DNA of 64,000 bases from Eubacterium sp. (GTDB taxonomy: Bacteria; Bacillota; Clostridia; Lachnospirales; Lachnospiraceae). The stretch lies in contig JAFRNE010000005.1 in NCBI GenBank assembly GCA_017430325.1, forward strand, positions 1 to 64,000. The letters run 5' to 3'. Positions 1 to 64,000 of this stretch are shown piece by piece; position 1 is the first letter of the stretch, and each line of letters begins with the position of its first letter. A program made the position numbers and the translations under genes. The notes below the pieces were generated by a model. The model had not been told where the DNA came from, did not search any database, and saw only the letters and a program-made list of their open reading frames with translations.

Positions 1-243
1 TCGATCAAAGATCGTGACCTAATAGTACCATAATTCTGCTACCGCAGAATTATGCATGTGCTTCGCACATGGCGCGCTTCGCGTCGCGTATCCTCGCCTT
101 CGCTCGGATCACGATCAAAGATCGTGACCTAATAGTACCATAATTCTGCTACCGCAGAATTATGCATGTGCTTCGCACATGGCGCGCTTCGCGTCGCGTA
201 TCCTCGCCTTCGCTCGGATCACGATCAAAGATCGTGACCTAAT
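1..243. repeat. Perfect 110-bp tandem repeat made of short hairpins, abutting glnN
   Basis: Positions 2-110 and 112-220 are identical, and a third copy begins at 221 and stops at 243, so the array has a period of exactly 110 bp and may continue left of the window. Each unit is a chain of small inverted repeats: TCACGATC-aaa-GATCGTGA, AATTCTGC-tacc-GCAGAATT, ATGTGC-ttc-GCACAT, then GC-rich stems also closed by TTC. The truncated third copy overlaps the stop codon (TAG, 239-241) of the neighbouring glutamine synthetase gene. It does not look coding. It could be a palindromic intergenic repeat element or a processed RNA. Its function is unknown. Confidence 0.9.
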
Positions 244-2338
244 TTACGCTGAAGAGCAGCTTGCCGTAGCTTGGGAATGGCCAGTATCTCTCAGATGTAA
301 GCATCTCCGCCTCATCTACATAGCCTCTGAGTGTATCCATATCAGGAATAACCTTATCCCTTACTGCTGCTGAAGTCTCGATGATGTCATCGTACTTCTT
401 AAGCTCCTCAAGAGATACCTCAAGCTTCTCAACTGACTCCATGATGTAGTCTGTAAGCTCTGAAAGTCTCTCCATTGTTGAAATCTCGTAATTGCATTTA
501 ACCTTGTCGCTGACTGACTTCATAAGTGAAGTTGTCTTAGCCAGGCTGTAGAGGTAACCCTCGATAGCCGGAAGGTAATTCTTTCTTACCATCTCAACCA
601 TTGCATGACCTTCGATATTTACTGTCTTGCAGTAATTCTCAAGCATGATCTCGCATCTTGACTGGATCTCAGCCTCCGTAAACACCTTGTGGCTGATGAG
701 CATATCAACATTCTTCTTATCAAGCAGACGCGGCATTGCATCAGCTGTTGTCTTAAGATTTGAAAGTCCTCTTACTTCAACTGCTTCCTTGATCCACTCT
801 TCACCATAACCATTACCGTTGAAGAGGATTCTCTCATGCTTTGTGATAACTCTCTTGATCAGCTCATGAAGTGCTGCTTCAAAATCATCTGCCTTCTCAA
901 GCTCGTCAGCATACTGCTTCAGGCTTTCTGCAACCGCTGCATTCAGCATGATGTTGCAGCATGCGATACTGTTTGAAGAACCAAGTGATCTGAACTCGAA
1001 CTTGTTACCTGTAAATGCAAAAGGTGATGTTCTGTTTCTATCTGTTGTATCCTTAGAGAAGTGAGGTATTGAATCAACACCAAGCTTCATCTGAACCTTC
1101 TCGGTTCCTGCATATGGCTTATCCTCTTTGATAGCATCAAGGATAGCTGTTAACTCATCACCAAGGAATACTGAAATGATTGCAGGTGGTGCTTCATTTG
1201 CACCAAGTCTGTGATCGTTTCCTGCTGTTGCAACTGACAGTCTCAGAAGATCCTGATAATCATCTACTGCCTGGATAACTGCTGCCAGGAACAGAAGAAA
1301 CTGTGCATTCTCATAAGGTGTATCTCCAGGCGAAAGAAGATTTACGCCTGTATCTGTTGCCATTGACCAGTTGTTATGCTTACCTGATCCGTTAACGCCT
1401 GCGAATGGTTTCTCATGAAGGAGACAAACCATACCATGACGTCTTGCAACCTTCTGCATGATCTCCATCATCAGCTGATTATTATCTGTTGCAACGTTTG
1501 TTGTTGAGAAGATAGGTGCCAGCTCGTGCTGTGCAGGAGCAACCTCGTTATGCTCTGTCTTGGCAAGAATTCCGAGCTTCCAAAGCTCATTGTTGAGGTC
1601 TTCCATGAACTCGCTTACTCTTGGCTTGATAACTCCGAAGTAGTGATCATCGAGCTCCTGTCCCTTTGGAGGCATTGCTCCGAAAAGTGTTCTTCCTGTA
1701 TATACAAGGTCCGGTCTCTTATCGAACATTTCCTTATCAATGAGGAAATACTCCTGCTCCGGTCCTACGCTTGTTCTAACGTATTTAACATCCTTACCGA
1801 AAAGCTTAAGGATTCTCTTAGCCTGCTTGTCAAGAGCCTGCATAGATCTGAGAAGTGGTGTCTTCTTATCAAGCGCCTCTCCTGAGTATGAACAGAAGGC
1901 TGTAGGAATACATAATGTATGATCCTTTATGAAAGCGTAAGATGTTGGATCCCATGCTGTATAACCTCTTGCCTCGAAGGTTGCTCTCAGTCCTCCTGAT
2001 GGGAAGGATGAAGCATCCGGCTCACCCTTGATGAGCTCCTTTCCTGAGAACTCCATCAGAACTCCGCCATCCGGTGAAGGTGTGATGAAGCTATCATGCT
2101 TCTCAGCTGTAACGCCTGTAAGAGGCTGGAACCAATGTGTGAAATGTGTTGCACCGTGCTCAATAGCCCAGTCTCTCATTTCAACTGCAACTGCTTCCGC
2201 AACATCATCATCGAGCTTAACATTCTCATCAATTGTCTTTCTGAGAGAATTATATATCTTGTCAGAAAGTCTTGCTCTCATGACTCTGTCATCAAATACA
2301 AGTGATCCAAATATCTCTGGTACGTTTTGTTTTTCCAT
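239..2338 (-). CDS. glnN: Glutamine synthetase type III (GSIII)
   Basis: This cytoplasmic enzyme makes glutamine from glutamate, ammonia and ATP and is the main route of ammonia assimilation. At 699 residues it has the length of the GSIII class, far longer than the ~450 residues of GSI. Visible family features are the [10 protein letters not shown] segment (glutamate-binding strand), [24 protein letters not shown] and the [16 protein letters not shown] region. The start has a good ribosome site (AAGGAG, 9 bases upstream). A strong promoter and a terminator-like hairpin lie upstream, so transcription is probably attenuated. The stop codon lies inside the edge of the 110-bp repeat array, so the repeat may have replaced the original 3' end. 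The symbol glnN is used as in other anaerobes; glnA3 is a synonym. Confidence 0.97.
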
Positions 2339-2410
2339 AATCCTACGCTCCTTTTTAAATATTTTTCTTATTTAATCAAACTTCTAAGTTTCCAGAAGCC
2401 TCATTGCCCC

Positions 2411-2454
2411 TAAAAAACGAAAAAGCGCCTCAGAGACCTAAGTCTCTAAGACGC
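2411..2454 (-). terminator. Terminator-like hairpin in the glnN leader (candidate attenuator)
   Basis: Read on the minus strand, a 13-bp stem (2425-2437 with 2442-2454, one or two G-U pairs) closed by a four-base loop is followed by a U-rich tract (2411-2424). It lies between the glnN promoter and the glnN start, so it can only act on glnN transcription. The stem loop does not match the paired hexaloops recognised by ANTAR antiterminators, so the regulator is unknown. Confidence 0.7.
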
Positions 2455-2474
2455 CATTGCCTTTACAGTTACGG

Positions 2475-2503
2475 ATTCTATACCAACTGTTTTTATTTGT
2501 CAA
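2475..2503 (-). promoter_or_regulatory. Sigma-A promoter of glnN
   Basis: The minus strand carries TTGACA (2498-2503) and TAGAAT (2475-2480) separated by 17 bases. It points at glnN and lies about 135 bases before its start codon, which leaves a long leader. Confidence 0.8.
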
Positions 2504-2562
2504 TACCCTTTTTTGAATTTTTTTTACAAAAGCTTCAAAACCGGTCTGAAAGCACGTATTCC

Positions 2563-5500
2563 CTACAAAGCAGGATTCTGCTGAGCCTTCTTTGCCGCAT
2601 TCTTTCTTGCTGCCTCTGCTGCCTTTCTGTTCTTCTCAGCTATATCAGCTCTGGTATTCTGAGACATATTTGCAACTTTCTTAACTATGTTATCGCTGTT
2701 GAACTCCTTGATGATCTCCTTGATTGAAAGCTTGCCCATACCGGAATCCTTAACAACCTTCTTAACACTTTCTCTAAGCTCGTTGACTGATTTACTGTTT
2801 GAAAGGCTCTGAACAACCGGATTGTATCTGTTGGCATCTTTGGCCACAATTGTCTGTAAATTAAGCTTATCATCGATCTTCTTCTGCTCAGCTGCATACT
2901 CCTCAGCCGAAAGTGCAGGATGATTTTCATCACCGAGGCCCTTCTTAACAAGCTCTGTCTGAGCGATATTATAATTCTTCTGGTAGAGCTTGATCTTATT
3001 AGCGTAAGTAGGATTCTTTTCTCTTGTCAGTCTGTATTGTTTAGAGCAGTCCTCCACAAGTCTCTTGACGAGAATATCTGTCATAAGCTTCTCTTTAGTC
3101 TGCCTGTCAAGACTCCTTGCCTTCTCAGGATCATCCTTAACCTTGTTTATGAACTTGCGCGCATTTTCCGCCTTAAGATATATATCGGACATTGCAGTCA
3201 TGCTCTTAAGCTGATTAATATCGTCCTTAAAAGCTCCGACATAATTCTTCTCGGTATATTTTCTAAGCTCGTCATCTCTTTCAAGCATACCGAGCATTCT
3301 TGCGCCCATCTCACTATGCATAAAGATGTCTTCATTCATCTTATCCATAGCTCTTCCGCCTGCGGCCGCAAATCTGATACCTGCTGCAAGTATATGTGCA
3401 AGCGGATGCTTGTTGCCTGCTGCATATTCATTCATCGCATTTATAGCCGCATTTCTTCCTCCTGCGATCACGTCCAGATGCTTACTGCATTCCTCCGGAA
3501 CCGGATTCTTGGCAAGCTCTGTTGTATAATCCTTGCCGGTAAGAAGGATCTTATCCTCAAAGAATTCTCTGTATCGTCTGTCCTCAGCCGCTACTTCCGG
3601 AGTAACAGTTCCTGCAAATACCAGTGCAGAGAAGTCCTGATCCGAAAGATTTCCGCCTGCAGGCGATGCCCCTATAGTTACGAAATCTTCTTTTTCTCCG
3701 ATTGCCTTAAACTTCTCGGCAAACTCTTCTCGGCTAAATACACCATCAAACTTATCATCAAATGTTGGTCTCTTTCCATAGAGCTTCTCAACTCTGCTCA
3801 TTCTCCTGGCATATTCCATAGGCTTAGAAACTCTGCTGTCAGCCGCAAGGTTCTGTGCCTTTATCTCTCTATTCTGCTGAGCGATTAAGTATGCTGACTG
3901 CTTCTCCTGACATCTTGCCCAGGTAATCTTATCAGATTTACGCTTACCATTTACAGCTGTAGCCCATCTGGCGAATTCGTCCTTTGGCAGTATGCTGTAA
4001 AGAACCGTAGATGCCGCATCAAATCTGTCATTACCGTAATCAGCTTTTCTGACATCCTCTCTGTTTGATACATAATTCTTACATTTCAGAATAAGCTTCT
4101 CCCTGGATGCATTAAGGCCCTTTGTTTCATTCATAATAAGTTTAGTTTCAAAGTCCTTAAGAGCATCAAACATCTCATTAAACTTTGAAGTATCCTTATG
4201 CCCTGTACCATAGCCGCCCTTTGTTGCTTCAAGTGCCACTAAAATACCCTTAAGAAGTGTTGTATCCGTATTTGAAACATTGGCATCAAAGAATCTCTCG
4301 ATAGACTTTTCCTTCATAAGGCCGAGTTCCGCACCGCTCATCACCTTGGTTCTTACCGTACCGTAACTCTTAGCGATGTCTGTATAATAATTACTCTTAA
4401 ACATCGGGTCTGCAACAGTATCAACCCATTTTTTATAAGCGATATCCTCAGGCTTTTTCGGATCGGTTTTAGGACTGATGCCCTCATTTGCCAGCATCTT
4501 AACGCCAAAATCATGTACTTCCTTTTCAGACTCCAATTCAAGAGAATCATGAAACTCTTCTCTCATTTCAAAGCCCTTGTTCAGATACACCTTTTTTCTG
4601 CCTTCAGCCTTAAGTCTGTTTCTTTCCTTCCCCATGAATTCTTTAGCAAACTTAACAACCAGCTTATCAGCCTCCGCTACCGGCATATTATTCATATTCT
4701 GCATATCCTCCGGACTGAGTGTTTTCATATATTCCATCTTCATTACAGCTATAGCCGGAATCTCGAGTGGAATATTTCTTGAAGTAGTAAATGACTTTAT
4801 CTCGTCCTTGTCATAACCTATTGTTGCAAGGAATTTTTCTATAGTTACTTTATCTCTGTCATAGTATTCATCAAATACAAATCTGTCCGTCTCTTGTTTT
4901 ACAAAATCCTTCAGATACTGTATATAGTCTTCACCGGTTATAAGGGCCGACTCTTCCTCAGTCTTTCCCTGATCCAGCTTTTTCTGCTTTAATTTTTTCT
5001 GATATTCTGTATCATTATTGAATTTATTTATAAAAATACCTAACGCAAAATCTTCCGGTTTTGCATTTGATTCTTTAAGGAAGACCGCTTTTTCCGTTTC
5101 ATTGTATTTGAGCAGCGTAGCAAGGTCATCCATATTCATTAAGGACTGATCGAAATTCTGTTCAAAAAATAAAACAGGATTTCCAATAAGCTCATTAACA
5201 ATACTCGTACCATATTCGTGGGCATAATCTGCTTTTATCTGAGCAAGAATATTATTGGAAGTAGGTTCTACCCCCTCCTCCTGAACCTTCTGCTTAAACA
5301 CCTCATATACATTATCATCCTCGTTCCAGTTTCTCCTGCTGAGATATAATTTCTTCTCATACTCAGTAAGGCCCATACTCTTGAGGAAGGTCGAGAGCTT
5401 CATCTGATTGTTGAACTTCAGATTCTTAAACATCAGCTCGCCGATTCCGGCCACATCCTCTGCGTCAGGAACAAGATACATAGTTATCTGTGTATCCGCA

Positions 5501-6162
5501 CCACTCTTGGCAGCTGTCAGAAGATTTACATAGTTAGACTTTCGATAAGAAGTTAAATAAGCAGCCTTCTGCTCATTAAGAGGATCGTTTGGATCATTCT
5601 TTTTAAGCTCCTCAAGGTTCTTCTTATATTCGACTCCGGTGATATATTCAATATATGAATTAATAAGCTGGAACTGCTTGTAGTTTTCAATGATAGTACT
5701 TCTTTTACCATCCCCAACGAAATCCTTAAAGAATTTCTTCGCAAGCTCTTCCGAAGCCTTCTCATCCTCAGGCGATGTATTTGTTGTTTTGCTGATACCA
5801 AGAGCTTCTCTTTTCAGGAGTGCTTCATCAAAGCTCTTCTGAGCCTCTGCAACAATCCTCTGCTTTTCCTCATCCGGAAGGCTCTTATTCACATGTACTG
5901 TCGCACTTGGATAATTAGGATCGGGATCTGCCACGGTAACGGTATTCTTCATCTCGTTATAGATAAAAAACAGTGCCTTATCAGTCATTGTCTTCTGGGC
6001 ATCATATCCCTTAAGCATCTGTTTTCCTATGTCTTCTCTCTGCTTTTTTGTACCAAAATACGCGTCTAATCCCGGAGCCACAAGATCAATCGGCTCAGTT
6101 TTCACACCTGTATTTATCTCATCTTTCTTTTCTTCAACAATATTCTCTTCTACTTCTTTCAT
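2563..6162 (-). CDS. Very large uncharacterised cytoplasmic protein (1199 aa)
   Basis: I do not recognise this family. The protein has no signal peptide, membrane segment or sorting signal, is rich in Lys, Glu, Asp and Asn, and reads as almost entirely alpha-helical. The first ~20 residues are acidic, and the C-terminus is a basic, Ala/Lys-rich tail (KNRKAAEAARKNAAKKA). A small Gly/Ala-rich segment lies near residue ~935 (AAGIRFAAAGGRAMDKMNED). No enzyme motif stands out. A clear AGGAGG site precedes the start. The next gene upstream is another giant helical protein, and both have the same 33-bp promoter block. They are separate transcripts because a terminator lies between them. A structural or scaffold-like role is possible but unproven. 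Confidence 0.85.
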   Translation of the reverse strand: MKEVEENIVEEKKDEINTGVKTEPIDLVAPGLDAYFGTKKQREDIGKQMLKGYDAQKTMTDKALFFIYNEMKNTVTVADPDPNYPSATVHVNKSLPDEEKQRIVAEAQKSFDEALLKREALGISKTTNTSPEDEKASEELAKKFFKDFVGDGKRSTIIENYKQFQLINSYIEYITGVEYKKNLEELKKNDPNDPLNEQKAAYLTSYRKSNYVNLLTAAKSGADTQITMYLVPDAEDVAGIGELMFKNLKFNNQMKLSTFLKSMGLTEYEKKLYLSRRNWNEDDNVYEVFKQKVQEEGVEPTSNNILAQIKADYAHEYGTSIVNELIGNPVLFFEQNFDQSLMNMDDLATLLKYNETEKAVFLKESNAKPEDFALGIFINKFNNDTEYQKKLKQKKLDQGKTEEESALITGEDYIQYLKDFVKQETDRFVFDEYYDRDKVTIEKFLATIGYDKDEIKSFTTSRNIPLEIPAIAVMKMEYMKTLSPEDMQNMNNMPVAEADKLVVKFAKEFMGKERNRLKAEGRKKVYLNKGFEMREEFHDSLELESEKEVHDFGVKMLANEGISPKTDPKKPEDIAYKKWVDTVADPMFKSNYYTDIAKSYGTVRTKVMSGAELGLMKEKSIERFFDANVSNTDTTLLKGILVALEATKGGYGTGHKDTSKFNEMFDALKDFETKLIMNETKGLNASREKLILKCKNYVSNREDVRKADYGNDRFDAASTVLYSILPKDEFARWATAVNGKRKSDKITWARCQEKQSAYLIAQQNREIKAQNLAADSRVSKPMEYARRMSRVEKLYGKRPTFDDKFDGVFSREEFAEKFKAIGEKEDFVTIGASPAGGNLSDQDFSALVFAGTVTPEVAAEDRRYREFFEDKILLTGKDYTTELAKNPVPEECSKHLDVIAGGRNAAINAMNEYAAGNKHPLAHILAAGIRFAAAGGRAMDKMNEDIFMHSEMGARMLGMLERDDELRKYTEKNYVGAFKDDINQLKSMTAMSDIYLKAENARKFINKVKDDPEKARSLDRQTKEKLMTDILVKRLVEDCSKQYRLTREKNPTYANKIKLYQKNYNIAQTELVKKGLGDENHPALSAEEYAAEQKKIDDKLNLQTIVAKDANRYNPVVQSLSNSKSVNELRESVKKVVKDSGMGKLSIKEIIKEFNSDNIVKKVANMSQNTRADIAEKNRKAAEAARKNAAKKAQQNPAL

Positions 6163-6248
6163 TAGGTTTTCCTCCTGACATATATTTGCACTTTTTTCTT
6201 AACATATCCACGAACAAATAAGTCTTTTGTTCTCTCATGTGACTACTT

Positions 6249-6281
6249 TACCACACCAAACGCAACAAAAGTGCAACAAAA
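6249..6281 (-). promoter_or_regulatory. Promoter block B, shared with the neighbouring giant gene
   Basis: This 33-bp block matches the one at 9487-9519 in 27 of 33 positions with no gaps, and all but one of the differences are transitions. On the minus strand it can be read as a -35 (TTGCAC), a 17-base spacer containing GTTGCG, and a -10 (TGGTAA). It ends 87 bases before the start of the 1199-residue protein. The spacer is as conserved as the hexamers, which suggests a bound regulator. Confidence 0.6.
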
Positions 6282-6315
6282 AACCGGAGATATCAGAAAA
6301 TCTCCGGTTTTTTTA
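6281..6315 (-). terminator. Intrinsic terminator after the 1034-residue protein gene
   Basis: An 11-bp perfect stem (6281-6291 with 6300-6310) has an eight-base loop. A-runs and T-runs on both sides let it work on either strand. It lies just after the stop codon of the upstream giant gene. Confidence 0.9.
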
Positions 6316-6317
6316 TG

Positions 6318-9300
6318 TTATTTCTTTTTCCCCTTATTCTTGTTTGTTACCACATTCTTTCTCTGGCGGCTTACAGGATTATCTTTAAGAACCTCAGGAC
6401 CGTTTGCCTTCTGTCTCTCCATCTCATGCTTGTTATTGGTCTCTATAATCTTACGAAGCTTTGCAGGATCCTTCGCAATTGCAGCAACAGTCTTCGGATT
6501 CTTGTTCTTGCCCGGGTCCCTGCTGCTCTTAAGCGATCTTCTGAACTCAGGGCTCTTATAATTCTTCTCAGAGAATTCCTCAAGCGAGATCTGCTTGCCA
6601 GTCTCAGTCTTCTTCGGAAGGCTTCCGGTAAGCTTATAGATACCGCCTACAATAGCAAGAGAACTGTCTCTGTAATAATCCTCATGATTCTTATATTTCC
6701 CGGTCTCAAGCCTTTTTGTTGCAGCCTCGGCATCCTTCAGGAATTCCGCAGACTTAACATTACTTATCAGCTTATCTATTCCGCTAATCTCCACCGGATC
6801 AGGCTTTGAAGGATCTATCTTAATGGAAATATCCTTAAAAAACTCTCCACTCATGATAGCTCCGATATGCTCCTTCAGAAGGTCAGGATGCTTCTTGTAC
6901 ACATTCTCAAGCCTTGTCATAGCCTTCTCTTTAAACATAAGCTCTGCGTAATTAAGATATCCTGCTTCCATTCTATTATTAAGTTCGGAGTAGCTCTTAC
7001 CCTCTGCACTCTTCAGCTTATCCCTAAGTGCTTTCTTGTTCATCTCAATTGCAAACGCATTCGATATGATTTTATCAATCAGATTGTTCGTCATATCTTC
7101 CCGCTCAGGAAGAGGATTCTCAACAAAACGCTGAATAGCTACATTCATATGATCTCTGCCTGCCTTAATATTTCCGATAACGCCAATATCGGATTTCAGC
7201 TTGTCAGAGTAATTCTTATATGTTGTGAAATCATTATGGACAGACTTTGCAACCTCCGATACCGCATCCTTACAATGCTCAACCTCCTGCCAGATATCGG
7301 TTCTGTAGAGCTGAAGTGCTTCTATCTTCCTGAATATATCACTATCAAATACCTTAGGATCGTTAAGATCAAAAGTCTTCAGCTTCTCATCTATCATGAC
7401 TTTGGTCTTTTCCATACCCTTGACCATCATCTCTGCCAGCCACTTCTGATTCTCCGGAGTATTATATGCCATCTTCTTTGTAACCTGATCAAACATAGCT
7501 GTTTTTTCATTTACGAACTTATCAGCATCCAAAAGATCGTCGATAGAATATTTGCCCGTAACCGCGAGTGCCATTAATGCAGTTGACTGAACAGCCGATC
7601 TTGCCGTGCTGTAGCCGGCGCTTCCGCGAGGTATCTGTCTGTCCGGCTTGTAGATTCCTGACCTGAAGGCTAAATTCTGTTCCTTATTATTCTGAATGTC
7701 ATATTTATCGAAGGCTTTATATTCATCATACATATCTCCGAGATCGTTCCTTAGGCATTCATCCTTGATCTCCTTTGCAGAAGTGAGATTTACTACAAGG
7801 TATTTCTTAAGCTTACGCGCCTGAATAACTCTGCTTCTTGCATAATCAGAATTGGTCTTCGTCTTATTATCAAGATACTTAGAAGTAAGATCACTTACCT
7901 TCTGTCCCAAGTTGATATACTCCTGCATCTCTGCGGCAGTAGGATTCTTTCCACTCTCACCAAGGCTCTTTGCATAGTCTCTGAAGTTCTTCAGCGCCTC
8001 ATACATATCCTTGAAGTTCTGTGATCCGCCTCTATAATTAACGCCCTTAATGTTACGAACAAGCTCATCGATCATAGTCGCATTATTTTTCATGACTTCA
8101 GGTGTAACACCGACCATATAGAGAGCATTTGCAGCGTTATTCTCCTTGATGTAATCAGCCATATTCTTTTCGATCTGAGCTCTGGTTGTTTTGATATCTT
8201 TACTCAGCTTTTCATTCTGCTCTTTATTCATGGCAGAAGCCATATCCGGAAGCTTAACATTTGGGAATTTCTCTGTAATATTTGCGGAGCAGACTGACTC
8301 GGCACCGTTTATTGCCTCGATCATCTCAAGCTGATTATTGGCATTTACTATCGCCGCATATTCAGGAGACTTTTTGATTGAAGAAATATAGAGGCGCTTA
8401 AGCTTATCATATCCGCCCGGTGACGCAAGGATCGCTTCAATATTTGAAATATTATACTTCTTAACTGAATAGACCATATCTTCACTGGCAGTATGAAGCT
8501 CTCTATGGTTATCCATCAAACTTCCGATCTTTGTCTGTTCATCTAACTCATCTGATCTTCCGTCAGGTCCGCCAAGCTGCGTTATATAACCATAAAAGAG
8601 ATCATTTGCCACTTTTCTTTCTCTATCGTGCATCTGAACATTTATGTTTGCTATATAGAGGTCGAACAGAAGATCAGCTGCCCTTTCAGCCTTAATATTC
8701 TTCGAAAGCATATTCAGATCATTGATGAGACTATGTCTCTTGTTTCCCGCATCATGAAGAGCCTTAACCTCTTCATCGTAGCACTTAAGCTTTGCAACCT
8801 GGATAGGTGTTGCTATTTTCGGCATGACATTTAAGGGTTCCTTACCCATAATCTCAGCCGCAAGAGCCAGACCCTCCCTGCTGTTAGAGAGTGCCTGATC
8901 ATAATCTCCCAGATATGCTGCTTTTGTATTTATAAATCTGACCGCATCAACATTTCTTGCCTCAAAATCTATAAAGTTCTGAAGAAGCTCCTTTGCCGGT
9001 TCAGGATCATTTCGTTTAAATGCTTCAAGCGCAGCCTTAGCCTTCTTTCTGGCCTCTACGATAATCGGCTCCATAAGGTGTGTTCTGCTGTCACTCTTGG
9101 TCACGTTATCGATAACGTAATTCTGATTTGAATCCACAACTCTCCTGACATCAGGATTTGATCCCGTCAACTGATAATCATCCATTCCATCTACAGTCGG
9201 ATCCATCATAGCTCCAATTATTATTGCTGTGACAAACTTCTCGTCCAGTCCCTTGGGAATATCCATTTCAATCGCATTATATTCATTATGGAGCTTGATA

Positions 9301-9419
9301 TCCTGCGTAACCTTCCCCTTAGGTCCGAGAGTTGCAATAAGGCTTTCATATCTCTTTTTCTCAACGAATTCATCAACATTCGTCTTATATTTTTGTGTCT
9401 GATTATTTGTTAACGGCAT
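6318..9419 (-). CDS. Second very large uncharacterised cytoplasmic protein (1033 aa)
   Basis: I do not recognise this family. The start is placed at the ATG at 9419, reading MPLTNNQTQ, because AAGGAGG lies directly upstream of it; an in-frame ATG 33 bases earlier has no ribosome site. The protein is long, helical and rich in Lys, Asn and Asp, with no signal peptide or membrane segment. A segment near residue 170 (AAYLGDYDQALSNSREGLA) resembles a TPR-like helical pair. The C-terminus is strongly basic (VVTNKNKGKKK). The general build, basic tail, genomic pairing and promoter block match the 1199-residue neighbour. I could not establish sequence homology between the two by eye. Function unknown. 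Confidence 0.85.
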   Translation of the reverse strand: MPLTNNQTQKYKTNVDEFVEKKRYESLIATLGPKGKVTQDIKLHNEYNAIEMDIPKGLDEKFVTAIIIGAMMDPTVDGMDDYQLTGSNPDVRRVVDSNQNYVIDNVTKSDSRTHLMEPIIVEARKKAKAALEAFKRNDPEPAKELLQNFIDFEARNVDAVRFINTKAAYLGDYDQALSNSREGLALAAEIMGKEPLNVMPKIATPIQVAKLKCYDEEVKALHDAGNKRHSLINDLNMLSKNIKAERAADLLFDLYIANINVQMHDRERKVANDLFYGYITQLGGPDGRSDELDEQTKIGSLMDNHRELHTASEDMVYSVKKYNISNIEAILASPGGYDKLKRLYISSIKKSPEYAAIVNANNQLEMIEAINGAESVCSANITEKFPNVKLPDMASAMNKEQNEKLSKDIKTTRAQIEKNMADYIKENNAANALYMVGVTPEVMKNNATMIDELVRNIKGVNYRGGSQNFKDMYEALKNFRDYAKSLGESGKNPTAAEMQEYINLGQKVSDLTSKYLDNKTKTNSDYARSRVIQARKLKKYLVVNLTSAKEIKDECLRNDLGDMYDEYKAFDKYDIQNNKEQNLAFRSGIYKPDRQIPRGSAGYSTARSAVQSTALMALAVTGKYSIDDLLDADKFVNEKTAMFDQVTKKMAYNTPENQKWLAEMMVKGMEKTKVMIDEKLKTFDLNDPKVFDSDIFRKIEALQLYRTDIWQEVEHCKDAVSEVAKSVHNDFTTYKNYSDKLKSDIGVIGNIKAGRDHMNVAIQRFVENPLPEREDMTNNLIDKIISNAFAIEMNKKALRDKLKSAEGKSYSELNNRMEAGYLNYAELMFKEKAMTRLENVYKKHPDLLKEHIGAIMSGEFFKDISIKIDPSKPDPVEISGIDKLISNVKSAEFLKDAEAATKRLETGKYKNHEDYYRDSSLAIVGGIYKLTGSLPKKTETGKQISLEEFSEKNYKSPEFRRSLKSSRDPGKNKNPKTVAAIAKDPAKLRKIIETNNKHEMERQKANGPEVLKDNPVSRQRKNVVTNKNKGKKK

Positions 9420-9486
9420 ATTTTCCTCCTTACCTGCATTTTTTTCGTGCAATGGTTAAACCTTTTTTCATTATCTGAACTGATAA

Positions 9487-9519
9487 TATCACGCAAAGCG
9501 CAACAAAAGCGTAACAAAA
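9487..9519 (-). promoter_or_regulatory. Promoter block A, shared with the neighbouring giant gene
   Basis: This is the counterpart of the block at 6249-6281, about 68 bases before the ATG at 9419. On the minus strand it can be read as TTACGC, a 17-base spacer with the tandem GTTACGCTTTT/GTTGCGCTTTG, and TGATAT. The match extends over the whole spacer, so it is more than two similar hexamers. Confidence 0.6.
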
Positions 9520-9539
9520 CAAAAAAAAGTTTTATAAAC

Positions 9540-9568
9540 TTGCATTCATATTGATAAGTATATACAAT
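9540..9568 (+). promoter_or_regulatory. Promoter of the CDP-glycerol transferase gene
   Basis: TTGCAT (9540-9545) and TACAAT (9563-9568) are separated by 17 bases. The promoter points right and is back-to-back with the promoter of the giant gene. A small hairpin (CAGCC/GGCTG, about 9601-9618) sits in the leader. Confidence 0.65.
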
Positions 9569-9632
9569 ATAGCTTAATGTTGTATAGAAAGAAGCACCCA
9601 CAGCCTAAGACGCGGCTGCTAAAGTACCGGAA

Positions 9633-11282
9633 ATGATTATGAGCACTAATAACAAATATATTTCAAATATATATTGGGACAGAATGTGGATATTCTTCGA
9701 AATAAAGCCTGTCGCATCAGAGAGGTTTTTTCCTTATATCATTAATGCTGATGGCTCATATAAGGCCTATCTTCTTAAACACTCAGAAGGTTTGTATAAG
9801 CTGAACATCACAAATCCCGGCAATTGCAGGATGCTTCCTCTCGGCACATATCATATCGCCTACGACAACGCAGGCCCTCTGGAAGCATCAGCTTCCTCAA
9901 GCACGGCGGACAGCTTCATAAAGTACTGCTCTCCGGAGAATAAGGATATCACCGAGGATAATAAAAGGTTCATATATTTCCACTCAGAGAGAGAATACAG
10001 AGTGGACTTTTCCGATAACGACGTTTTCTCCTTCACATCATCCGATGGTCAAAGAACTGATATAAAAAAGCGGATAAAGATCAAAACACGGCTGGAACGC
10101 AGAAGGCACAGGATCGCCAAAACAGTCCTGCGCACCGTCTATAATTTTGATTATTTCAAATATAGAAAGCTTTCTAAGCATAAAGAAAAAAATATACTCC
10201 TTTTCAGTGATCAGAGCGAAGAAATGGGTTCAAATATGGCCGCTTTGAAGGACGGTCTTATCCGCGCCGGCTATAAACCCGAAGAAAGCCTGCGCGCCGT
10301 AACAACAAAGCATTACAGTTTCGCACATTGGATGAAGACACTTAAGAAGCTTGCTAAAGCTGATTATATTTTCCTGGATGATCACAGCCAGACAACCGAC
10401 TGGCTTACTATAAAGGGTGCAACCATAACACAGATATGGCACGCCGGAGCAGGCTTTAAATCAACCGGCTACAGCAGATTCGGAATGAAGGCTTCTCCAG
10501 CTCCTGTTTCGGGACACAGACAATACAACTATGGAATAACAGGTTCAAGAAATATACGTCATTTCTTCTCTGAAGTCTGGGGAATAAATGATTCCATGGT
10601 TCTTCCCGCAGGAATGCCAAGGCTTGATAAATACCTTGATAAAGCTTATCAGACAAAAACAAAGGAAAAGCTTCTGATGGATTATCCGATACTGAGTAAA
10701 CGCGTCATTCTTTTTGCTCCTACCTATAGAGGCGCAAATAAAAAGCACGCCTACTATCCGTACAAGAAGCTTGACTTTGATGAGATGTACAGAGTCGCCG
10801 AGGAAACAGATTCGGTATTTGTATTTAAGATGCATCCCTTCGTTTCAAAGCCGGTTCCTATTCCGGAAGAATACCGTGACAGGATGTTTGATATCTCAGG
10901 TTATCCAAACATTAATGACCTGTTCTATGTTACAGACCTGCTGATAACTGATTATTCTTCCAATATCTACGAGTTTTCTCTTATGAGAAAGCCTATACTG
11001 TTCTTCGCTTTTGATATCGACGGCTACTCAAACAGCCGCGGTTTCCATAGAGATTACAGGACAAATGTTCCGGGTAAGATCACCGAAACCTTTGAAGAAA
11101 TGTGCGCGGCCATCAGAGCAGAGGATTTTGAATATGAAAAGGTTGAGGAATATATCGAAAACAACTTTGAGAAAACCGACAGTCACGCCTGTGACAGGAT
11201 TATTGACTGGATCATCCGTGGCAATATTCCTGAAGAATATAAGCTTGAGATGAAAAAAGAATTTAAAAGAGTTATATGTTAA
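9633..11282 (+). CDS. CDP-glycerol:poly(glycerophosphate) glycerophosphotransferase family protein
   Basis: This TagB/TagF-type GT-B transferase would add glycerol phosphate (or a related polyol phosphate) from a CDP-activated donor to a teichoic-acid-like surface polymer at the inner face of the membrane. The ~200 N-terminal residues are a variable region. The C-terminal half has the family hallmarks: ITQIWHAGAGFKSTGY (first active-site block with its His), PAGMPRLD, ILFAPTYRG, VFKMHPF and the LLITDYSSNIYEFSL block followed by KPILFF. The ribosome site is weak, so the second ATG, six bases downstream, is possible. It converges on glpK across a strong terminator. With glpK and a glycerol-1-phosphate dehydrogenase nearby, a glycerophosphate polymer is a sensible inference; the true acceptor cannot be read from sequence. 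Confidence 0.88.
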   Translation: MIMSTNNKYISNIYWDRMWIFFEIKPVASERFFPYIINADGSYKAYLLKHSEGLYKLNITNPGNCRMLPLGTYHIAYDNAGPLEASASSSTADSFIKYCSPENKDITEDNKRFIYFHSEREYRVDFSDNDVFSFTSSDGQRTDIKKRIKIKTRLERRRHRIAKTVLRTVYNFDYFKYRKLSKHKEKNILLFSDQSEEMGSNMAALKDGLIRAGYKPEESLRAVTTKHYSFAHWMKTLKKLAKADYIFLDDHSQTTDWLTIKGATITQIWHAGAGFKSTGYSRFGMKASPAPVSGHRQYNYGITGSRNIRHFFSEVWGINDSMVLPAGMPRLDKYLDKAYQTKTKEKLLMDYPILSKRVILFAPTYRGANKKHAYYPYKKLDFDEMYRVAEETDSVFVFKMHPFVSKPVPIPEEYRDRMFDISGYPNINDLFYVTDLLITDYSSNIYEFSLMRKPILFFAFDIDGYSNSRGFHRDYRTNVPGKITETFEEMCAAIRAEDFEYEKVEEYIENNFEKTDSHACDRIIDWIIRGNIPEEYKLEMKKEFKRVIC

Positions 11283-11299
11283 AGCTTTACAAATATGAT

Positions 11300-11339
11300 A
11301 AAAGGTGGCAGGAATCTGATTCCTGCCACCTTTTATTTT

Positions 11340-11340
<1 letters not shown>
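11300..11340. terminator. Bidirectional terminator between the CDP-glycerol transferase gene and glpK
   Basis: A perfect 16-bp stem (11300-11315 with 11319-11334) with a three-base loop is flanked by A-runs and T-runs, serving two convergent genes. Confidence 0.93.
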
Positions 11341-12836
<1,496 letters not shown>

Positions 12837-15377
12837 TTACCTCCTCAGTATACTGTTAAATATTCTACTGCAGATATTTGCCTCTTCCGCATTACTCTCC
12901 TCCAGACAGTCATTTGTATAATTCAGACGCTGCAGGATTTCCAGATATTTTCCCCAAGTATCATCACCTATTTCCGGAAATGCGGTGATAAGCTCTTTTT
13001 TGTACTCTTCATCAGAAAGCCTTCTTCTGCCTGTTTTATTCTTTCGTCGCATAATCTGTTCCGTCTTATGATTCAAATACAGAAGATTCTCCCTGCCTTC
13101 CGGCCCGATAAAGCCCTCTTTTAACGCTTTATCAATGCTATTTTTCTGTTTTAACTTATATATCATGACACAAACCGCTGCAAATGTAAGAAGCAGTAAA
13201 ATGATAACAGTGATGAGTATATATTCCGAAGACGTCAAACGCCTTTCAGACTTTCCGGAATCACCCTTCTCACCTGTATTCTCATTATTTATATCTTTGG
13301 TCATATCTGTTGAATCAATTTCGGTAGTTCTGCCCTGCGTTTTTCCGGTAACAGACTCTGTAGTTGATGTTTTTTCGGTAACTGCCGTCGCAACAGTAGT
13401 TTTCTCCTCAGTCAGATCAGTTCCGGTATTACTGTTTGTTCTTCTTATAGTATCATTCATTCCGGGTGTCATTTCCACCGGTACCCAGCCAATATCATTT
13501 AAATATACTTCAACCCACGCATGAGCATCACTGTCAGTAACCGAAGCTGTATAATTGCCGTTACTGTCCTCTTTGATACTACTATAATCAACCCTGTAGC
13601 CTGATACATATCGTGCAGGTATTCCAAGCATTCTCAGGATCATAGCGCCCGCCGATGCAAAATGGGTACAATATCCCTTCTTGCCATCTGTAAGGAAATA
13701 CACCACCGGATCCTCTCCCGATGGGATTCTGCCCGGTTTTTTACTGTACTCGAATCTGCCCTTAAGAACTCCCGCTACATACTCGGCCACACACATTCGG
13801 TTTTCATTGATATATGCCGATAATGCTGAGATATCGATATCATATAATTCATTCTCAACTATTGACCTGATATTATATAATTCTTCTGCATAATACTGAA
13901 GCTGAGTACTGCTGCTTACAATATCTTCCATGCACGGATTCATTTCATTCGGAACCGTGGTATAATACTCATAAACATAGTCATTATACCATAGCCAGAA
14001 TTCTCTTTCCATATCACTCATCTCATAAAGAATATAAGAATTAAGGTAAGCTCCATCGTAGTTTATGACATCATTAAGTGTGATATTATTATACCTTGCT
14101 GCACAGACTGTATAATCCTTATTCTTTTTATCCTTCACGACCGTGTCTTCGGATATATAATATCCTTTATCAAAGGAATAAGGATCATAAAAATACGGCA
14201 GTGCGCAGGATGTAGCTTTACTCCTGTAGCTTATAGTGATATTCGTAAGCATATTTGATGCATTATCATTATAATATTTGTATATTCTTCCTGTAAGTAT
14301 CCTCCTCACATCATAAGCCCTCAGCGTATGAGGAAGGTTTTCTTCAAAGAGCATCTCATCAAGCTTCCATTCACCGGTGCTATATTCCATAGCGCTGAAA
14401 TCCTTCAGGTAAATATCACCTTCACAAGCATCTGACATACTCAGGCTCAAAACCTCCCTTCCGGTATCACTTGGTGTATCATTACTGATCCTGCGGGTAT
14501 ATGAATAATCATTACTTACCACATAACCCTTCAGTCTGTTTTCAATTCTCTTCTGAAAATCTCTCACCCTGCCGGCATTTTTCCTCATAAGCTGTTCCGG
14601 TTTTTTTGATAAAGGTATGGTTACAAAAAGCAGCAGGATGATAACGATGATCCCAACAATACTGTTTAGATTTTTCTTTATATACAGCCCTTTCTTCAGG
14701 TGATCTTCCACCTGTAAAAGCCGCTTATCTGTTTCTGTATTTATAAGTTTAATAAATGCAGCCAGGAGTATTATAAGAATAAAAGCCTTATAATCCGGTG
14801 AATACCCATAAACAAAAGTTGTTATGGATGCCGCGATGGGAAGTACGGCCAGAAGGAAATATTTTCTGATCAGTACAGATACCGCGAAAAACAGCAGTAT
14901 CGCCGCCGTGAAATATAATGCCATAAGCTTTGATGTACTGATCAGATATTCATATCTGTATCTTCTGTACAGATGATAGGTTGCCTGATCAACTTTATCA
15001 TCAAATATCATCACTAAAAATGCTCTGCCCAAAGAGATTTCTTCCTTTGGTATTCTGACATAATAAAGAAGCATAACGGCAGCAGATGACATGTAAATGA
15101 TAATTGCGGAGATAATCAGTGATGCCCTGCCTCTCCTTCCTGTTATACCGGTGATCACACTAAAGACAAGTGAAAAAACCGCCAGAAAAAGACAAATAGC
15201 TATTATCTCCCTCTGCCTCATATATATTCCCCGACTTAAACTCTTCAGAGCAAAGAAAGTCGAAAAAAAGCACAGTATCGTAATTGCCGAGGTATAGCAT
15301 CCATTCATTAAGGCCCCGAGAAAACCATAACTTCTGTTTGAACTTTTCCAGACAACACTGCTTTTCATTATTTTCAC
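12837..15377 (-). CDS. Membrane-anchored transglutaminase-like protein (TgpA type)
   Basis: The protein of 846 residues has several N-terminal membrane helices (roughly residues 20-245), a long extracellular part, a transglutaminase-like core and a C-terminal membrane helix (about 725-745) followed by a cytosolic tail. The core shows Cys in KKGYCTHFASAGAM (about residue 568), His in DSDAHAWVEVYL (about 618) and the closing GWVPVEMTPG strand, so the Cys-His part of the triad is intact and Glu/Asp can be supplied by the last strand. A Thr/Ser-rich linker separates core and helix. It follows moxR and a DUF58 gene, the standard trio with this protein type. The likely role is peptidase or amide-modifying activity on cell-surface proteins. 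The substrate is unknown. Confidence 0.88.
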   Translation of the reverse strand: MKIMKSSVVWKSSNRSYGFLGALMNGCYTSAITILCFFSTFFALKSLSRGIYMRQREIIAICLFLAVFSLVFSVITGITGRRGRASLIISAIIIYMSSAAVMLLYYVRIPKEEISLGRAFLVMIFDDKVDQATYHLYRRYRYEYLISTSKLMALYFTAAILLFFAVSVLIRKYFLLAVLPIAASITTFVYGYSPDYKAFILIILLAAFIKLINTETDKRLLQVEDHLKKGLYIKKNLNSIVGIIVIILLLFVTIPLSKKPEQLMRKNAGRVRDFQKRIENRLKGYVVSNDYSYTRRISNDTPSDTGREVLSLSMSDACEGDIYLKDFSAMEYSTGEWKLDEMLFEENLPHTLRAYDVRRILTGRIYKYYNDNASNMLTNITISYRSKATSCALPYFYDPYSFDKGYYISEDTVVKDKKNKDYTVCAARYNNITLNDVINYDGAYLNSYILYEMSDMEREFWLWYNDYVYEYYTTVPNEMNPCMEDIVSSSTQLQYYAEELYNIRSIVENELYDIDISALSAYINENRMCVAEYVAGVLKGRFEYSKKPGRIPSGEDPVVYFLTDGKKGYCTHFASAGAMILRMLGIPARYVSGYRVDYSSIKEDSNGNYTASVTDSDAHAWVEVYLNDIGWVPVEMTPGMNDTIRRTNSNTGTDLTEEKTTVATAVTEKTSTTESVTGKTQGRTTEIDSTDMTKDINNENTGEKGDSGKSERRLTSSEYILITVIILLLLTFAAVCVMIYKLKQKNSIDKALKEGFIGPEGRENLLYLNHKTEQIMRRKNKTGRRRLSDEEYKKELITAFPEIGDDTWGKYLEILQRLNYTNDCLEESNAEEANICSRIFNSILRR

Positions 15378-15421
15378 CTATCTCCCAATGAAATCAGGTA
15401 AGACGCTGTTTTCAGATCATT

Positions 15422-16483
15422 TTATTTGAATACTATCTCACCGTCCGTAACGCTTTCACCATCCATCATGAGCTTATCATTCTTCAGATAAATCTCACTG
15501 ACATATATCTCACCACGGTATTTTTCTCTGTACGCCTGCTTCATGTCCTCATATTCCTGAAAAACAGAATCAGCCATGGCACCGGTCATCGCAAGAAAGA
15601 AACTCTCCTCATCATCAACTCTGACCCTGATAAGAGTATTTCTGCTTTTGGAATTCCATACCATAAAATGCGGACACTCCTTATCCATAAGCGCAAAAGA
15701 AATACTTGAGATACTCTCTAAAGCTTTCGAGTAAGCATCGGCTCTGTAGCCCTTATCCCCGATCCTTCTGACCGAGAAAAACAGTATCACCGGGCACGCC
15801 TTAGGCTGACTGTCTTCTCTGACCAGAAGACAGCCCTTCTTGGCAGAAAGCTTCCAATTGATACGCTGAACCTTATCACCATCACGAAACTCACGTATAT
15901 CAAATATCTGCCCGCTGTCCTTCCCGGGTCTTACATCATCATAAATATCTGAATCACCGTAAAAATTTCTTATCCTTTCTCCCAACCTAAGCGTAATATC
16001 TTTGGGCTCCGGAAGTACCATAAGTCCGGCAGACGACGAAAATCTCTTGCTGATATAGAACAGCCCCAGCCTGTCATAAATATGGCATTTATGAGCCTCA
16101 AACTCATAATACCCGGCATCGGTAAGCATGACCGGAATCGTGAATTCATTTTCACCATACTTTGCTATAAACAGACTGATCCATTTTTTTCTGATCTTTC
16201 TTGTATCACTGTATCTGATCTGTAATTTAATCTTATCAGTTATCATCCTGCTGTTATTTCTGACCATGACACGAAGATTTATAGTTTTATTGGCATCAAC
16301 AAGGGTTATAGGGGCATTTATCCTGCATTTGATCTTTTTTCTTCTGATCATGAGATAGACAAATGCCACAACAAGAAACATCGCTCCTGCAACACAAAGA
16401 CGCACAAGCGATGTACTCTCATAAATCAGTGACATATATGCCATACATGCAATTACTATAATTGCTATAATAAAGCTGATCAA
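15422..16483 (-). CDS. DUF58 family membrane protein
   Basis: The protein of 353 residues has two N-terminal membrane helices (about residues 1-45), a beta-rich middle and the DUF58 signature IREFRDGDKVQRINWKLSAK, which continues into the VWA-like C-terminal region. DUF58 proteins accompany MoxR ATPases and TgpA-type transglutaminases and probably act as the membrane partner remodelled by the ATPase. It lies 21 bases after moxR and 44 bases before the transglutaminase gene in the same operon. Biochemical function is not established for the family. Confidence 0.9.
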   Translation of the reverse strand: MISFIIAIIVIACMAYMSLIYESTSLVRLCVAGAMFLVVAFVYLMIRRKKIKCRINAPITLVDANKTINLRVMVRNNSRMITDKIKLQIRYSDTRKIRKKWISLFIAKYGENEFTIPVMLTDAGYYEFEAHKCHIYDRLGLFYISKRFSSSAGLMVLPEPKDITLRLGERIRNFYGDSDIYDDVRPGKDSGQIFDIREFRDGDKVQRINWKLSAKKGCLLVREDSQPKACPVILFFSVRRIGDKGYRADAYSKALESISSISFALMDKECPHFMVWNSKSRNTLIRVRVDDEESFFLAMTGAMADSVFQEYEDMKQAYREKYRGEIYVSEIYLKNDKLMMDGESVTDGEIVFK

Positions 16484-16504
16484 TACTTAATCCTCTCCGT
16501 AAGC

Positions 16505-17491
16505 TTAACTCTGCTTCTCCGGTTTTCTTCTCTTTTTTCCACCGGAAACCGAAGGTGTATTTACGGTCTTCAAAATATCTGAAAGCACCTCCTCCTCGGT
16601 AACTCTTGTGGCTCTGGCTCTTGTACTGAGTACTATCCTGTGTTTGGCAATATCCATAAACAGATCCGAAACATCTCCCGGAATAACGTATTCTCTTCCC
16701 TGAAGAAATGCCCAGGCCCTCACTATCCTGCTCATTGCAATAGTTCCTCTCGGACTGACTCCCAGCTCTATATATTCGTTCTCTCTGGTTGCCTTCATAA
16801 GCCTCACCATATATGAATACACCTGATCATGAATATAGATTCCCGACACTCCGTTGATCATTTCCATAAGCTGTCCTGCTGAGATAACAGGCTTAACACT
16901 TTCTGCAGATATATCTGCAGCCTTATTTTTCAGTATCATAAGCTCAGACTCCTCATCCGGATATCCGAGACTCATACATATCATAAATCTGTCAAGCTGG
17001 GATTCCGGAAGAAGCTGTGTTCCGGCGCTTCCTTTCGGGTTCTGCGTTGCTATGACAATAAAAGGCTCAGGAACCTTATACGAATATCCATCAACCGTAA
17101 CGATCCCCTCCTCCATTACCTCAAGGAGAGCTGACTGTGTCTTTGGTGAAGTACGGTTGATCTCATCAGCCAGGAACAGATTGCACATAATGCTTCCCGG
17201 ACGATAAACAAACTCGTCACTTTTCTTATCATACATACTGAAGCCCAGAATATCCGACGGAAGTACATCCGGCGTAAACTGAACCCTTCTCGTGCTTAGA
17301 GAGAGCGCCTTTGAAAAGGCAACTGCAAGCGTTGTCTTACCTACACCCGGCACATCCTCGAGAAGTATATGTCCTCCGGCAAGAATAGAAGCAAATACCT
17401 TCATTATGCATTCTCTTTTTCCGGTTACGGCTTTCTCAACTTCATATATTATCTGCCGGATCTGTTCATTTTCGCTTAGTTTCATATTCAT
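16505..17491 (-). CDS. MoxR-family AAA+ ATPase
   Basis: A chaperone-like ATPase of 328 residues. Walker A is EDVPGVGKTTLA (about residues 39-50) and Walker B is LFLADEINR, followed by the sensor and helix-2 insert regions (VIATQNPKGSAGTQLLPESQLDRFM) and the arginine-finger/sensor-2 region (LGVSPRGTIAM). MoxR proteins pair with DUF58 or VWA proteins and drive maturation of partner complexes. The gene starts 12 bases after the glycerol-1-phosphate dehydrogenase stop codon, so all five genes from egsA to glpK are very likely one transcript. Confidence 0.94.
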   Translation of the reverse strand: MNMKLSENEQIRQIIYEVEKAVTGKRECIMKVFASILAGGHILLEDVPGVGKTTLAVAFSKALSLSTRRVQFTPDVLPSDILGFSMYDKKSDEFVYRPGSIMCNLFLADEINRTSPKTQSALLEVMEEGIVTVDGYSYKVPEPFIVIATQNPKGSAGTQLLPESQLDRFMICMSLGYPDEESELMILKNKAADISAESVKPVISAGQLMEMINGVSGIYIHDQVYSYMVRLMKATRENEYIELGVSPRGTIAMSRIVRAWAFLQGREYVIPGDVSDLFMDIAKHRIVLSTRARATRVTEEEVLSDILKTVNTPSVSGGKKRRKPEKQS

Positions 17492-17503
17492 TCCCCTGTG
17501 GCC

Positions 17504-18562
17504 TTAAAATACCAATTCCATCTCATCGTAAAGTTTACTGAGTCTCTCATCCGAAAGATCAGTTTCATTCAGGACAGTATACCTGTCGGCTCTTGTCGCG
17601 GAAGCCTGCTGCCATGCGCCGATAAATATTTCCTTTGTTATCTTCCAGTCTGATGGTTTTACAGGAATGTTGTAATCCTTGAGAACCCTGGTTATCTTAG
17701 CGATATTTCTATTCTGGAAGATGCATGCGCAGTAGCTTCCCATGGCAACTGCTATACCGTGCGGAACATTGACCTGCTCGCTGAAATTCTCCTCAAGGGC
17801 GTGGCAGAAAAGATGCTCCGAACCACTGCTCGGTCTTGAAGAACCTGTGATCTCCATGGCAAGACCACCCATAACAAGCGCCTGTGTAAGTCTCTTGATA
17901 AAGTCCTTGCTCTTCAGCTCCTTCTGATCATTGTAGCAGATAGAATTGAAGGCCATCTTTGAGATCATATATGCAAAATCATCAACATACTCCTTACCCT
18001 TTGCGAAGGCGATCTTCCAGTCGTTGAGGGCGGTGTATTTGCTGATGGTATCACCGATACCTGCAAGAAGCTGTCTGTCCGGCGCACTCATGATAACGTT
18101 CACGTCAACAATGATCGCATCAGGGATCGTGCATTTAAAGGTCTTTCTTGCCTTACCCTCAGTTCCGAGAACTGCAACCGGTGAAGCAAGGCTGTCATTA
18201 CTGAGAGTCGTCGGAAGCGAGATAAGCTTCGTCTTACTTACAAATGCAGCAAACTTCGCCAGATCAAGAACTGTACCGCCGCCGAAGCCGATAACTATAG
18301 CTATATCGTTCATTGTGATGTATTTTGCAAGCGCTACTGCTGCGTCATAGCTTGCCTCCTTGATGAGATACAGCTCGATCTCCTTGAAGTCGGCCGAGAT
18401 CTCATTAAGTATATTTTCAAATATTCCTTTGAGGTTTTCCTCAGTCACGAGAATGGTCTTCTTATCGTGAATTTCCGGAATAACGTCATTCATAACCTCC
18501 GGAATCTTTGCGAAAATGCCTTCCTCAACGATAAGATGATATGGTAATCTGAATCTGTTCAT
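17504..18562 (-). CDS. egsA: sn-Glycerol-1-phosphate dehydrogenase (AraM/EgsA family)
   Basis: This enzyme reduces dihydroxyacetone phosphate to sn-glycerol-1-phosphate with NAD(P)H. It is the archaeal-type enantiomer, also made by a few Gram-positives through AraM. Visible features are the nucleotide-binding GFGGGTVLDLAKFAA, LPTTLSNDSLASPVAVL, and the metal ligands expected for the family: Asp in AGIGDTISKYTA, His in GSEHLFCHALE and His in VPHGIAVA. Length (352 residues) fits. A good ribosome site (AGGAGG) precedes the start. It heads the five-gene operon ending in glpK and has its own promoter. A different polyol dehydrogenase specificity cannot be excluded, but the family call is firm. The symbol follows the B. 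subtilis/archaeal usage. Confidence 0.85.
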   Translation of the reverse strand: MNRFRLPYHLIVEEGIFAKIPEVMNDVIPEIHDKKTILVTEENLKGIFENILNEISADFKEIELYLIKEASYDAAVALAKYITMNDIAIVIGFGGGTVLDLAKFAAFVSKTKLISLPTTLSNDSLASPVAVLGTEGKARKTFKCTIPDAIIVDVNVIMSAPDRQLLAGIGDTISKYTALNDWKIAFAKGKEYVDDFAYMISKMAFNSICYNDQKELKSKDFIKRLTQALVMGGLAMEITGSSRPSSGSEHLFCHALEENFSEQVNVPHGIAVAMGSYCACIFQNRNIAKITRVLKDYNIPVKPSDWKITKEIFIGAWQQASATRADRYTVLNETDLSDERLSKLYDEMELVF

Positions 18563-18605
18563 ACTGGTAACCCTCCTGTATTAATCGTATATAACACTAA
18601 GTATG

Positions 18606-18634
18606 ATTTTAACCCAGATGAGTTTTTTATTCAA
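18606..18634 (-). promoter_or_regulatory. Promoter of the egsA-moxR-DUF58-transglutaminase-glpK operon
   Basis: The minus strand reads TTGAAT (18629-18634), 17 bases, then TAAAAT (18606-18611), about 44 bases before the egsA start. Confidence 0.7.
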
Positions 18635-18639
18635 TAATT

Positions 18640-18800
18640 ATCGCGCACTCATGAATCCTTCGGATTCATTTCGTCGCGGCAGTCGGCAAATACATGTGCC
18701 TACGTCACATGTAACAAAACAGCATACACACCCATCAGCATGCAAGCATGCATGGGATGTATGCTGTTTCGTCACATGCTTCGCATGTGCTTGCCTCGTA
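18640..18800. repeat. Hairpin-rich non-coding element
   Basis: Most of the 309-base gap between egsA and the secreted-protein gene consists of inverted repeats: ATGAATCC-ttc-GGATTCAT (18651-18669), ACATGTG/CACATGT (18692-18712), a long imperfect palindrome at 18717-18769 with arms of about 18 bases, and CACATGC-ttc-GCATGTG (18773-18789). The TTC-loop style is the same as in the 110-bp array at the left edge. Open frames here on both strands are by-products of the palindromes. Confidence 0.75.
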
Positions 18801-18819
18801 TGCATCGCGAAAATAGAAA

Positions 18820-18855
18820 CCCGCATGACATACTTCCTCAGTAATGCCATGCGGG
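18820..18855 (-). terminator. Terminator of the secreted-protein gene
   Basis: A 12-bp arm pair with one mismatch (18820-18831 with 18844-18855) is followed on the minus strand by a T-rich stretch. Confidence 0.75.
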
Positions 18856-18871
18856 GACCAAATATCATTTA

Positions 18872-19738
18872 TTAATCTGTGCGTGCATCTGTAACGACCT
18901 GAAGCGCAGATCTTTCATCCACAACCTCCGGAGCAACCTCCTCAGTCTCTATGCACTTCTCAGCTCCGACGATTCTGTCATCATGATAAGGAATCTCGAA
19001 AGGTTCCTGCTTCTCATAAACCACCCTGTAAACAACATATCCTGAAGCCTGTCCAACCTCGAAGAATGCATTTGCAGGTGTATCAAATTCTGTACCATAG
19101 CTATAATTCAGTGAATTTGCAACAGTCGGCTCACCAACAAGGTCGCTCGGCCATCTCTCCTCACCGTAATCAGTATATGTATCTGTTGTGCCGGTAAACA
19201 AACCGTCAGTGATTATCGAAACATGCTCTCTGCCGTAGCTGCCTCCCTCGGAAGCACCCCAGCTGAGATAAACGATGATGTCGCCGGCTTTGATAGTACC
19301 ATCTGCTGTCTTCTCGTTAAGATCCTGTCTTGCGTCTGAAGCACAGTCGTCATTGTAGAATCTTACAAGCTCAAAGTGCTCATCATTTCTCATGAAGGAC
19401 TCAAGTCCCCCTGCAGAAGCGGTTGCTGTATTTCCATATTCAGGAACGTAACCGTCAAATGCACCGGCAAGCGCCGAAACATATATTACATGAGCTGCCC
19501 ATCCTGCGCATGACCAGTAGTCCTCTGCAAGATATCCGCCTGAGCCGTAGCTGCCGGCCGGCATATTTGCTCTCATAACATCGTAATAATCTTCTTTTTC
19601 TATTCCTTCGGTCTCTTCCTCTTTCTGCTCGTCAGAAACCTGTGTGCCTGCCTTATCTTCTGCTGCATATATGCTGCCTGCCTGTGAAAATGCAAGTACA
19701 GCTGCAAGTGATAATGCAGGAATGATCTTTTTCTTCAT
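18872..19738 (-). CDS. Secreted protein with putative papain-like (NlpC/P60- or CHAP-like) fold
   Basis: A clear signal peptide (MKKKIIPALSLAAVLAFSQA, cleavage near AGSIYAA) is followed by an acidic linker and a ~200-residue domain. The domain has Cys in YWSCAGWAAHV (about residue 77), a GDIIVYLSWG strand and His in YGREHVSIITDG (about 169). That order and spacing suits a Cys-His hydrolase of the NlpC/P60 or CHAP superfamily acting on peptidoglycan or peptides outside the cell. This is inference from motif order only. The start is set at the second ATG (19738), where the signal peptide begins; the ATG at 19747 adds MVC. It is monocistronic, with its own promoter and terminator. Confidence 0.75.
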   Translation of the reverse strand: MKKKIIPALSLAAVLAFSQAGSIYAAEDKAGTQVSDEQKEEETEGIEKEDYYDVMRANMPAGSYGSGGYLAEDYWSCAGWAAHVIYVSALAGAFDGYVPEYGNTATASAGGLESFMRNDEHFELVRFYNDDCASDARQDLNEKTADGTIKAGDIIVYLSWGASEGGSYGREHVSIITDGLFTGTTDTYTDYGEERWPSDLVGEPTVANSLNYSYGTEFDTPANAFFEVGQASGYVVYRVVYEKQEPFEIPYHDDRIVGAEKCIETEEVAPEVVDERSALQVVTDARTD

Positions 19739-19787
19739 ACAAACCATCCGTAATATTTTTGTAACAGTTTTTTACCCTGCAAGTGGT

Positions 19788-19816
19788 ATTAAACCACATT
19801 GATAATCTTATGTCAA
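19788..19816 (-). promoter_or_regulatory. Promoter of the secreted-protein gene
   Basis: The minus strand reads TTGACA (19811-19816), 17 bases, TTTAAT (19788-19793). The 326-base gap to metY otherwise holds only AT-rich sequence with a possible metY promoter at its right end. Confidence 0.8.
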
Positions 19817-19990
19817 GCTAAATATTACATTTTTGTTACATTTATTACGCACTTGTTGTGTTTTTGTTGTGAAACCACAATATTTTGTGTGTCATTTATG
19901 CAATATTTTTAACATTTCCTATTGCACTCGTTATAGCCACTGCCTATATCTAAATATTATTATTAACTATAATGCTATAGGCTGAAACTA

Positions 19991-20018
19991 TTGCTATAAT
20001 ACTAGATATTCCTATAAA
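19991..20018 (+). promoter_or_regulatory. Possible metY promoter
   Basis: TTGCTA (19991-19996), 16 bases, TATAAA (20013-20018), about 46 bases before the start codon. I found no S-box or T-box-like structure in the short leader. Confidence 0.45.
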
Positions 20019-20064
20019 ACTAAAAAAGTTATTTATTAATGATATTTCATATGGAGGAAAGAAA

Positions 20065-21339
20065 ATGGAAAGAGAAACTCTCAGTATTCATGCCGGCTAT
20101 GCTCCAAAGAACGGCGAATCAAGACTTCTGCCTATAGTGCAGAGCACAACCTTTAAATATGACACAAGCGAAGATATGGGTAAGCTCTTCGATCTTGAAG
20201 CAAGCGGATATTTCTATTCAAGACTTCAGAACCCTACCTGCGACAACGTAGCTGCTAAGATTGCTGCACTTGAAGGCGGTACTGCTGCTATGCTTACAGG
20301 TTCAGGCCAGGCTGCTTCATTCTTCTCAACCTTTAATATTGCAGGCTGTGGCGATCACATCGTAGCTTCTTCAACAATCTACGGTGGTACCTTCAACCTC
20401 TTTAATGTAACAATGAGAAAGATGGGCATCGACTTCACTTTCGTTGATCCTGACTGCTCAGATGAAGAGCTTGAGGCTGCATTCAAGCCAAATACCAAGG
20501 CTGTATTCGGTGAGACTATCGCAAACCCTGCACTTATCGTATTTGATATCGAGAGATTCGCAAATGCTGCTCACAAGCATGGCGTTCCTCTTATCGTTGA
20601 TAATACATTTGCAACACCTATCAACTGCAGACCTTTCGAGTGGGGCGCAGATATCGTTGTTCACTCAACAACAAAGTACATGGACGGCCATGACGCTACA
20701 GTTGGCGGATGTATCGTAGATTCAGGTAAGTTCGACTGGATGGCTCACGCTGACAAGTTCCCTGGACTTACAACTCCTGATGAGTCATACCACGGTATCA
20801 CTTATGCAGAGAAGTTCGGCAAGGAAGGTGCTTTCATCACAAAGTGTACAGCACAGCTTATGCGTGACCTCGGTTCAGTTCAGGCTCCGATGAATGCATT
20901 CTTACTTAACCTCGGACTTGAGTCTCTTCCACTTCGCATAGAAAGACACTGCAGAAATGCAGAAAAGATTGCTGAGTTCCTTGAGGGTTCAGACAAGGTT
21001 GCATGGGTTAACTACCCTGGTCTTCCTGGCAACAAATACTATGAGAGAGCTAAGAAATACCTTCCAAACGGAAGCTGTGGAGTTATCTCTTTCGGCGTAA
21101 AGGGCGGACGTAAGGCTGCTGAGACATTTATGAAGAACCTTAAGCTCGGAATGATTGCAACTCACGTTGCAGACGCACGTACCTGCGTACTTCATCCGGC
21201 ATCTTCTACTCACAGACAGCTTACAGATGAAGAGCTCATCGCTGCAGGCGTTGGTCCTGATCTTATCCGTCTCTCAGTTGGTATCGAAAATGTAAACGAT
21301 ATCCTCGCAGACGTTAAGCAGGCACTTGAGCAGATCTAA
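20065..21339 (+). CDS. metY: O-acetylhomoserine sulfhydrylase (homocysteine synthase)
   Basis: This PLP enzyme of the Cys/Met gamma-family makes homocysteine from O-acetylhomoserine and sulfide in methionine synthesis. Its 424 residues fit the long MetY branch rather than ~390-residue MetB/MetC. Visible motifs are SIHAGYAPKNGESRLLPI at the N-terminus, YFYSRLQNPTCDNVAAKIA, GTAAMLTGSGQAA, the PLP-lysine segment VVHSTTKYMDGHDATVGG, and LHPASSTHRQLTDEEL near the end. The ribosome site (GGAGG) is good. It is monocistronic, ending in a strong terminator. Use of another acyl-homoserine or a thiol cannot be excluded. Confidence 0.94.
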   Translation: MERETLSIHAGYAPKNGESRLLPIVQSTTFKYDTSEDMGKLFDLEASGYFYSRLQNPTCDNVAAKIAALEGGTAAMLTGSGQAASFFSTFNIAGCGDHIVASSTIYGGTFNLFNVTMRKMGIDFTFVDPDCSDEELEAAFKPNTKAVFGETIANPALIVFDIERFANAAHKHGVPLIVDNTFATPINCRPFEWGADIVVHSTTKYMDGHDATVGGCIVDSGKFDWMAHADKFPGLTTPDESYHGITYAEKFGKEGAFITKCTAQLMRDLGSVQAPMNAFLLNLGLESLPLRIERHCRNAEKIAEFLEGSDKVAWVNYPGLPGNKYYERAKKYLPNGSCGVISFGVKGGRKAAETFMKNLKLGMIATHVADARTCVLHPASSTHRQLTDEELIAAGVGPDLIRLSVGIENVNDILADVKQALEQI

Positions 21340-21362
21340 TCGAATGATTATATAAGCATAAA

Positions 21363-21406
21363 AGACCGCATATATTTCATATGAAAATATATGTGGTCTT
21401 TTTTAT
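21363..21406 (+). terminator. Terminator after metY
   Basis: A stem of about 15 bp (21363-21377 with 21384-21399, containing one G-U pair) is followed by a T-run. It sits between convergent metY and the metal ATPase gene. Confidence 0.85.
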
Positions 21407-21449
21407 TACAAAAACAGGACTCAGAAAAATCCAAGTCCCGTCAGTATGA

Positions 21450-23345
21450 TCACTTTATCTTTAATGCCCTCGTTGCATTGAGGACTGCGAGAACCATAAC
21501 TCCTACATCGGCAAAGATTGCGATCCACATATTTGCTATACCCAGCGCTCCGAGTATGAGGCAGGCAACCTTTACACCGATTGCAAATACTATATTCTGT
21601 CTTACGATACCAAGTGTCTTTGCGGAAATACGTCTCGCCAGTGATATTTTCGCAGGATCATCATCCATAAGAACGATATCTGCTGCTTCTATCGCGGCAT
21701 CCGAACCGAGTCCGCCCATTGCGATACCGATGTCGGCACGCATAAGCACCGGCGCGTCATTTATACCATCTCCGCAGAATACAAGTCTGCCTTTACCTTC
21801 TTTAGATTCAAGAAGCTTCTCAACTTCAGCAACCTTATCTCCCGGCAGAAGCTCGGACAGATAAGCATCTATTCCTATCGTTTCAGCAACTCTCTTTGCA
21901 GCCTTCTCCGAATCGCCCGTCAGCATGACAGTTTTTATCCCTTCGGACTTAAGACTCCTGATGGCTGAAACTGTATTTTCCTTAATTACATCTGAGATCA
22001 CTATGCAGCCTGCATAAAGACCGTCCACTGCAACATATACCACCGTTCCCTCATCATGCTCTGAGGTAATGGTTACGTTGCTGCGGTTCATCAGCTTTTC
22101 ATTTCCCACAAGCACACGTCTTCCGTCGACTATAGCTGAAACGCCGTGGCCTGCAACCTCTTCTATCTCGGTTACATTTTCAAGCGAAAGTTCCTGACCG
22201 TAAGCCTTTTTAAGGCTCAGGCTGATCGGATGGCTTGATGATATTTCTGCGTAAGCGGCAAGTCTCAGAAGCTCATCCTTCGCCATATCTCCTTCCGGAT
22301 AAGCAGCAGTTACTTCAAATACACCCTTCGTCAGTGTTCCGGTCTTATCGAAGAGAATTGTCTTCGCATCTGCCAGTGCCTCAAGATAGTTCGCACCTTT
22401 GATAAGGATACCTCTTGAGGAAGCACAGCCTATTCCACCGAAGAAGCTGAGCGGTACCGAAATAACGACCGCACACGGACAGCTTATTACGAGGAAGGTA
22501 AGTGCACGAAATACCCAGCTGCTCCAGTTCGGACTATAGCCGAAAATAAGCCTTGCAACCGGCGGCAGTACTGCGAGTGCCAGTGCACTGTAGCAGACTA
22601 TCGGTGTATAGAATCTTGCAAACTTTGAGATGAAGTTCTCGGCCTTCGCCTTCTTCATGCTTGAGTTTTCAACAAGATCAAGTATTTTCGAAACTGTTGA
22701 CTCACCGAATTCCTTCGTGGTCTTGATCTTGATCATACCGGTGCTGTTAATGCAGCCGCTGATGATCTCATCGCCTTCCTTCGCACTTCTCGGAACCGAT
22801 TCTCCTGTAAGTGCACTTGTATCAAGGCTGGTATGTCCTTCTACGATGATGCCGTCGATAGGCACCTTCTCTCCGGGATTTACTATAAGTATGGAACCTA
22901 TCTCTACATCGTCGGGATCAACCTCTTCAACTCTTCCATCTTCCATAAGAAGATTTGCCGAATCCGGTCTGATATCCATAAGATCGACTATGCTCTGACG
23001 GCTCTTTCCGACAGCGATACTCTGGAACAGCTCACCAATCTGGTAAAAAAGCATTACGGCAACGCCCTCTTCGTATTCGCCGAGGATCATCGCGCCGACC
23101 GTTGCAACTGCCATAAGGAAGTTCTCGTCAAATACCTGTCCCTTCAGGATTCCCTTGATGGCTTTACAGAGCACGTCATAACCGACTACCAGATAAGCCG
23201 CAAGATACAGCGGCAATGCCACATACCACGGCATTTCAATATCCGTCAGGTGCTCGATGCACATCAGTGTCGCAACAATAACGAAAGCTATTATCACTCT
23301 GTATAGATTTTTCTTCTGCTTTTTATTCAGCTTGAAACGTCCCAT
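21450..23345 (-). CDS. Heavy-metal exporting P-type ATPase (P1B-2, Zn/Cd type)
   Basis: This membrane pump of 631 residues exports divalent metals with ATP. It has the actuator loop TGES, the ion-site SCPCAVV in the membrane, the phosphorylation loop FDKTGTLTKG, the HP-locus SSHPISLSL, the ATP/hinge GDGINDAPVL and a final helix pair with MWIAIFADVGVMVLAVLNA; the Asp there is typical of the zinc/cadmium/lead subgroup. It lacks the usual N-terminal metal-binding domain; a separate HMA protein is encoded just upstream in the operon and may supply it. It is the third gene of an arsR-HMA-ATPase operon, so metal-induced expression is likely. CadA or ZntA would be the nearest named homologues. Confidence 0.93.
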   Translation of the reverse strand: MGRFKLNKKQKKNLYRVIIAFVIVATLMCIEHLTDIEMPWYVALPLYLAAYLVVGYDVLCKAIKGILKGQVFDENFLMAVATVGAMILGEYEEGVAVMLFYQIGELFQSIAVGKSRQSIVDLMDIRPDSANLLMEDGRVEEVDPDDVEIGSILIVNPGEKVPIDGIIVEGHTSLDTSALTGESVPRSAKEGDEIISGCINSTGMIKIKTTKEFGESTVSKILDLVENSSMKKAKAENFISKFARFYTPIVCYSALALAVLPPVARLIFGYSPNWSSWVFRALTFLVISCPCAVVISVPLSFFGGIGCASSRGILIKGANYLEALADAKTILFDKTGTLTKGVFEVTAAYPEGDMAKDELLRLAAYAEISSSHPISLSLKKAYGQELSLENVTEIEEVAGHGVSAIVDGRRVLVGNEKLMNRSNVTITSEHDEGTVVYVAVDGLYAGCIVISDVIKENTVSAIRSLKSEGIKTVMLTGDSEKAAKRVAETIGIDAYLSELLPGDKVAEVEKLLESKEGKGRLVFCGDGINDAPVLMRADIGIAMGGLGSDAAIEAADIVLMDDDPAKISLARRISAKTLGIVRQNIVFAIGVKVACLILGALGIANMWIAIFADVGVMVLAVLNATRALKIK

Positions 23346-23415
23346 AATTCTGTCCTATAATGATCATTCTGTCACGAAACCGATTCATATATCAATCATC
23401 CTGTCCATTCACCGG

Positions 23416-23496
23416 TTCATGCTATCTGCATCAATTCCGATGATCAGTCAAGAAGATTCATGCTATCTGCATCAATTCAGTGATCAGTCAAGAAAT
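23416..23496. repeat. Tandem duplication of about 40 bp at the 3' end of the HMA gene
   Basis: The 40-base segment at 23416-23455 recurs at 23457-23496 with a one-base indel and few changes. The right copy covers the last codons and stop of the HMA gene; the left copy is a non-coding echo of that 3' end. Confidence 0.85.
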
Positions 23497-23705
23497 ATCT
23501 CCATATCGTCTTCGATCTTCTTTACATTCTTACGTGCCTCCTGCATAACTACTGCAGGGTCTGCACCCTCTTCGAATTCAACCTTGCACTTAAGTGTCAT
23601 GAAGCTGAGTGTTGCATCCTTAACGCCTTCTGTCTTTTTGATCGCCTCCTGCATCTTCTCAGCACACGCTGCACAATCCACCTCTACCTTGTATGTCTTC
23701 TTCAT
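23484..23705 (-). CDS. Free-standing heavy-metal-associated (HMA) domain protein
   Basis: A 73-residue ferredoxin-like metal-binding domain with the CxxC pair in VDCAACAEKM (Cys11 and Cys14). It probably carries or hands a metal ion to the adjacent ATPase, which has no HMA domain of its own. The start is at the ATG at 23705, reading MKKTYKVEVD, because GGAGG lies 8 bases upstream; the longer in-frame reading to 23759 has no support. The C-terminus ends in an acidic segment (KKIEDDMEIFLD). It is the middle gene of the metal operon. Confidence 0.85.
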   Translation of the reverse strand: MKKTYKVEVDCAACAEKMQEAIKKTEGVKDATLSFMTLKCKVEFEEGADPAVVMQEARKNVKKIEDDMEIFLD

Positions 23706-23807
23706 TTCTCTGACCTCCATTTTATTATTCATAATCATCATGTTATTCCATGTTTCCAATCATTCAGGACTAACATGCTATGCTCAAATTACTATTATCT
23801 ATGATAT

Positions 23808-24155
23808 TCACTCTTCCACATGGTCCATTCCGAGGCTAAGGATCATTCTTACATGATCGTCATCCAGTGAATAATACATGCTCTTGCCTTCACGTCTGAA
23901 CTTAACAAGCTTGGCATCCTTAAGTATTCTCAGCTGATGGCTGACTGATGACTGGCTGAGATTAAGTATTTTCGCCATATCTCCTACATTCAGCTCTGTA
24001 TCAAACATTGAATAGAGAATCTTAATCCTTGTCGAATCGCCAAATATTCTGAAAAGTTCTGACAGCTCATATAAACAAACATCATCAGGCTGATTCTCTA
24101 AAACCTTCTGAACCAGTTCCTCGTGAGATATCTTCTCGTTCTTTTCCTTTTCCAT
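23808..24155 (-). CDS. ArsR/SmtB-family metal-sensing repressor (alpha5 zinc-site type)
   Basis: A winged-helix repressor of 115 residues that would leave DNA when zinc or a similar metal binds. The recognition helix is NLSQSSVSHQLRILKDAKLV. The alpha3 position where CadC-type sensors carry Cys (ELCVCDL) reads ELNVGDM, so that site is absent. The last helix has Asp99, His101, His112 and Glu115, with the same spacing as the alpha5 site of SmtB (Asp, His, His, Glu), pointing to zinc sensing. The start is at 24155, where GGAGGG precedes the ATG. It heads the export operon and presumably represses it at the inverted repeat over the promoter. Confidence 0.92.
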   Translation of the reverse strand: MEKEKNEKISHEELVQKVLENQPDDVCLYELSELFRIFGDSTRIKILYSMFDTELNVGDMAKILNLSQSSVSHQLRILKDAKLVKFRREGKSMYYSLDDDHVRMILSLGMDHVEE

Positions 24156-24250
24156 TTGTTTCCCTCCATACAATCCGGTATTTATCCGATTTGATCACTA
24201 TCTTATATGTATCTGTTCGCAGGTTGGATCAGATTTCATATGTTTCGTCG

Positions 24251-24289
24251 TTCATATGAAAGTATATTCATATATTCATGATTTGTCAA
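24251..24289 (-). promoter_or_regulatory. Promoter and likely operator of the metal-export operon
   Basis: The minus strand reads TTGACA (24284-24289), 17 bases, TATACT (24261-24266). An inverted repeat ATATGAA-(6)-TTCATAT covers the -10, of the AT-rich kind bound by ArsR/SmtB repressors. Confidence 0.75.
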
Positions 24290-24341
24290 TAGCTATTTTT
24301 TACTTTTTTAATGTTTCACTTGTCAAGAGGACAAAAATTAA

Positions 24342-24368
24342 CCCGGAGTGTGATTTTCACACTCCGGG
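24342..24368 (-). terminator. Terminator after the cytidine deaminase gene
   Basis: A perfect 12-bp stem (24342-24353 with 24357-24368) with a three-base loop, followed on the minus strand by TTAATTTTT. Confidence 0.85.
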
Positions 24369-24414
24369 ATTTAAACAAGTTAATTATTCGATTTACCCCT
24401 ACAGGCTTTTATCA

Positions 24415-24810
24415 TTAATCAATCCACCACTCAGGTGTCAGCTCGCCCAGCTTCATTATACGTCCGGTCGAATAATCGAGCATTATCTCGATATCCTTAT
24501 ATTTTCCAGGCATCAGCTGAACCATAAGCTCACGGCAGGCTCCGCATGGAGCACCCTTTCCTTCTACAGGTGGAATACAGAGCACCTTGTCTATCTCATA
24601 GTCACCATTTGTGATCATATTGAATATGGCATTTCGCTCTGCGCAGATTCCCAGAGATGAACAGGTATCGATGCAGACACCTACATATATATTTCCTGAC
24701 TTTGAAAGAACAGCCGCAGATACCTCTCCTGCTGTCACAAATTCTGAGATCCTCTTTTCATTAAGCACTGCCTTCGCAGCATTGTACATATCAACCCATA
24801 TCTGATCCAT
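24415..24810 (-). CDS. cdd: Cytidine deaminase family protein
   Basis: This enzyme deaminates cytidine/deoxycytidine in pyrimidine salvage. The zinc site is complete: Cys-Ala-Glu in SLGICAERNAIFNMI and the PCGACRELMVQ pair of cysteines. Length is 131 residues, as in the homotetrameric class. A strong ribosome site (GGGAGG) precedes the start. The related blasticidin-S deaminase branch cannot be excluded by eye. It is followed by a terminator and lies close behind the isochorismatase-family gene, possibly on the same transcript. Confidence 0.88.
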   Translation of the reverse strand: MDQIWVDMYNAAKAVLNEKRISEFVTAGEVSAAVLSKSGNIYVGVCIDTCSSLGICAERNAIFNMITNGDYEIDKVLCIPPVEGKGAPCGACRELMVQLMPGKYKDIEIMLDYSTGRIMKLGELTPEWWID

Positions 24811-24842
24811 CTGTTAATCCTCCCTGATGATCAACATATTGT

Positions 24843-25349
24843 TTATCGATCCACAACTATCTCCACCTGGCACATACCCATAGTCTTAAGAGCTGCTTCA
24901 TGACTTTCAACCGTAACACCTGCGCAGCATGATGCATCAACAGATATTTTAATCTCAGGGAAAAGAGCCTTCAGGATAAGTGCATTTGATACAACGCAGA
25001 TATCTGTACAGAGTCCGATAAGTTCAACTTCCTCGAAATTATAATCTCCCCATCCTGTGTAGCCAAAGGATGGCTTATTGATTATTTCCGCACCTTCAAC
25101 ATAAAGACCGTCGCGGATCTCCCAGCCCGGAGTACCCTCTATACAGTGAACTACAGGAAGATGCTTTCCCTCGCTTGTCTCCATATAGTTCTCATAATGA
25201 GTATCACGTGTAAATATGATCTGATCTCCTGCTGCTGCAGCTGCCTGGATCTTAGCCTTTACATTATCGACTATCGCAACAGCCTCTGCTGTTCCCAGAC
25301 TTCCGTCAATAAAATCATTCTGCATATCGATTACTATAAGTGTCTTCAT
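24843..25349 (-). CDS. Isochorismatase-family cysteine hydrolase (nicotinamidase-like)
   Basis: A hydrolase of 168 residues with the family layout: LIVIDMQNDFIDGSLG (catalytic Asp and metal/substrate region), the lysine-bearing segment EIINKPSFGYTGW, and the nucleophile loop ELIGLCTDICVVSNALI with its Cys. Nicotinamidase (NAD salvage) is the closest guess, since the short cysteine-hydrolase form acts on nicotinamide, but the substrate is not certain. The ATG at 25349 is preferred because AAGGAAC lies upstream; an in-frame ATG nine codons earlier lacks a site. Confidence 0.85.
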   Translation of the reverse strand: MKTLIVIDMQNDFIDGSLGTAEAVAIVDNVKAKIQAAAAAGDQIIFTRDTHYENYMETSEGKHLPVVHCIEGTPGWEIRDGLYVEGAEIINKPSFGYTGWGDYNFEEVELIGLCTDICVVSNALILKALFPEIKISVDASCCAGVTVESHEAALKTMGMCQVEIVVDR

Positions 25350-25406
25350 CTTTTCCCGTTCCTTTCTGTTATGCATTAATGTATTTATTCTACCACGCTG
25401 CTCATT

Positions 25407-26243
25407 TTATTTAAACTCTATATTTCCGCTGTTTCGTGCTTTATCAAGAACCTCGTTGAAATCCTCGCAGAGAACCGAATATTTAAGATGTTCTCCTATC
25501 ATTATGGCACCGGCACGAAGCGATACCGAAACCTCTCCTCCCGAATAAGGAACAGACTCTCCGTTTTTCGCAAGAACCTTTTCGGCTATAGGCTTAACCT
25601 CTTCCTTGTCCGGAGATTCCGTGATCATAACAAATTCATCTCCACCCATTCTGAGACAGAGCATATTTTCAGAGGCTGCCTCATTTATCCTCCTAAAGGC
25701 TTCCAATATCACTTTGTCGCCTGCCTCACGTCCGTATTTTTCATTTACAACCATAAGATTCTGCACATCAAAGCATAGCACATAGGTTCCCGCCTGAGAA
25801 CGTAAATATTCATAAAAATCTCTTACATCAAACTTTTTAGTATTGTATCTCATATTATCTTCTCCTTCCAAATATTCCGGATTCAGCCTTGGATACAGAC
25901 CGCAGTCACCCTTCCACTCCTTTTTGAAACGTAGAGGTGAGATTCCCCATACCTTGCTGAAAGCCCTGGTGAAGACTTCATGAGAATTGTAACCGTATTT
26001 CAGAGCAGCATCCAGAACAGACATGCCCTTCTGCATATCCCTGCCGGCCATAGTAAGCCTGCGCTTGGTAACGTACTCCTTCACGCTCATATGAGTACAT
26101 ACCTTCCACGTCTTCTGCAGAGATGACAGCGAGCAATAACATCTTGCCGCAATATCCTCCTGCGAAAACTCTTCCGTCAGGTGCTCTTCGATAAAGTCAA
26201 GGGCAGTTATGAAAATAATAAAGCTGTTTTCCTGTACTCTCAT
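25407..26243 (-). CDS. AraC-type DNA-binding domain fused to a GGDEF domain
   Basis: Residues 1-112 form the double helix-turn-helix of AraC regulators (second helix region LKYGYNSHEVFTRAFSKVWG, then ISPLRFKKEW). Residues ~135-278 form a GGDEF domain with an intact GGDEF at 200-204 and a partner strand FDVQNLMVVNEKYG (Asp159), so diguanylate cyclase activity or GTP sensing is possible. No inhibitory RxxD is evident. The usual AraC N-terminal sensing cupin is absent. The start is at the ATG at 26243, which has AAGGTGG upstream; a GTG seven codons earlier is less likely. It is apparently monocistronic and may couple c-di-GMP to transcription. The 311-base gap upstream (26244-26554) shows nothing clear beyond AT-rich promoter-like sequence. 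Confidence 0.85.
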   Translation of the reverse strand: MRVQENSFIIFITALDFIEEHLTEEFSQEDIAARCYCSLSSLQKTWKVCTHMSVKEYVTKRRLTMAGRDMQKGMSVLDAALKYGYNSHEVFTRAFSKVWGISPLRFKKEWKGDCGLYPRLNPEYLEGEDNMRYNTKKFDVRDFYEYLRSQAGTYVLCFDVQNLMVVNEKYGREAGDKVILEAFRRINEAASENMLCLRMGGDEFVMITESPDKEEVKPIAEKVLAKNGESVPYSGGEVSVSLRAGAIMIGEHLKYSVLCEDFNEVLDKARNSGNIEFK

Positions 26244-26554
26244 ATGTCTTCCACCTTGTAACACTTGTTAAGGATCCTTTAACTATACCCATGATAGCAT
26301 ATAAAAAATACGTTTTCTTGATTTTTTGAGTAATCTGATTTTAGAAACAACAGAAAATTTTACGCTATTTCATCCTATATCACACAGATATATCATATCA
26401 TTCCAATTCTTATCGTGCGACCAGAAATACCCTTATTTACCAACAAAAATCAATGGTATGACCCTCATTAAAATGTATAATATATTGTGTAGTATCAACG
26501 CAGAACGGCCCCTTCAGAACCGTTTCTGTTTCAAGTTATTATGAGGAGGTTATT

Positions 26555-27148
26555 ATGAATGAAAACACAAGGAAAATATTCAACACCGTTTTCAGGATTG
26601 TGATATTTATCTGATTTATCCTGTCCGTGATAATGGTGATCAATCTGATCAGTTTCATTATCATCATGGATAAAGATGATCCGGGAAGGATTGACGATTT
26701 CATCAGTGCCATCAACAGCTTCATAGGGCTTTACAAGATAGTATTCATCGGAACCTGTGCCGCTCTCATACTCAGTGTTATTTCAAAATACAGATGTAAG
26801 AAGAAATCAATAGTCTTCAGAACGATATTTCTTCTTATCCTGACAGTAGCAATGGTTATTGGTCTGAAGGTCAACAATACTCTTCACGATGTTACGGAAG
26901 TGCTCGATAAGATGCAGATAACCGACCTCAACAAGGTTACAAAGCAGGTATGTATCGATGCCGGCATCACACCATCAAGAGCCGAAGAACTTGCAGAAAC
27001 ACTTAGTGCAAACGACTCTTTCGGCGCAGTAATGTCCATGACCATAGCGATCTTCGTAAGTGCAATACTTTACTTTATACTTACGATCACTTCTCTACAC
27101 AATCTGCTGAAGAAAGAAAATACCGCCTCCGGAGGGGCAGTCGGGTAG
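26555..27148 (+). pseudogene. Small membrane protein gene interrupted by an in-frame TGA
   Basis: A frame with an excellent ribosome site (GAGGAGG) starts at the ATG at 26555, reads MNENTRKIFNTVFRIVIFI, meets TGA at 26612-26614, and then continues open in the same frame to 27148. The stop falls inside the first membrane helix, where Trp (TGG) would fit. Without the stop the product would be ~197 residues with four membrane helices and a small soluble loop (about residues 105-150). A shortened product from GTG at 26627 (173 aa) has no ribosome site. I do not recognise the family. A sequencing error is the main alternative to a real nonsense mutation. A terminator follows. Confidence 0.55.
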
Positions 27149-27202
27149 AACAATCAAACCCAAACAGCTTTCGTACTTTTTTTATACTTTTTCAGTAACT
27201 AC

Positions 27203-27245
27203 AAAACTGCGGGTATTCAATATCGATACCCGCAGTTTTTTTAAT
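27203..27245. terminator. Bidirectional terminator
   Basis: A 14-bp stem (27203-27216 with 27226-27239) with A-run and T-run flanks lies between the interrupted membrane gene and the convergent metallophosphoesterase gene. Confidence 0.88.
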
Positions 27246-27256
27246 TATATCAATAT

Positions 27257-28318
27257 TTAAATATCAGTCAGTGGAAGCTGCTCTATCTCAACTGTTCCAT
27301 CACGGCGGCAGTCGATGATAGTTCCCCCACGCTGCTCTTCCTTATGCGCTATTCCGCGCATTACCAGATAATCTATACTCATTCCATAGGTGAGGCGTAT
27401 CCCTTCATACTCCAGCGACATATTGTTATAATGATCATGCCCGCAGAAGAAACCCTTGGTGCTGCCCAGCTCTTTAGCCGTGTCAAACAGTGTGCTTGGT
27501 GTATCAGAACAGCAAACCTTGCCATAGCCTTTTTCTTTATTAACGCCAAAGAAATATTTAACCTCAGGTTTTTCTGCCTGATACAGTTCATATGCAGTTT
27601 TATACTGCTGGATTGGAATATGGATAAATATAAGCGAAGAAACTGTCTCGCCACTTTCCTTATTCAGCTGCAACACAGTATCGCGGTACCAGTTCACCTG
27701 ATCATCATGGATATGATCGTATTTTCTGCTTACCTCGTCAGTATAGGCGTGGGTATCCAGAAGGAAAAGCGCCTGACGGATGCTGCCATCTGTATTTCTT
27801 ATTTCAATCATCTGATTATTACGTCCGGTGATTTTAGGCTGCTTCAAAGGATATAGAAGCCCGGCATCCTTCTTTGAAATAGCCACAAAAAGACGATTCA
27901 ATTCTTTCCCATTAAGAACTGCCTTCACCTCTGAATCATGATTTCCGAAGGTGATGGCCCATGGCACACCGGTACGTCTCATGAAAGCGGCAAACGTCCT
28001 TACAAGTCTCTTATTGTCGTAGGAAAATACAGGTCCGCGCATAGGATAAGTAAGATCACCGGTTACCACTACTAGATCCGGTTTCGCATGCTTAATAAGC
28101 TTATCACAGGCGATCAGAGCCTTCTTATCCCTGCTATAAGACAAAAAAGTTCCTCCCAGATGAATATCCGTCAGCTGGAGGATACGAAAGCTGTCACTAT
28201 CTGCTTTTATTGTATAGACTCCGGAAGCTTCCTGATAACTGATATTACTCCTGGCAATAAATGCTTCTGTGACTTTATTTATATATGGCATCAGCCTGTT
28301 TTTACTGAATATACTCAT
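27257..28318 (-). CDS. Calcineurin-like metallophosphoesterase
   Basis: The protein of 353 residues has the full two-metal signature in order: RILQLTDIHLGG (Asp, His), VVVTGDLTYP (Asp), ITFGNHDSE (Asn, His), IHIP (His) and the closing GHDHYNN (His, His). No signal peptide or membrane anchor is evident. A good ribosome site (AAAGGA) precedes the start. It could be a phosphodiesterase or phosphatase; the nearest general match is the purple-acid/Icc-like branch, but the substrate is not predictable. It is monocistronic. Confidence 0.92.
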   Translation of the reverse strand: MSIFSKNRLMPYINKVTEAFIARSNISYQEASGVYTIKADSDSFRILQLTDIHLGGTFLSYSRDKKALIACDKLIKHAKPDLVVVTGDLTYPMRGPVFSYDNKRLVRTFAAFMRRTGVPWAITFGNHDSEVKAVLNGKELNRLFVAISKKDAGLLYPLKQPKITGRNNQMIEIRNTDGSIRQALFLLDTHAYTDEVSRKYDHIHDDQVNWYRDTVLQLNKESGETVSSLIFIHIPIQQYKTAYELYQAEKPEVKYFFGVNKEKGYGKVCCSDTPSTLFDTAKELGSTKGFFCGHDHYNNMSLEYEGIRLTYGMSIDYLVMRGIAHKEEQRGGTIIDCRRDGTVEIEQLPLTDI

Positions 28319-28458
28319 ATTTATCCTTTCTCAAAGTGCTTAAATACTACTGATACACATTATAGCAGACTGACTGCCATATTACCAATATGATACGATG
28401 ATAAAACAGCTACAGAATATCCACTGGATTTTTCCACTTTATTGCGTTACAATTAGTC

Positions 28459-28474
28459 CTGTATATTTATACAG
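28459..28474. promoter_or_regulatory. Palindrome in the promoter region of the ACT protein gene
   Basis: CTGTATA-TT-TATACAG is a perfect inverted repeat just before the ribosome site, 26 bases from the ATG. It overlaps the likely -10/start-point region (TTACAA lies upstream), so it may be an operator, although AT-rich promoters can be palindromic by chance. Confidence 0.4.
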
Positions 28475-28500
28475 TATTATATTTTATCTGGAGGTAACAC

Positions 28501-28905
28501 ATGGTAGAACAGATTTCGATTTTCGCAGAAAATAGAAAAGGCTCTATGAGAGAGATCACAGAGCTCCTTACAAATAACTCACTTAATATTTACTGCGCTA
28601 TCACAAACGACAGTGCTGAATATGGTATAGTTCGTCTTTTAGTCGATGAAACAGACCGCGCATTTACTCTACTCAAGGATAACGGCTTTACCTGCAAGGT
28701 ATCACGCGTTATCGGTGTGAAGATTCCTGATGATGTAGGAAGTCTTAACAAGCTTCTTGCTGATATTGAAGACAGCAACATCAATCTGGATTATCTCTAC
28801 GTATCATACAGCCGTGAGGATGCAACTCCTGTAGCTATCCTTCATGCTCCGGGTTATGCTGAAGTTGAGGCCTGCCTTAAGAGCCGCGGATATGAGATGC
28901 TGTAA
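28501..28905 (+). CDS. Tandem ACT-domain protein
   Basis: A protein of 134 residues made only of two ACT domains: residues 1-65 beginning MVEQISIFAENRKGSMREITE and ~70-134 containing VGSLNKLLADIEDSNINLDYLY. ACT domains bind amino acids and regulate enzymes or transport. Stand-alone double-ACT proteins of this type are widespread in Clostridia and usually lack a defined role. A good ribosome site (GGAGG) precedes the start. It converges on DAHP synthase, so a role in aromatic amino acid sensing is a weak guess from position. Confidence 0.9.
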   Translation: MVEQISIFAENRKGSMREITELLTNNSLNIYCAITNDSAEYGIVRLLVDETDRAFTLLKDNGFTCKVSRVIGVKIPDDVGSLNKLLADIEDSNINLDYLYVSYSREDATPVAILHAPGYAEVEACLKSRGYEML

Positions 28906-28968
28906 GCTGGGCTACGATATTTAATCACATAACAATATCATTTATGCATGATAGTATTTCCATAAATA

Positions 28969-28994
28969 AAGCCGGGACATTTACGTCCCGGCTT
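28969..28994. terminator. Bidirectional terminator between the ACT gene and DAHP synthase
   Basis: A 10-bp GC-rich stem (28969-28978 with 28985-28994) has AT flanks on both sides. Confidence 0.85.
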
Positions 28995-29004
28995 ATTAAT
29001 TCAT

Positions 29005-30036
29005 TTACAGCTCGTCTGCAAGCTCCTGAATAAGTCTTTCTGTCTTCTCCCATCCAAGGCAAGGATCGGTGATCGACTTACCGTAGATGCCCTCTCCGAT
29101 CTTCTGAGCGCCATCCTCGATGTAGCTTTCGATCATAAGACCCTTAACCAGCTTTCTGATATCATCAGAAGCTCTGCGGCTGTGAAGAACATCCTTAGCT
29201 ATACGGATCTGCTCAAGGTATTTCTTTCCTGAATTTGAATGGTTTGTATCTACGATACAAGCTGGATTTACTATTTCCGGCTTAGCTGCGTATGCATCAA
29301 GAAGTGCACGAAGGTCCTCGTAATGATAGTTAGGAATATTTCTTCCGAACTTATCAACATAACCACGCATGATAGCATGAGCAAGTGGGTTACCAGGTGT
29401 CTCAACCTCCCAGCCTCTGTATAAGAAACGCTGAGTGCTCTGTGCTGCGATTATAGAATTCATCATAACAGACATATCTCCGCCTGTAGGATTCTTCATA
29501 CCAACCGGGATACCGATACCGCTGGCTACCAGACGATGCTGCTGATCCTCAACGGAACGTGCACCGATAGCGACATAAGAAAGCAGGTCTGAAAGATATC
29601 TGTGATTCTCAGGATATAGCATTTCCTCTGCACAGGTGAAGCCTGTCTCACGAACTACTCTTGCATGCATCTCACGGATAGCAATAATACCACCTAAGAG
29701 ATCTTCCTTTCCTTCCGGATCCGGCTGATGAAGCATACCCTTATAACCGATACCTGTTGTACGTGGCTTATTTGTGTACACACGTGGAATGATAAATATC
29801 TTATCCTGAACCTTCTCTGCTACCTTGGCAAGGCGGTGCATGTAATCAAGTACAGCCTCCTCGTTATCAGCAGAACATGGGCCAATGATAAGAAGGAACT
29901 TATCGCTCTCTCCGGTAAAGATCTGACGGATCTCAGCGTCTCTCTTTTCCTTAGCCGCTGCAATATCCGCACTGATAGGGAATTCCTCCTTCAGCTCCTG
30001 TGGTGTTGGTAATTTGCGTATGAATTTCATGTCCAT
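29005..30036 (-). CDS. aroF: 3-deoxy-7-phosphoheptulonate (DAHP) synthase, class I AroF/G/H type
   Basis: This enzyme condenses phosphoenolpyruvate and erythrose-4-phosphate in the first step of the shikimate pathway. Its 343 residues and motifs match the AroFGH group: LLIIGPCSADN, IPRVYTNKPRTTGIGYKGMLHQPD, GARSVEDQQHR, GMKNPTGGD (substrate site) and VDTNHSNSGK. The N-terminal extension that carries feedback inhibition in E. coli enzymes is present (MDMKFIRKLPTPQELKEEFP), so control by an aromatic amino acid is likely; which one cannot be told. It is preceded at 13 bases by a small membrane-protein gene. The symbol is generic within AroF/G/H. Confidence 0.94.
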   Translation of the reverse strand: MDMKFIRKLPTPQELKEEFPISADIAAAKEKRDAEIRQIFTGESDKFLLIIGPCSADNEEAVLDYMHRLAKVAEKVQDKIFIIPRVYTNKPRTTGIGYKGMLHQPDPEGKEDLLGGIIAIREMHARVVRETGFTCAEEMLYPENHRYLSDLLSYVAIGARSVEDQQHRLVASGIGIPVGMKNPTGGDMSVMMNSIIAAQSTQRFLYRGWEVETPGNPLAHAIMRGYVDKFGRNIPNYHYEDLRALLDAYAAKPEIVNPACIVDTNHSNSGKKYLEQIRIAKDVLHSRRASDDIRKLVKGLMIESYIEDGAQKIGEGIYGKSITDPCLGWEKTERLIQELADEL

Positions 30037-30049
30037 TATTTAATACCTC

Positions 30050-30436
30050 TTAATCATTTAATTTCTTTAATTCTTCGCTTATGATATCCTGATCTATCCC
30101 CTGAGTGTCCGCCTCATTCATCATGCCAACGATACCGTATTTGAGGCCGTCCACAACCTTCTCAAGGTTTTCAAGACCCTTTTCCTTTGCCTGCTTCTTT
30201 ATCTCACCCGGCATAATGAAGAACATCATAAGAGTAACTACTGCAAGTACGGATCCGATAACTCCTGATACCATACCGCCAGAACTGTTTTTCTTATTTG
30301 GGTCAATCCTGTTCCTGATCGATAAAAATACCGAAAGTATTCCAAGTGTCAGGCCGATAAAACCACCTATGATACCGAATAAAAAGCCTCCGATAAATGA
30401 AATCACGATCGAAGATATACCACAAAACAGTAACAT
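30050..30436 (-). CDS. Small membrane protein, glycine-rich helices (DUF4190-like)
   Basis: The protein of 128 residues has two or three hydrophobic helices: 3-25 and 26-40 as a Gly-rich hairpin (GGFLFGIIGGFIGLTLGILS) and 55-75 (GVIGSVLAVVTLMMFFIMPG). A charged cytosolic tail ends in acidic EELKKLND. The ribosome site (AGGGG) fits. It resembles DUF4190-type proteins but I cannot confirm the family. It lies 13 bases before aroF and is probably cotranscribed, with no obvious functional link. Confidence 0.75.
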   Translation of the reverse strand: MLLFCGISSIVISFIGGFLFGIIGGFIGLTLGILSVFLSIRNRIDPNKKNSSGGMVSGVIGSVLAVVTLMMFFIMPGEIKKQAKEKGLENLEKVVDGLKYGIVGMMNEADTQGIDQDIISEELKKLND

Positions 30437-30545
30437 TTTATATCCCCTTCCAAATATACAATTTCATGTTTACGGTTACATCATAATAACAGTAACAACT
30501 TTACATCATTTTGGGATAATATACAAATATTTTATTACAGCTGTC

Positions 30546-31664
30546 CTAAACTTTTTTACGCTTTAATCCAAACAGTATCCTCAAAAACTTAGTCTTATCT
30601 ATCAGAAAACAAAGCATGTAAACCAGTGGATAGGTAATAATAATGGTCAGCAGGTAGTTAGCGATATTTCCCACTCCCGCTTTCCCCAGAAAATACTGAC
30701 ACAGCACTACCACCGGAAAATGAATGATATAAAACACATAAGACGTCCTGCTGTTAAACGAAGTAACAGGGTTCGCCTTATCCAGATGATCATGCCCCAC
30801 ACTTATCAGTGCAAGGATTCCAGTCACAAAGGAAAGATAATTGCAGACCGTATTCAGCGTCTCGTATTTGCCGATAAATATAAATAAAGCTACATTCACT
30901 GCAGAAAAGATCAAAAAGCAGAAAACATATATCCACTTAAGTCCTGCAAGCTTCCTCACAAAGCTCTCATCGCTGAAGAAGAAATATCCGAGAAGATATA
31001 AACATAGATAAGTATATACCTGCTTTCCCGAAACCTTCAGATCAAAGGTTACCACTGCAAGAACAGTAAATACTATGCCGATGATCAGCTTCTTTCTTCC
31101 GGCTGTTTTGCCATCCATACGATCAACATCCGCTTCTTTCTTCGATCCGTCTATCTCACTATCAAACGAACCAATAAGCCTGATAACAAGACATGCCAGC
31201 AGCGAAACCACAATAAGCACTGCGATAAACCAGAAATGTCCCAGTGTAAAGCCTCCGTCATAGCCGGTAAGGTCTGTAAACCTTGTGAAGTAAACTTCAT
31301 AATGGCTGAAGAAGCTTCCCTTATATCCATTATGGGTAACATCCGCTATATAACAGAGTATCGGATTTATAACAAGTATTCCGAATATAAGCGGTATTCC
31401 CAGACGCACAAATCTCTCGCAGATAAAGCTTTTATAGCCTCTTTTCTGAAGGGAGTATTTTGAAGAGACTCCCGCCAGCAGGAACATCAGCGGCATAAAC
31501 CACGGACTTATGAAAGAAACTATCGCCGCAAGCCCCTTCACCGGCTCGAAGAAGATATAGTTTGCTTCCTCCCAGGTATTGTATGCTATTGCCGCATGAA
31601 ACAGTATCAGAAGTGATACCGTTATCCATCTCAGATTGTCTATGTAATGTACTCGACGATCCAT
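30546..31664 (-). CDS. Acyltransferase 3 family membrane protein
   Basis: This integral membrane protein of 372 residues has about ten helices and the family start RVHYIDNLRWITVSLLILFHAAIAY, in which the His is the expected catalytic residue. Such proteins move acyl groups onto sugars or surface polymers (OafA/OpgC type). A strong ribosome site (AGGGGGG) precedes the start. The neighbouring MATE gene is 58 bases upstream on the same strand. The substrate is unknown. Confidence 0.9.
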   Translation of the reverse strand: MDRRVHYIDNLRWITVSLLILFHAAIAYNTWEEANYIFFEPVKGLAAIVSFISPWFMPLMFLLAGVSSKYSLQKRGYKSFICERFVRLGIPLIFGILVINPILCYIADVTHNGYKGSFFSHYEVYFTRFTDLTGYDGGFTLGHFWFIAVLIVVSLLACLVIRLIGSFDSEIDGSKKEADVDRMDGKTAGRKKLIIGIVFTVLAVVTFDLKVSGKQVYTYLCLYLLGYFFFSDESFVRKLAGLKWIYVFCFLIFSAVNVALFIFIGKYETLNTVCNYLSFVTGILALISVGHDHLDKANPVTSFNSRTSYVFYIIHFPVVVLCQYFLGKAGVGNIANYLLTIIITYPLVYMLCFLIDKTKFLRILFGLKRKKV

Positions 31665-31722
31665 ATTCCCCCCTTAATCATCTTACGTAACTATCATCCT
31701 GCTCTCCCACAGATCTGACCCC

Positions 31723-33105
31723 TTAGTTATCTTTAACGATATTCTTCGCCCACACGCCTTTCTTGATCAGGATAAATCCGATCAGGCACTTCAGAAGATC
31801 CGCCGCATGAACAAGCGCAAATACCAGCGCCACATGAATATTCGTATAATTACTGAGCACATAAGCTATCGGCACAGATACCGTCAGCATAAATACACTG
31901 TCAAACAGGAAGGTTATGAAAGTCTTGCCCCCTGACCTGAGTGTGAAATAAGTACAGTGCAGAAATGCATCCTTCGTCATGGCGATTGCCTGAACCGTTA
32001 TGAAAAGCGTTGCAATATGCTTTGCCTGCGCATTCGTATTATATATCTGTGGAAACAGTCCGGAGGTTGAAAGCATGATGCTCCCCATGACAAGTGCACT
32101 TATCATACCACAGACCGTCAGCTTTCTCGACCAGTCTTTTGCCTTCTCTATCTCTCCCGATCCCAGAGCCTGTCCAACAAGTATGGCAACCGCATCGCCC
32201 ATGGCGATAAAGGCAACGTTAAATATGTTATTTACTGTATTTGCTATATTCTGCCCTGCGACAACGTTCAGTCCGCGGGCACTGTAGGCCCATGCCAGAA
32301 GCGCTACTCCCAGCGACCAGAGTGCCTCATTTACAAGTATAGGCATACCGGTCTTGAAAAACTTCTCTGCCAGATGCTTTGGCACCTTAATTGTTTTATA
32401 GATTCCCTTAAAGTAAGTATGCTCATGAGTGTGTCTCATTGAATATACAATGATAACTATCATTTCAACATATCTTGAAATCACTGTTGCAATTGCCGCA
32501 CCGATAACACCAAGCTTCGGAAATCCGAAATGACCGAAGATAAGGATATAGTTAAATACAAGATTCACACATACCGCGGTAAGGCTCGCGATCATCGGAA
32601 CGCGTGTCTGTCCGCACTCTCTGAGCGTACTTGCGTAAAGCTGAGTCATAAGTATTGCCGGCAGTGAAATAAGTATAACCCTGAGATAGCTTACGCCGTA
32701 TCTCTTTGCAGCAGCCAGATCACCGCCATCCTTATTTCCGTTCAGATACATCTGTATCAGATCCGGTCCTATGGTCAGAAATATCAGCAGCGCAAAGGCC
32801 ACAATGGCAATACCCAGCCACAGCTTGTATCTGAAGGTGTGTCTGATTCCCTCGTCATCCTTATAGCCGTAATACTGCGCCGTAAATATACCAACGCCCG
32901 ACATTCCTCCGAACACGCAGAGGAAGAAAATAAATATAAGCTGATTTACGATGGCAACACCTGACATCTGCTCGGTTCCTATCTGACCGACCATGATGTT
33001 GTCAAGTAAGCTTACCAGATTGGTGATACCGTTCTGGACCATTACAGGCACCGCAATAGCGATCACCATCTTATAAAAAGCTTTATCTCCAAAAAAACGT
33101 TTCAA
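31723..33105 (-). CDS. MATE-family multidrug/metabolite exporter, TTG start
   Basis: The membrane protein of about 460 residues has twelve predicted helices in two related halves (MVIAIAVPVMVQNGITNLVSLLDNIMVG... and the second half with FKTGMPILVNEALWSLGVAL). It exports drugs or metabolites in exchange for Na+ or H+. I set the start at the TTG at 33105: AGGAGG lies 7 bases before it and the resulting length matches MATE proteins. The open frame to 33288 adds 61 residues that do not look like MATE sequence and would run into the promoter. The promoter and a leader hairpin lie upstream, divergent from the DUF3810 gene. Confidence 0.92.
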   Translation of the reverse strand: MKRFFGDKAFYKMVIAIAVPVMVQNGITNLVSLLDNIMVGQIGTEQMSGVAIVNQLIFIFFLCVFGGMSGVGIFTAQYYGYKDDEGIRHTFRYKLWLGIAIVAFALLIFLTIGPDLIQMYLNGNKDGGDLAAAKRYGVSYLRVILISLPAILMTQLYASTLRECGQTRVPMIASLTAVCVNLVFNYILIFGHFGFPKLGVIGAAIATVISRYVEMIVIIVYSMRHTHEHTYFKGIYKTIKVPKHLAEKFFKTGMPILVNEALWSLGVALLAWAYSARGLNVVAGQNIANTVNNIFNVAFIAMGDAVAILVGQALGSGEIEKAKDWSRKLTVCGMISALVMGSIMLSTSGLFPQIYNTNAQAKHIATLFITVQAIAMTKDAFLHCTYFTLRSGGKTFITFLFDSVFMLTVSVPIAYVLSNYTNIHVALVFALVHAADLLKCLIGFILIKKGVWAKNIVKDN

Positions 33106-33150
33106 GTTGATTCCTCCTGATGTCAAAAACAATTCTTTATCAATAGTCAT

Positions 33151-33213
33151 CGGCAGTAAATCAACTGCCGCCATGCTTTCTGAATTATACAATACCCGCT
33201 GCAAAACGGTCAA
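33151..33213 (-). promoter_or_regulatory. Promoter and leader hairpin of the MATE gene
   Basis: TTGACC (33208-33213), 18 bases, TATAAT (33184-33189) on the minus strand. A 7-bp hairpin (CGGCAGT/ACTGCCG, 33151-33170) follows in the untranslated leader and may be an operator. Confidence 0.7.
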
Positions 33214-33289
33214 CGTTTCAATTATATACTTATAGTATAATCTGCTATTAAAAAAGCCGAAAAATAATCCATCTATGACAACAAACACG

Positions 33290-33318
33290 TTGTATCCACC
33301 TGTAAACTTTGATAAAAT
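33290..33318 (+). promoter_or_regulatory. Promoter of the DUF3810 gene
   Basis: TTGTAT (33290-33295), 17 bases, TAAAAT (33313-33318), 28 bases before the start codon. Confidence 0.65.
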
Positions 33319-33346
33319 ACATATATGCTATTTGGAGGGGTTTGGT

Positions 33347-34525
33347 ATGGCAAAAAACAAAGATCCAAAAAAGCTTTCTTCTGAAATCATAAAGATACTT
33401 AGAAGGATCATGTCAAGCCGCTTTTGGAGAACAGCGGCTATCATGGTCCTTCTTATAATACTCTTTAATATACTTACTGTATCAGAGGGTTTCTGTAATT
33501 TCTTTACAGCTGATATCATGCCGCTGTTTTTAAATACCTATGGCCGCTTCTCTGATATCTTTCCTTTTTCTTTCGGTGAAATACTGATCATACTCGCTCT
33601 GCTGCTGATAATAGCTGTAATACTTGTCGGTATACTCCTTATCTTCCTCAGAAAGAAGAAACCTTACGTCAGGTTCTGCAAGATATTTTATAAGACCTTT
33701 CTTATGATAATCCTTTCAGCAGCACTTCTTATGACCTTTAACTGCTCTATACCTTACGGTTGCTCAGAACTTGAGATGAAGAAGCACGCAGGTAATTACA
33801 GTATAAGCGAGCTGGAGACTCTTCGTAACTATCTTGTTGAGAAATGTAATGAATATGCAGACAGCTTTCCGAGAGACGCATACGGACGCCTTATCTATGA
33901 TCCTGACGTTGAGGAAATAAACGAGGAAGCCCGCCGCGTTATGCATCTTCTTGCTAAGGATTTCCCAAGGCTTAAGGGCTATTATCCGGATATGAAGCCG
34001 ATAATGAATTCAACCTTTATGTCCCAGAGCTATACGCTGGGAATATATTTTCCGTTTTCTCTGGAATCAAATTATAACACTAAGATGTATGTCATGAATT
34101 ATGCAGCAACCTTCTGCCATGAGTATTCGCATCTGAAGGGCTATATGCAGGAGGACGAAGCAAACTTCATCGCCTTCCTTGCCTGTCTTAAGTCAGAGGA
34201 TCCGTATTTCATATATTCAGGATATCTGAGCGTACTCTTCTATGTAGATGATGCCTATTGGAACAATATCGCCGAGACCGATCCGGACCGCTACTACGAG
34301 CAGGCTGGTATCAACGATGAGGTATATACCGATTCCTGCTTCCTTACTCCGGAAGCCTGGAAGGAGGTTGAAGAGTCGGCTGTATTTGATACACAGGTAG
34401 TTGATAATGTCACTACCGACTTTACCGAGGGCTATATGGAATACTACGGCATCGAAGATGGTATGGCCAGCTACGGCCGTGTAGCAGACCTGCTGCTGCA
34501 GTATTATGACGGAAAATTGTACTAG
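33347..34525 (+). CDS. DUF3810 family membrane protein with HExxH metallopeptidase-like motif
   Basis: The protein of 392 residues has three membrane helices in the first ~145 residues (about 28-50, 78-105 and 118-140) and a large extracytoplasmic or soluble domain. That domain carries FCHEYSHLKGYMQEDEANF: HEYSH at residues 258-262 and Glu271, the arrangement of zinc peptidases with a nearby third ligand. A peptidase role is inferred. The start is at 33347, reading MAKNKDPKK, preceded by GGAGGGG; a reading from 33275 overlaps the MATE promoter region and lacks a site. It ends with a strong terminator. Confidence 0.85.
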   Translation: MAKNKDPKKLSSEIIKILRRIMSSRFWRTAAIMVLLIILFNILTVSEGFCNFFTADIMPLFLNTYGRFSDIFPFSFGEILIILALLLIIAVILVGILLIFLRKKKPYVRFCKIFYKTFLMIILSAALLMTFNCSIPYGCSELEMKKHAGNYSISELETLRNYLVEKCNEYADSFPRDAYGRLIYDPDVEEINEEARRVMHLLAKDFPRLKGYYPDMKPIMNSTFMSQSYTLGIYFPFSLESNYNTKMYVMNYAATFCHEYSHLKGYMQEDEANFIAFLACLKSEDPYFIYSGYLSVLFYVDDAYWNNIAETDPDRYYEQAGINDEVYTDSCFLTPEAWKEVEESAVFDTQVVDNVTTDFTEGYMEYYGIEDGMASYGRVADLLLQYYDGKLY

Positions 34526-34587
34526 TATGTACCCGATTAATAAAAAAATATCTTCTATCCAGTTTGGAGAAAAATACATATAATCAT

Positions 34588-34628
34588 TAAAAGACCGGTC
34601 AGACATTTCGTCCAACCGGTCTTTTTTT
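34588..34628 (+). terminator. Terminator after the DUF3810 gene
   Basis: An 11-bp stem (34589-34599 with 34615-34625) is followed by a run of eight Ts. It also serves the convergent small gene on the other strand. Confidence 0.9.
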
Positions 34629-34660
34629 TGTAGACTAAGATATTCTGTTTCACCTTATCC

Positions 34661-34897
34661 CTACATCGGTGTAAGTGGTTCGATCACCGGATCATGCCAG
34701 AGATCTTTTTTTCCGAATATCTTATCAACCCTGTACAGAAAAAACTGCGGGCCATTGCTGAAAATGTAGTACATCTGCTTCTTTGTTTCAAGAATATAGT
34801 GAACATCGTCACATGCGAATCTCTTGATGTAAGCAGACTTTACGCCCTCATTGATAGGCTCCATCTTATACTTCTTAACAGCCTGAGATACATTCAT
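34661..34897 (-). CDS. Small uncharacterised protein (78 aa)
   Basis: A compact, mixed-charge protein (MNVSQAVKKYKMEPINEGV at the start, LYRVDKIFGKKDLWHDP near the end) with no membrane segment or signal peptide. A plausible ribosome site (AAGGTG) precedes the ATG. The terminator just downstream and the AT-rich upstream region support a real single gene. I do not recognise a family. Confidence 0.65.
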   Translation of the reverse strand: MNVSQAVKKYKMEPINEGVKSAYIKRFACDDVHYILETKKQMYYIFSNGPQFFLYRVDKIFGKKDLWHDPVIEPLTPM

Positions 34898-35078
34898 AAA
34901 CTATTCACACCTTCTATCCCTTTTATACGTAAATAATTGTTAAACCTTCACGTACATATTCCCTTAGTAGTATTTTATGAAATAATCCACAAATTGTCAC
35001 GCATTTTTTGCATATTTTCGCTAAAGAAGTATAAATTTGTATATTTTGAATAAAAAATGTTCTTTACCGTCCAATTAT

Positions 35079-36237
<1,159 letters not shown>

Positions 36238-36261
36238 TAGAAATAAGAGTTTAAGGAGAGA

Positions 36262-36290
36262 AAAACAACGGCCGGCTTATCAGCCGGCCG
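36262..36290 (-). terminator. Terminator of the lectin adhesin gene
   Basis: A 9-bp GC-rich stem (36269-36277 with 36282-36290) with a four-base loop, followed on the minus strand by TTGTTTTT. Confidence 0.8.
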
Positions 36291-36304
36291 CCGCAGATCT
36301 TTAT

Positions 36305-39300
36305 TTATCTGTTCCTGCGTTCTTTACTTTTCTTCTGTAATGCAAAATACACTGCTGCAAGTCCCGAGTCGATCATCAGAAGGAATATCAAAAGAACATT
36401 TGTATCATCACCTGTCTTTACCTCTGATAATCCATCCTCGCTCTTTGAGGAGCTATCGTCGGCCGGCTTGACATCTGCCGGTTTTACCGAAGCATCGTCT
36501 GCATCTGTTTTATCAACATAGGCAAGTGCATATGTTGAAAATCTGTCAGTCGTGAACCTGATAAAGTTTCCTTCCTGCTTTGAAGGAATGATCTCTCCAT
36601 CACCATCATGAACTCTTACGACATAGAACGTTCTTCCATCTTTTCTGAGAGATTCAGGAATCTCGATCGTTATATCTAAAGCTCCGTCCGTTTCGGTGAT
36701 CTTAACCTTGTCCTCACCGAATATCTGCTTGAAGAGGCTGACATCGAGATACCACCCTACCGTCAGTTCAGAACCTGTTTCATTGTTCTTGGCTTTCTCT
36801 TCGACTACAGCTTTGTCTTCTGCAGAAACCGTATCATTTATCGTCTTAACCTCAAGGAAGATCGATACGTTCTTACCTGTATCCAATGCTGACTGATCAT
36901 CGGCAGAAAGTTCTACCTTTGAAATAACAGCAGTTTCTTCCTCGTCCAGCTTACCCTTGCAGTCATTCTCTTCTGCAGGCTCTGTAACCTCAACCTCGCC
37001 CCTAGGAAGAATATTGAAGTTTACGGTTGTTTCGGCAATATTGTAATTACCGCCCTTAACATCACTTATGACTGCTGTTGCCTTTCCGGTCTCTACGTTA
37101 TCCTTGTATTTAACCGTATATTCTGAGGCCGGTATTATACCCTCGCCGTCCTTTACAACCAGCTCCGGTGATATCTCTTTGCCTGTATAATACTTATCCT
37201 CTATCTTGTCAACCGATGGTGTAACATCCTTTGCAGCTATGGTAAGTTTACCCTTATTATCGAAGGTAATATCGTAATTGGTATTCTTCTCCTCGCTGCT
37301 CTCTGCGGAAATGATATACTCTCCGGCATCTTCTCCGGCTTCTCTTGAAAGAGTAATACCTTCAAGAGCTTCCTCTCCGACAAGTCCGTCAGTTTTATAT
37401 GTGAACTCAGGATCTTTCTCGCCAAATATCTTGCTGCTGTCATCTGTTGTGACAGTCACAGCCTTTTTTGTTACCTCGAGCTTACCGTTTACATATTGTA
37501 TATCATAATTATCTGTAACAATCTCACCGTTTGGATCTGTAATAACAGCGTCTCCCGGAATATTATCGCTGCTTCCCGCATCAGTCTGACTTCCTGTTAC
37601 GGCAACACTTACGATACTGTCGCCCTCAGCAAGTTCACTGTTTGTGTAGGTATCACATGTCAGCTCTGTTCCGTCATAAACCTTCTCTGCATCGTCTGCT
37701 GTGATCTTGACAGCCTTCTTTGTAACTTTAAGCGTACCTGAAACATATCCTATATTATAGCAATATGTAACATTCTCACCGTTTGCATTTACGATGATCG
37801 CTTCACTTGAAATATTTTCACTTTCACCAACCCATGTCCGGCTTCCTGTTACAGTAACACTTTCGAAACTGTCTCCCTCGGCAAGTTCGCTGTTTGTGTA
37901 GGTATCACATGTCAGTTCTGTTCCGTCATAAACCTTTTCCGCATCGTCTGCAGTAATCTTTAAAGACTTCTGAGTGATCTCAAACTCTGCGATATCAGAA
38001 GCACCGACATAATTGGCTGTTTCAGGAATATTTGCCTTTACATACCATGTTCCGACAGTTACAGGAACAGTCTCCGTAAATTCTCCATCCTTTGAAGCAC
38101 CGTAGGTATACTGAACCGTATCAGCGCCAAATGTAACATTTTCAACTTCCGGAGCATTCGGAGTCTGACCATACTCCCAACCTTTTATCTTAACTGTAAC
38201 AGCATTGCTCTGTGCCTGCGTTACCTTAAGCGTTCCCTTGACTACCTCTACTTCATAGTTAGTGTCCTTGGTTCCATCGTTAAAGGTATATGTAAATACA
38301 TTCTCACTATCACCTGCATCGGTCTGTGATCCGGTCACATTATAGGAAGCTCCCTGACCTTCAACAAATCCTAAGGCTTCAACTGTGCTGTTTGTAAGCG
38401 GTGTACCGTCATATTCCCTTTCAGCCGATCCTGATGTAAGAGTAACCGCCCTCCTGCCTATCGTATAATCCTTCGTGCATGAGCCGGTGTAATTGGTATT
38501 TTCCCCGGCTGTAACAGTCATAGTATAAGTTCCGGCATCCGTTTTCATGTTACCGGTGAATGTGCAGGAATCTTTCGCATCAAGCTGATAGTTCGGTCCT
38601 TTATCGATAACGATAAGGACTCCTGCAACACCCTGAGTCTGTTCACTTCCGTTGTAGGTCAGTTCATCAGTAAGAACAACATCTGCATTTGAAATATCTC
38701 TCTTCTTAATAGTCACCGGCACGGATAAAGCAGCGGTATTATTGTGATTGTCATCACCCGTAACCTTATACCATACATAATAGGTTCCTGCATTAAGTCC
38801 CTCAGGGAGGTTATCACTATCATATGTGAATGCGTCATCCTGAGGTGCGCTGTCTGTTGTCGTAACGGCATATGACAGTGTTCCGTGTTCGGTAGATCCT
38901 GCCGAAATGAGCCCCTGACTGAATCCGTTATATGTCAGATCGTTTGCTGTCGGCGGAGTGACAGTAGGATCAACCTTATTTATTGTGAGCCTGCCCTCAG
39001 CGTAGGTTATTTCGTAGCACCCCGTTACATCTGTTTCGCCTTTTTTGATCGTGGCTTCACTCGGAGTTACCGTACCGGATGTTGTAGCATTTTCTGTACT
39101 TGCTGTCAGAGATATGCCTGCCAACGAATCACCCTCAGCCAGAGATGATGTCTCTGCTTCTGATATATCGTTTTTGATCTGATCACCATAATTGATCGTC
39201 TGTTGTTTTGCTGTTATCGTTACAGCCTTCTTATTTATCGTAAAACTATTCGTACCTTCTGCGCCTGCATAATTACCGGTTGCCGGTATTTCGGCCTTTA

Positions 39301-41701
39301 TCCAATATGGTCCTGCATAGGAAGGAACTCCTCCCTCCGAAGCAGCGCCGTCAGCCGCTTTAGTCATCTCTGTGCATAACTCGTCTGTATAATATGTATA
39401 CTGAACTGTATCAGCACCGAAATCTGCTGTTACAGAAGGCTGCTTGGCTGCGTCCCCGTATGTCCAGTTCTCAATATTTACAGCAGTTACCTCATTTGCT
39501 GCCTGTGTAACCTCAAATGAATCCGGAGCACTGGTTGCCGCCTTGTGATTTGCAGTTTCTGCGACCACTGCATACATATAATAAGTTCCTGCACTAAGTG
39601 TGTTTCCGTTAATACCTGTCCACTCTGTACCTCCGGTATTACTGTCAGTTGTATTATAATAATATGTAACTGCTCCGTTTCCGCTATTCCCGGAAATCTC
39701 CGGTGCAGGAACAACTTCGGTTCCGTATGTATAATCTGCCATGCTGACAACCGGTGTGATAGCGGCCCTATCTACTGTCAGTGTATATGACGCCGTATTA
39801 TCACCGGATTCATAGTAATACCTTGTTCCATCCACCGCTGTGGCAGTTATTACAGCTCCACCTGCCCCTACGATCGTGACTTCACCATTATCGTCTACCG
39901 TTGCAACATGGGTATTGCTGCTGACATAGCTGACTGCCCCGTCACCTGTATTGGTCAACTTATTTGTAAAGTCATCTCCGAAAGCTATCTTCACCGATGA
40001 GGTTGGGTAGCTTATCTCTGCCGGAGCTTTGACTACGGTTACGGTTGCCGCTGCTGAAGCAGTAGCAGCTTTCTTGTTTTTGTCATCCTTCTTTGTCGCC
40101 GTAACTATACAATAATAATAGTGCTCTCCGATATCCAAACCCTTAGGGATACTATACGTTGCATCGGTTGCGCCATTTATAAGAATACCATCTTCATTAC
40201 TATCTGCAGTATTGGAATACCATTGATAGGTTAGATCATATTGTGCTCCGGAATCCGGTGTTGCCACCACACTCAGCTTTCCGGCATCTTCTGCATAACC
40301 ATATTCAAGACTTTTATCTTCCGGTCCATTCACAGTCGGCGGCTTGGCAGGATTATTTACCCATTCGGCATAAAGAGTCAGACTCGCATTATTGTCCGCA
40401 GCATAAGTTGCACCTGCATCATAATGCGTTCCGTTTCCGTCAGCCTGTGTATTCCATCCGTTAAAGCCGAGCCCTTCTCCTCTTGTCAGATTACCGGTAT
40501 TCGTTGCAAGCGTAAGCGCCTGATTTAAAAATTTAGCCTGAACATTAGGGACAGTTCCGCCTGTAGCACCATTTTTATCATAACTTACTCTATATATGGT
40601 AGTCGATTTATACTTGACATTTTCATTTGCCAGACCGTCCTGATATACGCTGAATTCAAGGAAATATCCTGAAACAGTCTGTGCTGGCTGGAAATCATTA
40701 AACTTTGCTTTTCCACTGTATGATGCAACTGTGGAGCACTCACCGCCACTATTATTAGGCTCACCAGAATTCCAAAGCTCTGTTGGAACAGCCTCGCCCA
40801 TTTCAGGTCCGCAAGCCCAGTAAAACTCATTTCCATAGCCACCACTATTGCTGGTCTGGGACCAGTAATAAGCACCGTCTGTGCCCGCTATTTTGTACAT
40901 ATCGCCAACTTTTTGCTTATTAATGGATGTTATGTTCTCATAATTTGAAGGCGACATACGTGAATCTTTTACCTGCGAATAGCTGGTTGCATCCATATCT
41001 GTAGTATAACTTAAGGATGTGGCCGCTATCCAGCCTCCGTTGGTATTACCCGGATTCGTACTTGTATAAAATTCAAAGAGGAGCTCTGCCTCTTCTGACG
41101 TCGTTACTGTAGCAAGATATCCCTTAAAGCCCCCCAGGGTATCTGTGGCTGTAACTGCATCATGAAAGGCACCTATCCATGTTTTTGTATTAGTGACATA
41201 TTTATAGATATGCGCTTCACCATTATTACCCATTATACCAAATGTAGCATCATCACTGCTTACTTCGATCGTAGTATCACCATCCGTTACCGCAATGTTT
41301 ACAGATGTGGTAGAGGCAGAAAACTTAATCTGTTGAAGCATATCACTTACAGTTTCTTTTGATACTTTAGGATCATACAACACAAGCGCCGCGTCCTTTT
41401 TCTTGCTGACTTTGGTTGTAGCATCTACCGCAGGAAGAGTAATCTCACCTCCGATTGTTCCTATCAAAACCATAGAAACATTTCCTTCTACAGTACTAAC
41501 GGCATTTTTTGCGGCAGTATCATCTATACTTAAGGTACCATCACTGTTTGTCACCCATTTTCCGGTGTCATTTTTAGCTGATGTTCCTCCTTCTGCGCTG
41601 GTTTTTATACTCATACACGGCACAAGCCCCAGTGTCATTACAACGGCTACCGCCAACGCCATGATCCTCTTTAACAAATTTCTTTTTCCTTTCGTATTCA
41701 T
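36305..41701 (-). CDS. Giant cell-wall-anchored adhesin with C-type-lectin-like domain
   Basis: The protein of 1798 residues has a signal peptide at 1-37 and a C-type-lectin-like domain at ~155-355. The lectin domain has TWIGAFHD, Trp/Gly-rich core strands, two Cys, the EPN sugar-site motif in WNSGEPNNSGGE, and FNDF in the place of WND. Next are an InlB-type repeat (~367-450, FNGWNTQADGNGTHYDAGATY), an Ig/PKD-like domain (~452-548), a BIG2-like domain (~557-625) and about ten MBG/YDG-type beta repeats (~640-1500). Two of these repeats are near-identical, 252 bp apart. A wall-proximal domain (~1590-1735), a KTGDDTN sorting motif, a membrane helix and a basic tail end the protein. It should sit on the cell wall and bind a sugar. 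It is a separate transcript with a leader terminator. Confidence 0.9.
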   Translation of the reverse strand: MNTKGKRNLLKRIMALAVAVVMTLGLVPCMSIKTSAEGGTSAKNDTGKWVTNSDGTLSIDDTAAKNAVSTVEGNVSMVLIGTIGGEITLPAVDATTKVSKKKDAALVLYDPKVSKETVSDMLQQIKFSASTTSVNIAVTDGDTTIEVSSDDATFGIMGNNGEAHIYKYVTNTKTWIGAFHDAVTATDTLGGFKGYLATVTTSEEAELLFEFYTSTNPGNTNGGWIAATSLSYTTDMDATSYSQVKDSRMSPSNYENITSINKQKVGDMYKIAGTDGAYYWSQTSNSGGYGNEFYWACGPEMGEAVPTELWNSGEPNNSGGECSTVASYSGKAKFNDFQPAQTVSGYFLEFSVYQDGLANENVKYKSTTIYRVSYDKNGATGGTVPNVQAKFLNQALTLATNTGNLTRGEGLGFNGWNTQADGNGTHYDAGATYAADNNASLTLYAEWVNNPAKPPTVNGPEDKSLEYGYAEDAGKLSVVATPDSGAQYDLTYQWYSNTADSNEDGILINGATDATYSIPKGLDIGEHYYYCIVTATKKDDKNKKAATASAAATVTVVKAPAEISYPTSSVKIAFGDDFTNKLTNTGDGAVSYVSSNTHVATVDDNGEVTIVGAGGAVITATAVDGTRYYYESGDNTASYTLTVDRAAITPVVSMADYTYGTEVVPAPEISGNSGNGAVTYYYNTTDSNTGGTEWTGINGNTLSAGTYYMYAVVAETANHKAATSAPDSFEVTQAANEVTAVNIENWTYGDAAKQPSVTADFGADTVQYTYYTDELCTEMTKAADGAASEGGVPSYAGPYWIKAEIPATGNYAGAEGTNSFTINKKAVTITAKQQTINYGDQIKNDISEAETSSLAEGDSLAGISLTASTENATTSGTVTPSEATIKKGETDVTGCYEITYAEGRLTINKVDPTVTPPTANDLTYNGFSQGLISAGSTEHGTLSYAVTTTDSAPQDDAFTYDSDNLPEGLNAGTYYVWYKVTGDDNHNNTAALSVPVTIKKRDISNADVVLTDELTYNGSEQTQGVAGVLIVIDKGPNYQLDAKDSCTFTGNMKTDAGTYTMTVTAGENTNYTGSCTKDYTIGRRAVTLTSGSAEREYDGTPLTNSTVEALGFVEGQGASYNVTGSQTDAGDSENVFTYTFNDGTKDTNYEVEVVKGTLKVTQAQSNAVTVKIKGWEYGQTPNAPEVENVTFGADTVQYTYGASKDGEFTETVPVTVGTWYVKANIPETANYVGASDIAEFEITQKSLKITADDAEKVYDGTELTCDTYTNSELAEGDSFESVTVTGSRTWVGESENISSEAIIVNANGENVTYCYNIGYVSGTLKVTKKAVKITADDAEKVYDGTELTCDTYTNSELAEGDSIVSVAVTGSQTDAGSSDNIPGDAVITDPNGEIVTDNYDIQYVNGKLEVTKKAVTVTTDDSSKIFGEKDPEFTYKTDGLVGEEALEGITLSREAGEDAGEYIISAESSEEKNTNYDITFDNKGKLTIAAKDVTPSVDKIEDKYYTGKEISPELVVKDGEGIIPASEYTVKYKDNVETGKATAVISDVKGGNYNIAETTVNFNILPRGEVEVTEPAEENDCKGKLDEEETAVISKVELSADDQSALDTGKNVSIFLEVKTINDTVSAEDKAVVEEKAKNNETGSELTVGWYLDVSLFKQIFGEDKVKITETDGALDITIEIPESLRKDGRTFYVVRVHDGDGEIIPSKQEGNFIRFTTDRFSTYALAYVDKTDADDASVKPADVKPADDSSSKSEDGLSEVKTGDDTNVLLIFLLMIDSGLAAVYFALQKKSKERRNR
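37641..37960. repeat. Internal direct repeat inside the lectin adhesin gene
   Basis: The segments starting at 37641 and 37893 are nearly identical over about 65 bases and encode the same strand (KVYDGTELTCDTYTNSEL) in successive 84-residue repeats. This suggests recent repeat copying within the gene. Confidence 0.85.
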
Positions 41702-41768
41702 GATAATCTCCTCTCAACAAAAAAACCGGTCATTTATTAACTATTCATACATCTATATAAACAAGACA

Positions 41769-41812
41769 AAAAGCGTCATATCCGCAGTATCAACTGCAGA
41801 CATAACGCTTTT
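41769..41812 (-). terminator. Terminator-like hairpin in the lectin adhesin leader
   Basis: A stem of about 20 bp (roughly 41769-41788 with 41793-41812, several G-U pairs on the RNA) with a TGAT loop is followed on the minus strand by a T-rich tail. It lies between the promoter at 41867-41896 and the ATG at 41701, so it would stop most transcripts unless opposed. A small hairpin AGAGT-aaa-ACTCT precedes it. Confidence 0.75.
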
Positions 41813-41866
41813 CAGGCACAACAATAATATGAAGCAGACAGAGTTTTACTCTTCTCTTCTCTAGAA

Positions 41867-41896
41867 ATCATAGATTCAAATCCTCATTGATGTCAA
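41867..41896 (-). promoter_or_regulatory. Promoter of the lectin adhesin gene
   Basis: The minus strand reads TTGACA (41891-41896), 18 bases, TATGAT (41867-41872). It leaves a leader of about 160 bases that includes the terminator hairpin. Confidence 0.65.
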
Positions 41897-42169
41897 GTAA
41901 TTCATAAATAATCATCAAGTTAAACGATATAAAATACCCCAATACTATCATCACACCAATATACAATAAATATTAACAAAATGTGTCCAACAAATGTCCA
42001 ACAACAAAAGCCATGAACTGAAAAATTTTTTTCAGATGTACCATAATAAGACGCTGCTGCTATGCCCTGTATAAAGATGACAGTTAGCTGTCTGTCCAGA
42101 CAGTTCAACAAGGAAATACCGTACACAAAATTCCGTGAAGACCTGGAACTGAATCTTAGATTTAAGCAA

Positions 42170-42367
42170 TCACTCAATTATCTCAAGTCTTACATTCTTT
42201 ATGTGAAGAGTTGCCGTTGAGCCCTGATTACCCATGTTAAATTCAACACGGCCCATGTCATCATATGTTGAACCGCAGAAATAATCAAGTCCGTGCAAAA
42301 TATTTTTTGTTGTCTGCTTGCTGACAGCTGTTTCACCGAGGCTGACATTTTCACTGCCCCTTCCCTT
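42170..42367 (-). pseudogene. Remnant of a carbohydrate-binding module
   Basis: The minus strand has an open frame of 65 codons with no start codon or ribosome site, bounded upstream by an in-frame TAG. It reads like the C-terminal end of a CBM4/9-type beta sandwich (DYFCGSTYDDMGRVEFNMGN followed by STATLHIKNVRLEIIE). The rest of the presumed glycoside hydrolase is missing. It lies in a 756-base gap that otherwise holds the pilus operon terminator, the adhesin promoter and leader, and AT-rich sequence. Confidence 0.6.
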
Positions 42368-42413
42368 CTATATTTTCTATTTAATTTCCGAATAAAATTT
42401 TACGCTAGCAAGT

Positions 42414-42445
42414 GAGGCAGCCGGTCGTTACCGACCGGCTGCCTC
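42414..42445 (-). terminator. Hairpin ending the pilus operon
   Basis: A perfect 14-bp stem (42414-42427 with 42432-42445) with a TTAC loop lies 12 bases after the tip adhesin stop codon. The T-tail on the minus strand is poor, so it may act with help or mainly protect the mRNA end. Confidence 0.65.
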
Positions 42446-42457
42446 TTAATGTTTAAG

Positions 42458-45400
42458 CTATTCTTCGTTATATCTTCTGTGTCTTCCCCTCAGGAACAGG
42501 AACATCGCTCCGATAAGAAGCATTCCTACCACTAAAAGCGTAGGTATATGTGACTCTATACCTGTGGGAATGACTGCTTCACGGGTGTTTGTGAACTCAA
42601 TAGTTGTATCATCCGTAAACTCGAATGTTTTCGAGCTTCTTTCTTCCATGTCACCATTTCCAAGCTTTACGGTAGCCTGATAATCAAGACTGTTCTCACT
42701 TACCGTTACAGTTTTCCCTGCAGGGATGCATATCACAGCTGTGTCACCGTGCTTCATCGTGAAGTTACCACCGGACTTGATCACCGAAGCATCACCATTA
42801 TTTTTGATGAACTCATACTCGGTGGTACCATCATCCTCAGCTATCGCAAAGGTAAAGGTGAACTCCTGGTCCTTGTTGCCATGATTTCCGGTAACGGTCT
42901 TTGTTATGGTCAGATAATTACCGTCCACCATTTTATTGTAAATATCAACAAATGCTGCGACTTCGTCCTCACCTTTTTTCCATTTAGCCCAGTTCAGATC
43001 ATCTTCATCTGTATTTCCCCAGGAAGTTGTCCCATCATCATACAGAAGTATTACAGAATCATCCTCACTGATCTTAAACTTAAGCGTCTTCTGAAGACCG
43101 ATATAATGATCAGGCGCAGCCGTCTCTGTAAGTGTATATATCTCGTCACGTTCAAAACCATATAACAGCTTGATGAGACCATCCCCGTCAGATGTAAACT
43201 CGCCGATCACATCACCGTTACTGTCATTAAGTGTAAACACACCATCCTGAAGAGGAACCTCACTGTCCCACTTGAAGAGTCTGAGAGCAATACACTCCTT
43301 ACGTGTATTTGTTATAGTATCAGTCCTGGTAGTACCGGAATTTTCACCCTCCTCGTAAGAAACCTCGTATGTATACTCCTTCACGGCCGTTGTTTCATCG
43401 ACAGGGGTCGCATCGGACGTTCTTGTCGCATTAACCTTTAGGCTTTCTCCACTCTCAAGAGGAGTAACAGCGGTATAACCCGAAACCTTTCCATCCTTTG
43501 CAATAGTTATATCGCCTGTAAGAGTAACTTCTCTAACCACGTATCCCTCAAAGGTAGTCCTTGCATCCTTAAGTGAAGTCCAGAAATAGTAAACAGATGT
43601 TTCAGGAGACACTATAGCTCTGACCGAATCATCAATAAGCTGATCATCGGCATAAACCGCTACATAAACAGGATCATGAGACACCGTTGCATCAAGGTCG
43701 CTCCACTCCTTTTTAACTGTGAGACCATATCCCTTTTTATTGATAACATCAAGCAGAGGATTAACTTCCTTAACAACCTTACCGACATTATCTTCTGAAT
43801 TGAGATAATCATTATCATATGACGCGATCGTTGATGACTCTCCCCCGGTAGTGATTATCTCGCCTTCAACCATCTCATATCTGTCAAGACCATAACCGCT
43901 CTTTATATCCTCGGTAACCATAAATACTGTACCGATCGGAAGGCCCGGAACACATATCGTATAGCCCGACGGTATTCCGGAAATTGCGCCAAAGCCCGAG
44001 GTTGTGAAGCATATATCATTATCATAATCAATACCATCAAAATCACCATCTTTGATGGCTGCGATATTTTCACGGCTATACTCTATATCTGTCTTATTGA
44101 AGCCTCCATTTTCACGATCACGCTTACAAATATACCTTTTGTCCCCTTCGATCTTAACTACGTAATAGTTATACATATTGACACGTTTAAGATCATCAAT
44201 ATCCTCAACATCTACCGATGAAAGGTAAAGTCTGAAACTGAAGGTTGCATCATCGTTCGTTATCTCATGGTCATCCTCATCAACAAGGCGCTTAGTTATG
44301 AAGAGATCCTTGATAACATTATCATTCATAACGTTTTCAAATGAAATAACCGGTCTTTCCTCCGCTGTCACGGACGAAGAAGAATAGCACTTATATTCGC
44401 CTATAGTGTCTACTTTATCCGCTTCCTTACCATTGATCAGAACATTTCCGTATACTGTAGAGTCTACCGCACACTCAACGATCCTGTAGCTTATGGTTTC
44501 ATCCGGAAATGATATTTCCGCATTTTTAGTCGGATTTAGGAAATATACATTATGGAAGGCCTGAGCTTCAGAAACTCCCGGAGGTCTGTACATTTCAACA
44601 AAGTTTACCGGATCCGTTGAATCCTGGTAGCTTACCCCGATAAAATCTTCATCATTACCAAGAAGTAATTCTATCGTTTCCGGTGGAGCATCAGGGTCAT
44701 CAGGATCCACAGGATAATCAGGATCCTCAGGTTTAGGATAATCAGGATTAGGTATCGTATAATATATCTGGAACGGATACTCAACAAAATCAGTATCAAG
44801 CAATGCCGAATCACCACCTGTAACTGTCTTAGAAACAACTACACGTCCCGGCTTAACAGAAGCAAGGTTAAAGCGCATATAAAGGTTGGATGCACCGGCA
44901 CCTCTTTCAGTATAAAAAATCCGCATCGTATGTAGAGAATAATCCGCAAAAATATCCTCACAGCCATAGGTTTCACCATCCTTTGGCTGGAAATACTGAA
45001 GAAGGTATTCCTGAATCTCACTATCCGGAGGAACAGCGTCCGCACCATGCTCCAACTTATAGCGTTCAGTATAATTATCAATAAATATTTGTTTCAGAGT
45101 TGTGGTTTCGCCATTAACATAAACTACACCGGTTCTGAAATTGACATTCCCTTCCAGAGCCGAATGAACACCTCCAAGATCTATGACAAGCTCACCGTCA
45201 ACATATAGCCAGAAATCATCATCACCGGTGAACTCGAAGATGATATCATGCCCCCATGCATCCAGACCGCTGACAGTCTGAATAAATGATGCCTCCAGTT
45301 CCATTCCTAATTGATAATTTGGAGAACTGATATTGTACAAGCTTTCGTATTTACGTGGATCATCTTCAGAAAGCTCTCCCATAGTTCCTTGCTCATTTGT

Positions 45401-48283
45401 AAGCGCACTGTAGGTGTTCTTATGAACAGTCGATAAAGGTTTCCCTACTATATTATCATATGGGAAGAACTGTCCATGTTTGCGAGTACAAGAATTGCCT
45501 GTGGTCGTTCCAAGCTCTCTGTAAACCGTAAACTCTATAGCAGAATGTTCTTCACCCTTAGTATCAGTATATGTTGTTGCTTCCTTAAGCGTTTTTCCGT
45601 CATCTTTACGAAGTGTCGCAAAATTTTGACAACTGTCGAACTCAAAGTATCCGCTGGATTCATAGATGCTATCTATGAACAGTCCGTTTACCTCTGTCGT
45701 AGTTTCATTGTTAAACAGAATTGCAAGTGACTCTCCCTTATATGATTCTTCTGACGAATAATCTTGAAGGAATGTCGGATAACCATCATCTCCAAGATTC
45801 GTTGACAAAAGTCCCTGTGTAGGAGGTTTCCCGGCCCCATCATTATCAGGCCTTGGTAAACATTTATTCATAAAACTGGCGCCATTAAAATCCGACATCT
45901 TAATAGTGATACCATAATCATAATTATTTATGGTATCAACCTTATGCAGATCGCCACTCAGATTGAGAGGCTCAATCGTAGCAAAATAAAACGGAAGCGA
46001 TTTCGACTGTATGCACGGAACAAGCATAGTATTATCTTCATTCGGCATAAGACCAATATATGAATAATAATCTTCATCCCAAGCTATCAGATCACTGTAG
46101 AAGTCACCATTACGACGTCCCGGCATATTTATACCGATGGGATCATCGGAAAGAGCCTGCGCTGTGCTGAGCTGCGGAGCTATATATTTCTGTGAGTGTG
46201 CGTTATAGAGTTCATAATAATAGTTTATTTCCTTCGTAACTGCATCACGATACTCGGTGAAGGTCCACTCAGGATAACTTGTTCCATCCCCTAGCCAGTA
46301 AATCTTATCACCGCTGGCATAACATTTAAAAAGCGCCCCGTTCTGATCAACTGCATATATATCGTATCTCGTATCATCACTATTCCAGATACGTGTATAA
46401 ACAATAACCTTTGCTCCATCCGGAACCTCGGAAACACTCACTCTTTCTGCGGAATACATAATAAGATCCGAATCTGAAAGCTGAGCATAATCGATGAGCC
46501 TCAGATATGAATTGTTTGATGAGTTATCATCCGACATATAAAAATACGAATTTGCAACCTGTCCATCATCATCTATTGCAAAATTCACATATTTACTGTC
46601 ATATTCAAGCTGAATCCTGCTGTTTTCTCCTATATTCACCTTGAAGGCTGTCGCATCATCCAAGTTATCTACAAGCACCAGACTATCTTCACTTACTGCA
46701 AGATACTTTGTTCCATTGTCTGTATCAGCAGACAGCTTGTAATTACCATCTCCTGTTTTATTAAAGGTCCATCTTGTAACTTCACTATCCTCATCTACAT
46801 AAACAGTTTTGCCATATTGCGTTGCCGTTTCATGAGTTACGACTTCGATAAGTGCATCAACACTGTCACCGGCCATAAGAGCGTAGCCATATACACCGCC
46901 CGTATAATTCATCAGACCACAAGTCAAACCATCAAGGTCAAGTTCAACATCGTTATTTGGAACAAGAGTCAGGGAGAAAAGTATGTTTTTTTCGAAATCC
47001 TCAGTTTGTTCTTCATAACGGTTTTTACCCACATTATAATCACCATTTGAAAACTGTCTATTGGTTTTTACATCTGTACCATCAAAATACCAATAGTTTT
47101 GTTTATCACTTGTTAACACTGCAGGAGTTACACTTATATAGAAAGCATCGCCATAATCTGATTTCTTAACTGCAAAAGCATAATAAACTGATTCTTCATC
47201 AACATATGAGGATGAGTAAATCCCACTAGAATTCAGACTCTTTGTGTACAAATAAACTTTTTCATGGTTATTGTCATAAAAAAATATATGGAATTTATTC
47301 TCCGTTCCTTCTATCTTTTCAAAATAATAAACTGCTGCACTGTCAATATCTCCCGTTGTTGTTATCTTATTTGATGACAAAGTGCTTGTCAGATATCTGG
47401 CCATTCCTTTATCTGTGACTCTGTCATTATATATATAGAATCCCTGACCATCTACAATATCATCAAGTGAATCTGCATTAGAGGTCGCATAAAGATCCAC
47501 TATCTCATATATACTGAATCCTGTTGCATCAAAAGAAACACTGCCATCGCTGACAATGATATCTGTGATCTCTTCGAGCTCCCCGTCATCCTTTATATGA
47601 TAAACCTTGATTGCTCTGTCAGTTCGGATCCTGTCATCAGTGATCTCAACCTTGACCGGTCGCTTCTCTGTCGGCTGATACTCTGTCTTGCCAACCTTGA
47701 TCGTTATATCGTAGGCGGCAATTGTAGTATATTTGTCCTCCTGATCCTCTTCACCAACGATAGCTGACTTATTATTCTCTTCCTCTTCGCCAACGATTTC
47801 AGACTTATCTTCTTCATCAGAATCGATCTGGGCATCTCCCAGCGCTGCAGTATTCTCCGTGTATTCAATATCTCCATCTGCATAGCTGTCTGCCGCAGCA
47901 TCAGCATCACCCGATGTGGCAATGTCTTCATCCACGTCAGTTCCATCAACAAGACCGGTTGCAGCATCAGCTCCATCAACAAGACCGGTTGCAGCATCCC
48001 CATCATCCGAGCTATCATCCTCATCGATAAAATCAGCGGTCACATCAACAACCTCAACCGACGCATTCTTAGGCATCATTCCTTCGAGAGCAACTGTCTT
48101 GTCCGGGTCCTCCTCGTCAGGATGCACCTCAAAGCTCTTGTGAGAATATCCGTCGTCTGTTTCCGTTGCAAATATATTAAGACCTGCAGGTACCATAGAG
48201 GCAACCAGAAGAATAAGGCCCATGATAAAGCATATCATTCTCTTTTTTGCTGTTCCGTTATTTCTTGCAAAATCATACCTCAT
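42458..48283 (-). CDS. Giant pilus tip adhesin with fibro-slime domain and IPTG sorting signal
   Basis: The protein of about 1941 residues has a signal peptide (~17-40, ICFIMGLILLVASMVPAG), an acidic Asp/Glu-rich region (~60-170) with a repeated DAATGLVDG, a long unique region, and a fibro-slime/PA14-like domain near residues 950-1140 (IFEFTGDDDFWLYVDGELVI and DLGGVHSALEG). Several Cna_B/SpaA and FctA-like domains follow (~1150-1890, e.g. GVFTLNDSNGDVIGEF, KTVTGNHGNKDQEF). It ends in the IPTG sorting motif (1905-1908), a membrane helix and a basic tail. The start at 48283 has AAAGGAGG; a longer frame to 48364 has no support. It is the last gene of the pilus operon, the place of the tip adhesin in known loci. 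The ligand is unknown. Confidence 0.9.
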   Translation of the reverse strand: MRYDFARNNGTAKKRMICFIMGLILLVASMVPAGLNIFATETDDGYSHKSFEVHPDEEDPDKTVALEGMMPKNASVEVVDVTADFIDEDDSSDDGDAATGLVDGADAATGLVDGTDVDEDIATSGDADAAADSYADGDIEYTENTAALGDAQIDSDEEDKSEIVGEEEENNKSAIVGEEDQEDKYTTIAAYDITIKVGKTEYQPTEKRPVKVEITDDRIRTDRAIKVYHIKDDGELEEITDIIVSDGSVSFDATGFSIYEIVDLYATSNADSLDDIVDGQGFYIYNDRVTDKGMARYLTSTLSSNKITTTGDIDSAAVYYFEKIEGTENKFHIFFYDNNHEKVYLYTKSLNSSGIYSSSYVDEESVYYAFAVKKSDYGDAFYISVTPAVLTSDKQNYWYFDGTDVKTNRQFSNGDYNVGKNRYEEQTEDFEKNILFSLTLVPNNDVELDLDGLTCGLMNYTGGVYGYALMAGDSVDALIEVVTHETATQYGKTVYVDEDSEVTRWTFNKTGDGNYKLSADTDNGTKYLAVSEDSLVLVDNLDDATAFKVNIGENSRIQLEYDSKYVNFAIDDDGQVANSYFYMSDDNSSNNSYLRLIDYAQLSDSDLIMYSAERVSVSEVPDGAKVIVYTRIWNSDDTRYDIYAVDQNGALFKCYASGDKIYWLGDGTSYPEWTFTEYRDAVTKEINYYYELYNAHSQKYIAPQLSTAQALSDDPIGINMPGRRNGDFYSDLIAWDEDYYSYIGLMPNEDNTMLVPCIQSKSLPFYFATIEPLNLSGDLHKVDTINNYDYGITIKMSDFNGASFMNKCLPRPDNDGAGKPPTQGLLSTNLGDDGYPTFLQDYSSEESYKGESLAILFNNETTTEVNGLFIDSIYESSGYFEFDSCQNFATLRKDDGKTLKEATTYTDTKGEEHSAIEFTVYRELGTTTGNSCTRKHGQFFPYDNIVGKPLSTVHKNTYSALTNEQGTMGELSEDDPRKYESLYNISSPNYQLGMELEASFIQTVSGLDAWGHDIIFEFTGDDDFWLYVDGELVIDLGGVHSALEGNVNFRTGVVYVNGETTTLKQIFIDNYTERYKLEHGADAVPPDSEIQEYLLQYFQPKDGETYGCEDIFADYSLHTMRIFYTERGAGASNLYMRFNLASVKPGRVVVSKTVTGGDSALLDTDFVEYPFQIYYTIPNPDYPKPEDPDYPVDPDDPDAPPETIELLLGNDEDFIGVSYQDSTDPVNFVEMYRPPGVSEAQAFHNVYFLNPTKNAEISFPDETISYRIVECAVDSTVYGNVLINGKEADKVDTIGEYKCYSSSSVTAEERPVISFENVMNDNVIKDLFITKRLVDEDDHEITNDDATFSFRLYLSSVDVEDIDDLKRVNMYNYYVVKIEGDKRYICKRDRENGGFNKTDIEYSRENIAAIKDGDFDGIDYDNDICFTTSGFGAISGIPSGYTICVPGLPIGTVFMVTEDIKSGYGLDRYEMVEGEIITTGGESSTIASYDNDYLNSEDNVGKVVKEVNPLLDVINKKGYGLTVKKEWSDLDATVSHDPVYVAVYADDQLIDDSVRAIVSPETSVYYFWTSLKDARTTFEGYVVREVTLTGDITIAKDGKVSGYTAVTPLESGESLKVNATRTSDATPVDETTAVKEYTYEVSYEEGENSGTTRTDTITNTRKECIALRLFKWDSEVPLQDGVFTLNDSNGDVIGEFTSDGDGLIKLLYGFERDEIYTLTETAAPDHYIGLQKTLKFKISEDDSVILLYDDGTTSWGNTDEDDLNWAKWKKGEDEVAAFVDIYNKMVDGNYLTITKTVTGNHGNKDQEFTFTFAIAEDDGTTEYEFIKNNGDASVIKSGGNFTMKHGDTAVICIPAGKTVTVSENSLDYQATVKLGNGDMEERSSKTFEFTDDTTIEFTNTREAVIPTGIESHIPTLLVVGMLLIGAMFLFLRGRHRRYNEE
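47943..48002. repeat. 30-bp direct repeat in the tip adhesin gene
   Basis: Two 30-base copies (from 47943 and 47973) encode the duplicated DAATGLVDG in the acidic region. Confidence 0.85.
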
Positions 48284-48494
48284 TCCTGTTACCTCCTTTC
48301 CTGTATTTTCTGTCTGTTTCGTATATTTCTTCTTTATCTTCTTTATCAAATCGGGTGTCCACAACCATCATCCTATCCGACTGTTTGCAGACGCCTGTCT
48401 CTTATCATATCTTCTTATCCGGTCTTTTCAAACACCCGTACCATACTATATAATCTGACCCGGTTATTTCTGAGCCGCCCGTTTCGTAAAGGTA

Positions 48495-49421
48495 TCACTC
48501 TTCCTCATCACGCTCTCTTTTTTTCTTAAGATATCTCTTTACGAAAATCAGTATGATCACAGCAAGAAGTGAACCTGTCATTATACCCACTATCACGCCG
48601 ACCGGTGTTTTATCTCCTGTTTTCGTGGTATTACTCTCCTCGGTTGTCGAAGTATTATCAACCACCGTTTCTTTTGTATCTACGGTCACATCTTCAGATA
48701 TTCCCTCCGTTGTATTATCGGAGGTTGCCTCTGTTTTTTCAGTTGTATTTTCGGTAGTTTTCTCAGTCGTTTTTTCGGTCGTTTTCTCGGTCGTTTCCTC
48801 TGTCGTAACTTCGGTTACCTTCTCTGTATCCTCCGATGTTATCTCAGAACTGCCCTCCGTTTCCTCCTGCTCGTTTACGAACATGATGACGGTCGGCTTC
48901 TTGTCGGTATCCTTGTAATTAACCGACATATAGTACATCAGCTCCTCTTCGCTTTCCTGTGCAGGTCGTGTCTCGTCGGATCCCGAATCCTTGTTCATGA
49001 CATTTATATGTATCTCATACTCAGTTTCATCGTAGATAACGCCTTCACCATCGCCCTTTTTCTGAAATACAAAATATGTATAATCTCCGGGCTCCGTAAA
49101 TGTTATGAAGAAGCTCCCCTCACCGTCCGTAACGATGATACTGTCCTTATCCGGGATCGGATAGTCCTTTTCAGCCGCGGAGATACTGATATTATATGTA
49201 TCGTCGGAAAGCTTGCTGTTTCCCAGGCATTCAAAGGCGATCTCTACCGTGATCGGCTTATATACACCCTCTGCATAAACATACCCATCCGGTGCTACAG
49301 AAGCATATTTATCTCCGGAAAAAGTGCAAAAGAGACCACATACCAGCATGGCAGGCAAAGCCATCCCGGCTGCGATCCTTCTTAAGGTTTTTGATCTTTT
49401 TTTACCTTTTCTCAGTATCAT
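48495..49421 (-). CDS. Minor (basal) pilin with Thr-rich stalk and KTGD sorting signal
   Basis: The protein of 308 residues has a signal peptide (basic RKGKKRSKTLRR then a hydrophobic core), one FctA/Spy0128-like pilin domain (~35-180, GDYTYFVFQKKGDGEGVIYD and ETEYEIHINV), a Thr/Glu-rich stalk (~190-260) built from TEKT repeats, a TKTGDKTP sorting motif (267-270) and a membrane helix with a strongly charged tail. The Thr-rich wall-spanning stalk fits a base pilin that anchors the pilus. The start at 49421 (MILRKG) has GAGGCGG upstream, 14 bases after the sortase stop. Confidence 0.87.
   Translation of the reverse strand: MILRKGKKRSKTLRRIAAGMALPAMLVCGLFCTFSGDKYASVAPDGYVYAEGVYKPITVEIAFECLGNSKLSDDTYNISISAAEKDYPIPDKDSIIVTDGEGSFFITFTEPGDYTYFVFQKKGDGEGVIYDETEYEIHINVMNKDSGSDETRPAQESEEELMYYMSVNYKDTDKKPTVIMFVNEQEETEGSSEITSEDTEKVTEVTTEETTEKTTEKTTEKTTENTTEKTEATSDNTTEGISEDVTVDTKETVVDNTSTTEESNTTKTGDKTPVGVIVGIMTGSLLAVIILIFVKRYLKKKRERDEEE
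48736..48807. repeat. 12-bp tandem repeat encoding the Thr-rich stalk
   Basis: Six consecutive 12-base units of the form TTTTCGGTCGTT (with changes) encode repeats of the TEKT type in the minor pilin stalk. The length of such an array can change by slippage. Confidence 0.85.
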
Positions 49422-49435
49422 CTTCCGCCTCTTTA

Positions 49436-50143
49436 TCAGTAAATATAGCAAAATACTATCAATCGATTCTGGGACACAGGCTCCGTGCAGGTTGAAAGCG
49501 CGAGTATCCTGCCACTCGCAGGAACAGACTCATCATATACTCTCGCTCTCTCCTTTATCAGGCTCCCGATATCCTTCGTATCAGGCTTCAGGAATTCGCT
49601 GTCATCAAATACATTTACCTTGGCTGCGGCAAAAACCTTCACCTGCAGCGCCTTCACATCTGTTCGGCCCACAAGTAGAGTTCCCTCACTGTGGGACTTA
49701 AGATATTTCTCTTCCAGATAATCATCAAGCGCCCCGAACATAACCTTGTATTCCATATGGTGTCCGTAGAGGATCGAATACTCATCCGTAAAATCCCCGC
49801 TGTTTCTGCTGTCCAGAAATATGCTTCCCGACAACGCGTACTCACCATAAGGATTGATGTTCAGATATTTTGAATTATCTTCACCCTGCATGACAGGATA
49901 ATCGATATTTGTATCATCAATAGTTATCCAGGCAACCATATCCTCAGTTATCGGAATATCGTCGGATATGTTCTGCCCCTCCTCCGGTTTGTATTTACGG
50001 TAGCTGTCATCGCTGGCGTTACTGAAGACATACCAGCTGTCATACAGACCGTAGATAACGACCAGAAGGATAAGCGTAAATATAAACAGCATGAACCTCT
50101 CATAAAGGATATTCATTTTGATCCAGAATTTTTTCATGTTCAT
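49436..50143 (-). CDS. Class B-type pilus sortase
   Basis: This membrane-anchored transpeptidase of 235 residues would cleave the IPTG/KTGD sorting motifs and join pilin subunits. The N-terminal membrane helix is at ~17-34. Sequence blocks match class B sortases: IDYPVMQGEDNSKYLN, LSGSIFLDSRN, YSILYGHHME (His128) and LSTCTEPVSQNR (Cys219 and Arg227), so the catalytic triad is complete. No lid-bearing class C features are visible. FCT-3-type streptococcal islands also use a class B-like pilus sortase. It lies between the backbone pilin and minor pilin genes. Confidence 0.93.
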   Translation of the reverse strand: MNMKKFWIKMNILYERFMLFIFTLILLVVIYGLYDSWYVFSNASDDSYRKYKPEEGQNISDDIPITEDMVAWITIDDTNIDYPVMQGEDNSKYLNINPYGEYALSGSIFLDSRNSGDFTDEYSILYGHHMEYKVMFGALDDYLEEKYLKSHSEGTLLVGRTDVKALQVKVFAAAKVNVFDDSEFLKPDTKDIGSLIKERARVYDESVPASGRILALSTCTEPVSQNRLIVFCYIY

Positions 50144-50174
50144 GCATCTTACCTTTTAAATGCCTTGGAGCAGA

Positions 50175-51440
50175 TCACTCCTCGTCGTATTTCTTCCTTG
50201 AACGGACCGCAAAGAATACGATACCTGCAACAACCACAACACCGATGATGATCCATGGTGTAGCCGAAAGAAGTATTCCCGTCGGGATAACGCCGTCCTT
50301 ATTATTCTTGAAACCGACAACCTTGTCACCGGTCAGAGTTCCTTCAACATCGTCCATTGCGTTAAAACTGCTGTATGAAACTGTATTTGTTGATGATGAA
50401 GCTGTGGATGTATACTTCTCTGCTTCCTCTGCAACTTTATATCCTGCTCCTGAAGGGATACCTTCGATCTTGATATACTGTCCATGCTTCAGATAAACAT
50501 CCAGCCCACTCTTAAGTGTACTTCCTTTAATCTGAACGCCATCAGCACTCGTGTTGGCATCTGAAGGCTGTGTCATTGTTTCATATGATGTAGAGTCCGT
50601 CTTAGTAGGTGTTGTATCATATCCTGCAGTAACCACAGTATAATAGTTGTCATCCGCAACAACGTCTCCTGTAAGAGTTATAGTAAACTTAAAATACTTA
50701 TCCTTCGAACCCTGGTTACCCGTAACCTGCTTACCTGCTGTAAGGCTGTAGGTTGTATACGAATTGACATATTTATCCGACTTTTCTGCGCCTGTAGGTT
50801 CTGCTCCGTTTGCCGGTACAGTAGCAGAACCGGAAGCAGTAGTCTTTGGTGCTTTTGTTACAGTACCGCTGTACATAACATATCCCTGAACCTCAAGCGT
50901 GCCATTATCATCCTGAATATATACATCCAGTGTTCTGGTGGCCACACTATCATTTGTAAATACGCTTCCCGGTGCCTGAGCCGTCTCTGTAATAATATAT
51001 CTGTATACGCCCGGGTGAGTAAATGAAACCTCAGTCAGATCAACAGCGACATCATTTTTTGCATACTTTTTATCCGTACTATTAGTTATACCGTCATCAG
51101 CTGCACCGTCTGTTGTAGCTTGCCCTGCTGTAAAGGTGGTTTTGCCTTCCGTTCCGATAACTATCTTATCGGCATCCGGACCCGCAAATACTTCAAGCTC
51201 TCCGGTACTCTCAGGAGTAACAGTGCCACCTGCAGCAATACTGAATTCAAACTCGGCTGCCGGAATACTCGCATTCTTTTCAACAACAAGGTACTTATAG
51301 AATGTTATTTGAGTACCTTTTATCGCTGCATAAACCGATGTTTCTGTTTCATCCGGTTCTGCACATACCGGAACTGCCATAAGCGCCACGAGAAGCACCG
51401 CCGTAATAAACGAAACCATCCTTCTTACACTTTTCTTCAT
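50175..51440 (-). CDS. Major (backbone) pilin, FctA/Spy0128-like
   Basis: The protein of 421 residues has a clear signal peptide (RRMVSFITAVLLVALMAVPV, cleavage after VCA). The first pilin domain (~35-215) has the streptococcal pilin isopeptide-linkage pattern (ITFYKYLVVEKNASIPAAEF and GVYRYIITETAQ). A second similar domain (~225-380) reads AGKQVTGNQGSKDKYFKFTI. The sorting signal IPTG (385-388), a membrane helix and the RSRKKYDEE tail complete it. Internal Lys-Asn isopeptide bonds are expected from the family. The C-terminal domain resembles that of the tip adhesin (KxVTGNxGxKDxxF). The ribosome site GGTGGAGG is strong. Confidence 0.93.
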   Translation of the reverse strand: MKKSVRRMVSFITAVLLVALMAVPVCAEPDETETSVYAAIKGTQITFYKYLVVEKNASIPAAEFEFSIAAGGTVTPESTGELEVFAGPDADKIVIGTEGKTTFTAGQATTDGAADDGITNSTDKKYAKNDVAVDLTEVSFTHPGVYRYIITETAQAPGSVFTNDSVATRTLDVYIQDDNGTLEVQGYVMYSGTVTKAPKTTASGSATVPANGAEPTGAEKSDKYVNSYTTYSLTAGKQVTGNQGSKDKYFKFTITLTGDVVADDNYYTVVTAGYDTTPTKTDSTSYETMTQPSDANTSADGVQIKGSTLKSGLDVYLKHGQYIKIEGIPSGAGYKVAEEAEKYTSTASSSTNTVSYSSFNAMDDVEGTLTGDKVVGFKNNKDGVIPTGILLSATPWIIIGVVVVAGIVFFAVRSRKKYDEE

Positions 51441-51514
51441 AATCCTCCACCTTTCTCTGAAAAAGCTATATTTTCACTTAAGAATATTTAAGGAGATCAG
51501 CCGGCTTCCTTAGA

Positions 51515-52099
51515 TCATATACCCCTTCTCCTCATTATAAAAACTACTTTTCCTTTAATACTTTCTTTTGAGATCGCGCCGTAGGAACGGCTGTCCTTCA
51601 CATCCGGTCTGTAATCATTCAGTATGAAATACGAATCCTTCGGTACCTCATACGGAAAGCCGATAAGAGCACCTTCGCCTGTCGTAGGATATACCGCATC
51701 CTCAAATACACCATATCCGTTCACCGTGAGACTCTCTTCGCTGAGATCCACTACATTTCCGGGCAGGGCGACTATCCTTCCGAATCGTATCTCTCCGTCC
51801 TGAAGATAAGCCACCTCGTCACCTGTGTGAAGCTCGCCCCACCTGTAAATGATGCAAAGATCACCGTCCTTCAGCATAGGGTATCCAGAGTTGCCATGAA
51901 CAATATAGATACCTATAACAAACGAACAAAGCGCCCATATAATAAGCGCTGTTACTCCTATCTTTATAAAGAACTCTGCTGCATATCTACCGGCTGATTT
52001 CTTCTTTTTCTTCCCGCTCTTCTCCAACGATTCATTTTCTGAAGGCGGTGTTAATGTCAGATCATCCTCCGGCAATCCTGATTTTTCCAACTTATCCAT
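51515..52099 (-). CDS. Signal-peptidase-I-like pilus assembly protein lacking the catalytic lysine
   Basis: The protein of 194 residues has one membrane helix (~41-66) and the S26 peptidase fold outside. Box B reads GNSGYPMLKDGD with Ser71 in the nucleophile place. Box D reads EIRFGRIVALPGN, where catalytic Lys (KR in active enzymes) is Gly107. Box E is NDYRPDVKDSRSYGAIS. Without the lysine a Ser-Lys dyad cannot form, so it probably does not cleave signal peptides. The streptococcal pilus protein SipA/LepA is likewise catalytically altered and acts in pilus polymerisation. It is the first gene of the operon, before the backbone pilin. Confidence 0.85.
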   Translation of the reverse strand: MDKLEKSGLPEDDLTLTPPSENESLEKSGKKKKKSAGRYAAEFFIKIGVTALIIWALCSFVIGIYIVHGNSGYPMLKDGDLCIIYRWGELHTGDEVAYLQDGEIRFGRIVALPGNVVDLSEESLTVNGYGVFEDAVYPTTGEGALIGFPYEVPKDSYFILNDYRPDVKDSRSYGAISKESIKGKVVFIMRRRGI

Positions 52100-52164
52100 A
52101 ACATCCTGCCTATGTGATTTTCTCTTCTCACAAGTCGATAAATTATGTTGACATATATGCTTTT

Positions 52165-52193
52165 TTTATACTATAAATAGCCTTAAAAGTCAA
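52165..52193 (-). promoter_or_regulatory. Promoter of the pilus operon
   Basis: The minus strand reads TTGACT (52188-52193), 17 bases, TATAAA (52165-52170). The leader to the first gene is about 60 bases, with no obvious riboswitch. Confidence 0.75.
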
Positions 52194-52200
52194 ATAATCC

Positions 52201-52229
52201 TTGTTAAATAAGGCTTCCGGTAATATCAT
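52201..52229 (+). promoter_or_regulatory. Promoter of the alpha/beta hydrolase gene
   Basis: TTGTTA (52201-52206), 17 bases, TATCAT (52224-52229), back-to-back with the pilus promoter. Confidence 0.6.
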
Positions 52230-52271
52230 AATGACATAGGAAAACTATTTCGGACAGAAAGGAGAAGGTTA

Positions 52272-53201
52272 ATGAAAAATATAACATTTGATTCAGCAGA
52301 TGGAAAAAGCAAGATCCAGGCTTATTACTGGACGCCGGATGGGGAGGCGAAAGGGATTGTGCAGCTTATTCACGGTATGCAGGAGCATATCGGAAGATAT
52401 ACAGATTTTGCCGAGTATCTTGTGAGCAAAGGTTTTATCGTTGTCGCACATGATCAGCTCGGACACGGCAGAACCGCAGTAACCGAGGACCAGCTTGGAT
52501 TCGTTGCAAAGGAACATCCTTCAGATACCCTTGTCAGAGATATTCACCGACTGAGAACCGGTACCGAGAAGAAGTTCCCGGGTCTGCCTTATTTTATCTT
52601 CGGACACAGTATGGGCTCCTACCTTCTCAGAAAATACGTCGCCAAATATGCTGACGGTCTTTCCGGCGTCATCATCTGCGGAACCGGTAATGAGAAGCCT
52701 GCCAAGGCTAAAGCCGGACTCGCTGTGATCGGTGCGCTCACCAAAAAATACGGCCCTTATCACAGAAGCCAGGCCGTAACCAAGATGATGTTTGGCGGCC
52801 CTTATAAGGAGTTTGATATGACCGGTACAGACCTTGGTAACAGCTGGCTGACCAAGGATGTTACGATAGTTCAGAAATACTATGACGATAGGTTCTGCAC
52901 CACTCCATTCACTCTTAATGGCTACAATGCACTTGTTTCAACAGTTATTTTTGACAGCAGCAAGGAAGCCTTCAGAAATGTCCCGAAGGATCTGCCGATA
53001 CTTATCATATCCGGCGACAGAGATCCTGTGGGCAACTTCGGAAAAGGGCCAAAAGAGGTTTATGCGAACTATGTCAAGGCCGGCGTGACCGACATCGAGA
53101 TCAGACTCTTCGAGGACGACCGCCACGAGATCCTGAACGAACTCGACCGCTCCACCGTCTACGACTACATATACGAGTGGCTGGATTCCCACCTTATTTA
53201 A
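52272..53201 (+). CDS. Alpha/beta hydrolase (monoacylglycerol lipase-like, serine aminopeptidase S33 family)
   Basis: The cytosolic hydrolase of 309 residues has the oxyanion region QLIHGMQEHIGRYTDFAEYL, the nucleophile elbow FGHSMGSYLLR (Ser), acid Asp in ILIISGDRDPVGN and His in FEDDRHEILNELDR. This order matches monoglyceride lipase/lysophospholipase proteins of Firmicutes. A good ribosome site (AAAGGAGAAGG) precedes the ATG. It is divergent from the pilus operon and has its own terminator. The substrate is probably a small ester, not determined. Confidence 0.92.
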   Translation: MKNITFDSADGKSKIQAYYWTPDGEAKGIVQLIHGMQEHIGRYTDFAEYLVSKGFIVVAHDQLGHGRTAVTEDQLGFVAKEHPSDTLVRDIHRLRTGTEKKFPGLPYFIFGHSMGSYLLRKYVAKYADGLSGVIICGTGNEKPAKAKAGLAVIGALTKKYGPYHRSQAVTKMMFGGPYKEFDMTGTDLGNSWLTKDVTIVQKYYDDRFCTTPFTLNGYNALVSTVIFDSSKEAFRNVPKDLPILIISGDRDPVGNFGKGPKEVYANYVKAGVTDIEIRLFEDDRHEILNELDRSTVYDYIYEWLDSHLI

Positions 53202-53257
53202 GGCTCTCCCACCGAGCATCCATCGTAATTTATTTATATAATATCTATATGTAAATA

Positions 53258-53305
53258 AAACATGGGCATGTATTTTGAAGTATTTCGGGATACATGCCCA
53301 TGTTT
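53258..53305. terminator. Bidirectional terminator
   Basis: A 15-bp stem (53258-53272 with 53291-53305) separates the hydrolase gene from the convergent ABC exporter genes. Confidence 0.85.
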
Positions 53306-53325
53306 ATATATTATATTTTAAAAAA

Positions 53326-55158
53326 TTACGATGCCTGCTCGAACTGACTATTGTACAGCTCTGCATAGAATCCACCCTGCTTAAGCAGTTCCTCATGATT
53401 TCCGGTTTCTATGATATCACCATCCTTCATAACAAGGATGAGATCGGCATTCTTTATAGTTGAAAGTCTGTGTGCGATAACGAATGAAGTTCTTCCCTTC
53501 GTCAGCTTATCCATCGCCTTCTGAACCGCAACCTCTGTTCTTGTATCGACCGAACTTGTAGCCTCATCAAGGATGAGAAGCGGTGCATTTTCTATCATAG
53601 CTCTTGCTATGGTAACAAGCTGTCTCTGTCCTGCTGACAGTGAGGTCTGCTCATTAAGAACTGTATCGTAGCCCTTTGGAAGCGATCTTACAAAGTGATG
53701 AAGTCCGACACTCTTACATACCTTATCAAGCTCTTCATCGGTAACGCCCTTCTTTGAATAAACAAGATTCTCTCTGAGAGTTCCTTCAAAGAGCCAGGTA
53801 TCCTGAAGTACCATACAGAAGAGACTGTGAACATTCTCTCTTGTAAGCTCCTTCGTAGATACACCATCAATAAGTATATCACCTGCATCTGTCTCATAGA
53901 AACGCATGAGCAGGTTAACCATTGTTGTCTTACCGGCACCTGTCGGTCCTACTATCGCTATCTTCTGTCCACTCTCTGCAATCGCACTGAAGTCATGTAT
54001 GATAGTCTTCTCCGGAGTATAACCAAACTTAACATTCTTAAACTCAACCTTACCCTTGACATCTTCAGGAAGAAGCTTAACTGTCTTGTCCTTCTCGTCC
54101 GACATTTCCTCTTCTTCTAGGAATTCAAATACTCTCTCACTTGCCGCAAAGGTTGACTGGAAGTTTGTTGAAACCTGAGCCATCTGTGAAAGCGGCTGTG
54201 TAAAGAGTCTGATGTATATCATAAATGAAACGATGGTACCGAACTCGATAGAACCCTTCTCAACAAGTACTGCACCGAGAACACATACAACAACGTATCC
54301 AAGGTTTCCGATAAAGCCCATAAGAGGCATCATCATACCTGAGAAGAACTGGCTCTTCCATGCACTGTTGAAGAGTCCGTTATTCATCTTATCGAAAACT
54401 TCCTCAGCCTTCTTCTCACCGTTGTAGCTCTTAACTACACCGTGTCCACCGTATATTTCCTCAATATGTCCGTTAAGAGCACCCAGCTGCTCCTGCTGAG
54501 CAAGGAAATACTTCTGCGAGTGCTTCATGATATTTATCATGATGATGAAGCCGATAACAGCTGATGCGATAGCCGCAAGAGCCATCCACACATTTGTCAC
54601 GAACATCATGATAAGTGCTCCGAGAAACAGAGTTACCGATGATATCAGCTGACCGATACCTGTATTAAGTGTCTGGCCGATCATATCAACGTCATTTGTA
54701 ACTCTCGAAAGAACATCACCGAAGCTTGTCTTGTCAAAATATCTGAGTGGTACTCTGTTGATCTTCTCGGATATGTCTTTTCTGAGCGACCTTGTAACCC
54801 TCTGGGTAACAGTGGTCATGATAAATGCCTGAAGATAACTGAAAGCAAAGCTGCAGAGATAAAGTACAAGCAGCACTATACAGATATTTCTTACCTTACT
54901 GATATTTATCGTTCCGACAAAGCCCTTTGTGATCTCATTTGTGATGTCTGAGAGCTTGTCAGGTCCGATTACTGCGATTACAGATCCTGCTGCACCAAGT
55001 ATAAGTGATATGGTTATCAGCGGAAGGTATCTTGCTATATATTCCTTTAATTTACCAAAAGCCATCTTGGCATCCCTGGCCTTCTCGCCAGGCATTCCGC
55101 CTCCCGGATGTCCTCCCGGATGTCCCATAGGCCTTCTTCTTTCATTAGTTTCTGCCAT
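53326..55158 (-). CDS. ABC exporter half-transporter, second subunit
   Basis: The protein of 610 residues starts with a Gly/Pro-rich tail (GHPGGHPGGGMPG), has six membrane helices (about 45-330), then an ATPase domain with Walker A GPTGAGKTTMV, signature LSAGQRQLVTIARAM (LSAGQ), Walker B LLILDEATSSVD and the H-loop. It should pair with the product of the gene before it to form a heterodimeric exporter of drugs, lipids or peptides. The start is at 55158 (MAETNERRR), preceded by AGGAGG. It overlaps the previous gene's end by 14 bases. Confidence 0.92.
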   Translation of the reverse strand: MAETNERRRPMGHPGGHPGGGMPGEKARDAKMAFGKLKEYIARYLPLITISLILGAAGSVIAVIGPDKLSDITNEITKGFVGTINISKVRNICIVLLVLYLCSFAFSYLQAFIMTTVTQRVTRSLRKDISEKINRVPLRYFDKTSFGDVLSRVTNDVDMIGQTLNTGIGQLISSVTLFLGALIMMFVTNVWMALAAIASAVIGFIIMINIMKHSQKYFLAQQEQLGALNGHIEEIYGGHGVVKSYNGEKKAEEVFDKMNNGLFNSAWKSQFFSGMMMPLMGFIGNLGYVVVCVLGAVLVEKGSIEFGTIVSFMIYIRLFTQPLSQMAQVSTNFQSTFAASERVFEFLEEEEMSDEKDKTVKLLPEDVKGKVEFKNVKFGYTPEKTIIHDFSAIAESGQKIAIVGPTGAGKTTMVNLLMRFYETDAGDILIDGVSTKELTRENVHSLFCMVLQDTWLFEGTLRENLVYSKKGVTDEELDKVCKSVGLHHFVRSLPKGYDTVLNEQTSLSAGQRQLVTIARAMIENAPLLILDEATSSVDTRTEVAVQKAMDKLTKGRTSFVIAHRLSTIKNADLILVMKDGDIIETGNHEELLKQGGFYAELYNSQFEQAS

Positions 55159-56956
55159 CCGAAAGTTCCTCCTCTCCAAGCTGCGAATATGCTATTTCCT
55201 GATACTCAGGGCAGTTCTTCATGAGTTCGCTGTGCTTGCCCATTCCTACTATCCTTCCGTCATCAAGTACAAGTATCTTGTCAGCATCTCTGATAGTACC
55301 GATACGCTGAGCAACTATGATCCTTGTAGCATCTCCGGTCTTTTCTTTAAGTATCCTTCTAAGATCTCTGTCAGTCTTATAATCAAGGGCTGAGAAAGAA
55401 TCATCAAATATGTATATTTCCGGTCTCTTGTAAATAGCACGTGCAATAGAAAGTCTCTGACGCTGACCACCGGAAACATTTGTACCACCCTGAGCAATAT
55501 GTGTTTCGGTCTTCTCCTCCATCTTCTCGACGAACTCAGCTGCCTGTGCGATCTCGATAGCTTCGTCAACCTCAGCCTCGACAACCTTGTCCTTGCCGTA
55601 AGCAACATTTGACTTTACCGTTCCTGAGAAAAGCACTGCCTTCTGCGCGATATAACCGATCTTATCTCTCAGATAGTGGATATCATAATCCTTAACATTC
55701 ACACCATCCACAAGCACCTCGCCGCTGCCGGTATCATAAAGTCTCGGAATAAGATTTACAAGTGAACTCTTACCACTGGCTGTTGCACCGATTATGGCAA
55801 CGGTCTCACCCTTATTTGCGGTGAAGGATATATCATGAAGTATGTCATCTCCGCCATCAGGATATCTGAAGCATACATTCCTGAACTCAACCGTACCTGC
55901 ATCCGCACTGTTGTTATCCTTCCTTGTACCGGTAACGATGCTTACGTCAGTATCCAGTACCTCGTTAATTCTCTTAACAGAGACCATAACTCGAGGAAGG
56001 ATGATGAACATCATTGAAAGCAGCATGAAGGACATGATAACCTGTATTGCATACTGGGAAAATACGACCATGTCTGAGAAGATATCAAGTCTCTCGTTGA
56101 TAGCCTCAGGATTGATAGCACCTGTAGTCTTGTCAACCGCCTTGACACCATTTATCAGATATGCACCTATCCAGTAAATGGCAAGTGATATACCCGAAAG
56201 GATGATGGTCATTGTAGGCATGATAAGTGACATTACTCTTCCAACGAAGAGGTGTGTCTTTGTGAGGTCCTCATTTACCTCCTCGAACTTGCCTTCCTGG
56301 AACTCTTCTGCATTATATGCTCTTACTACTCTGATACCTGTAAGATTCTCTCTTGTAACCTTATTGATATTATCCGTAAGAGACTGTATCCTCTTGAATC
56401 TCGGCAGACATACAACAACTGTGCAGAGAAGCATGATAACGATCATAAGAACCGCACCTGCTGTTGCCAGTGACCACTGCCACTGCTTATTTGCGATCTT
56501 GGTGATAGCCCAGATCATAAGAATCGGTGCCTTGATAAGCGCCTGAAGTCCGATTGCAATAAGTGTCTGAACCTGTGTGATATCATTTGTTGTTCTTGTA
56601 ATGAGGCTCGAGGTTGAAAATCTTCCCATCTCCTCATTATTGAAGGTAAGCACCTTCTTAAATACGCCCTCTCTCAGATTCATCGAGAGACCTGCCGCAA
56701 CCTTTGCAGCAAAGAATCCTGTTACAACTGCTCCGAGCATACTGAGAAATGCACAAAGAAGCATGTAGAAACCGTACAGCAGGACCTTACCCATCTTACT
56801 TCCCGGAGTTTCAACAAGCTTTGTGATCTTCGACATAAACTCAGGCATTTTCAGCTCAAGCCATACCTGCAGGACCACGAAGGCTATACTGCAGAGTACC
56901 ATGAGCATCTCTGTTCTGTTTAGTCTTTTAAGTATCTTTCCCATTTCACTTTCCAT
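55145..56956 (-). CDS. ABC exporter half-transporter, first subunit
   Basis: The protein of 603 residues has six membrane helices (about 20-310) and an ATPase domain with Walker A GATASGKSSLV, signature VSGGQRQRLSIARAIY and switch region IYIFDDSFSALD. The Walker B carboxylate position reads FDDSFS rather than DEATS, so Glu is replaced by Asp next to Ser, which is a hallmark of the degenerate site in heterodimeric exporters. The overlap with the next gene implies translational coupling. A palindrome sits on its promoter. The substrate cannot be predicted; similar pairs export drugs. Confidence 0.92.
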   Translation of the reverse strand: MESEMGKILKRLNRTEMLMVLCSIAFVVLQVWLELKMPEFMSKITKLVETPGSKMGKVLLYGFYMLLCAFLSMLGAVVTGFFAAKVAAGLSMNLREGVFKKVLTFNNEEMGRFSTSSLITRTTNDITQVQTLIAIGLQALIKAPILMIWAITKIANKQWQWSLATAGAVLMIVIMLLCTVVVCLPRFKRIQSLTDNINKVTRENLTGIRVVRAYNAEEFQEGKFEEVNEDLTKTHLFVGRVMSLIMPTMTIILSGISLAIYWIGAYLINGVKAVDKTTGAINPEAINERLDIFSDMVVFSQYAIQVIMSFMLLSMMFIILPRVMVSVKRINEVLDTDVSIVTGTRKDNNSADAGTVEFRNVCFRYPDGGDDILHDISFTANKGETVAIIGATASGKSSLVNLIPRLYDTGSGEVLVDGVNVKDYDIHYLRDKIGYIAQKAVLFSGTVKSNVAYGKDKVVEAEVDEAIEIAQAAEFVEKMEEKTETHIAQGGTNVSGGQRQRLSIARAIYKRPEIYIFDDSFSALDYKTDRDLRRILKEKTGDATRIIVAQRIGTIRDADKILVLDDGRIVGMGKHSELMKNCPEYQEIAYSQLGEEELSDGRN

Positions 56957-57005
56957 TTCTTCCTATGTTAACAGTTTCGCCGGCAAGCGCCGGTCACTCA
57001 TAGTT

Positions 57006-57044
57006 ATTATAATGATATATTTAAATATTTCAAATGAAATATTT
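57006..57044 (-). promoter_or_regulatory. Promoter and palindromic operator of the ABC exporter operon
   Basis: The minus strand reads TTGAAA (57028-57033), 16 bases, TATAAT (57006-57011). A perfect 22-bp palindrome (57023-57044, half-site AAATATTTCAA) covers the -35, which suggests a repressor. Confidence 0.65.
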
Positions 57045-57146
57045 GTGACCTTTATTTATGACGCTTGAAGGTTATATGCATTATATGATAACATACCCTC
57101 AGGTTTTCTAAAACCTACTGATAGTATACTTATTTTAGGAGGAAAT

Positions 57147-58475
57147 ATGAGCGAAGCAACGGTAATCCTGAAAAAAGGCGAAGGCCGTACGATCAAGGCC
57201 GGCGGTGCCTGGATCTACGATAATGAAATAGATAAGATAAATGGTGAGGTAACTGACGGCGAGATAGTCCGTGTTGAGGACTTCGACGGCTATCCTATGG
57301 GACGCGGTTTCATCAACCGCAAATCCAAGATCACCATACGTATGATGACTCGTGACCCTGAGGTTATAATTGATGATAAATTTATATATAACAGGGTTAA
57401 GGCAGCCTGGGAATACAGAAAGGCAGTGACCGATACCTCATCCTGCCGTATCATCTTCGGTGAGGCTGATTTTCTTCCGGGACTTGTTGTAGATAAATAC
57501 GAGGACGTTCTTGTTGTTGAATCACTTGCTCTCGGTATCGACCTTATGAAAAAGAAGATCCTTCAGTATCTTCATGAGATACTCGCTTCGGACAATGTGA
57601 ATATCCGCGCCATCTTCGAAAGAAGTGATGCAAAGATCCGTGTTAAGGAAGGACTTCCAAGAGCCAAGGGTCTGTTATGGATGTCTCCTGGTGAAGGTAA
57701 AGACTTTGCAGAAGGATGGACAGTTTCCGACAATACTTCTGCTCCCGCAAACAGCTCAGAAGTATTTACTACTGCTGAAAATGCAGGCTTCGATCCAAAA
57801 ATACAGATAATCGAAAATGGTGTTAAATACATCGTCGATGTAGAAAACGGTCAGAAGACCGGCTTCTTCCTCGATCAGAAGGGCAACCGTCTTGCCATGC
57901 AGAACCTTATCAGAAGGATGAAGGATGCCGGCGAGACAGTCCGCGTTCTGGACTGCTTCACACACACAGGTTCCTTTGCTCTTAACTGTGGTCTCGGCGG
58001 TGCAGACAGTGTTACCGGCGTTGATGTTTCCGATCTTGCTGTAGCTCAGGCAACTGAAAATGCAGCACTCAACGGACTCTCTGACCGCGTAAGCTTCTGT
58101 GAAGCGGATGTTCTTGATCTTCTTCCAAAGCTTATCGAGCAGGGTGAAAAATACGATGTTGTCATCCTCGACCCACCTGCCTTTACAAAAACAAGAGACA
58201 AGATCAAGCAGGCAGCTAAGGGCTACCGAGAGATCAATATAAGAGGTATGCGACTCACACGTCATGGAGGATATTTTGCAACCTGCTCCTGCTCACACTT
58301 CATGGACTATGAAACCTTCACAACAGTTATCGCTCAGGCTGCAAAGGCTGCACACGTTAGACTGCGTCAGATTGAATACCGCACTCAGGCACCTGACCAT
58401 CCTATTCTCTGGTCGGGTGATGAAGCCGGATATTATCTGAAGTTTTATATCTTCCAGGTTCTTGAAGAAAGATAA
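57147..58475 (+). CDS. rlmI: RlmI-type rRNA (cytosine-C5) methyltransferase
   Basis: The protein of 442 residues has an N-terminal PUA-like domain (~1-80), a middle region and a SAM-dependent methyltransferase domain. The latter has VLDCFTHTGSFALNCGLGG as the SAM loop, the catalytic ILDPPAFTKTR and ATCSCSHFM with the nucleophilic cysteines of C5 methylation. The related E. coli RlmI methylates C1962 of 23S rRNA. A short extra loop (~195-220, Ser/Asn/Ala-rich) precedes the catalytic domain. Ribosome site AGGAGG. Single gene, ending in a terminator. Confidence 0.88.
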   Translation: MSEATVILKKGEGRTIKAGGAWIYDNEIDKINGEVTDGEIVRVEDFDGYPMGRGFINRKSKITIRMMTRDPEVIIDDKFIYNRVKAAWEYRKAVTDTSSCRIIFGEADFLPGLVVDKYEDVLVVESLALGIDLMKKKILQYLHEILASDNVNIRAIFERSDAKIRVKEGLPRAKGLLWMSPGEGKDFAEGWTVSDNTSAPANSSEVFTTAENAGFDPKIQIIENGVKYIVDVENGQKTGFFLDQKGNRLAMQNLIRRMKDAGETVRVLDCFTHTGSFALNCGLGGADSVTGVDVSDLAVAQATENAALNGLSDRVSFCEADVLDLLPKLIEQGEKYDVVILDPPAFTKTRDKIKQAAKGYREINIRGMRLTRHGGYFATCSCSHFMDYETFTTVIAQAAKAAHVRLRQIEYRTQAPDHPILWSGDEAGYYLKFYIFQVLEER

Positions 58476-58494
58476 ATATATTCCCAAGCATATT

Positions 58495-58525
58495 AAAAGC
58501 CGTGGACATTATGCCCACGGCTTAT
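58495..58525. terminator. Bidirectional terminator
   Basis: A 9-bp GC-rich stem (58497-58505 with 58515-58523) lies between convergent rlmI and the EAL gene. Confidence 0.8.
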
Positions 58526-58533
58526 TCTTTATC

Positions 58534-59877
58534 TTATGCCTGTCCCTCAGGTTTTACGTCAACTTCCTTAACAACTGCCAGGTCAGCCTTATGTACTGTC
58601 GCAAGCTCTGTAGTTGAATTAGGATCATGATAAGGTTTTTCCTCAACCTTCTCTTCCTTTACAGGAGGTGGAGTGATGATAGGTTCAACCTCTTCAAGAA
58701 CGCTGCAGAAGCTTATTACAAGCACATCATTTACAGCAGGATTCTTAACAAATACATTGCTTATCTCAATCTTTCTGTAGATACCGTCATCACCGAACTG
58801 TCTGATGATAAGCTCAACCGACTTCTCGCCTCTCTCATATGCCGCAAGCATATTTTTGATATTTAAGGTCTTCTTATACATCTCACGGTCATCAGGATGA
58901 ACCGTATTGATACTATTTGTAAGTCTGTCCTCGAGTGAACTTATGCTGCTGTTAACCTTCTTGCCAAGGTCAACACCCTGAGCAACATAGTAGCTGTTCT
59001 TTGTGAGGTTCATGTATGTAATAGTTGGTGACTTTGTAAATATCGCATCCATCAGAAGCTGCTTAGCCGCTGCCGGAGACTGTGTAACAAGGATATCCTC
59101 TGCATCCAGATCTGCCATATTGTCCTTGCACTTCAGAATGAATTGTGGTTCAGGCATAGGCTTATCGTAAATATAACCCTGTACGACTTTACATCCGTTC
59201 TTTCTGAGGAAGTTAAGCTGATCCTCAGTCTCGATACCCTCTGCAACTGTATTTAACTTCAGCTTATTTGCGAAATCAAATATTCCTTCAAGAACTATCC
59301 TGTCCTTCTCATCTCCAAGACCATTGAGGAAGAAGGATCTGTCAATCTTCAGGACATCCGGATTGATATCCATGATAAGATCAAGCGAATATGAACCGTT
59401 TCCGAAATCATCGATTGCGATACGGAAGCCTTCATTTCTGATCTCCTCCAGCATAACCTTAACATCATCCGGAGCCTCAAGGATTGAAGACTCAGCAACC
59501 TCAAGGATGATCAGCTGGTGAGGAATATTGAAGGAATCAACAACCTCATTCAGCCTTCCGGTCGTATTCTGCTCATTGATATGCTGCCATGAAAAGTTTA
59601 CAGAGATAGGGAACTTTGGAATTCCCTGCTTATCAAGCTGACTCAGGAATATACACGCTTCATTAAGCATATACCAGTCAAGCTCAAGTATATCACCCGT
59701 CATCTCAAGCTCAGGAATGAAATATCCCGGAACTATAACGGAGCCGTCGCTCTCGATCCATCTTGCAAGGATCTCAGCCGACCACATCTTGCTTGTAACC
59801 ACATCATATTGAGGTTGGAAATAAGGAATGAACTTGCGTCTGGCCAGTGCTTCCTTTACTTCTTCTATAACACCCAT
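58534..59877 (-). CDS. EAL-domain c-di-GMP phosphodiesterase with C-terminal PAS-like domain
   Basis: The protein of 447 residues has an EAL domain at ~1-250 and a PAS-like domain at ~265-395, then a charged tail. The catalytic set is mostly intact: Glu35 (EIL instead of EAL), Asn94 in ISVNFSWQ, Glu126 in LEVAES, Asp156-Asp157 in AIDDFGNGSYSL, Lys177 and Glu213 in VAEGIET. Loop 6 reads DDFGNG. Sensory domains normally precede the EAL domain, so the reversed order is unusual. There is no membrane helix. It may oppose the AraC-GGDEF protein encoded elsewhere in the window, but c-di-GMP hydrolysis is not shown. Confidence 0.9.
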   Translation of the reverse strand: MGVIEEVKEALARRKFIPYFQPQYDVVTSKMWSAEILARWIESDGSVIVPGYFIPELEMTGDILELDWYMLNEACIFLSQLDKQGIPKFPISVNFSWQHINEQNTTGRLNEVVDSFNIPHQLIILEVAESSILEAPDDVKVMLEEIRNEGFRIAIDDFGNGSYSLDLIMDINPDVLKIDRSFFLNGLGDEKDRIVLEGIFDFANKLKLNTVAEGIETEDQLNFLRKNGCKVVQGYIYDKPMPEPQFILKCKDNMADLDAEDILVTQSPAAAKQLLMDAIFTKSPTITYMNLTKNSYYVAQGVDLGKKVNSSISSLEDRLTNSINTVHPDDREMYKKTLNIKNMLAAYERGEKSVELIIRQFGDDGIYRKIEISNVFVKNPAVNDVLVISFCSVLEEVEPIITPPPVKEEKVEEKPYHDPNSTTELATVHKADLAVVKEVDVKPEGQA

Positions 59878-60010
59878 CTGTTTTACCTCCCAATAAAAAA
59901 CGAATAAACACCCAACACAGATATTATAGCAGATTATATAAGATTTTTCATCATTTTTCTTTTGAAATACAACTGTTTCCTCCGATTTCCGATATAGCCT
60001 TTTCAGCGGC

Positions 60011-60039
60011 TTGATTATAGCTGTCTTATCTGCTACAAT
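60011..60039 (+). promoter_or_regulatory. Promoter of the ABC-F gene
   Basis: TTGATT (60011-60016), 17 bases, TACAAT (60034-60039), about 85 bases before the ATG. A weak hairpin (ATAGAC/GTCTAT) sits in the leader. Confidence 0.65.
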
Positions 60040-60123
60040 CTAACTGTTTTTGCGTTAAATATAGAAGTATAGACTATCAGCTGTAATGGTGGTCTATCAT
60101 AACAAATTTGAAAGGTCATATAC

Positions 60124-62109
60124 ATGATACTCAGTCTGCAGAATATTGAAAAATCCTACGGGATCAAATCAGTACTTAAAAAGATAAATTTTCATATAGA
60201 AGAAAAGGAAAAGGTCGCCATCGTCGGTATCAACGGTGCCGGTAAGACTACTCTTCTTCGTATCATCACAGGCGAAGAGACTGCCGATTCCGGAAATGTT
60301 GTTATCTCCAAGGAAGTCAGGATCGGATACCTTTCCCAGAATCAGGACGTATCCTTCAGCAATACCATTTATGAAGAGATGCTCGTGACCAAGCGCTATC
60401 TTATCGAGATGAACGACCGTATGCGCGAGCTCGAGCAGCTTATGAAGCACGCTGAAGGTGAAGAGCTTGATGCTCTTCTCGAAGAGTACAATATACTTTC
60501 CACAAAATACGACAGAGAAAACGGCTATGCCTATAAGAGCGAGATAACCGGAGTTCTTAAGGGTCTCGGTTTCACAGAGAAGGACTACGACAGACATATC
60601 AGTACTCTTTCCGGTGGTCAGAAGATGCGTATCGCCCTCGGACGTCTGCTTCTTTCGAAGCCTGAGATACTTATGCTCGACGAGCCGACAAACCATCTGG
60701 ATATGGATTCGGTTGCATGGCTCGAGGACTTCCTTGCTTCCTACAGCGGAGCTGTTATAGTTGTCAGCCATGACCGTTATTTTATAGATCGTGTCAGCAC
60801 GAAGATCGTCGAGATCGATGCCGGTGTTTCAACCGTATTTAACGGTAATTACTCCTTCTATGCTTCCGAGAGAGCTGCCATAAGAGCAGCCAAGATGCAC
60901 GCTTACATGAATCAGCAGCAGGAAATAAAGCATCAGGAAGAGGTTATTACCAAGCTTAAGCAGTTTAACAGGGAGAAATCCATAAAGCGTGCCGAAAGCC
61001 GTGAGAAACAGCTTGCCAAAGTTGAGAGGCTTGAGAAGCCTTCCGAATATAAAGCTGAGATGCGTCTTACTCTCACACCAAGCAATCTCTCAGGTGAGGA
61101 TGTTCTTTCGGTAACCGAACTCAGTAAGTCCTTCGGCGAACTTTCGCTTTTCAAGGATTTAAATATAGATATCAAACGCGGCGAGCATGTTGCTCTTATC
61201 GGCGGAAACGGAACCGGTAAGACAACCATACTTAAGCTGATCGACCACAGACTTACAAAGGACAGCGGTCATATAACTCTCGGCTCCCGTGTCAAGGTCG
61301 GTTATTTTGATCAGGAGCATCATGATCTGTCTCCTGAGAAGACTATATTTGAAGAGATGTCGGATTCCTTCCCGGATCTCAATAATACAAGGATCAGAAA
61401 TGTACTTGCCGCCTTTCTTTTCACCGGCGACGATGTATTTAAAAAGATAAAGGAGCTTTCCGGTGGAGAAAGAGGACGTGTATCTCTTGCAAAGCTTATG
61501 CTCTCCCCTGCGAACTTCCTTATCCTCGATGAGCCGACAAACCACCTGGATATCCAGTCCAAGGAGATCCTTGAGGATGCGCTTTCTTCCTACGAAGGAA
61601 CTCTCCTCTTCGTCAGCCACGACAGATATTTCATAAATAAGGTCGCAACGAGGATACTGAACTTATCAAATAAGGTACTTACCAATTATGCCGGAGATTA
61701 CGATCATTATCTCCAGCATAAGGACGAATATTTCCGTCTCCAGCATCCGGAGCTCTGTGGCGCAGGCGGTACTACTACTTCTGCAAACTCAGGTAATACT
61801 TCTGTAAACACTGCTGAGATAGGCGGTCCGGTAACCGCTGCAGCGCAAACTCTTGCAGCAGGTTCTAAGGAAGACTTCCTGCGGTTCAAGGCCGAGCAGG
61901 CTGCCATGAAGAAGCGCGAGAATGATATAAAGAAACTCGAAGAAAAGATCTCCGATGCAGAAGAAAAACTTACGGAGATTGACGAACGCTTCATGGACCC
62001 TTCCATTGCAAGTAACGCCGGTGCTCTCGCAGACCTCTCCAAAGAACGTGAAGCCCTCGAGGCTTCCCTCCAGGAGATGTACGAAGCCTGGGAAACACTT
62101 TCCGAATAA
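60124..62109 (+). CDS. ABC-F family ribosome-associated ATPase
   Basis: The soluble protein of 661 residues has two ABC cassettes and no membrane part. Cassette 1: Walker A GINGAGKTTLL, signature LSGGQKMRIALGRLL, DEPTNHLD. Then a linker of charged helices (~255-310, P-site tRNA interaction motif region). Cassette 2: GGNGTGKTTIL, LSGGERGRVSLAKL, DEPTNHLD. A Ser/Thr/Ala-rich hinge and a C-terminal coiled coil (~595-655) follow. The overall shape is the Uup/YfmR/EttA-like housekeeping group, which resolves stalled ribosomes. A drug-resistance ABC-F is the alternative. Single gene with its own promoter and terminator. Confidence 0.92.
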   Translation: MILSLQNIEKSYGIKSVLKKINFHIEEKEKVAIVGINGAGKTTLLRIITGEETADSGNVVISKEVRIGYLSQNQDVSFSNTIYEEMLVTKRYLIEMNDRMRELEQLMKHAEGEELDALLEEYNILSTKYDRENGYAYKSEITGVLKGLGFTEKDYDRHISTLSGGQKMRIALGRLLLSKPEILMLDEPTNHLDMDSVAWLEDFLASYSGAVIVVSHDRYFIDRVSTKIVEIDAGVSTVFNGNYSFYASERAAIRAAKMHAYMNQQQEIKHQEEVITKLKQFNREKSIKRAESREKQLAKVERLEKPSEYKAEMRLTLTPSNLSGEDVLSVTELSKSFGELSLFKDLNIDIKRGEHVALIGGNGTGKTTILKLIDHRLTKDSGHITLGSRVKVGYFDQEHHDLSPEKTIFEEMSDSFPDLNNTRIRNVLAAFLFTGDDVFKKIKELSGGERGRVSLAKLMLSPANFLILDEPTNHLDIQSKEILEDALSSYEGTLLFVSHDRYFINKVATRILNLSNKVLTNYAGDYDHYLQHKDEYFRLQHPELCGAGGTTTSANSGNTSVNTAEIGGPVTAAAQTLAAGSKEDFLRFKAEQAAMKKRENDIKKLEEKISDAEEKLTEIDERFMDPSIASNAGALADLSKEREALEASLQEMYEAWETLSE

Positions 62110-62113
62110 CAAC

Positions 62114-62150
62114 AAAAGGCATTGAGTTTGACAGCTCAATGCCTTTTGTT
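62114..62150. terminator. Bidirectional terminator
   Basis: A 13-bp stem (62114-62126 with 62135-62147) with A-run and T-run flanks lies between the ABC-F gene and the convergent toxin-antitoxin operon. Confidence 0.9.
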
Positions 62151-62153
62151 TAA

Positions 62154-63227
62154 TTAAGCTACTATTATACTATAATTATGACGAAGTTTTTTGGAAAGGT
62201 ACGTTTCAGTGTAAGGTATTTTACCATCCAGCATTAATCTTCCCAAAACGATACCCGGATCCTGATTGATACTTTCTGCGAACTCTCTGATATCGGACTC
62301 ATTGTATTTTTCTTTATCATCCGTAAAAGCCCTGTACTTTTCTTCAGGAATAAGGATTCTCTGTGCGAAAAGATCCGCCTCATCTTCTTCATCGTCTTTA
62401 TATGTTATACCCATATCGCCATTCAACACATGACCAACTTCATGGAACAGTGTAAACCAGAACGTATCAGCATAATGCCTTCTGGCATTAACCATGACCA
62501 TAACCTTACCATCAACCTTCTTTGTTGCCCCATTCACACCGGAGTTTTTAAGATTAGGTAGCACAACCAAAACAACTCCCGCATCCTCAAAAGCCTTCTT
62601 CACTTCCGGGAAAAAGCCCTCATGATTTCTTGTCTGTGTCACTGCATAATCAACAGCTTTCTCAAACCGCTTCTTATTGTATTTCGGAGCATCTGTCTTT
62701 AGGGCTTTATTAATTGCTATTTGAGTCATGACATTGGCATTTATAATATTTGATCTGGACAGATTCTCCTTATAGCTTCTGTAATTGACAGCAAGATTTC
62801 TCTCTTCAAGTACCGTCAACGATGATACTGACAGGAAAGCTCTTACTCTCTCAATCTGTTCATCAACCTTTCTGGAAAGAACCGGAAAATCAAAGTTGTT
62901 ACAAAAGTATTTATAATCGATCATCTTAAATACTTCTTTTTCCTTCTTCAGCTCTTCCTGAGAAAGAAAATCAGCCACCTTTTCATCATAAGCCTGTTGC
63001 ATGTGTAGCCAGTATGCAGTAGTTGTCCCTAGTAATCTAGAAAGCTTTGCTGCCATATCAATAGACAGGCTCTGTTCGCCTCTAACCAGAATACTAAGAT
63101 TCTTCGGTGTTGTTCCCAGTCTTTTCGCAAAATCCTCCTGAGTAAGACCACTGTCATCAACAATCTCCTTGATATAGTATCCCGGATGAAACGCTATTTT
63201 ATCATTGTATTCAATATAATTACTCAT
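62154..63227 (-). CDS. higA: HigA-type antitoxin fused to an ImmA/IrrE metallopeptidase domain
   Basis: The protein of 357 residues has a helix-turn-helix domain at ~10-75 (LTQEDFAKRLGTTPKNLSIL, with the family start FHPGYYIKEIVDDSGL) and a C-terminal ImmA/IrrE-type zinc peptidase domain (~175-345) with HEVGH at ~262 and a downstream DEEDEADLFAQRILIP. The start at 63227 lies within the toxin gene, overlapping its end by 8 bases. It should bind the operator at 63601-63617 and neutralise the toxin. The peptidase may cleave the antitoxin itself or another repressor; that is inference from the family. Confidence 0.87.
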   Translation of the reverse strand: MSNYIEYNDKIAFHPGYYIKEIVDDSGLTQEDFAKRLGTTPKNLSILVRGEQSLSIDMAAKLSRLLGTTTAYWLHMQQAYDEKVADFLSQEELKKEKEVFKMIDYKYFCNNFDFPVLSRKVDEQIERVRAFLSVSSLTVLEERNLAVNYRSYKENLSRSNIINANVMTQIAINKALKTDAPKYNKKRFEKAVDYAVTQTRNHEGFFPEVKKAFEDAGVVLVVLPNLKNSGVNGATKKVDGKVMVMVNARRHYADTFWFTLFHEVGHVLNGDMGITYKDDEEDEADLFAQRILIPEEKYRAFTDDKEKYNESDIREFAESINQDPGIVLGRLMLDGKIPYTETYLSKKLRHNYSIIVA

Positions 63228-63579
63228 AATGTGGACTAACCTCACTTATCTCTACTATCCTTACAACTGCTGCTATCTCATCAATATTACATGGATCAAA
63301 AGGCTTTTCTTCGTCATCAAGCGGCTGAAGGATGATTCTCCACTTATCCCTTCTTGTTTTAACATCAATAGCAAAATAGCCTTCCAGCTTGCCATTTAGC
63401 TTATGGAATCGAAATGATGGCATCATAATAATATCCTTGATCACTTCCGCTACTTCAATAGCATTTATCCTCGCAAACAGACTAACAGCCATCTTTTTGT
63501 CACCACCAAACAGTTTGGTTGCTTCTTTCAAGTTTGTACATTGCTTTTCTATTCTAGTGTTCGAATACTTTACCCTCAA
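63220..63579 (-). CDS. higB: HigB/RelE-type toxin, TTG start
   Basis: The small basic protein of 119 residues has the RelE/ParE-superfamily fold pattern, including RVKYSNTRIEKQCTNLKEAT at the start, FHKLNGKLEGYFAIDV and KWRIILQPLD. It is probably a ribosome-dependent mRNA endonuclease. I set the start at the TTG at 63579, with AAGGG about 7 bases upstream; the ATG ten codons earlier sits only 12 bases after the -10 box, inside the operator. It precedes and overlaps higA, the toxin-first order typical of higBA. Confidence 0.8.
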   Translation of the reverse strand: MRVKYSNTRIEKQCTNLKEATKLFGGDKKMAVSLFARINAIEVAEVIKDIIMMPSFRFHKLNGKLEGYFAIDVKTRRDKWRIILQPLDDEEKPFDPCNIDEIAAVVRIVEISEVSPHYE

Positions 63580-63600
63580 GCCTTTTCCCTTTTCTTTAAT

Positions 63601-63648
63601 ATTACCCATTAGGTAATTAAATTATAACACTATATATATACATGTCAA
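63601..63648 (-). promoter_or_regulatory. Promoter and operator of higBA
   Basis: The minus strand reads TTGACA (63643-63648), 16 bases, TATAAT (63621-63626). A perfect inverted repeat ATTACC-(5)-GGTAAT (63601-63617) covers the expected transcription start, an ideal site for autorepression by HigA. Confidence 0.75.
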
Positions 63649-63676
63649 GCCAACTCATGAAAAAATACACAAATAG

Positions 63677-63721
63677 AAACCAGCTGCACAGTCTTTCTCC
63701 AAGAGAATGTATAGCTGGTTT
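63677..63721 (-). terminator. Terminator-like hairpin after the partial gene
   Basis: A 9-bp stem (63677-63685 with 63713-63721) has a long loop that contains a second small hairpin (TCTC/GAGA). The T-tail is weak. Confidence 0.5.
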
Positions 63722-63728
63722 TATCACA

Positions 63729-64000
63729 TTATTCTTCTACCAGTTCTCCCGGCCAGAGTGAGATGTAAGTACCAGTCAGGTCATTGATGTATTCTTTAAC
63801 TTCATCGTTATTCGGATAGAATTGATACGTTGCAAACGGTTCCTGTATAAGTAGTCTTGTCTGAAGCTGAACATAAGTATTTCCTGAGAATTCCACCTCC
63901 CGATTTACAGGCCGTTCATTCTCTCCGCAAACCTTATGGCAGATGGTGATCAGCGAATACTTGCTAATATAGAGAATATTATTTCTGATAAATATCCCAC
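63729..64000 (-). CDS. Partial gene of unknown function running off the right edge
   Basis: An open frame of about 90 codons ends with TAA at 63729-63731 and continues beyond the window, so the start is missing. Readable parts include the segment YVQLQTRLLIQEPFATYQFY and the end LTGTYISLWPGELVEE. No signal peptide or recognisable domain lies within it. Lack of internal stops over 270 bases and a hairpin after the stop support a real gene. Confidence 0.6.
   Translation of the reverse strand, partial: GIFIRNNILYISKYSLITICHKVCGENERPVNREVEFSGNTYVQLQTRLLIQEPFATYQFYPNNDEVKEYINDLTGTYISLWPGELVEE

What the first reader, a model, noticed from the sequence alone, without database searches (positions are those of the whole stretch)
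42414..52193. Complete sortase-assembled pilus operon in FCT-like order
One promoter drives: signal-peptidase-like protein, FctA/Spy0128-type backbone pilin, class B sortase, Thr-stalk minor pilin and a ~1940-residue tip adhesin. The gene content parallels streptococcal FCT islands but in a gut/rumen-type anaerobe, with IPTG and KTGD sorting motifs in place of LPXTG. This is a coherent, little-studied attachment machine.
Basis: partly seen in the sequence, partly recalled or inferred. Interest (0 to 1): 0.7.

Follow-up and report, generated by a model that had tools for sequence, protein, structure and literature searches.

The report
FCT-type class-B-sortase pilus operon
This rumen-type bacterium carries a complete five-gene kit for building a covalently linked hair-like pilus of the kind known from Streptococcus pyogenes and Clostridium perfringens; the machine is a known type in a new lineage, notable for its giant, swappable, probably sugar-binding tip and for an anchor signal that matches the one used by the host's other surface proteins.

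Summary
Window 52099-42458 (minus strand) encodes, in order: a SipA-like pseudo-signal-peptidase, an FctA/Spy0128-fold backbone pilin, a class B sortase closest in the PDB to Spy0129, an FctB-type base pilin and a ~1941-aa tip protein. All isopeptide triads (K49/E152/N226, K237/E338/N379), the polymerisation lysine (K220) and the sortase His/Cys/Arg are invariant in relatives. The gene set recurs in dozens of rumen Lachnospiraceae, Ruminococcus and Saccharofermentans genomes.

xPTG marks the polymerised subunits (backbone 80/82; GAS FCT-2 uses VVPTG/EVPTG). KTGD marks only the base pilin and also ends this genome's other surface proteins, so it is the anchoring code, probably read by the genome's only other sortase.

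The operon is an accessory insertion between trpS and a hydrolase gene; the site is empty (~330 bp) in two relatives. Two unrelated tip types occur with the same machinery, sharing only a ~170-aa C-terminal docking domain. This tip has predicted tandem beta-trefoils plus a PA14/fibro-slime domain, so it probably binds glycans.

Verdict: a real, intact FCT-type pilus operon; a new member of a known kind (C. perfringens VR-10B is a demonstrated clostridial case).

The parts
52165..52193 (-). Promoter-like site TTGACT-17 bp-TATAAA (putative operon promoter)
   Evidence: Sequence; identical in nearest relative L053. Not found by the strict scan, because the second hexamer ends in A. Transcription not shown.
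51515..52099 (-). SipA-like pseudo-signal-peptidase (pilus assembly factor). SPase catalytic Lys replaced by Gly107; Ser71 position is S/T/A in relatives
   Evidence: best PDB SipA 4n31 8e-24; alignment A3
50175..51440 (-). FctA/Spy0128-type backbone pilin. Isopeptide triads K49/E152/N226 and K237/E338/N379; polymerisation Lys K220; VIPTG sorting signal (T387)
   Evidence: Alignment A2, all these residues invariant in 18; profile search; AF2 model pLDDT 82, Foldseek top hits Spy0128 3gle/3b2m
49436..50143 (-). Pilus-specific class B sortase; catalytic His128, Cys219, Arg227
   Evidence: PF04203 and TIGR03064 152.1 bits vs cutoff 153.75; best PDB Spy0129 3psq; catalytic residues invariant in 17
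48495..49421 (-). FctB-type base pilin: one Ig-like domain lacking the isopeptide Lys (C75) and Glu (Q), invariant Lys185 before F-x-N as linkage candidate, Thr/Glu-rich stalk, KTGD sorting signal (48612-48623). Residues numbered from the ORF start at 49451
   Evidence: PF12892, TIGR03786; FctB 8k6t 4.4e-11 and 3klq 9.6e-11; A5
42458..48283 (-). Giant tip protein (1941 aa) ending in a VIPTG sorting signal
   Evidence: conserved start and Shine-Dalgarno site
45995..47467 (-). Tip head, part 1 (approximate limits): tandem beta-trefoil-like domains, ricin-B/HA33/fascin type
   Evidence: AF2 model pLDDT 82; Foldseek hits to multi-trefoil proteins; RicinB_lectin_2 3.8e-4, below the Pfam cut-off
45080..45250 (-). 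Tip head, part 2: core of the fibro-slime/PA14-like domain, containing the invariant GDDDFWLYVD..D.GG motif
   Evidence: TIGR02148 47.4 bits vs cutoff 45; PF07691 24.2 vs 24 on the fragment; invariant columns in 36 sequences
42461..42913 (-). Tip C-terminal docking module: DUF7601 domain and VIPTG sorting signal, the only part shared with the unrelated type B tips
   Evidence: PF24547 7.4e-17; tip clustering
42414..42445 (.). Strong 14-bp hairpin after TIP (possible operon end)
   Evidence: a similar GCCGGTCG/CGACCGGC hairpin follows TIP in L053
36201..52271 (.). Whole insertion between trpS and the alpha/beta-hydrolase gene: pilus operon, CBM-like remnant and a separate KTGD surface protein
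   Evidence: The site is empty (323 and 340 bp) in L191 and L193, and holds the pilus operon alone (10.2 kb) in L053

Best explanation
The operon encodes a covalent, sortase-assembled pilus of the SipA/class-B-sortase (FCT-2/3/4) type. Proposed steps: (1) The tip, backbone and base pilins are exported and held in the membrane by their C-terminal signals. (2) The pilus class B sortase (Cys219) cleaves the xPTG signals of tip and backbone between T and G and joins each Thr (T387 in the backbone) to K220 of the next backbone subunit, so the chain grows from its base. The catalytically dead SipA-like protein is needed as a chaperone or scaffold. (3) Growth stops when the backbone Thr is joined to the base pilin, probably at Lys185. 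(4) The base pilin's KTGD signal is processed by the genome's other (housekeeping-like, class B) sortase and fixed to peptidoglycan, as for the other KTGD surface proteins. (5) Autocatalytic Lys-Asn isopeptide bonds harden both backbone domains. (6) The ~1900-aa tip displays beta-trefoils and a PA14/fibro-slime domain that probably bind glycans (plant cell wall, mucin or other microbes). Shown here: gene content, homology, conserved residues, fold of the backbone, two-code sorting pattern, insertion. Inferred: polymerisation, linkage positions, division of labour between the sortases, glycan binding.
For: Each part is closest in the PDB to its FCT counterpart: SipA, Spy0129, Spy0128 by fold, FctB among the best for the base pilin; the tip's last ~150 residues match pilus ancillary protein 1. 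All six isopeptide residues, K220 and T387 are invariant in 18 backbones. K237/E338/N379 line up with Spy0128 K179/E258/N303, and K220 lies 6 residues before N226, as K161 lies 7 before N168 (K161-T311 linkage from PMC7900414). Sorting code: backbone xPTG in 80 of 82 and tip in 35 of 46 (several of the others cut or misread); base pilin xPTG in 1 of 74 and TG[DEFGY] in 62 of 74. KTGD-type signals occur on other proteins of this genome. In other hosts the base signal resembles that of their other surface proteins: NPITGF with NPDTG and TPNTGF, VATGE with PATGE and PQTGE. The genome has only two sortases, both srtB-like.
Against: No expression, microscopy or biochemical data exist. The sortase scores 152.1, just under the TIGR03064 cutoff of 153.75, and its grouping with Spy0129 is weakly supported in the tree (80/59). 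No sequence of the C. perfringens relative was at hand to compare. The hairpin after TIP lacks a T-tract on the operon strand, and a promoter-like site precedes TIP, so the five genes may not be one transcript. The glycan-binding role rests on fold similarity alone; the Pfam trefoil hit is below its cut-off.
Confidence: 0.9

Rival explanations
1. The class B sortase only anchors each of the three proteins to the wall individually (as S. aureus or B. anthracis SrtB do), and no polymer is made.
For: The enzyme is class B, and most characterised class B sortases anchor single proteins (PMC3019223). Its closest named model is the general srtB family.
Against: It comes with a SipA homologue, an FctA-fold backbone with an invariant candidate nucleophile Lys, and an FctB-type base pilin whose signal differs from that of the other two. 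Individually anchored proteins would not need two codes. Spy0129 and C. perfringens SrtB1 are class B sortases of pili.
Confidence: 0.06
2. The pilus sortase does everything, anchoring included, and KTGD is simply a second motif that it reads.
For: No test separates the substrates here. The C. perfringens authors leave open which sortase adds and anchors the base pilin.
Against: KTGD is the signal of unrelated surface proteins in this genome. About half of the near-complete species of the genus lack the pilus sortase while most keep another sortase (by my count 17 of 32 have the pilus type). In other hosts the base signal resembles that of the host's other proteins.
Confidence: 0.2
3. The operon is a decaying or silent island and makes no pilus in this organism.
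For: The insertion also holds a gene remnant at about 42185-42350 (sequence); pilus carriage in the genus is patchy.
Against: All five frames are intact, and the catalytic and isopeptide residues are conserved here and in species whose sortases are only 57-78% identical.
Confidence: 0.07
4. The large protein is a wall-attached or free-standing fibrillar adhesin rather than a pilus tip.
For: It is ~1900 aa, perhaps long enough to reach beyond the wall by itself.
Against: It carries the backbone-type xPTG signal and the same C-terminal DUF7601 domain as the backbone pilin, not the KTGD anchoring signal. The two unrelated tip types share just this module.
Confidence: 0.12

Closest known systems
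Streptococcus pyogenes FCT-2/FCT-3 pilus (Cpa, SipA/LepA, FctA/Spy0128, SrtC1/Spy0129 class B, FctB)
   Same: Same four core parts, in the order I know for FCT-2 (sipA-fctA-srt-fctB); V(V/I)PTG-type polymerisation signals with a different, housekeeping-type signal on FctB; dead SipA with Lys to Gly; two-domain FctA with two Lys-Asn bonds; FctB without an intramolecular bond.
   Different: Tip gene last rather than first, and the head is not Cpa-like (no thioester domain recognised; beta-trefoils plus PA14/fibro-slime instead). Base signal is KTGD, not LPXTG. Stalk is Thr/Glu-rich, not proline-rich. The Ser position of SipA is S/T/A, not Asp. No FCT regulator genes were seen next to it.
Clostridium perfringens VR-10B 'NE pilus' (CnaA, FimA, FimB, signal peptidase, class B sortase; PMC8088525)
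   [quoted passage not shown] pili shown by ladder and immunogold; base pilin with a SrtB-type signal; a second SrtB present.
   [quoted passage not shown] Sequences could not be compared here, so kinship beyond architecture is untested.
Class C sortase pili (pneumococcal PI-1, Lactobacillus SpaCBA)
   Same: Covalent backbone/tip/base logic.
   Different: The polymerase there is class C; here it is srtB-like and no class C model matches.

Membership tests
FCT-2/3/4-type (SipA + class B sortase) pilus | Class B polymerase of Spy0129 type | tested here: met
   Best PDB match Spy0129 3.4e-37; tree nearest to Spy0129 but weakly supported
FCT-2/3/4-type (SipA + class B sortase) pilus | SipA: SPase I fold without the catalytic dyad | tested here: met
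   SipA 4n31 8e-24; Lys position Gly in 16 of 17 and Ala in one; Ser position variable S/T/A
FCT-2/3/4-type (SipA + class B sortase) pilus | Two-domain FctA backbone with Lys-Glu-Asn triads, polymerisation Lys and xPTG signal | tested here: met
   All invariant in 18 sequences; Foldseek to Spy0128 3.2e-18
FCT-2/3/4-type (SipA + class B sortase) pilus | FctB base pilin with a different, anchoring-type sorting signal | tested here: met
   FctB3 8k6t 4.4e-11; KTGD and not xPTG; no isopeptide Lys/Glu
FCT-2/3/4-type (SipA + class B sortase) pilus | Cpa-like thioester tip adhesin (accessory feature), tip gene first | tested here: not met
   No PDB match by sequence; no thioester family; head predicted as beta-trefoils; tip gene last. 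Only the C-terminal ~150 aa match pilus ancillary protein 1. The head type is not what makes the polymer.
FCT-2/3/4-type (SipA + class B sortase) pilus | Covalent high-molecular-weight polymers on the surface | not testable with these tools
   Needs expression, blots and microscopy
Class B sortase (TIGR03064) | Score above the NCBIfam curated cutoff | tested here: inconclusive
   152.1 vs 153.75 bits, E 1.5e-44 over nearly the whole length
Class B sortase (TIGR03064) | Catalytic His, Cys, Arg | tested here: met
   H128, C219, R227 invariant in 17 sequences
Class C pilus sortase | C-terminal membrane anchor; class C model match | tested here: not met
   No class C model hit; the protein ends at residue 235, 8 residues after R227, so it has no C-terminal membrane helix
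Clostridium perfringens VR-10B pilus | Sequence kinship of sortase and pilins | not tested
   Sequences not at hand; only architecture compared

The most novel reading that the evidence does not exclude
These are portable pilus islands of rumen clostridia built as interchangeable modules. A fixed polymerising core reads xPTG. The base pilin changes only its terminal signal to fit whatever anchoring code the host uses (KTGD, xATGE, NPxTGF). The adhesive head is exchanged wholesale, tandem-trefoil/PA14 heads for giant LRR/DUF285 heads, behind one common C-terminal docking domain, so that one attachment machine is retargeted between gut surfaces.
Probability: 0.5. Interest if true: 0.6.

Novelty: new member of a known kind. 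Interest (0 to 1): 0.42.

Why it matters
FCT-type pili are known as virulence factors of a few pathogens; finding the whole machine, residue for residue, in commensal gut anaerobes suggests that it is a general attachment tool of anaerobic Firmicutes. It gives non-pathogenic systems in which to ask why class B pilus sortases need a dead signal peptidase, how polymerisation is told apart from anchoring, and what giant tip proteins of rumen bacteria hold on to. The SipA comparison adds a concrete point: the Lys to Gly change is nearly fixed while the Ser position drifts, in keeping with a non-enzymatic role.

Tried and rejected
Rfam found nothing in the window. The tip has no PDB match by sequence. 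No plasmid-borne close relative of the sortase was found (all below 60% identity). Upstream sequences of more distant relatives do not align, so no conserved regulatory site could be drawn. No direct repeats were found within either short boundary stretch examined, so the insertion mechanism is unknown. Five literature searches for sortase pili in rumen or Lachnospiraceae bacteria listed nothing by title or abstract on this system; most subscription papers are not held. I considered and set aside single-protein anchoring, a class C system and a decayed island (see rivals).

Full report
WHAT IS THERE. On the minus strand, five intact genes follow each other: SIP 52099-51515, BB 51440-50175, SRT 50143-49436, MIN (ATG probably 49421) to 48495, and TIP to 42458. 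The long TIP frame opens at a TTG at 48364, but the start conserved in relatives is the ATG at 48283 behind a GGAAAGGAGG ribosome site, so the tip protein has 1941 residues. That a single promoter drives all five genes is plausible but not shown: the 211 bases between MIN and TIP hold another promoter-like site (48431-48404), and the end hairpin has its T-run on the other strand.

WHAT EACH PART IS. SIP is a signal-peptidase-I relative whose best solved relative is S. pyogenes SipA (4n31, 8e-24). In 17 sequences the catalytic Lys is Gly in 16 and Ala in one, and the catalytic Ser position is S, T or A, so it is a pseudo-enzyme, as SipA is (Asp48/Gly85 there; PMC4049620). BB is an FctA-type backbone: profile search and AlphaFold model both return S. 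pyogenes T-antigens and Spy0128 first. Invariant in 18 sequences are K49, E152, N226 and K237, E338, N379 (the two isopeptide triads), K220 (6 residues before N226; the Spy0128 linkage lysine K161 is 7 before N168) and T387 of the sorting signal. SRT is a class B sortase (TIGR03064 152.1 bits, cutoff 153.75) with Spy0129, the S. pyogenes pilus polymerase, as best solved relative (3.4e-37); its catalytic H128, C219 and R227 are invariant. MIN matches FctB (8k6t, 3klq, about 1e-10); like FctB it should lack an isopeptide bond (Lys replaced by the invariant C75, Glu by Gln), keeps a Lys (K185) before the last F-x-N strand, and has a Thr/Glu-rich stalk. TIP carries SpaA and DUF7601 domains towards its end and a fibro-slime/PA14 domain in the middle. 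A model of residues 300-1185 (pLDDT 82) is closest to tandem beta-trefoil proteins, such as fascin and HA33-type haemagglutinins, which points to sugar binding. That is an inference.

TWO SORTING CODES. Over 80 loci from named genomes, the backbone signal is xPTG in 80 of 82 and the tip signal in 35 of 46, while the base pilin is xPTG in 1 of 74 and TG followed by D, E, F, G or Y in 62 (automatic motif calls, some from cut genes). In this genome KTGD-type signals also end other surface proteins (EVKTGDD at 36305, QPKTGDD, SAKTGDN, SPKTGDD, SPATGDS). The genome, 99% complete, has only two sortases; the other one, L001, is srtB-like too. In other hosts the base pilin's signal resembles that of their other surface proteins: NPITGF in Ruminococcus FC2018 beside KNPDTG and TPNTGF, and xVATGE in Ruminococcaceae YRB3002 beside IPATGE and SPQTGE (small samples). 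The simplest reading is that xPTG means 'polymerise' and KTGD means 'anchor'. This is the logic of GAS, where FctA and Cpa have VVPTG and EVPTG, and FctB an LPXTG read by SrtA (PMC7900414).

DISTRIBUTION AND INSERTION. The same-genus loci repeat the order SIP-BB-SRT-MIN-TIP, most with different neighbours; 17 of 32 species at least 90% complete carry the pilus sortase (my count). The genus contains Eubacterium ruminantium FB3002 (L054 and L078 are the same contig). Named relatives are Lachnospiraceae, Ruminococcus, other Ruminococcaceae and Saccharofermentans, very often labelled rumen, omasum or other ruminant samples. In the window the operon, a gene remnant and a 1798-aa KTGD protein lie between trpS and an alpha/beta-hydrolase gene. 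In L191 and L193 these two genes are 323 and 340 bases apart with nothing between; L193 belongs to the E. ruminantium FB3002 genome (G027), which has its pilus operon elsewhere. In L053 (isolate C6A11) only the pilus operon (10.2 kb) lies there. No direct repeats were seen within the short boundary stretches.

EXCHANGEABLE TIPS. Tips fall into two groups without detectable full-length similarity: 42 loci with the type seen here, and 11 with a larger type (mostly 2,700-3,000 residues) carrying DUF285/LRR domains. Both groups occur in Lachnospiraceae and Ruminococcus. They share only about 170 residues at the C-terminus, the DUF7601 domain and xPTG signal, as expected of a docking module recognised by the polymerase. 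L064/L088 has its tip gene first, the FCT-2 order.

HOW IT PROBABLY WORKS. Tip first, then backbone subunits, are joined T387 to K220 by the pilus sortase with the SipA-like factor; the base pilin ends growth, and the second sortase fixes it to peptidoglycan by KTGD. Homology, residues, fold and signals are shown; polymerisation, bond positions, the split between sortases and sugar binding are inferred.

NOVELTY. The gene set and its logic are those of S. pyogenes FCT-2/3/4, and C. perfringens VR-10B is a demonstrated clostridial case (PMC8088525). I file it as a new member of a known kind. New here, as far as the held literature shows, are its spread in rumen clostridia, the host-matching base signal and the interchangeable giant tips.

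Noticed in passing
window 36305-41701 (-): 1798-aa secreted protein with a C-type-lectin-like N-terminal region (by eye), MBG and Big_2 repeats and an EVKTGDD anchor, lying in the same insertion but absent from L053; probably an independent surface adhesin.
   Followed up: partly
window about 42185-42350 (-): Start-less remnant reading ...CGSTYDDMGRVEFNMGNQGSTATLHIKNVRLEIIE*, resembling the end of a carbohydrate-binding module, between the pilus operon and the KTGD protein.
   Followed up: no
L075 5197-13710 (G000:C4): 2837-aa protein with at least six DUF7601 repeats and a Thr stalk, ending TPVTGMFMM...KKKDNNRS, which fits neither the IPTG nor the KTGD signal.
   Followed up: partly
window 48495-49421 (-), residue 75 of MIN: An invariant cysteine in 16 base pilins sits about where FctA has its isopeptide lysine; the role of an exported Cys here is unexplained.
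   Followed up: no
L112, L117: Relatives with two backbone-like genes and order BB-BB-MIN-SIP-SRT, a variant layout of the island.
   Followed up: no
L082, L090, L093, L118, L120, L125, L131, L134, L137, L149, L156: Second, larger tip type with DUF285/LRR domains, in place of the trefoil/PA14 tip.
   Followed up: yes
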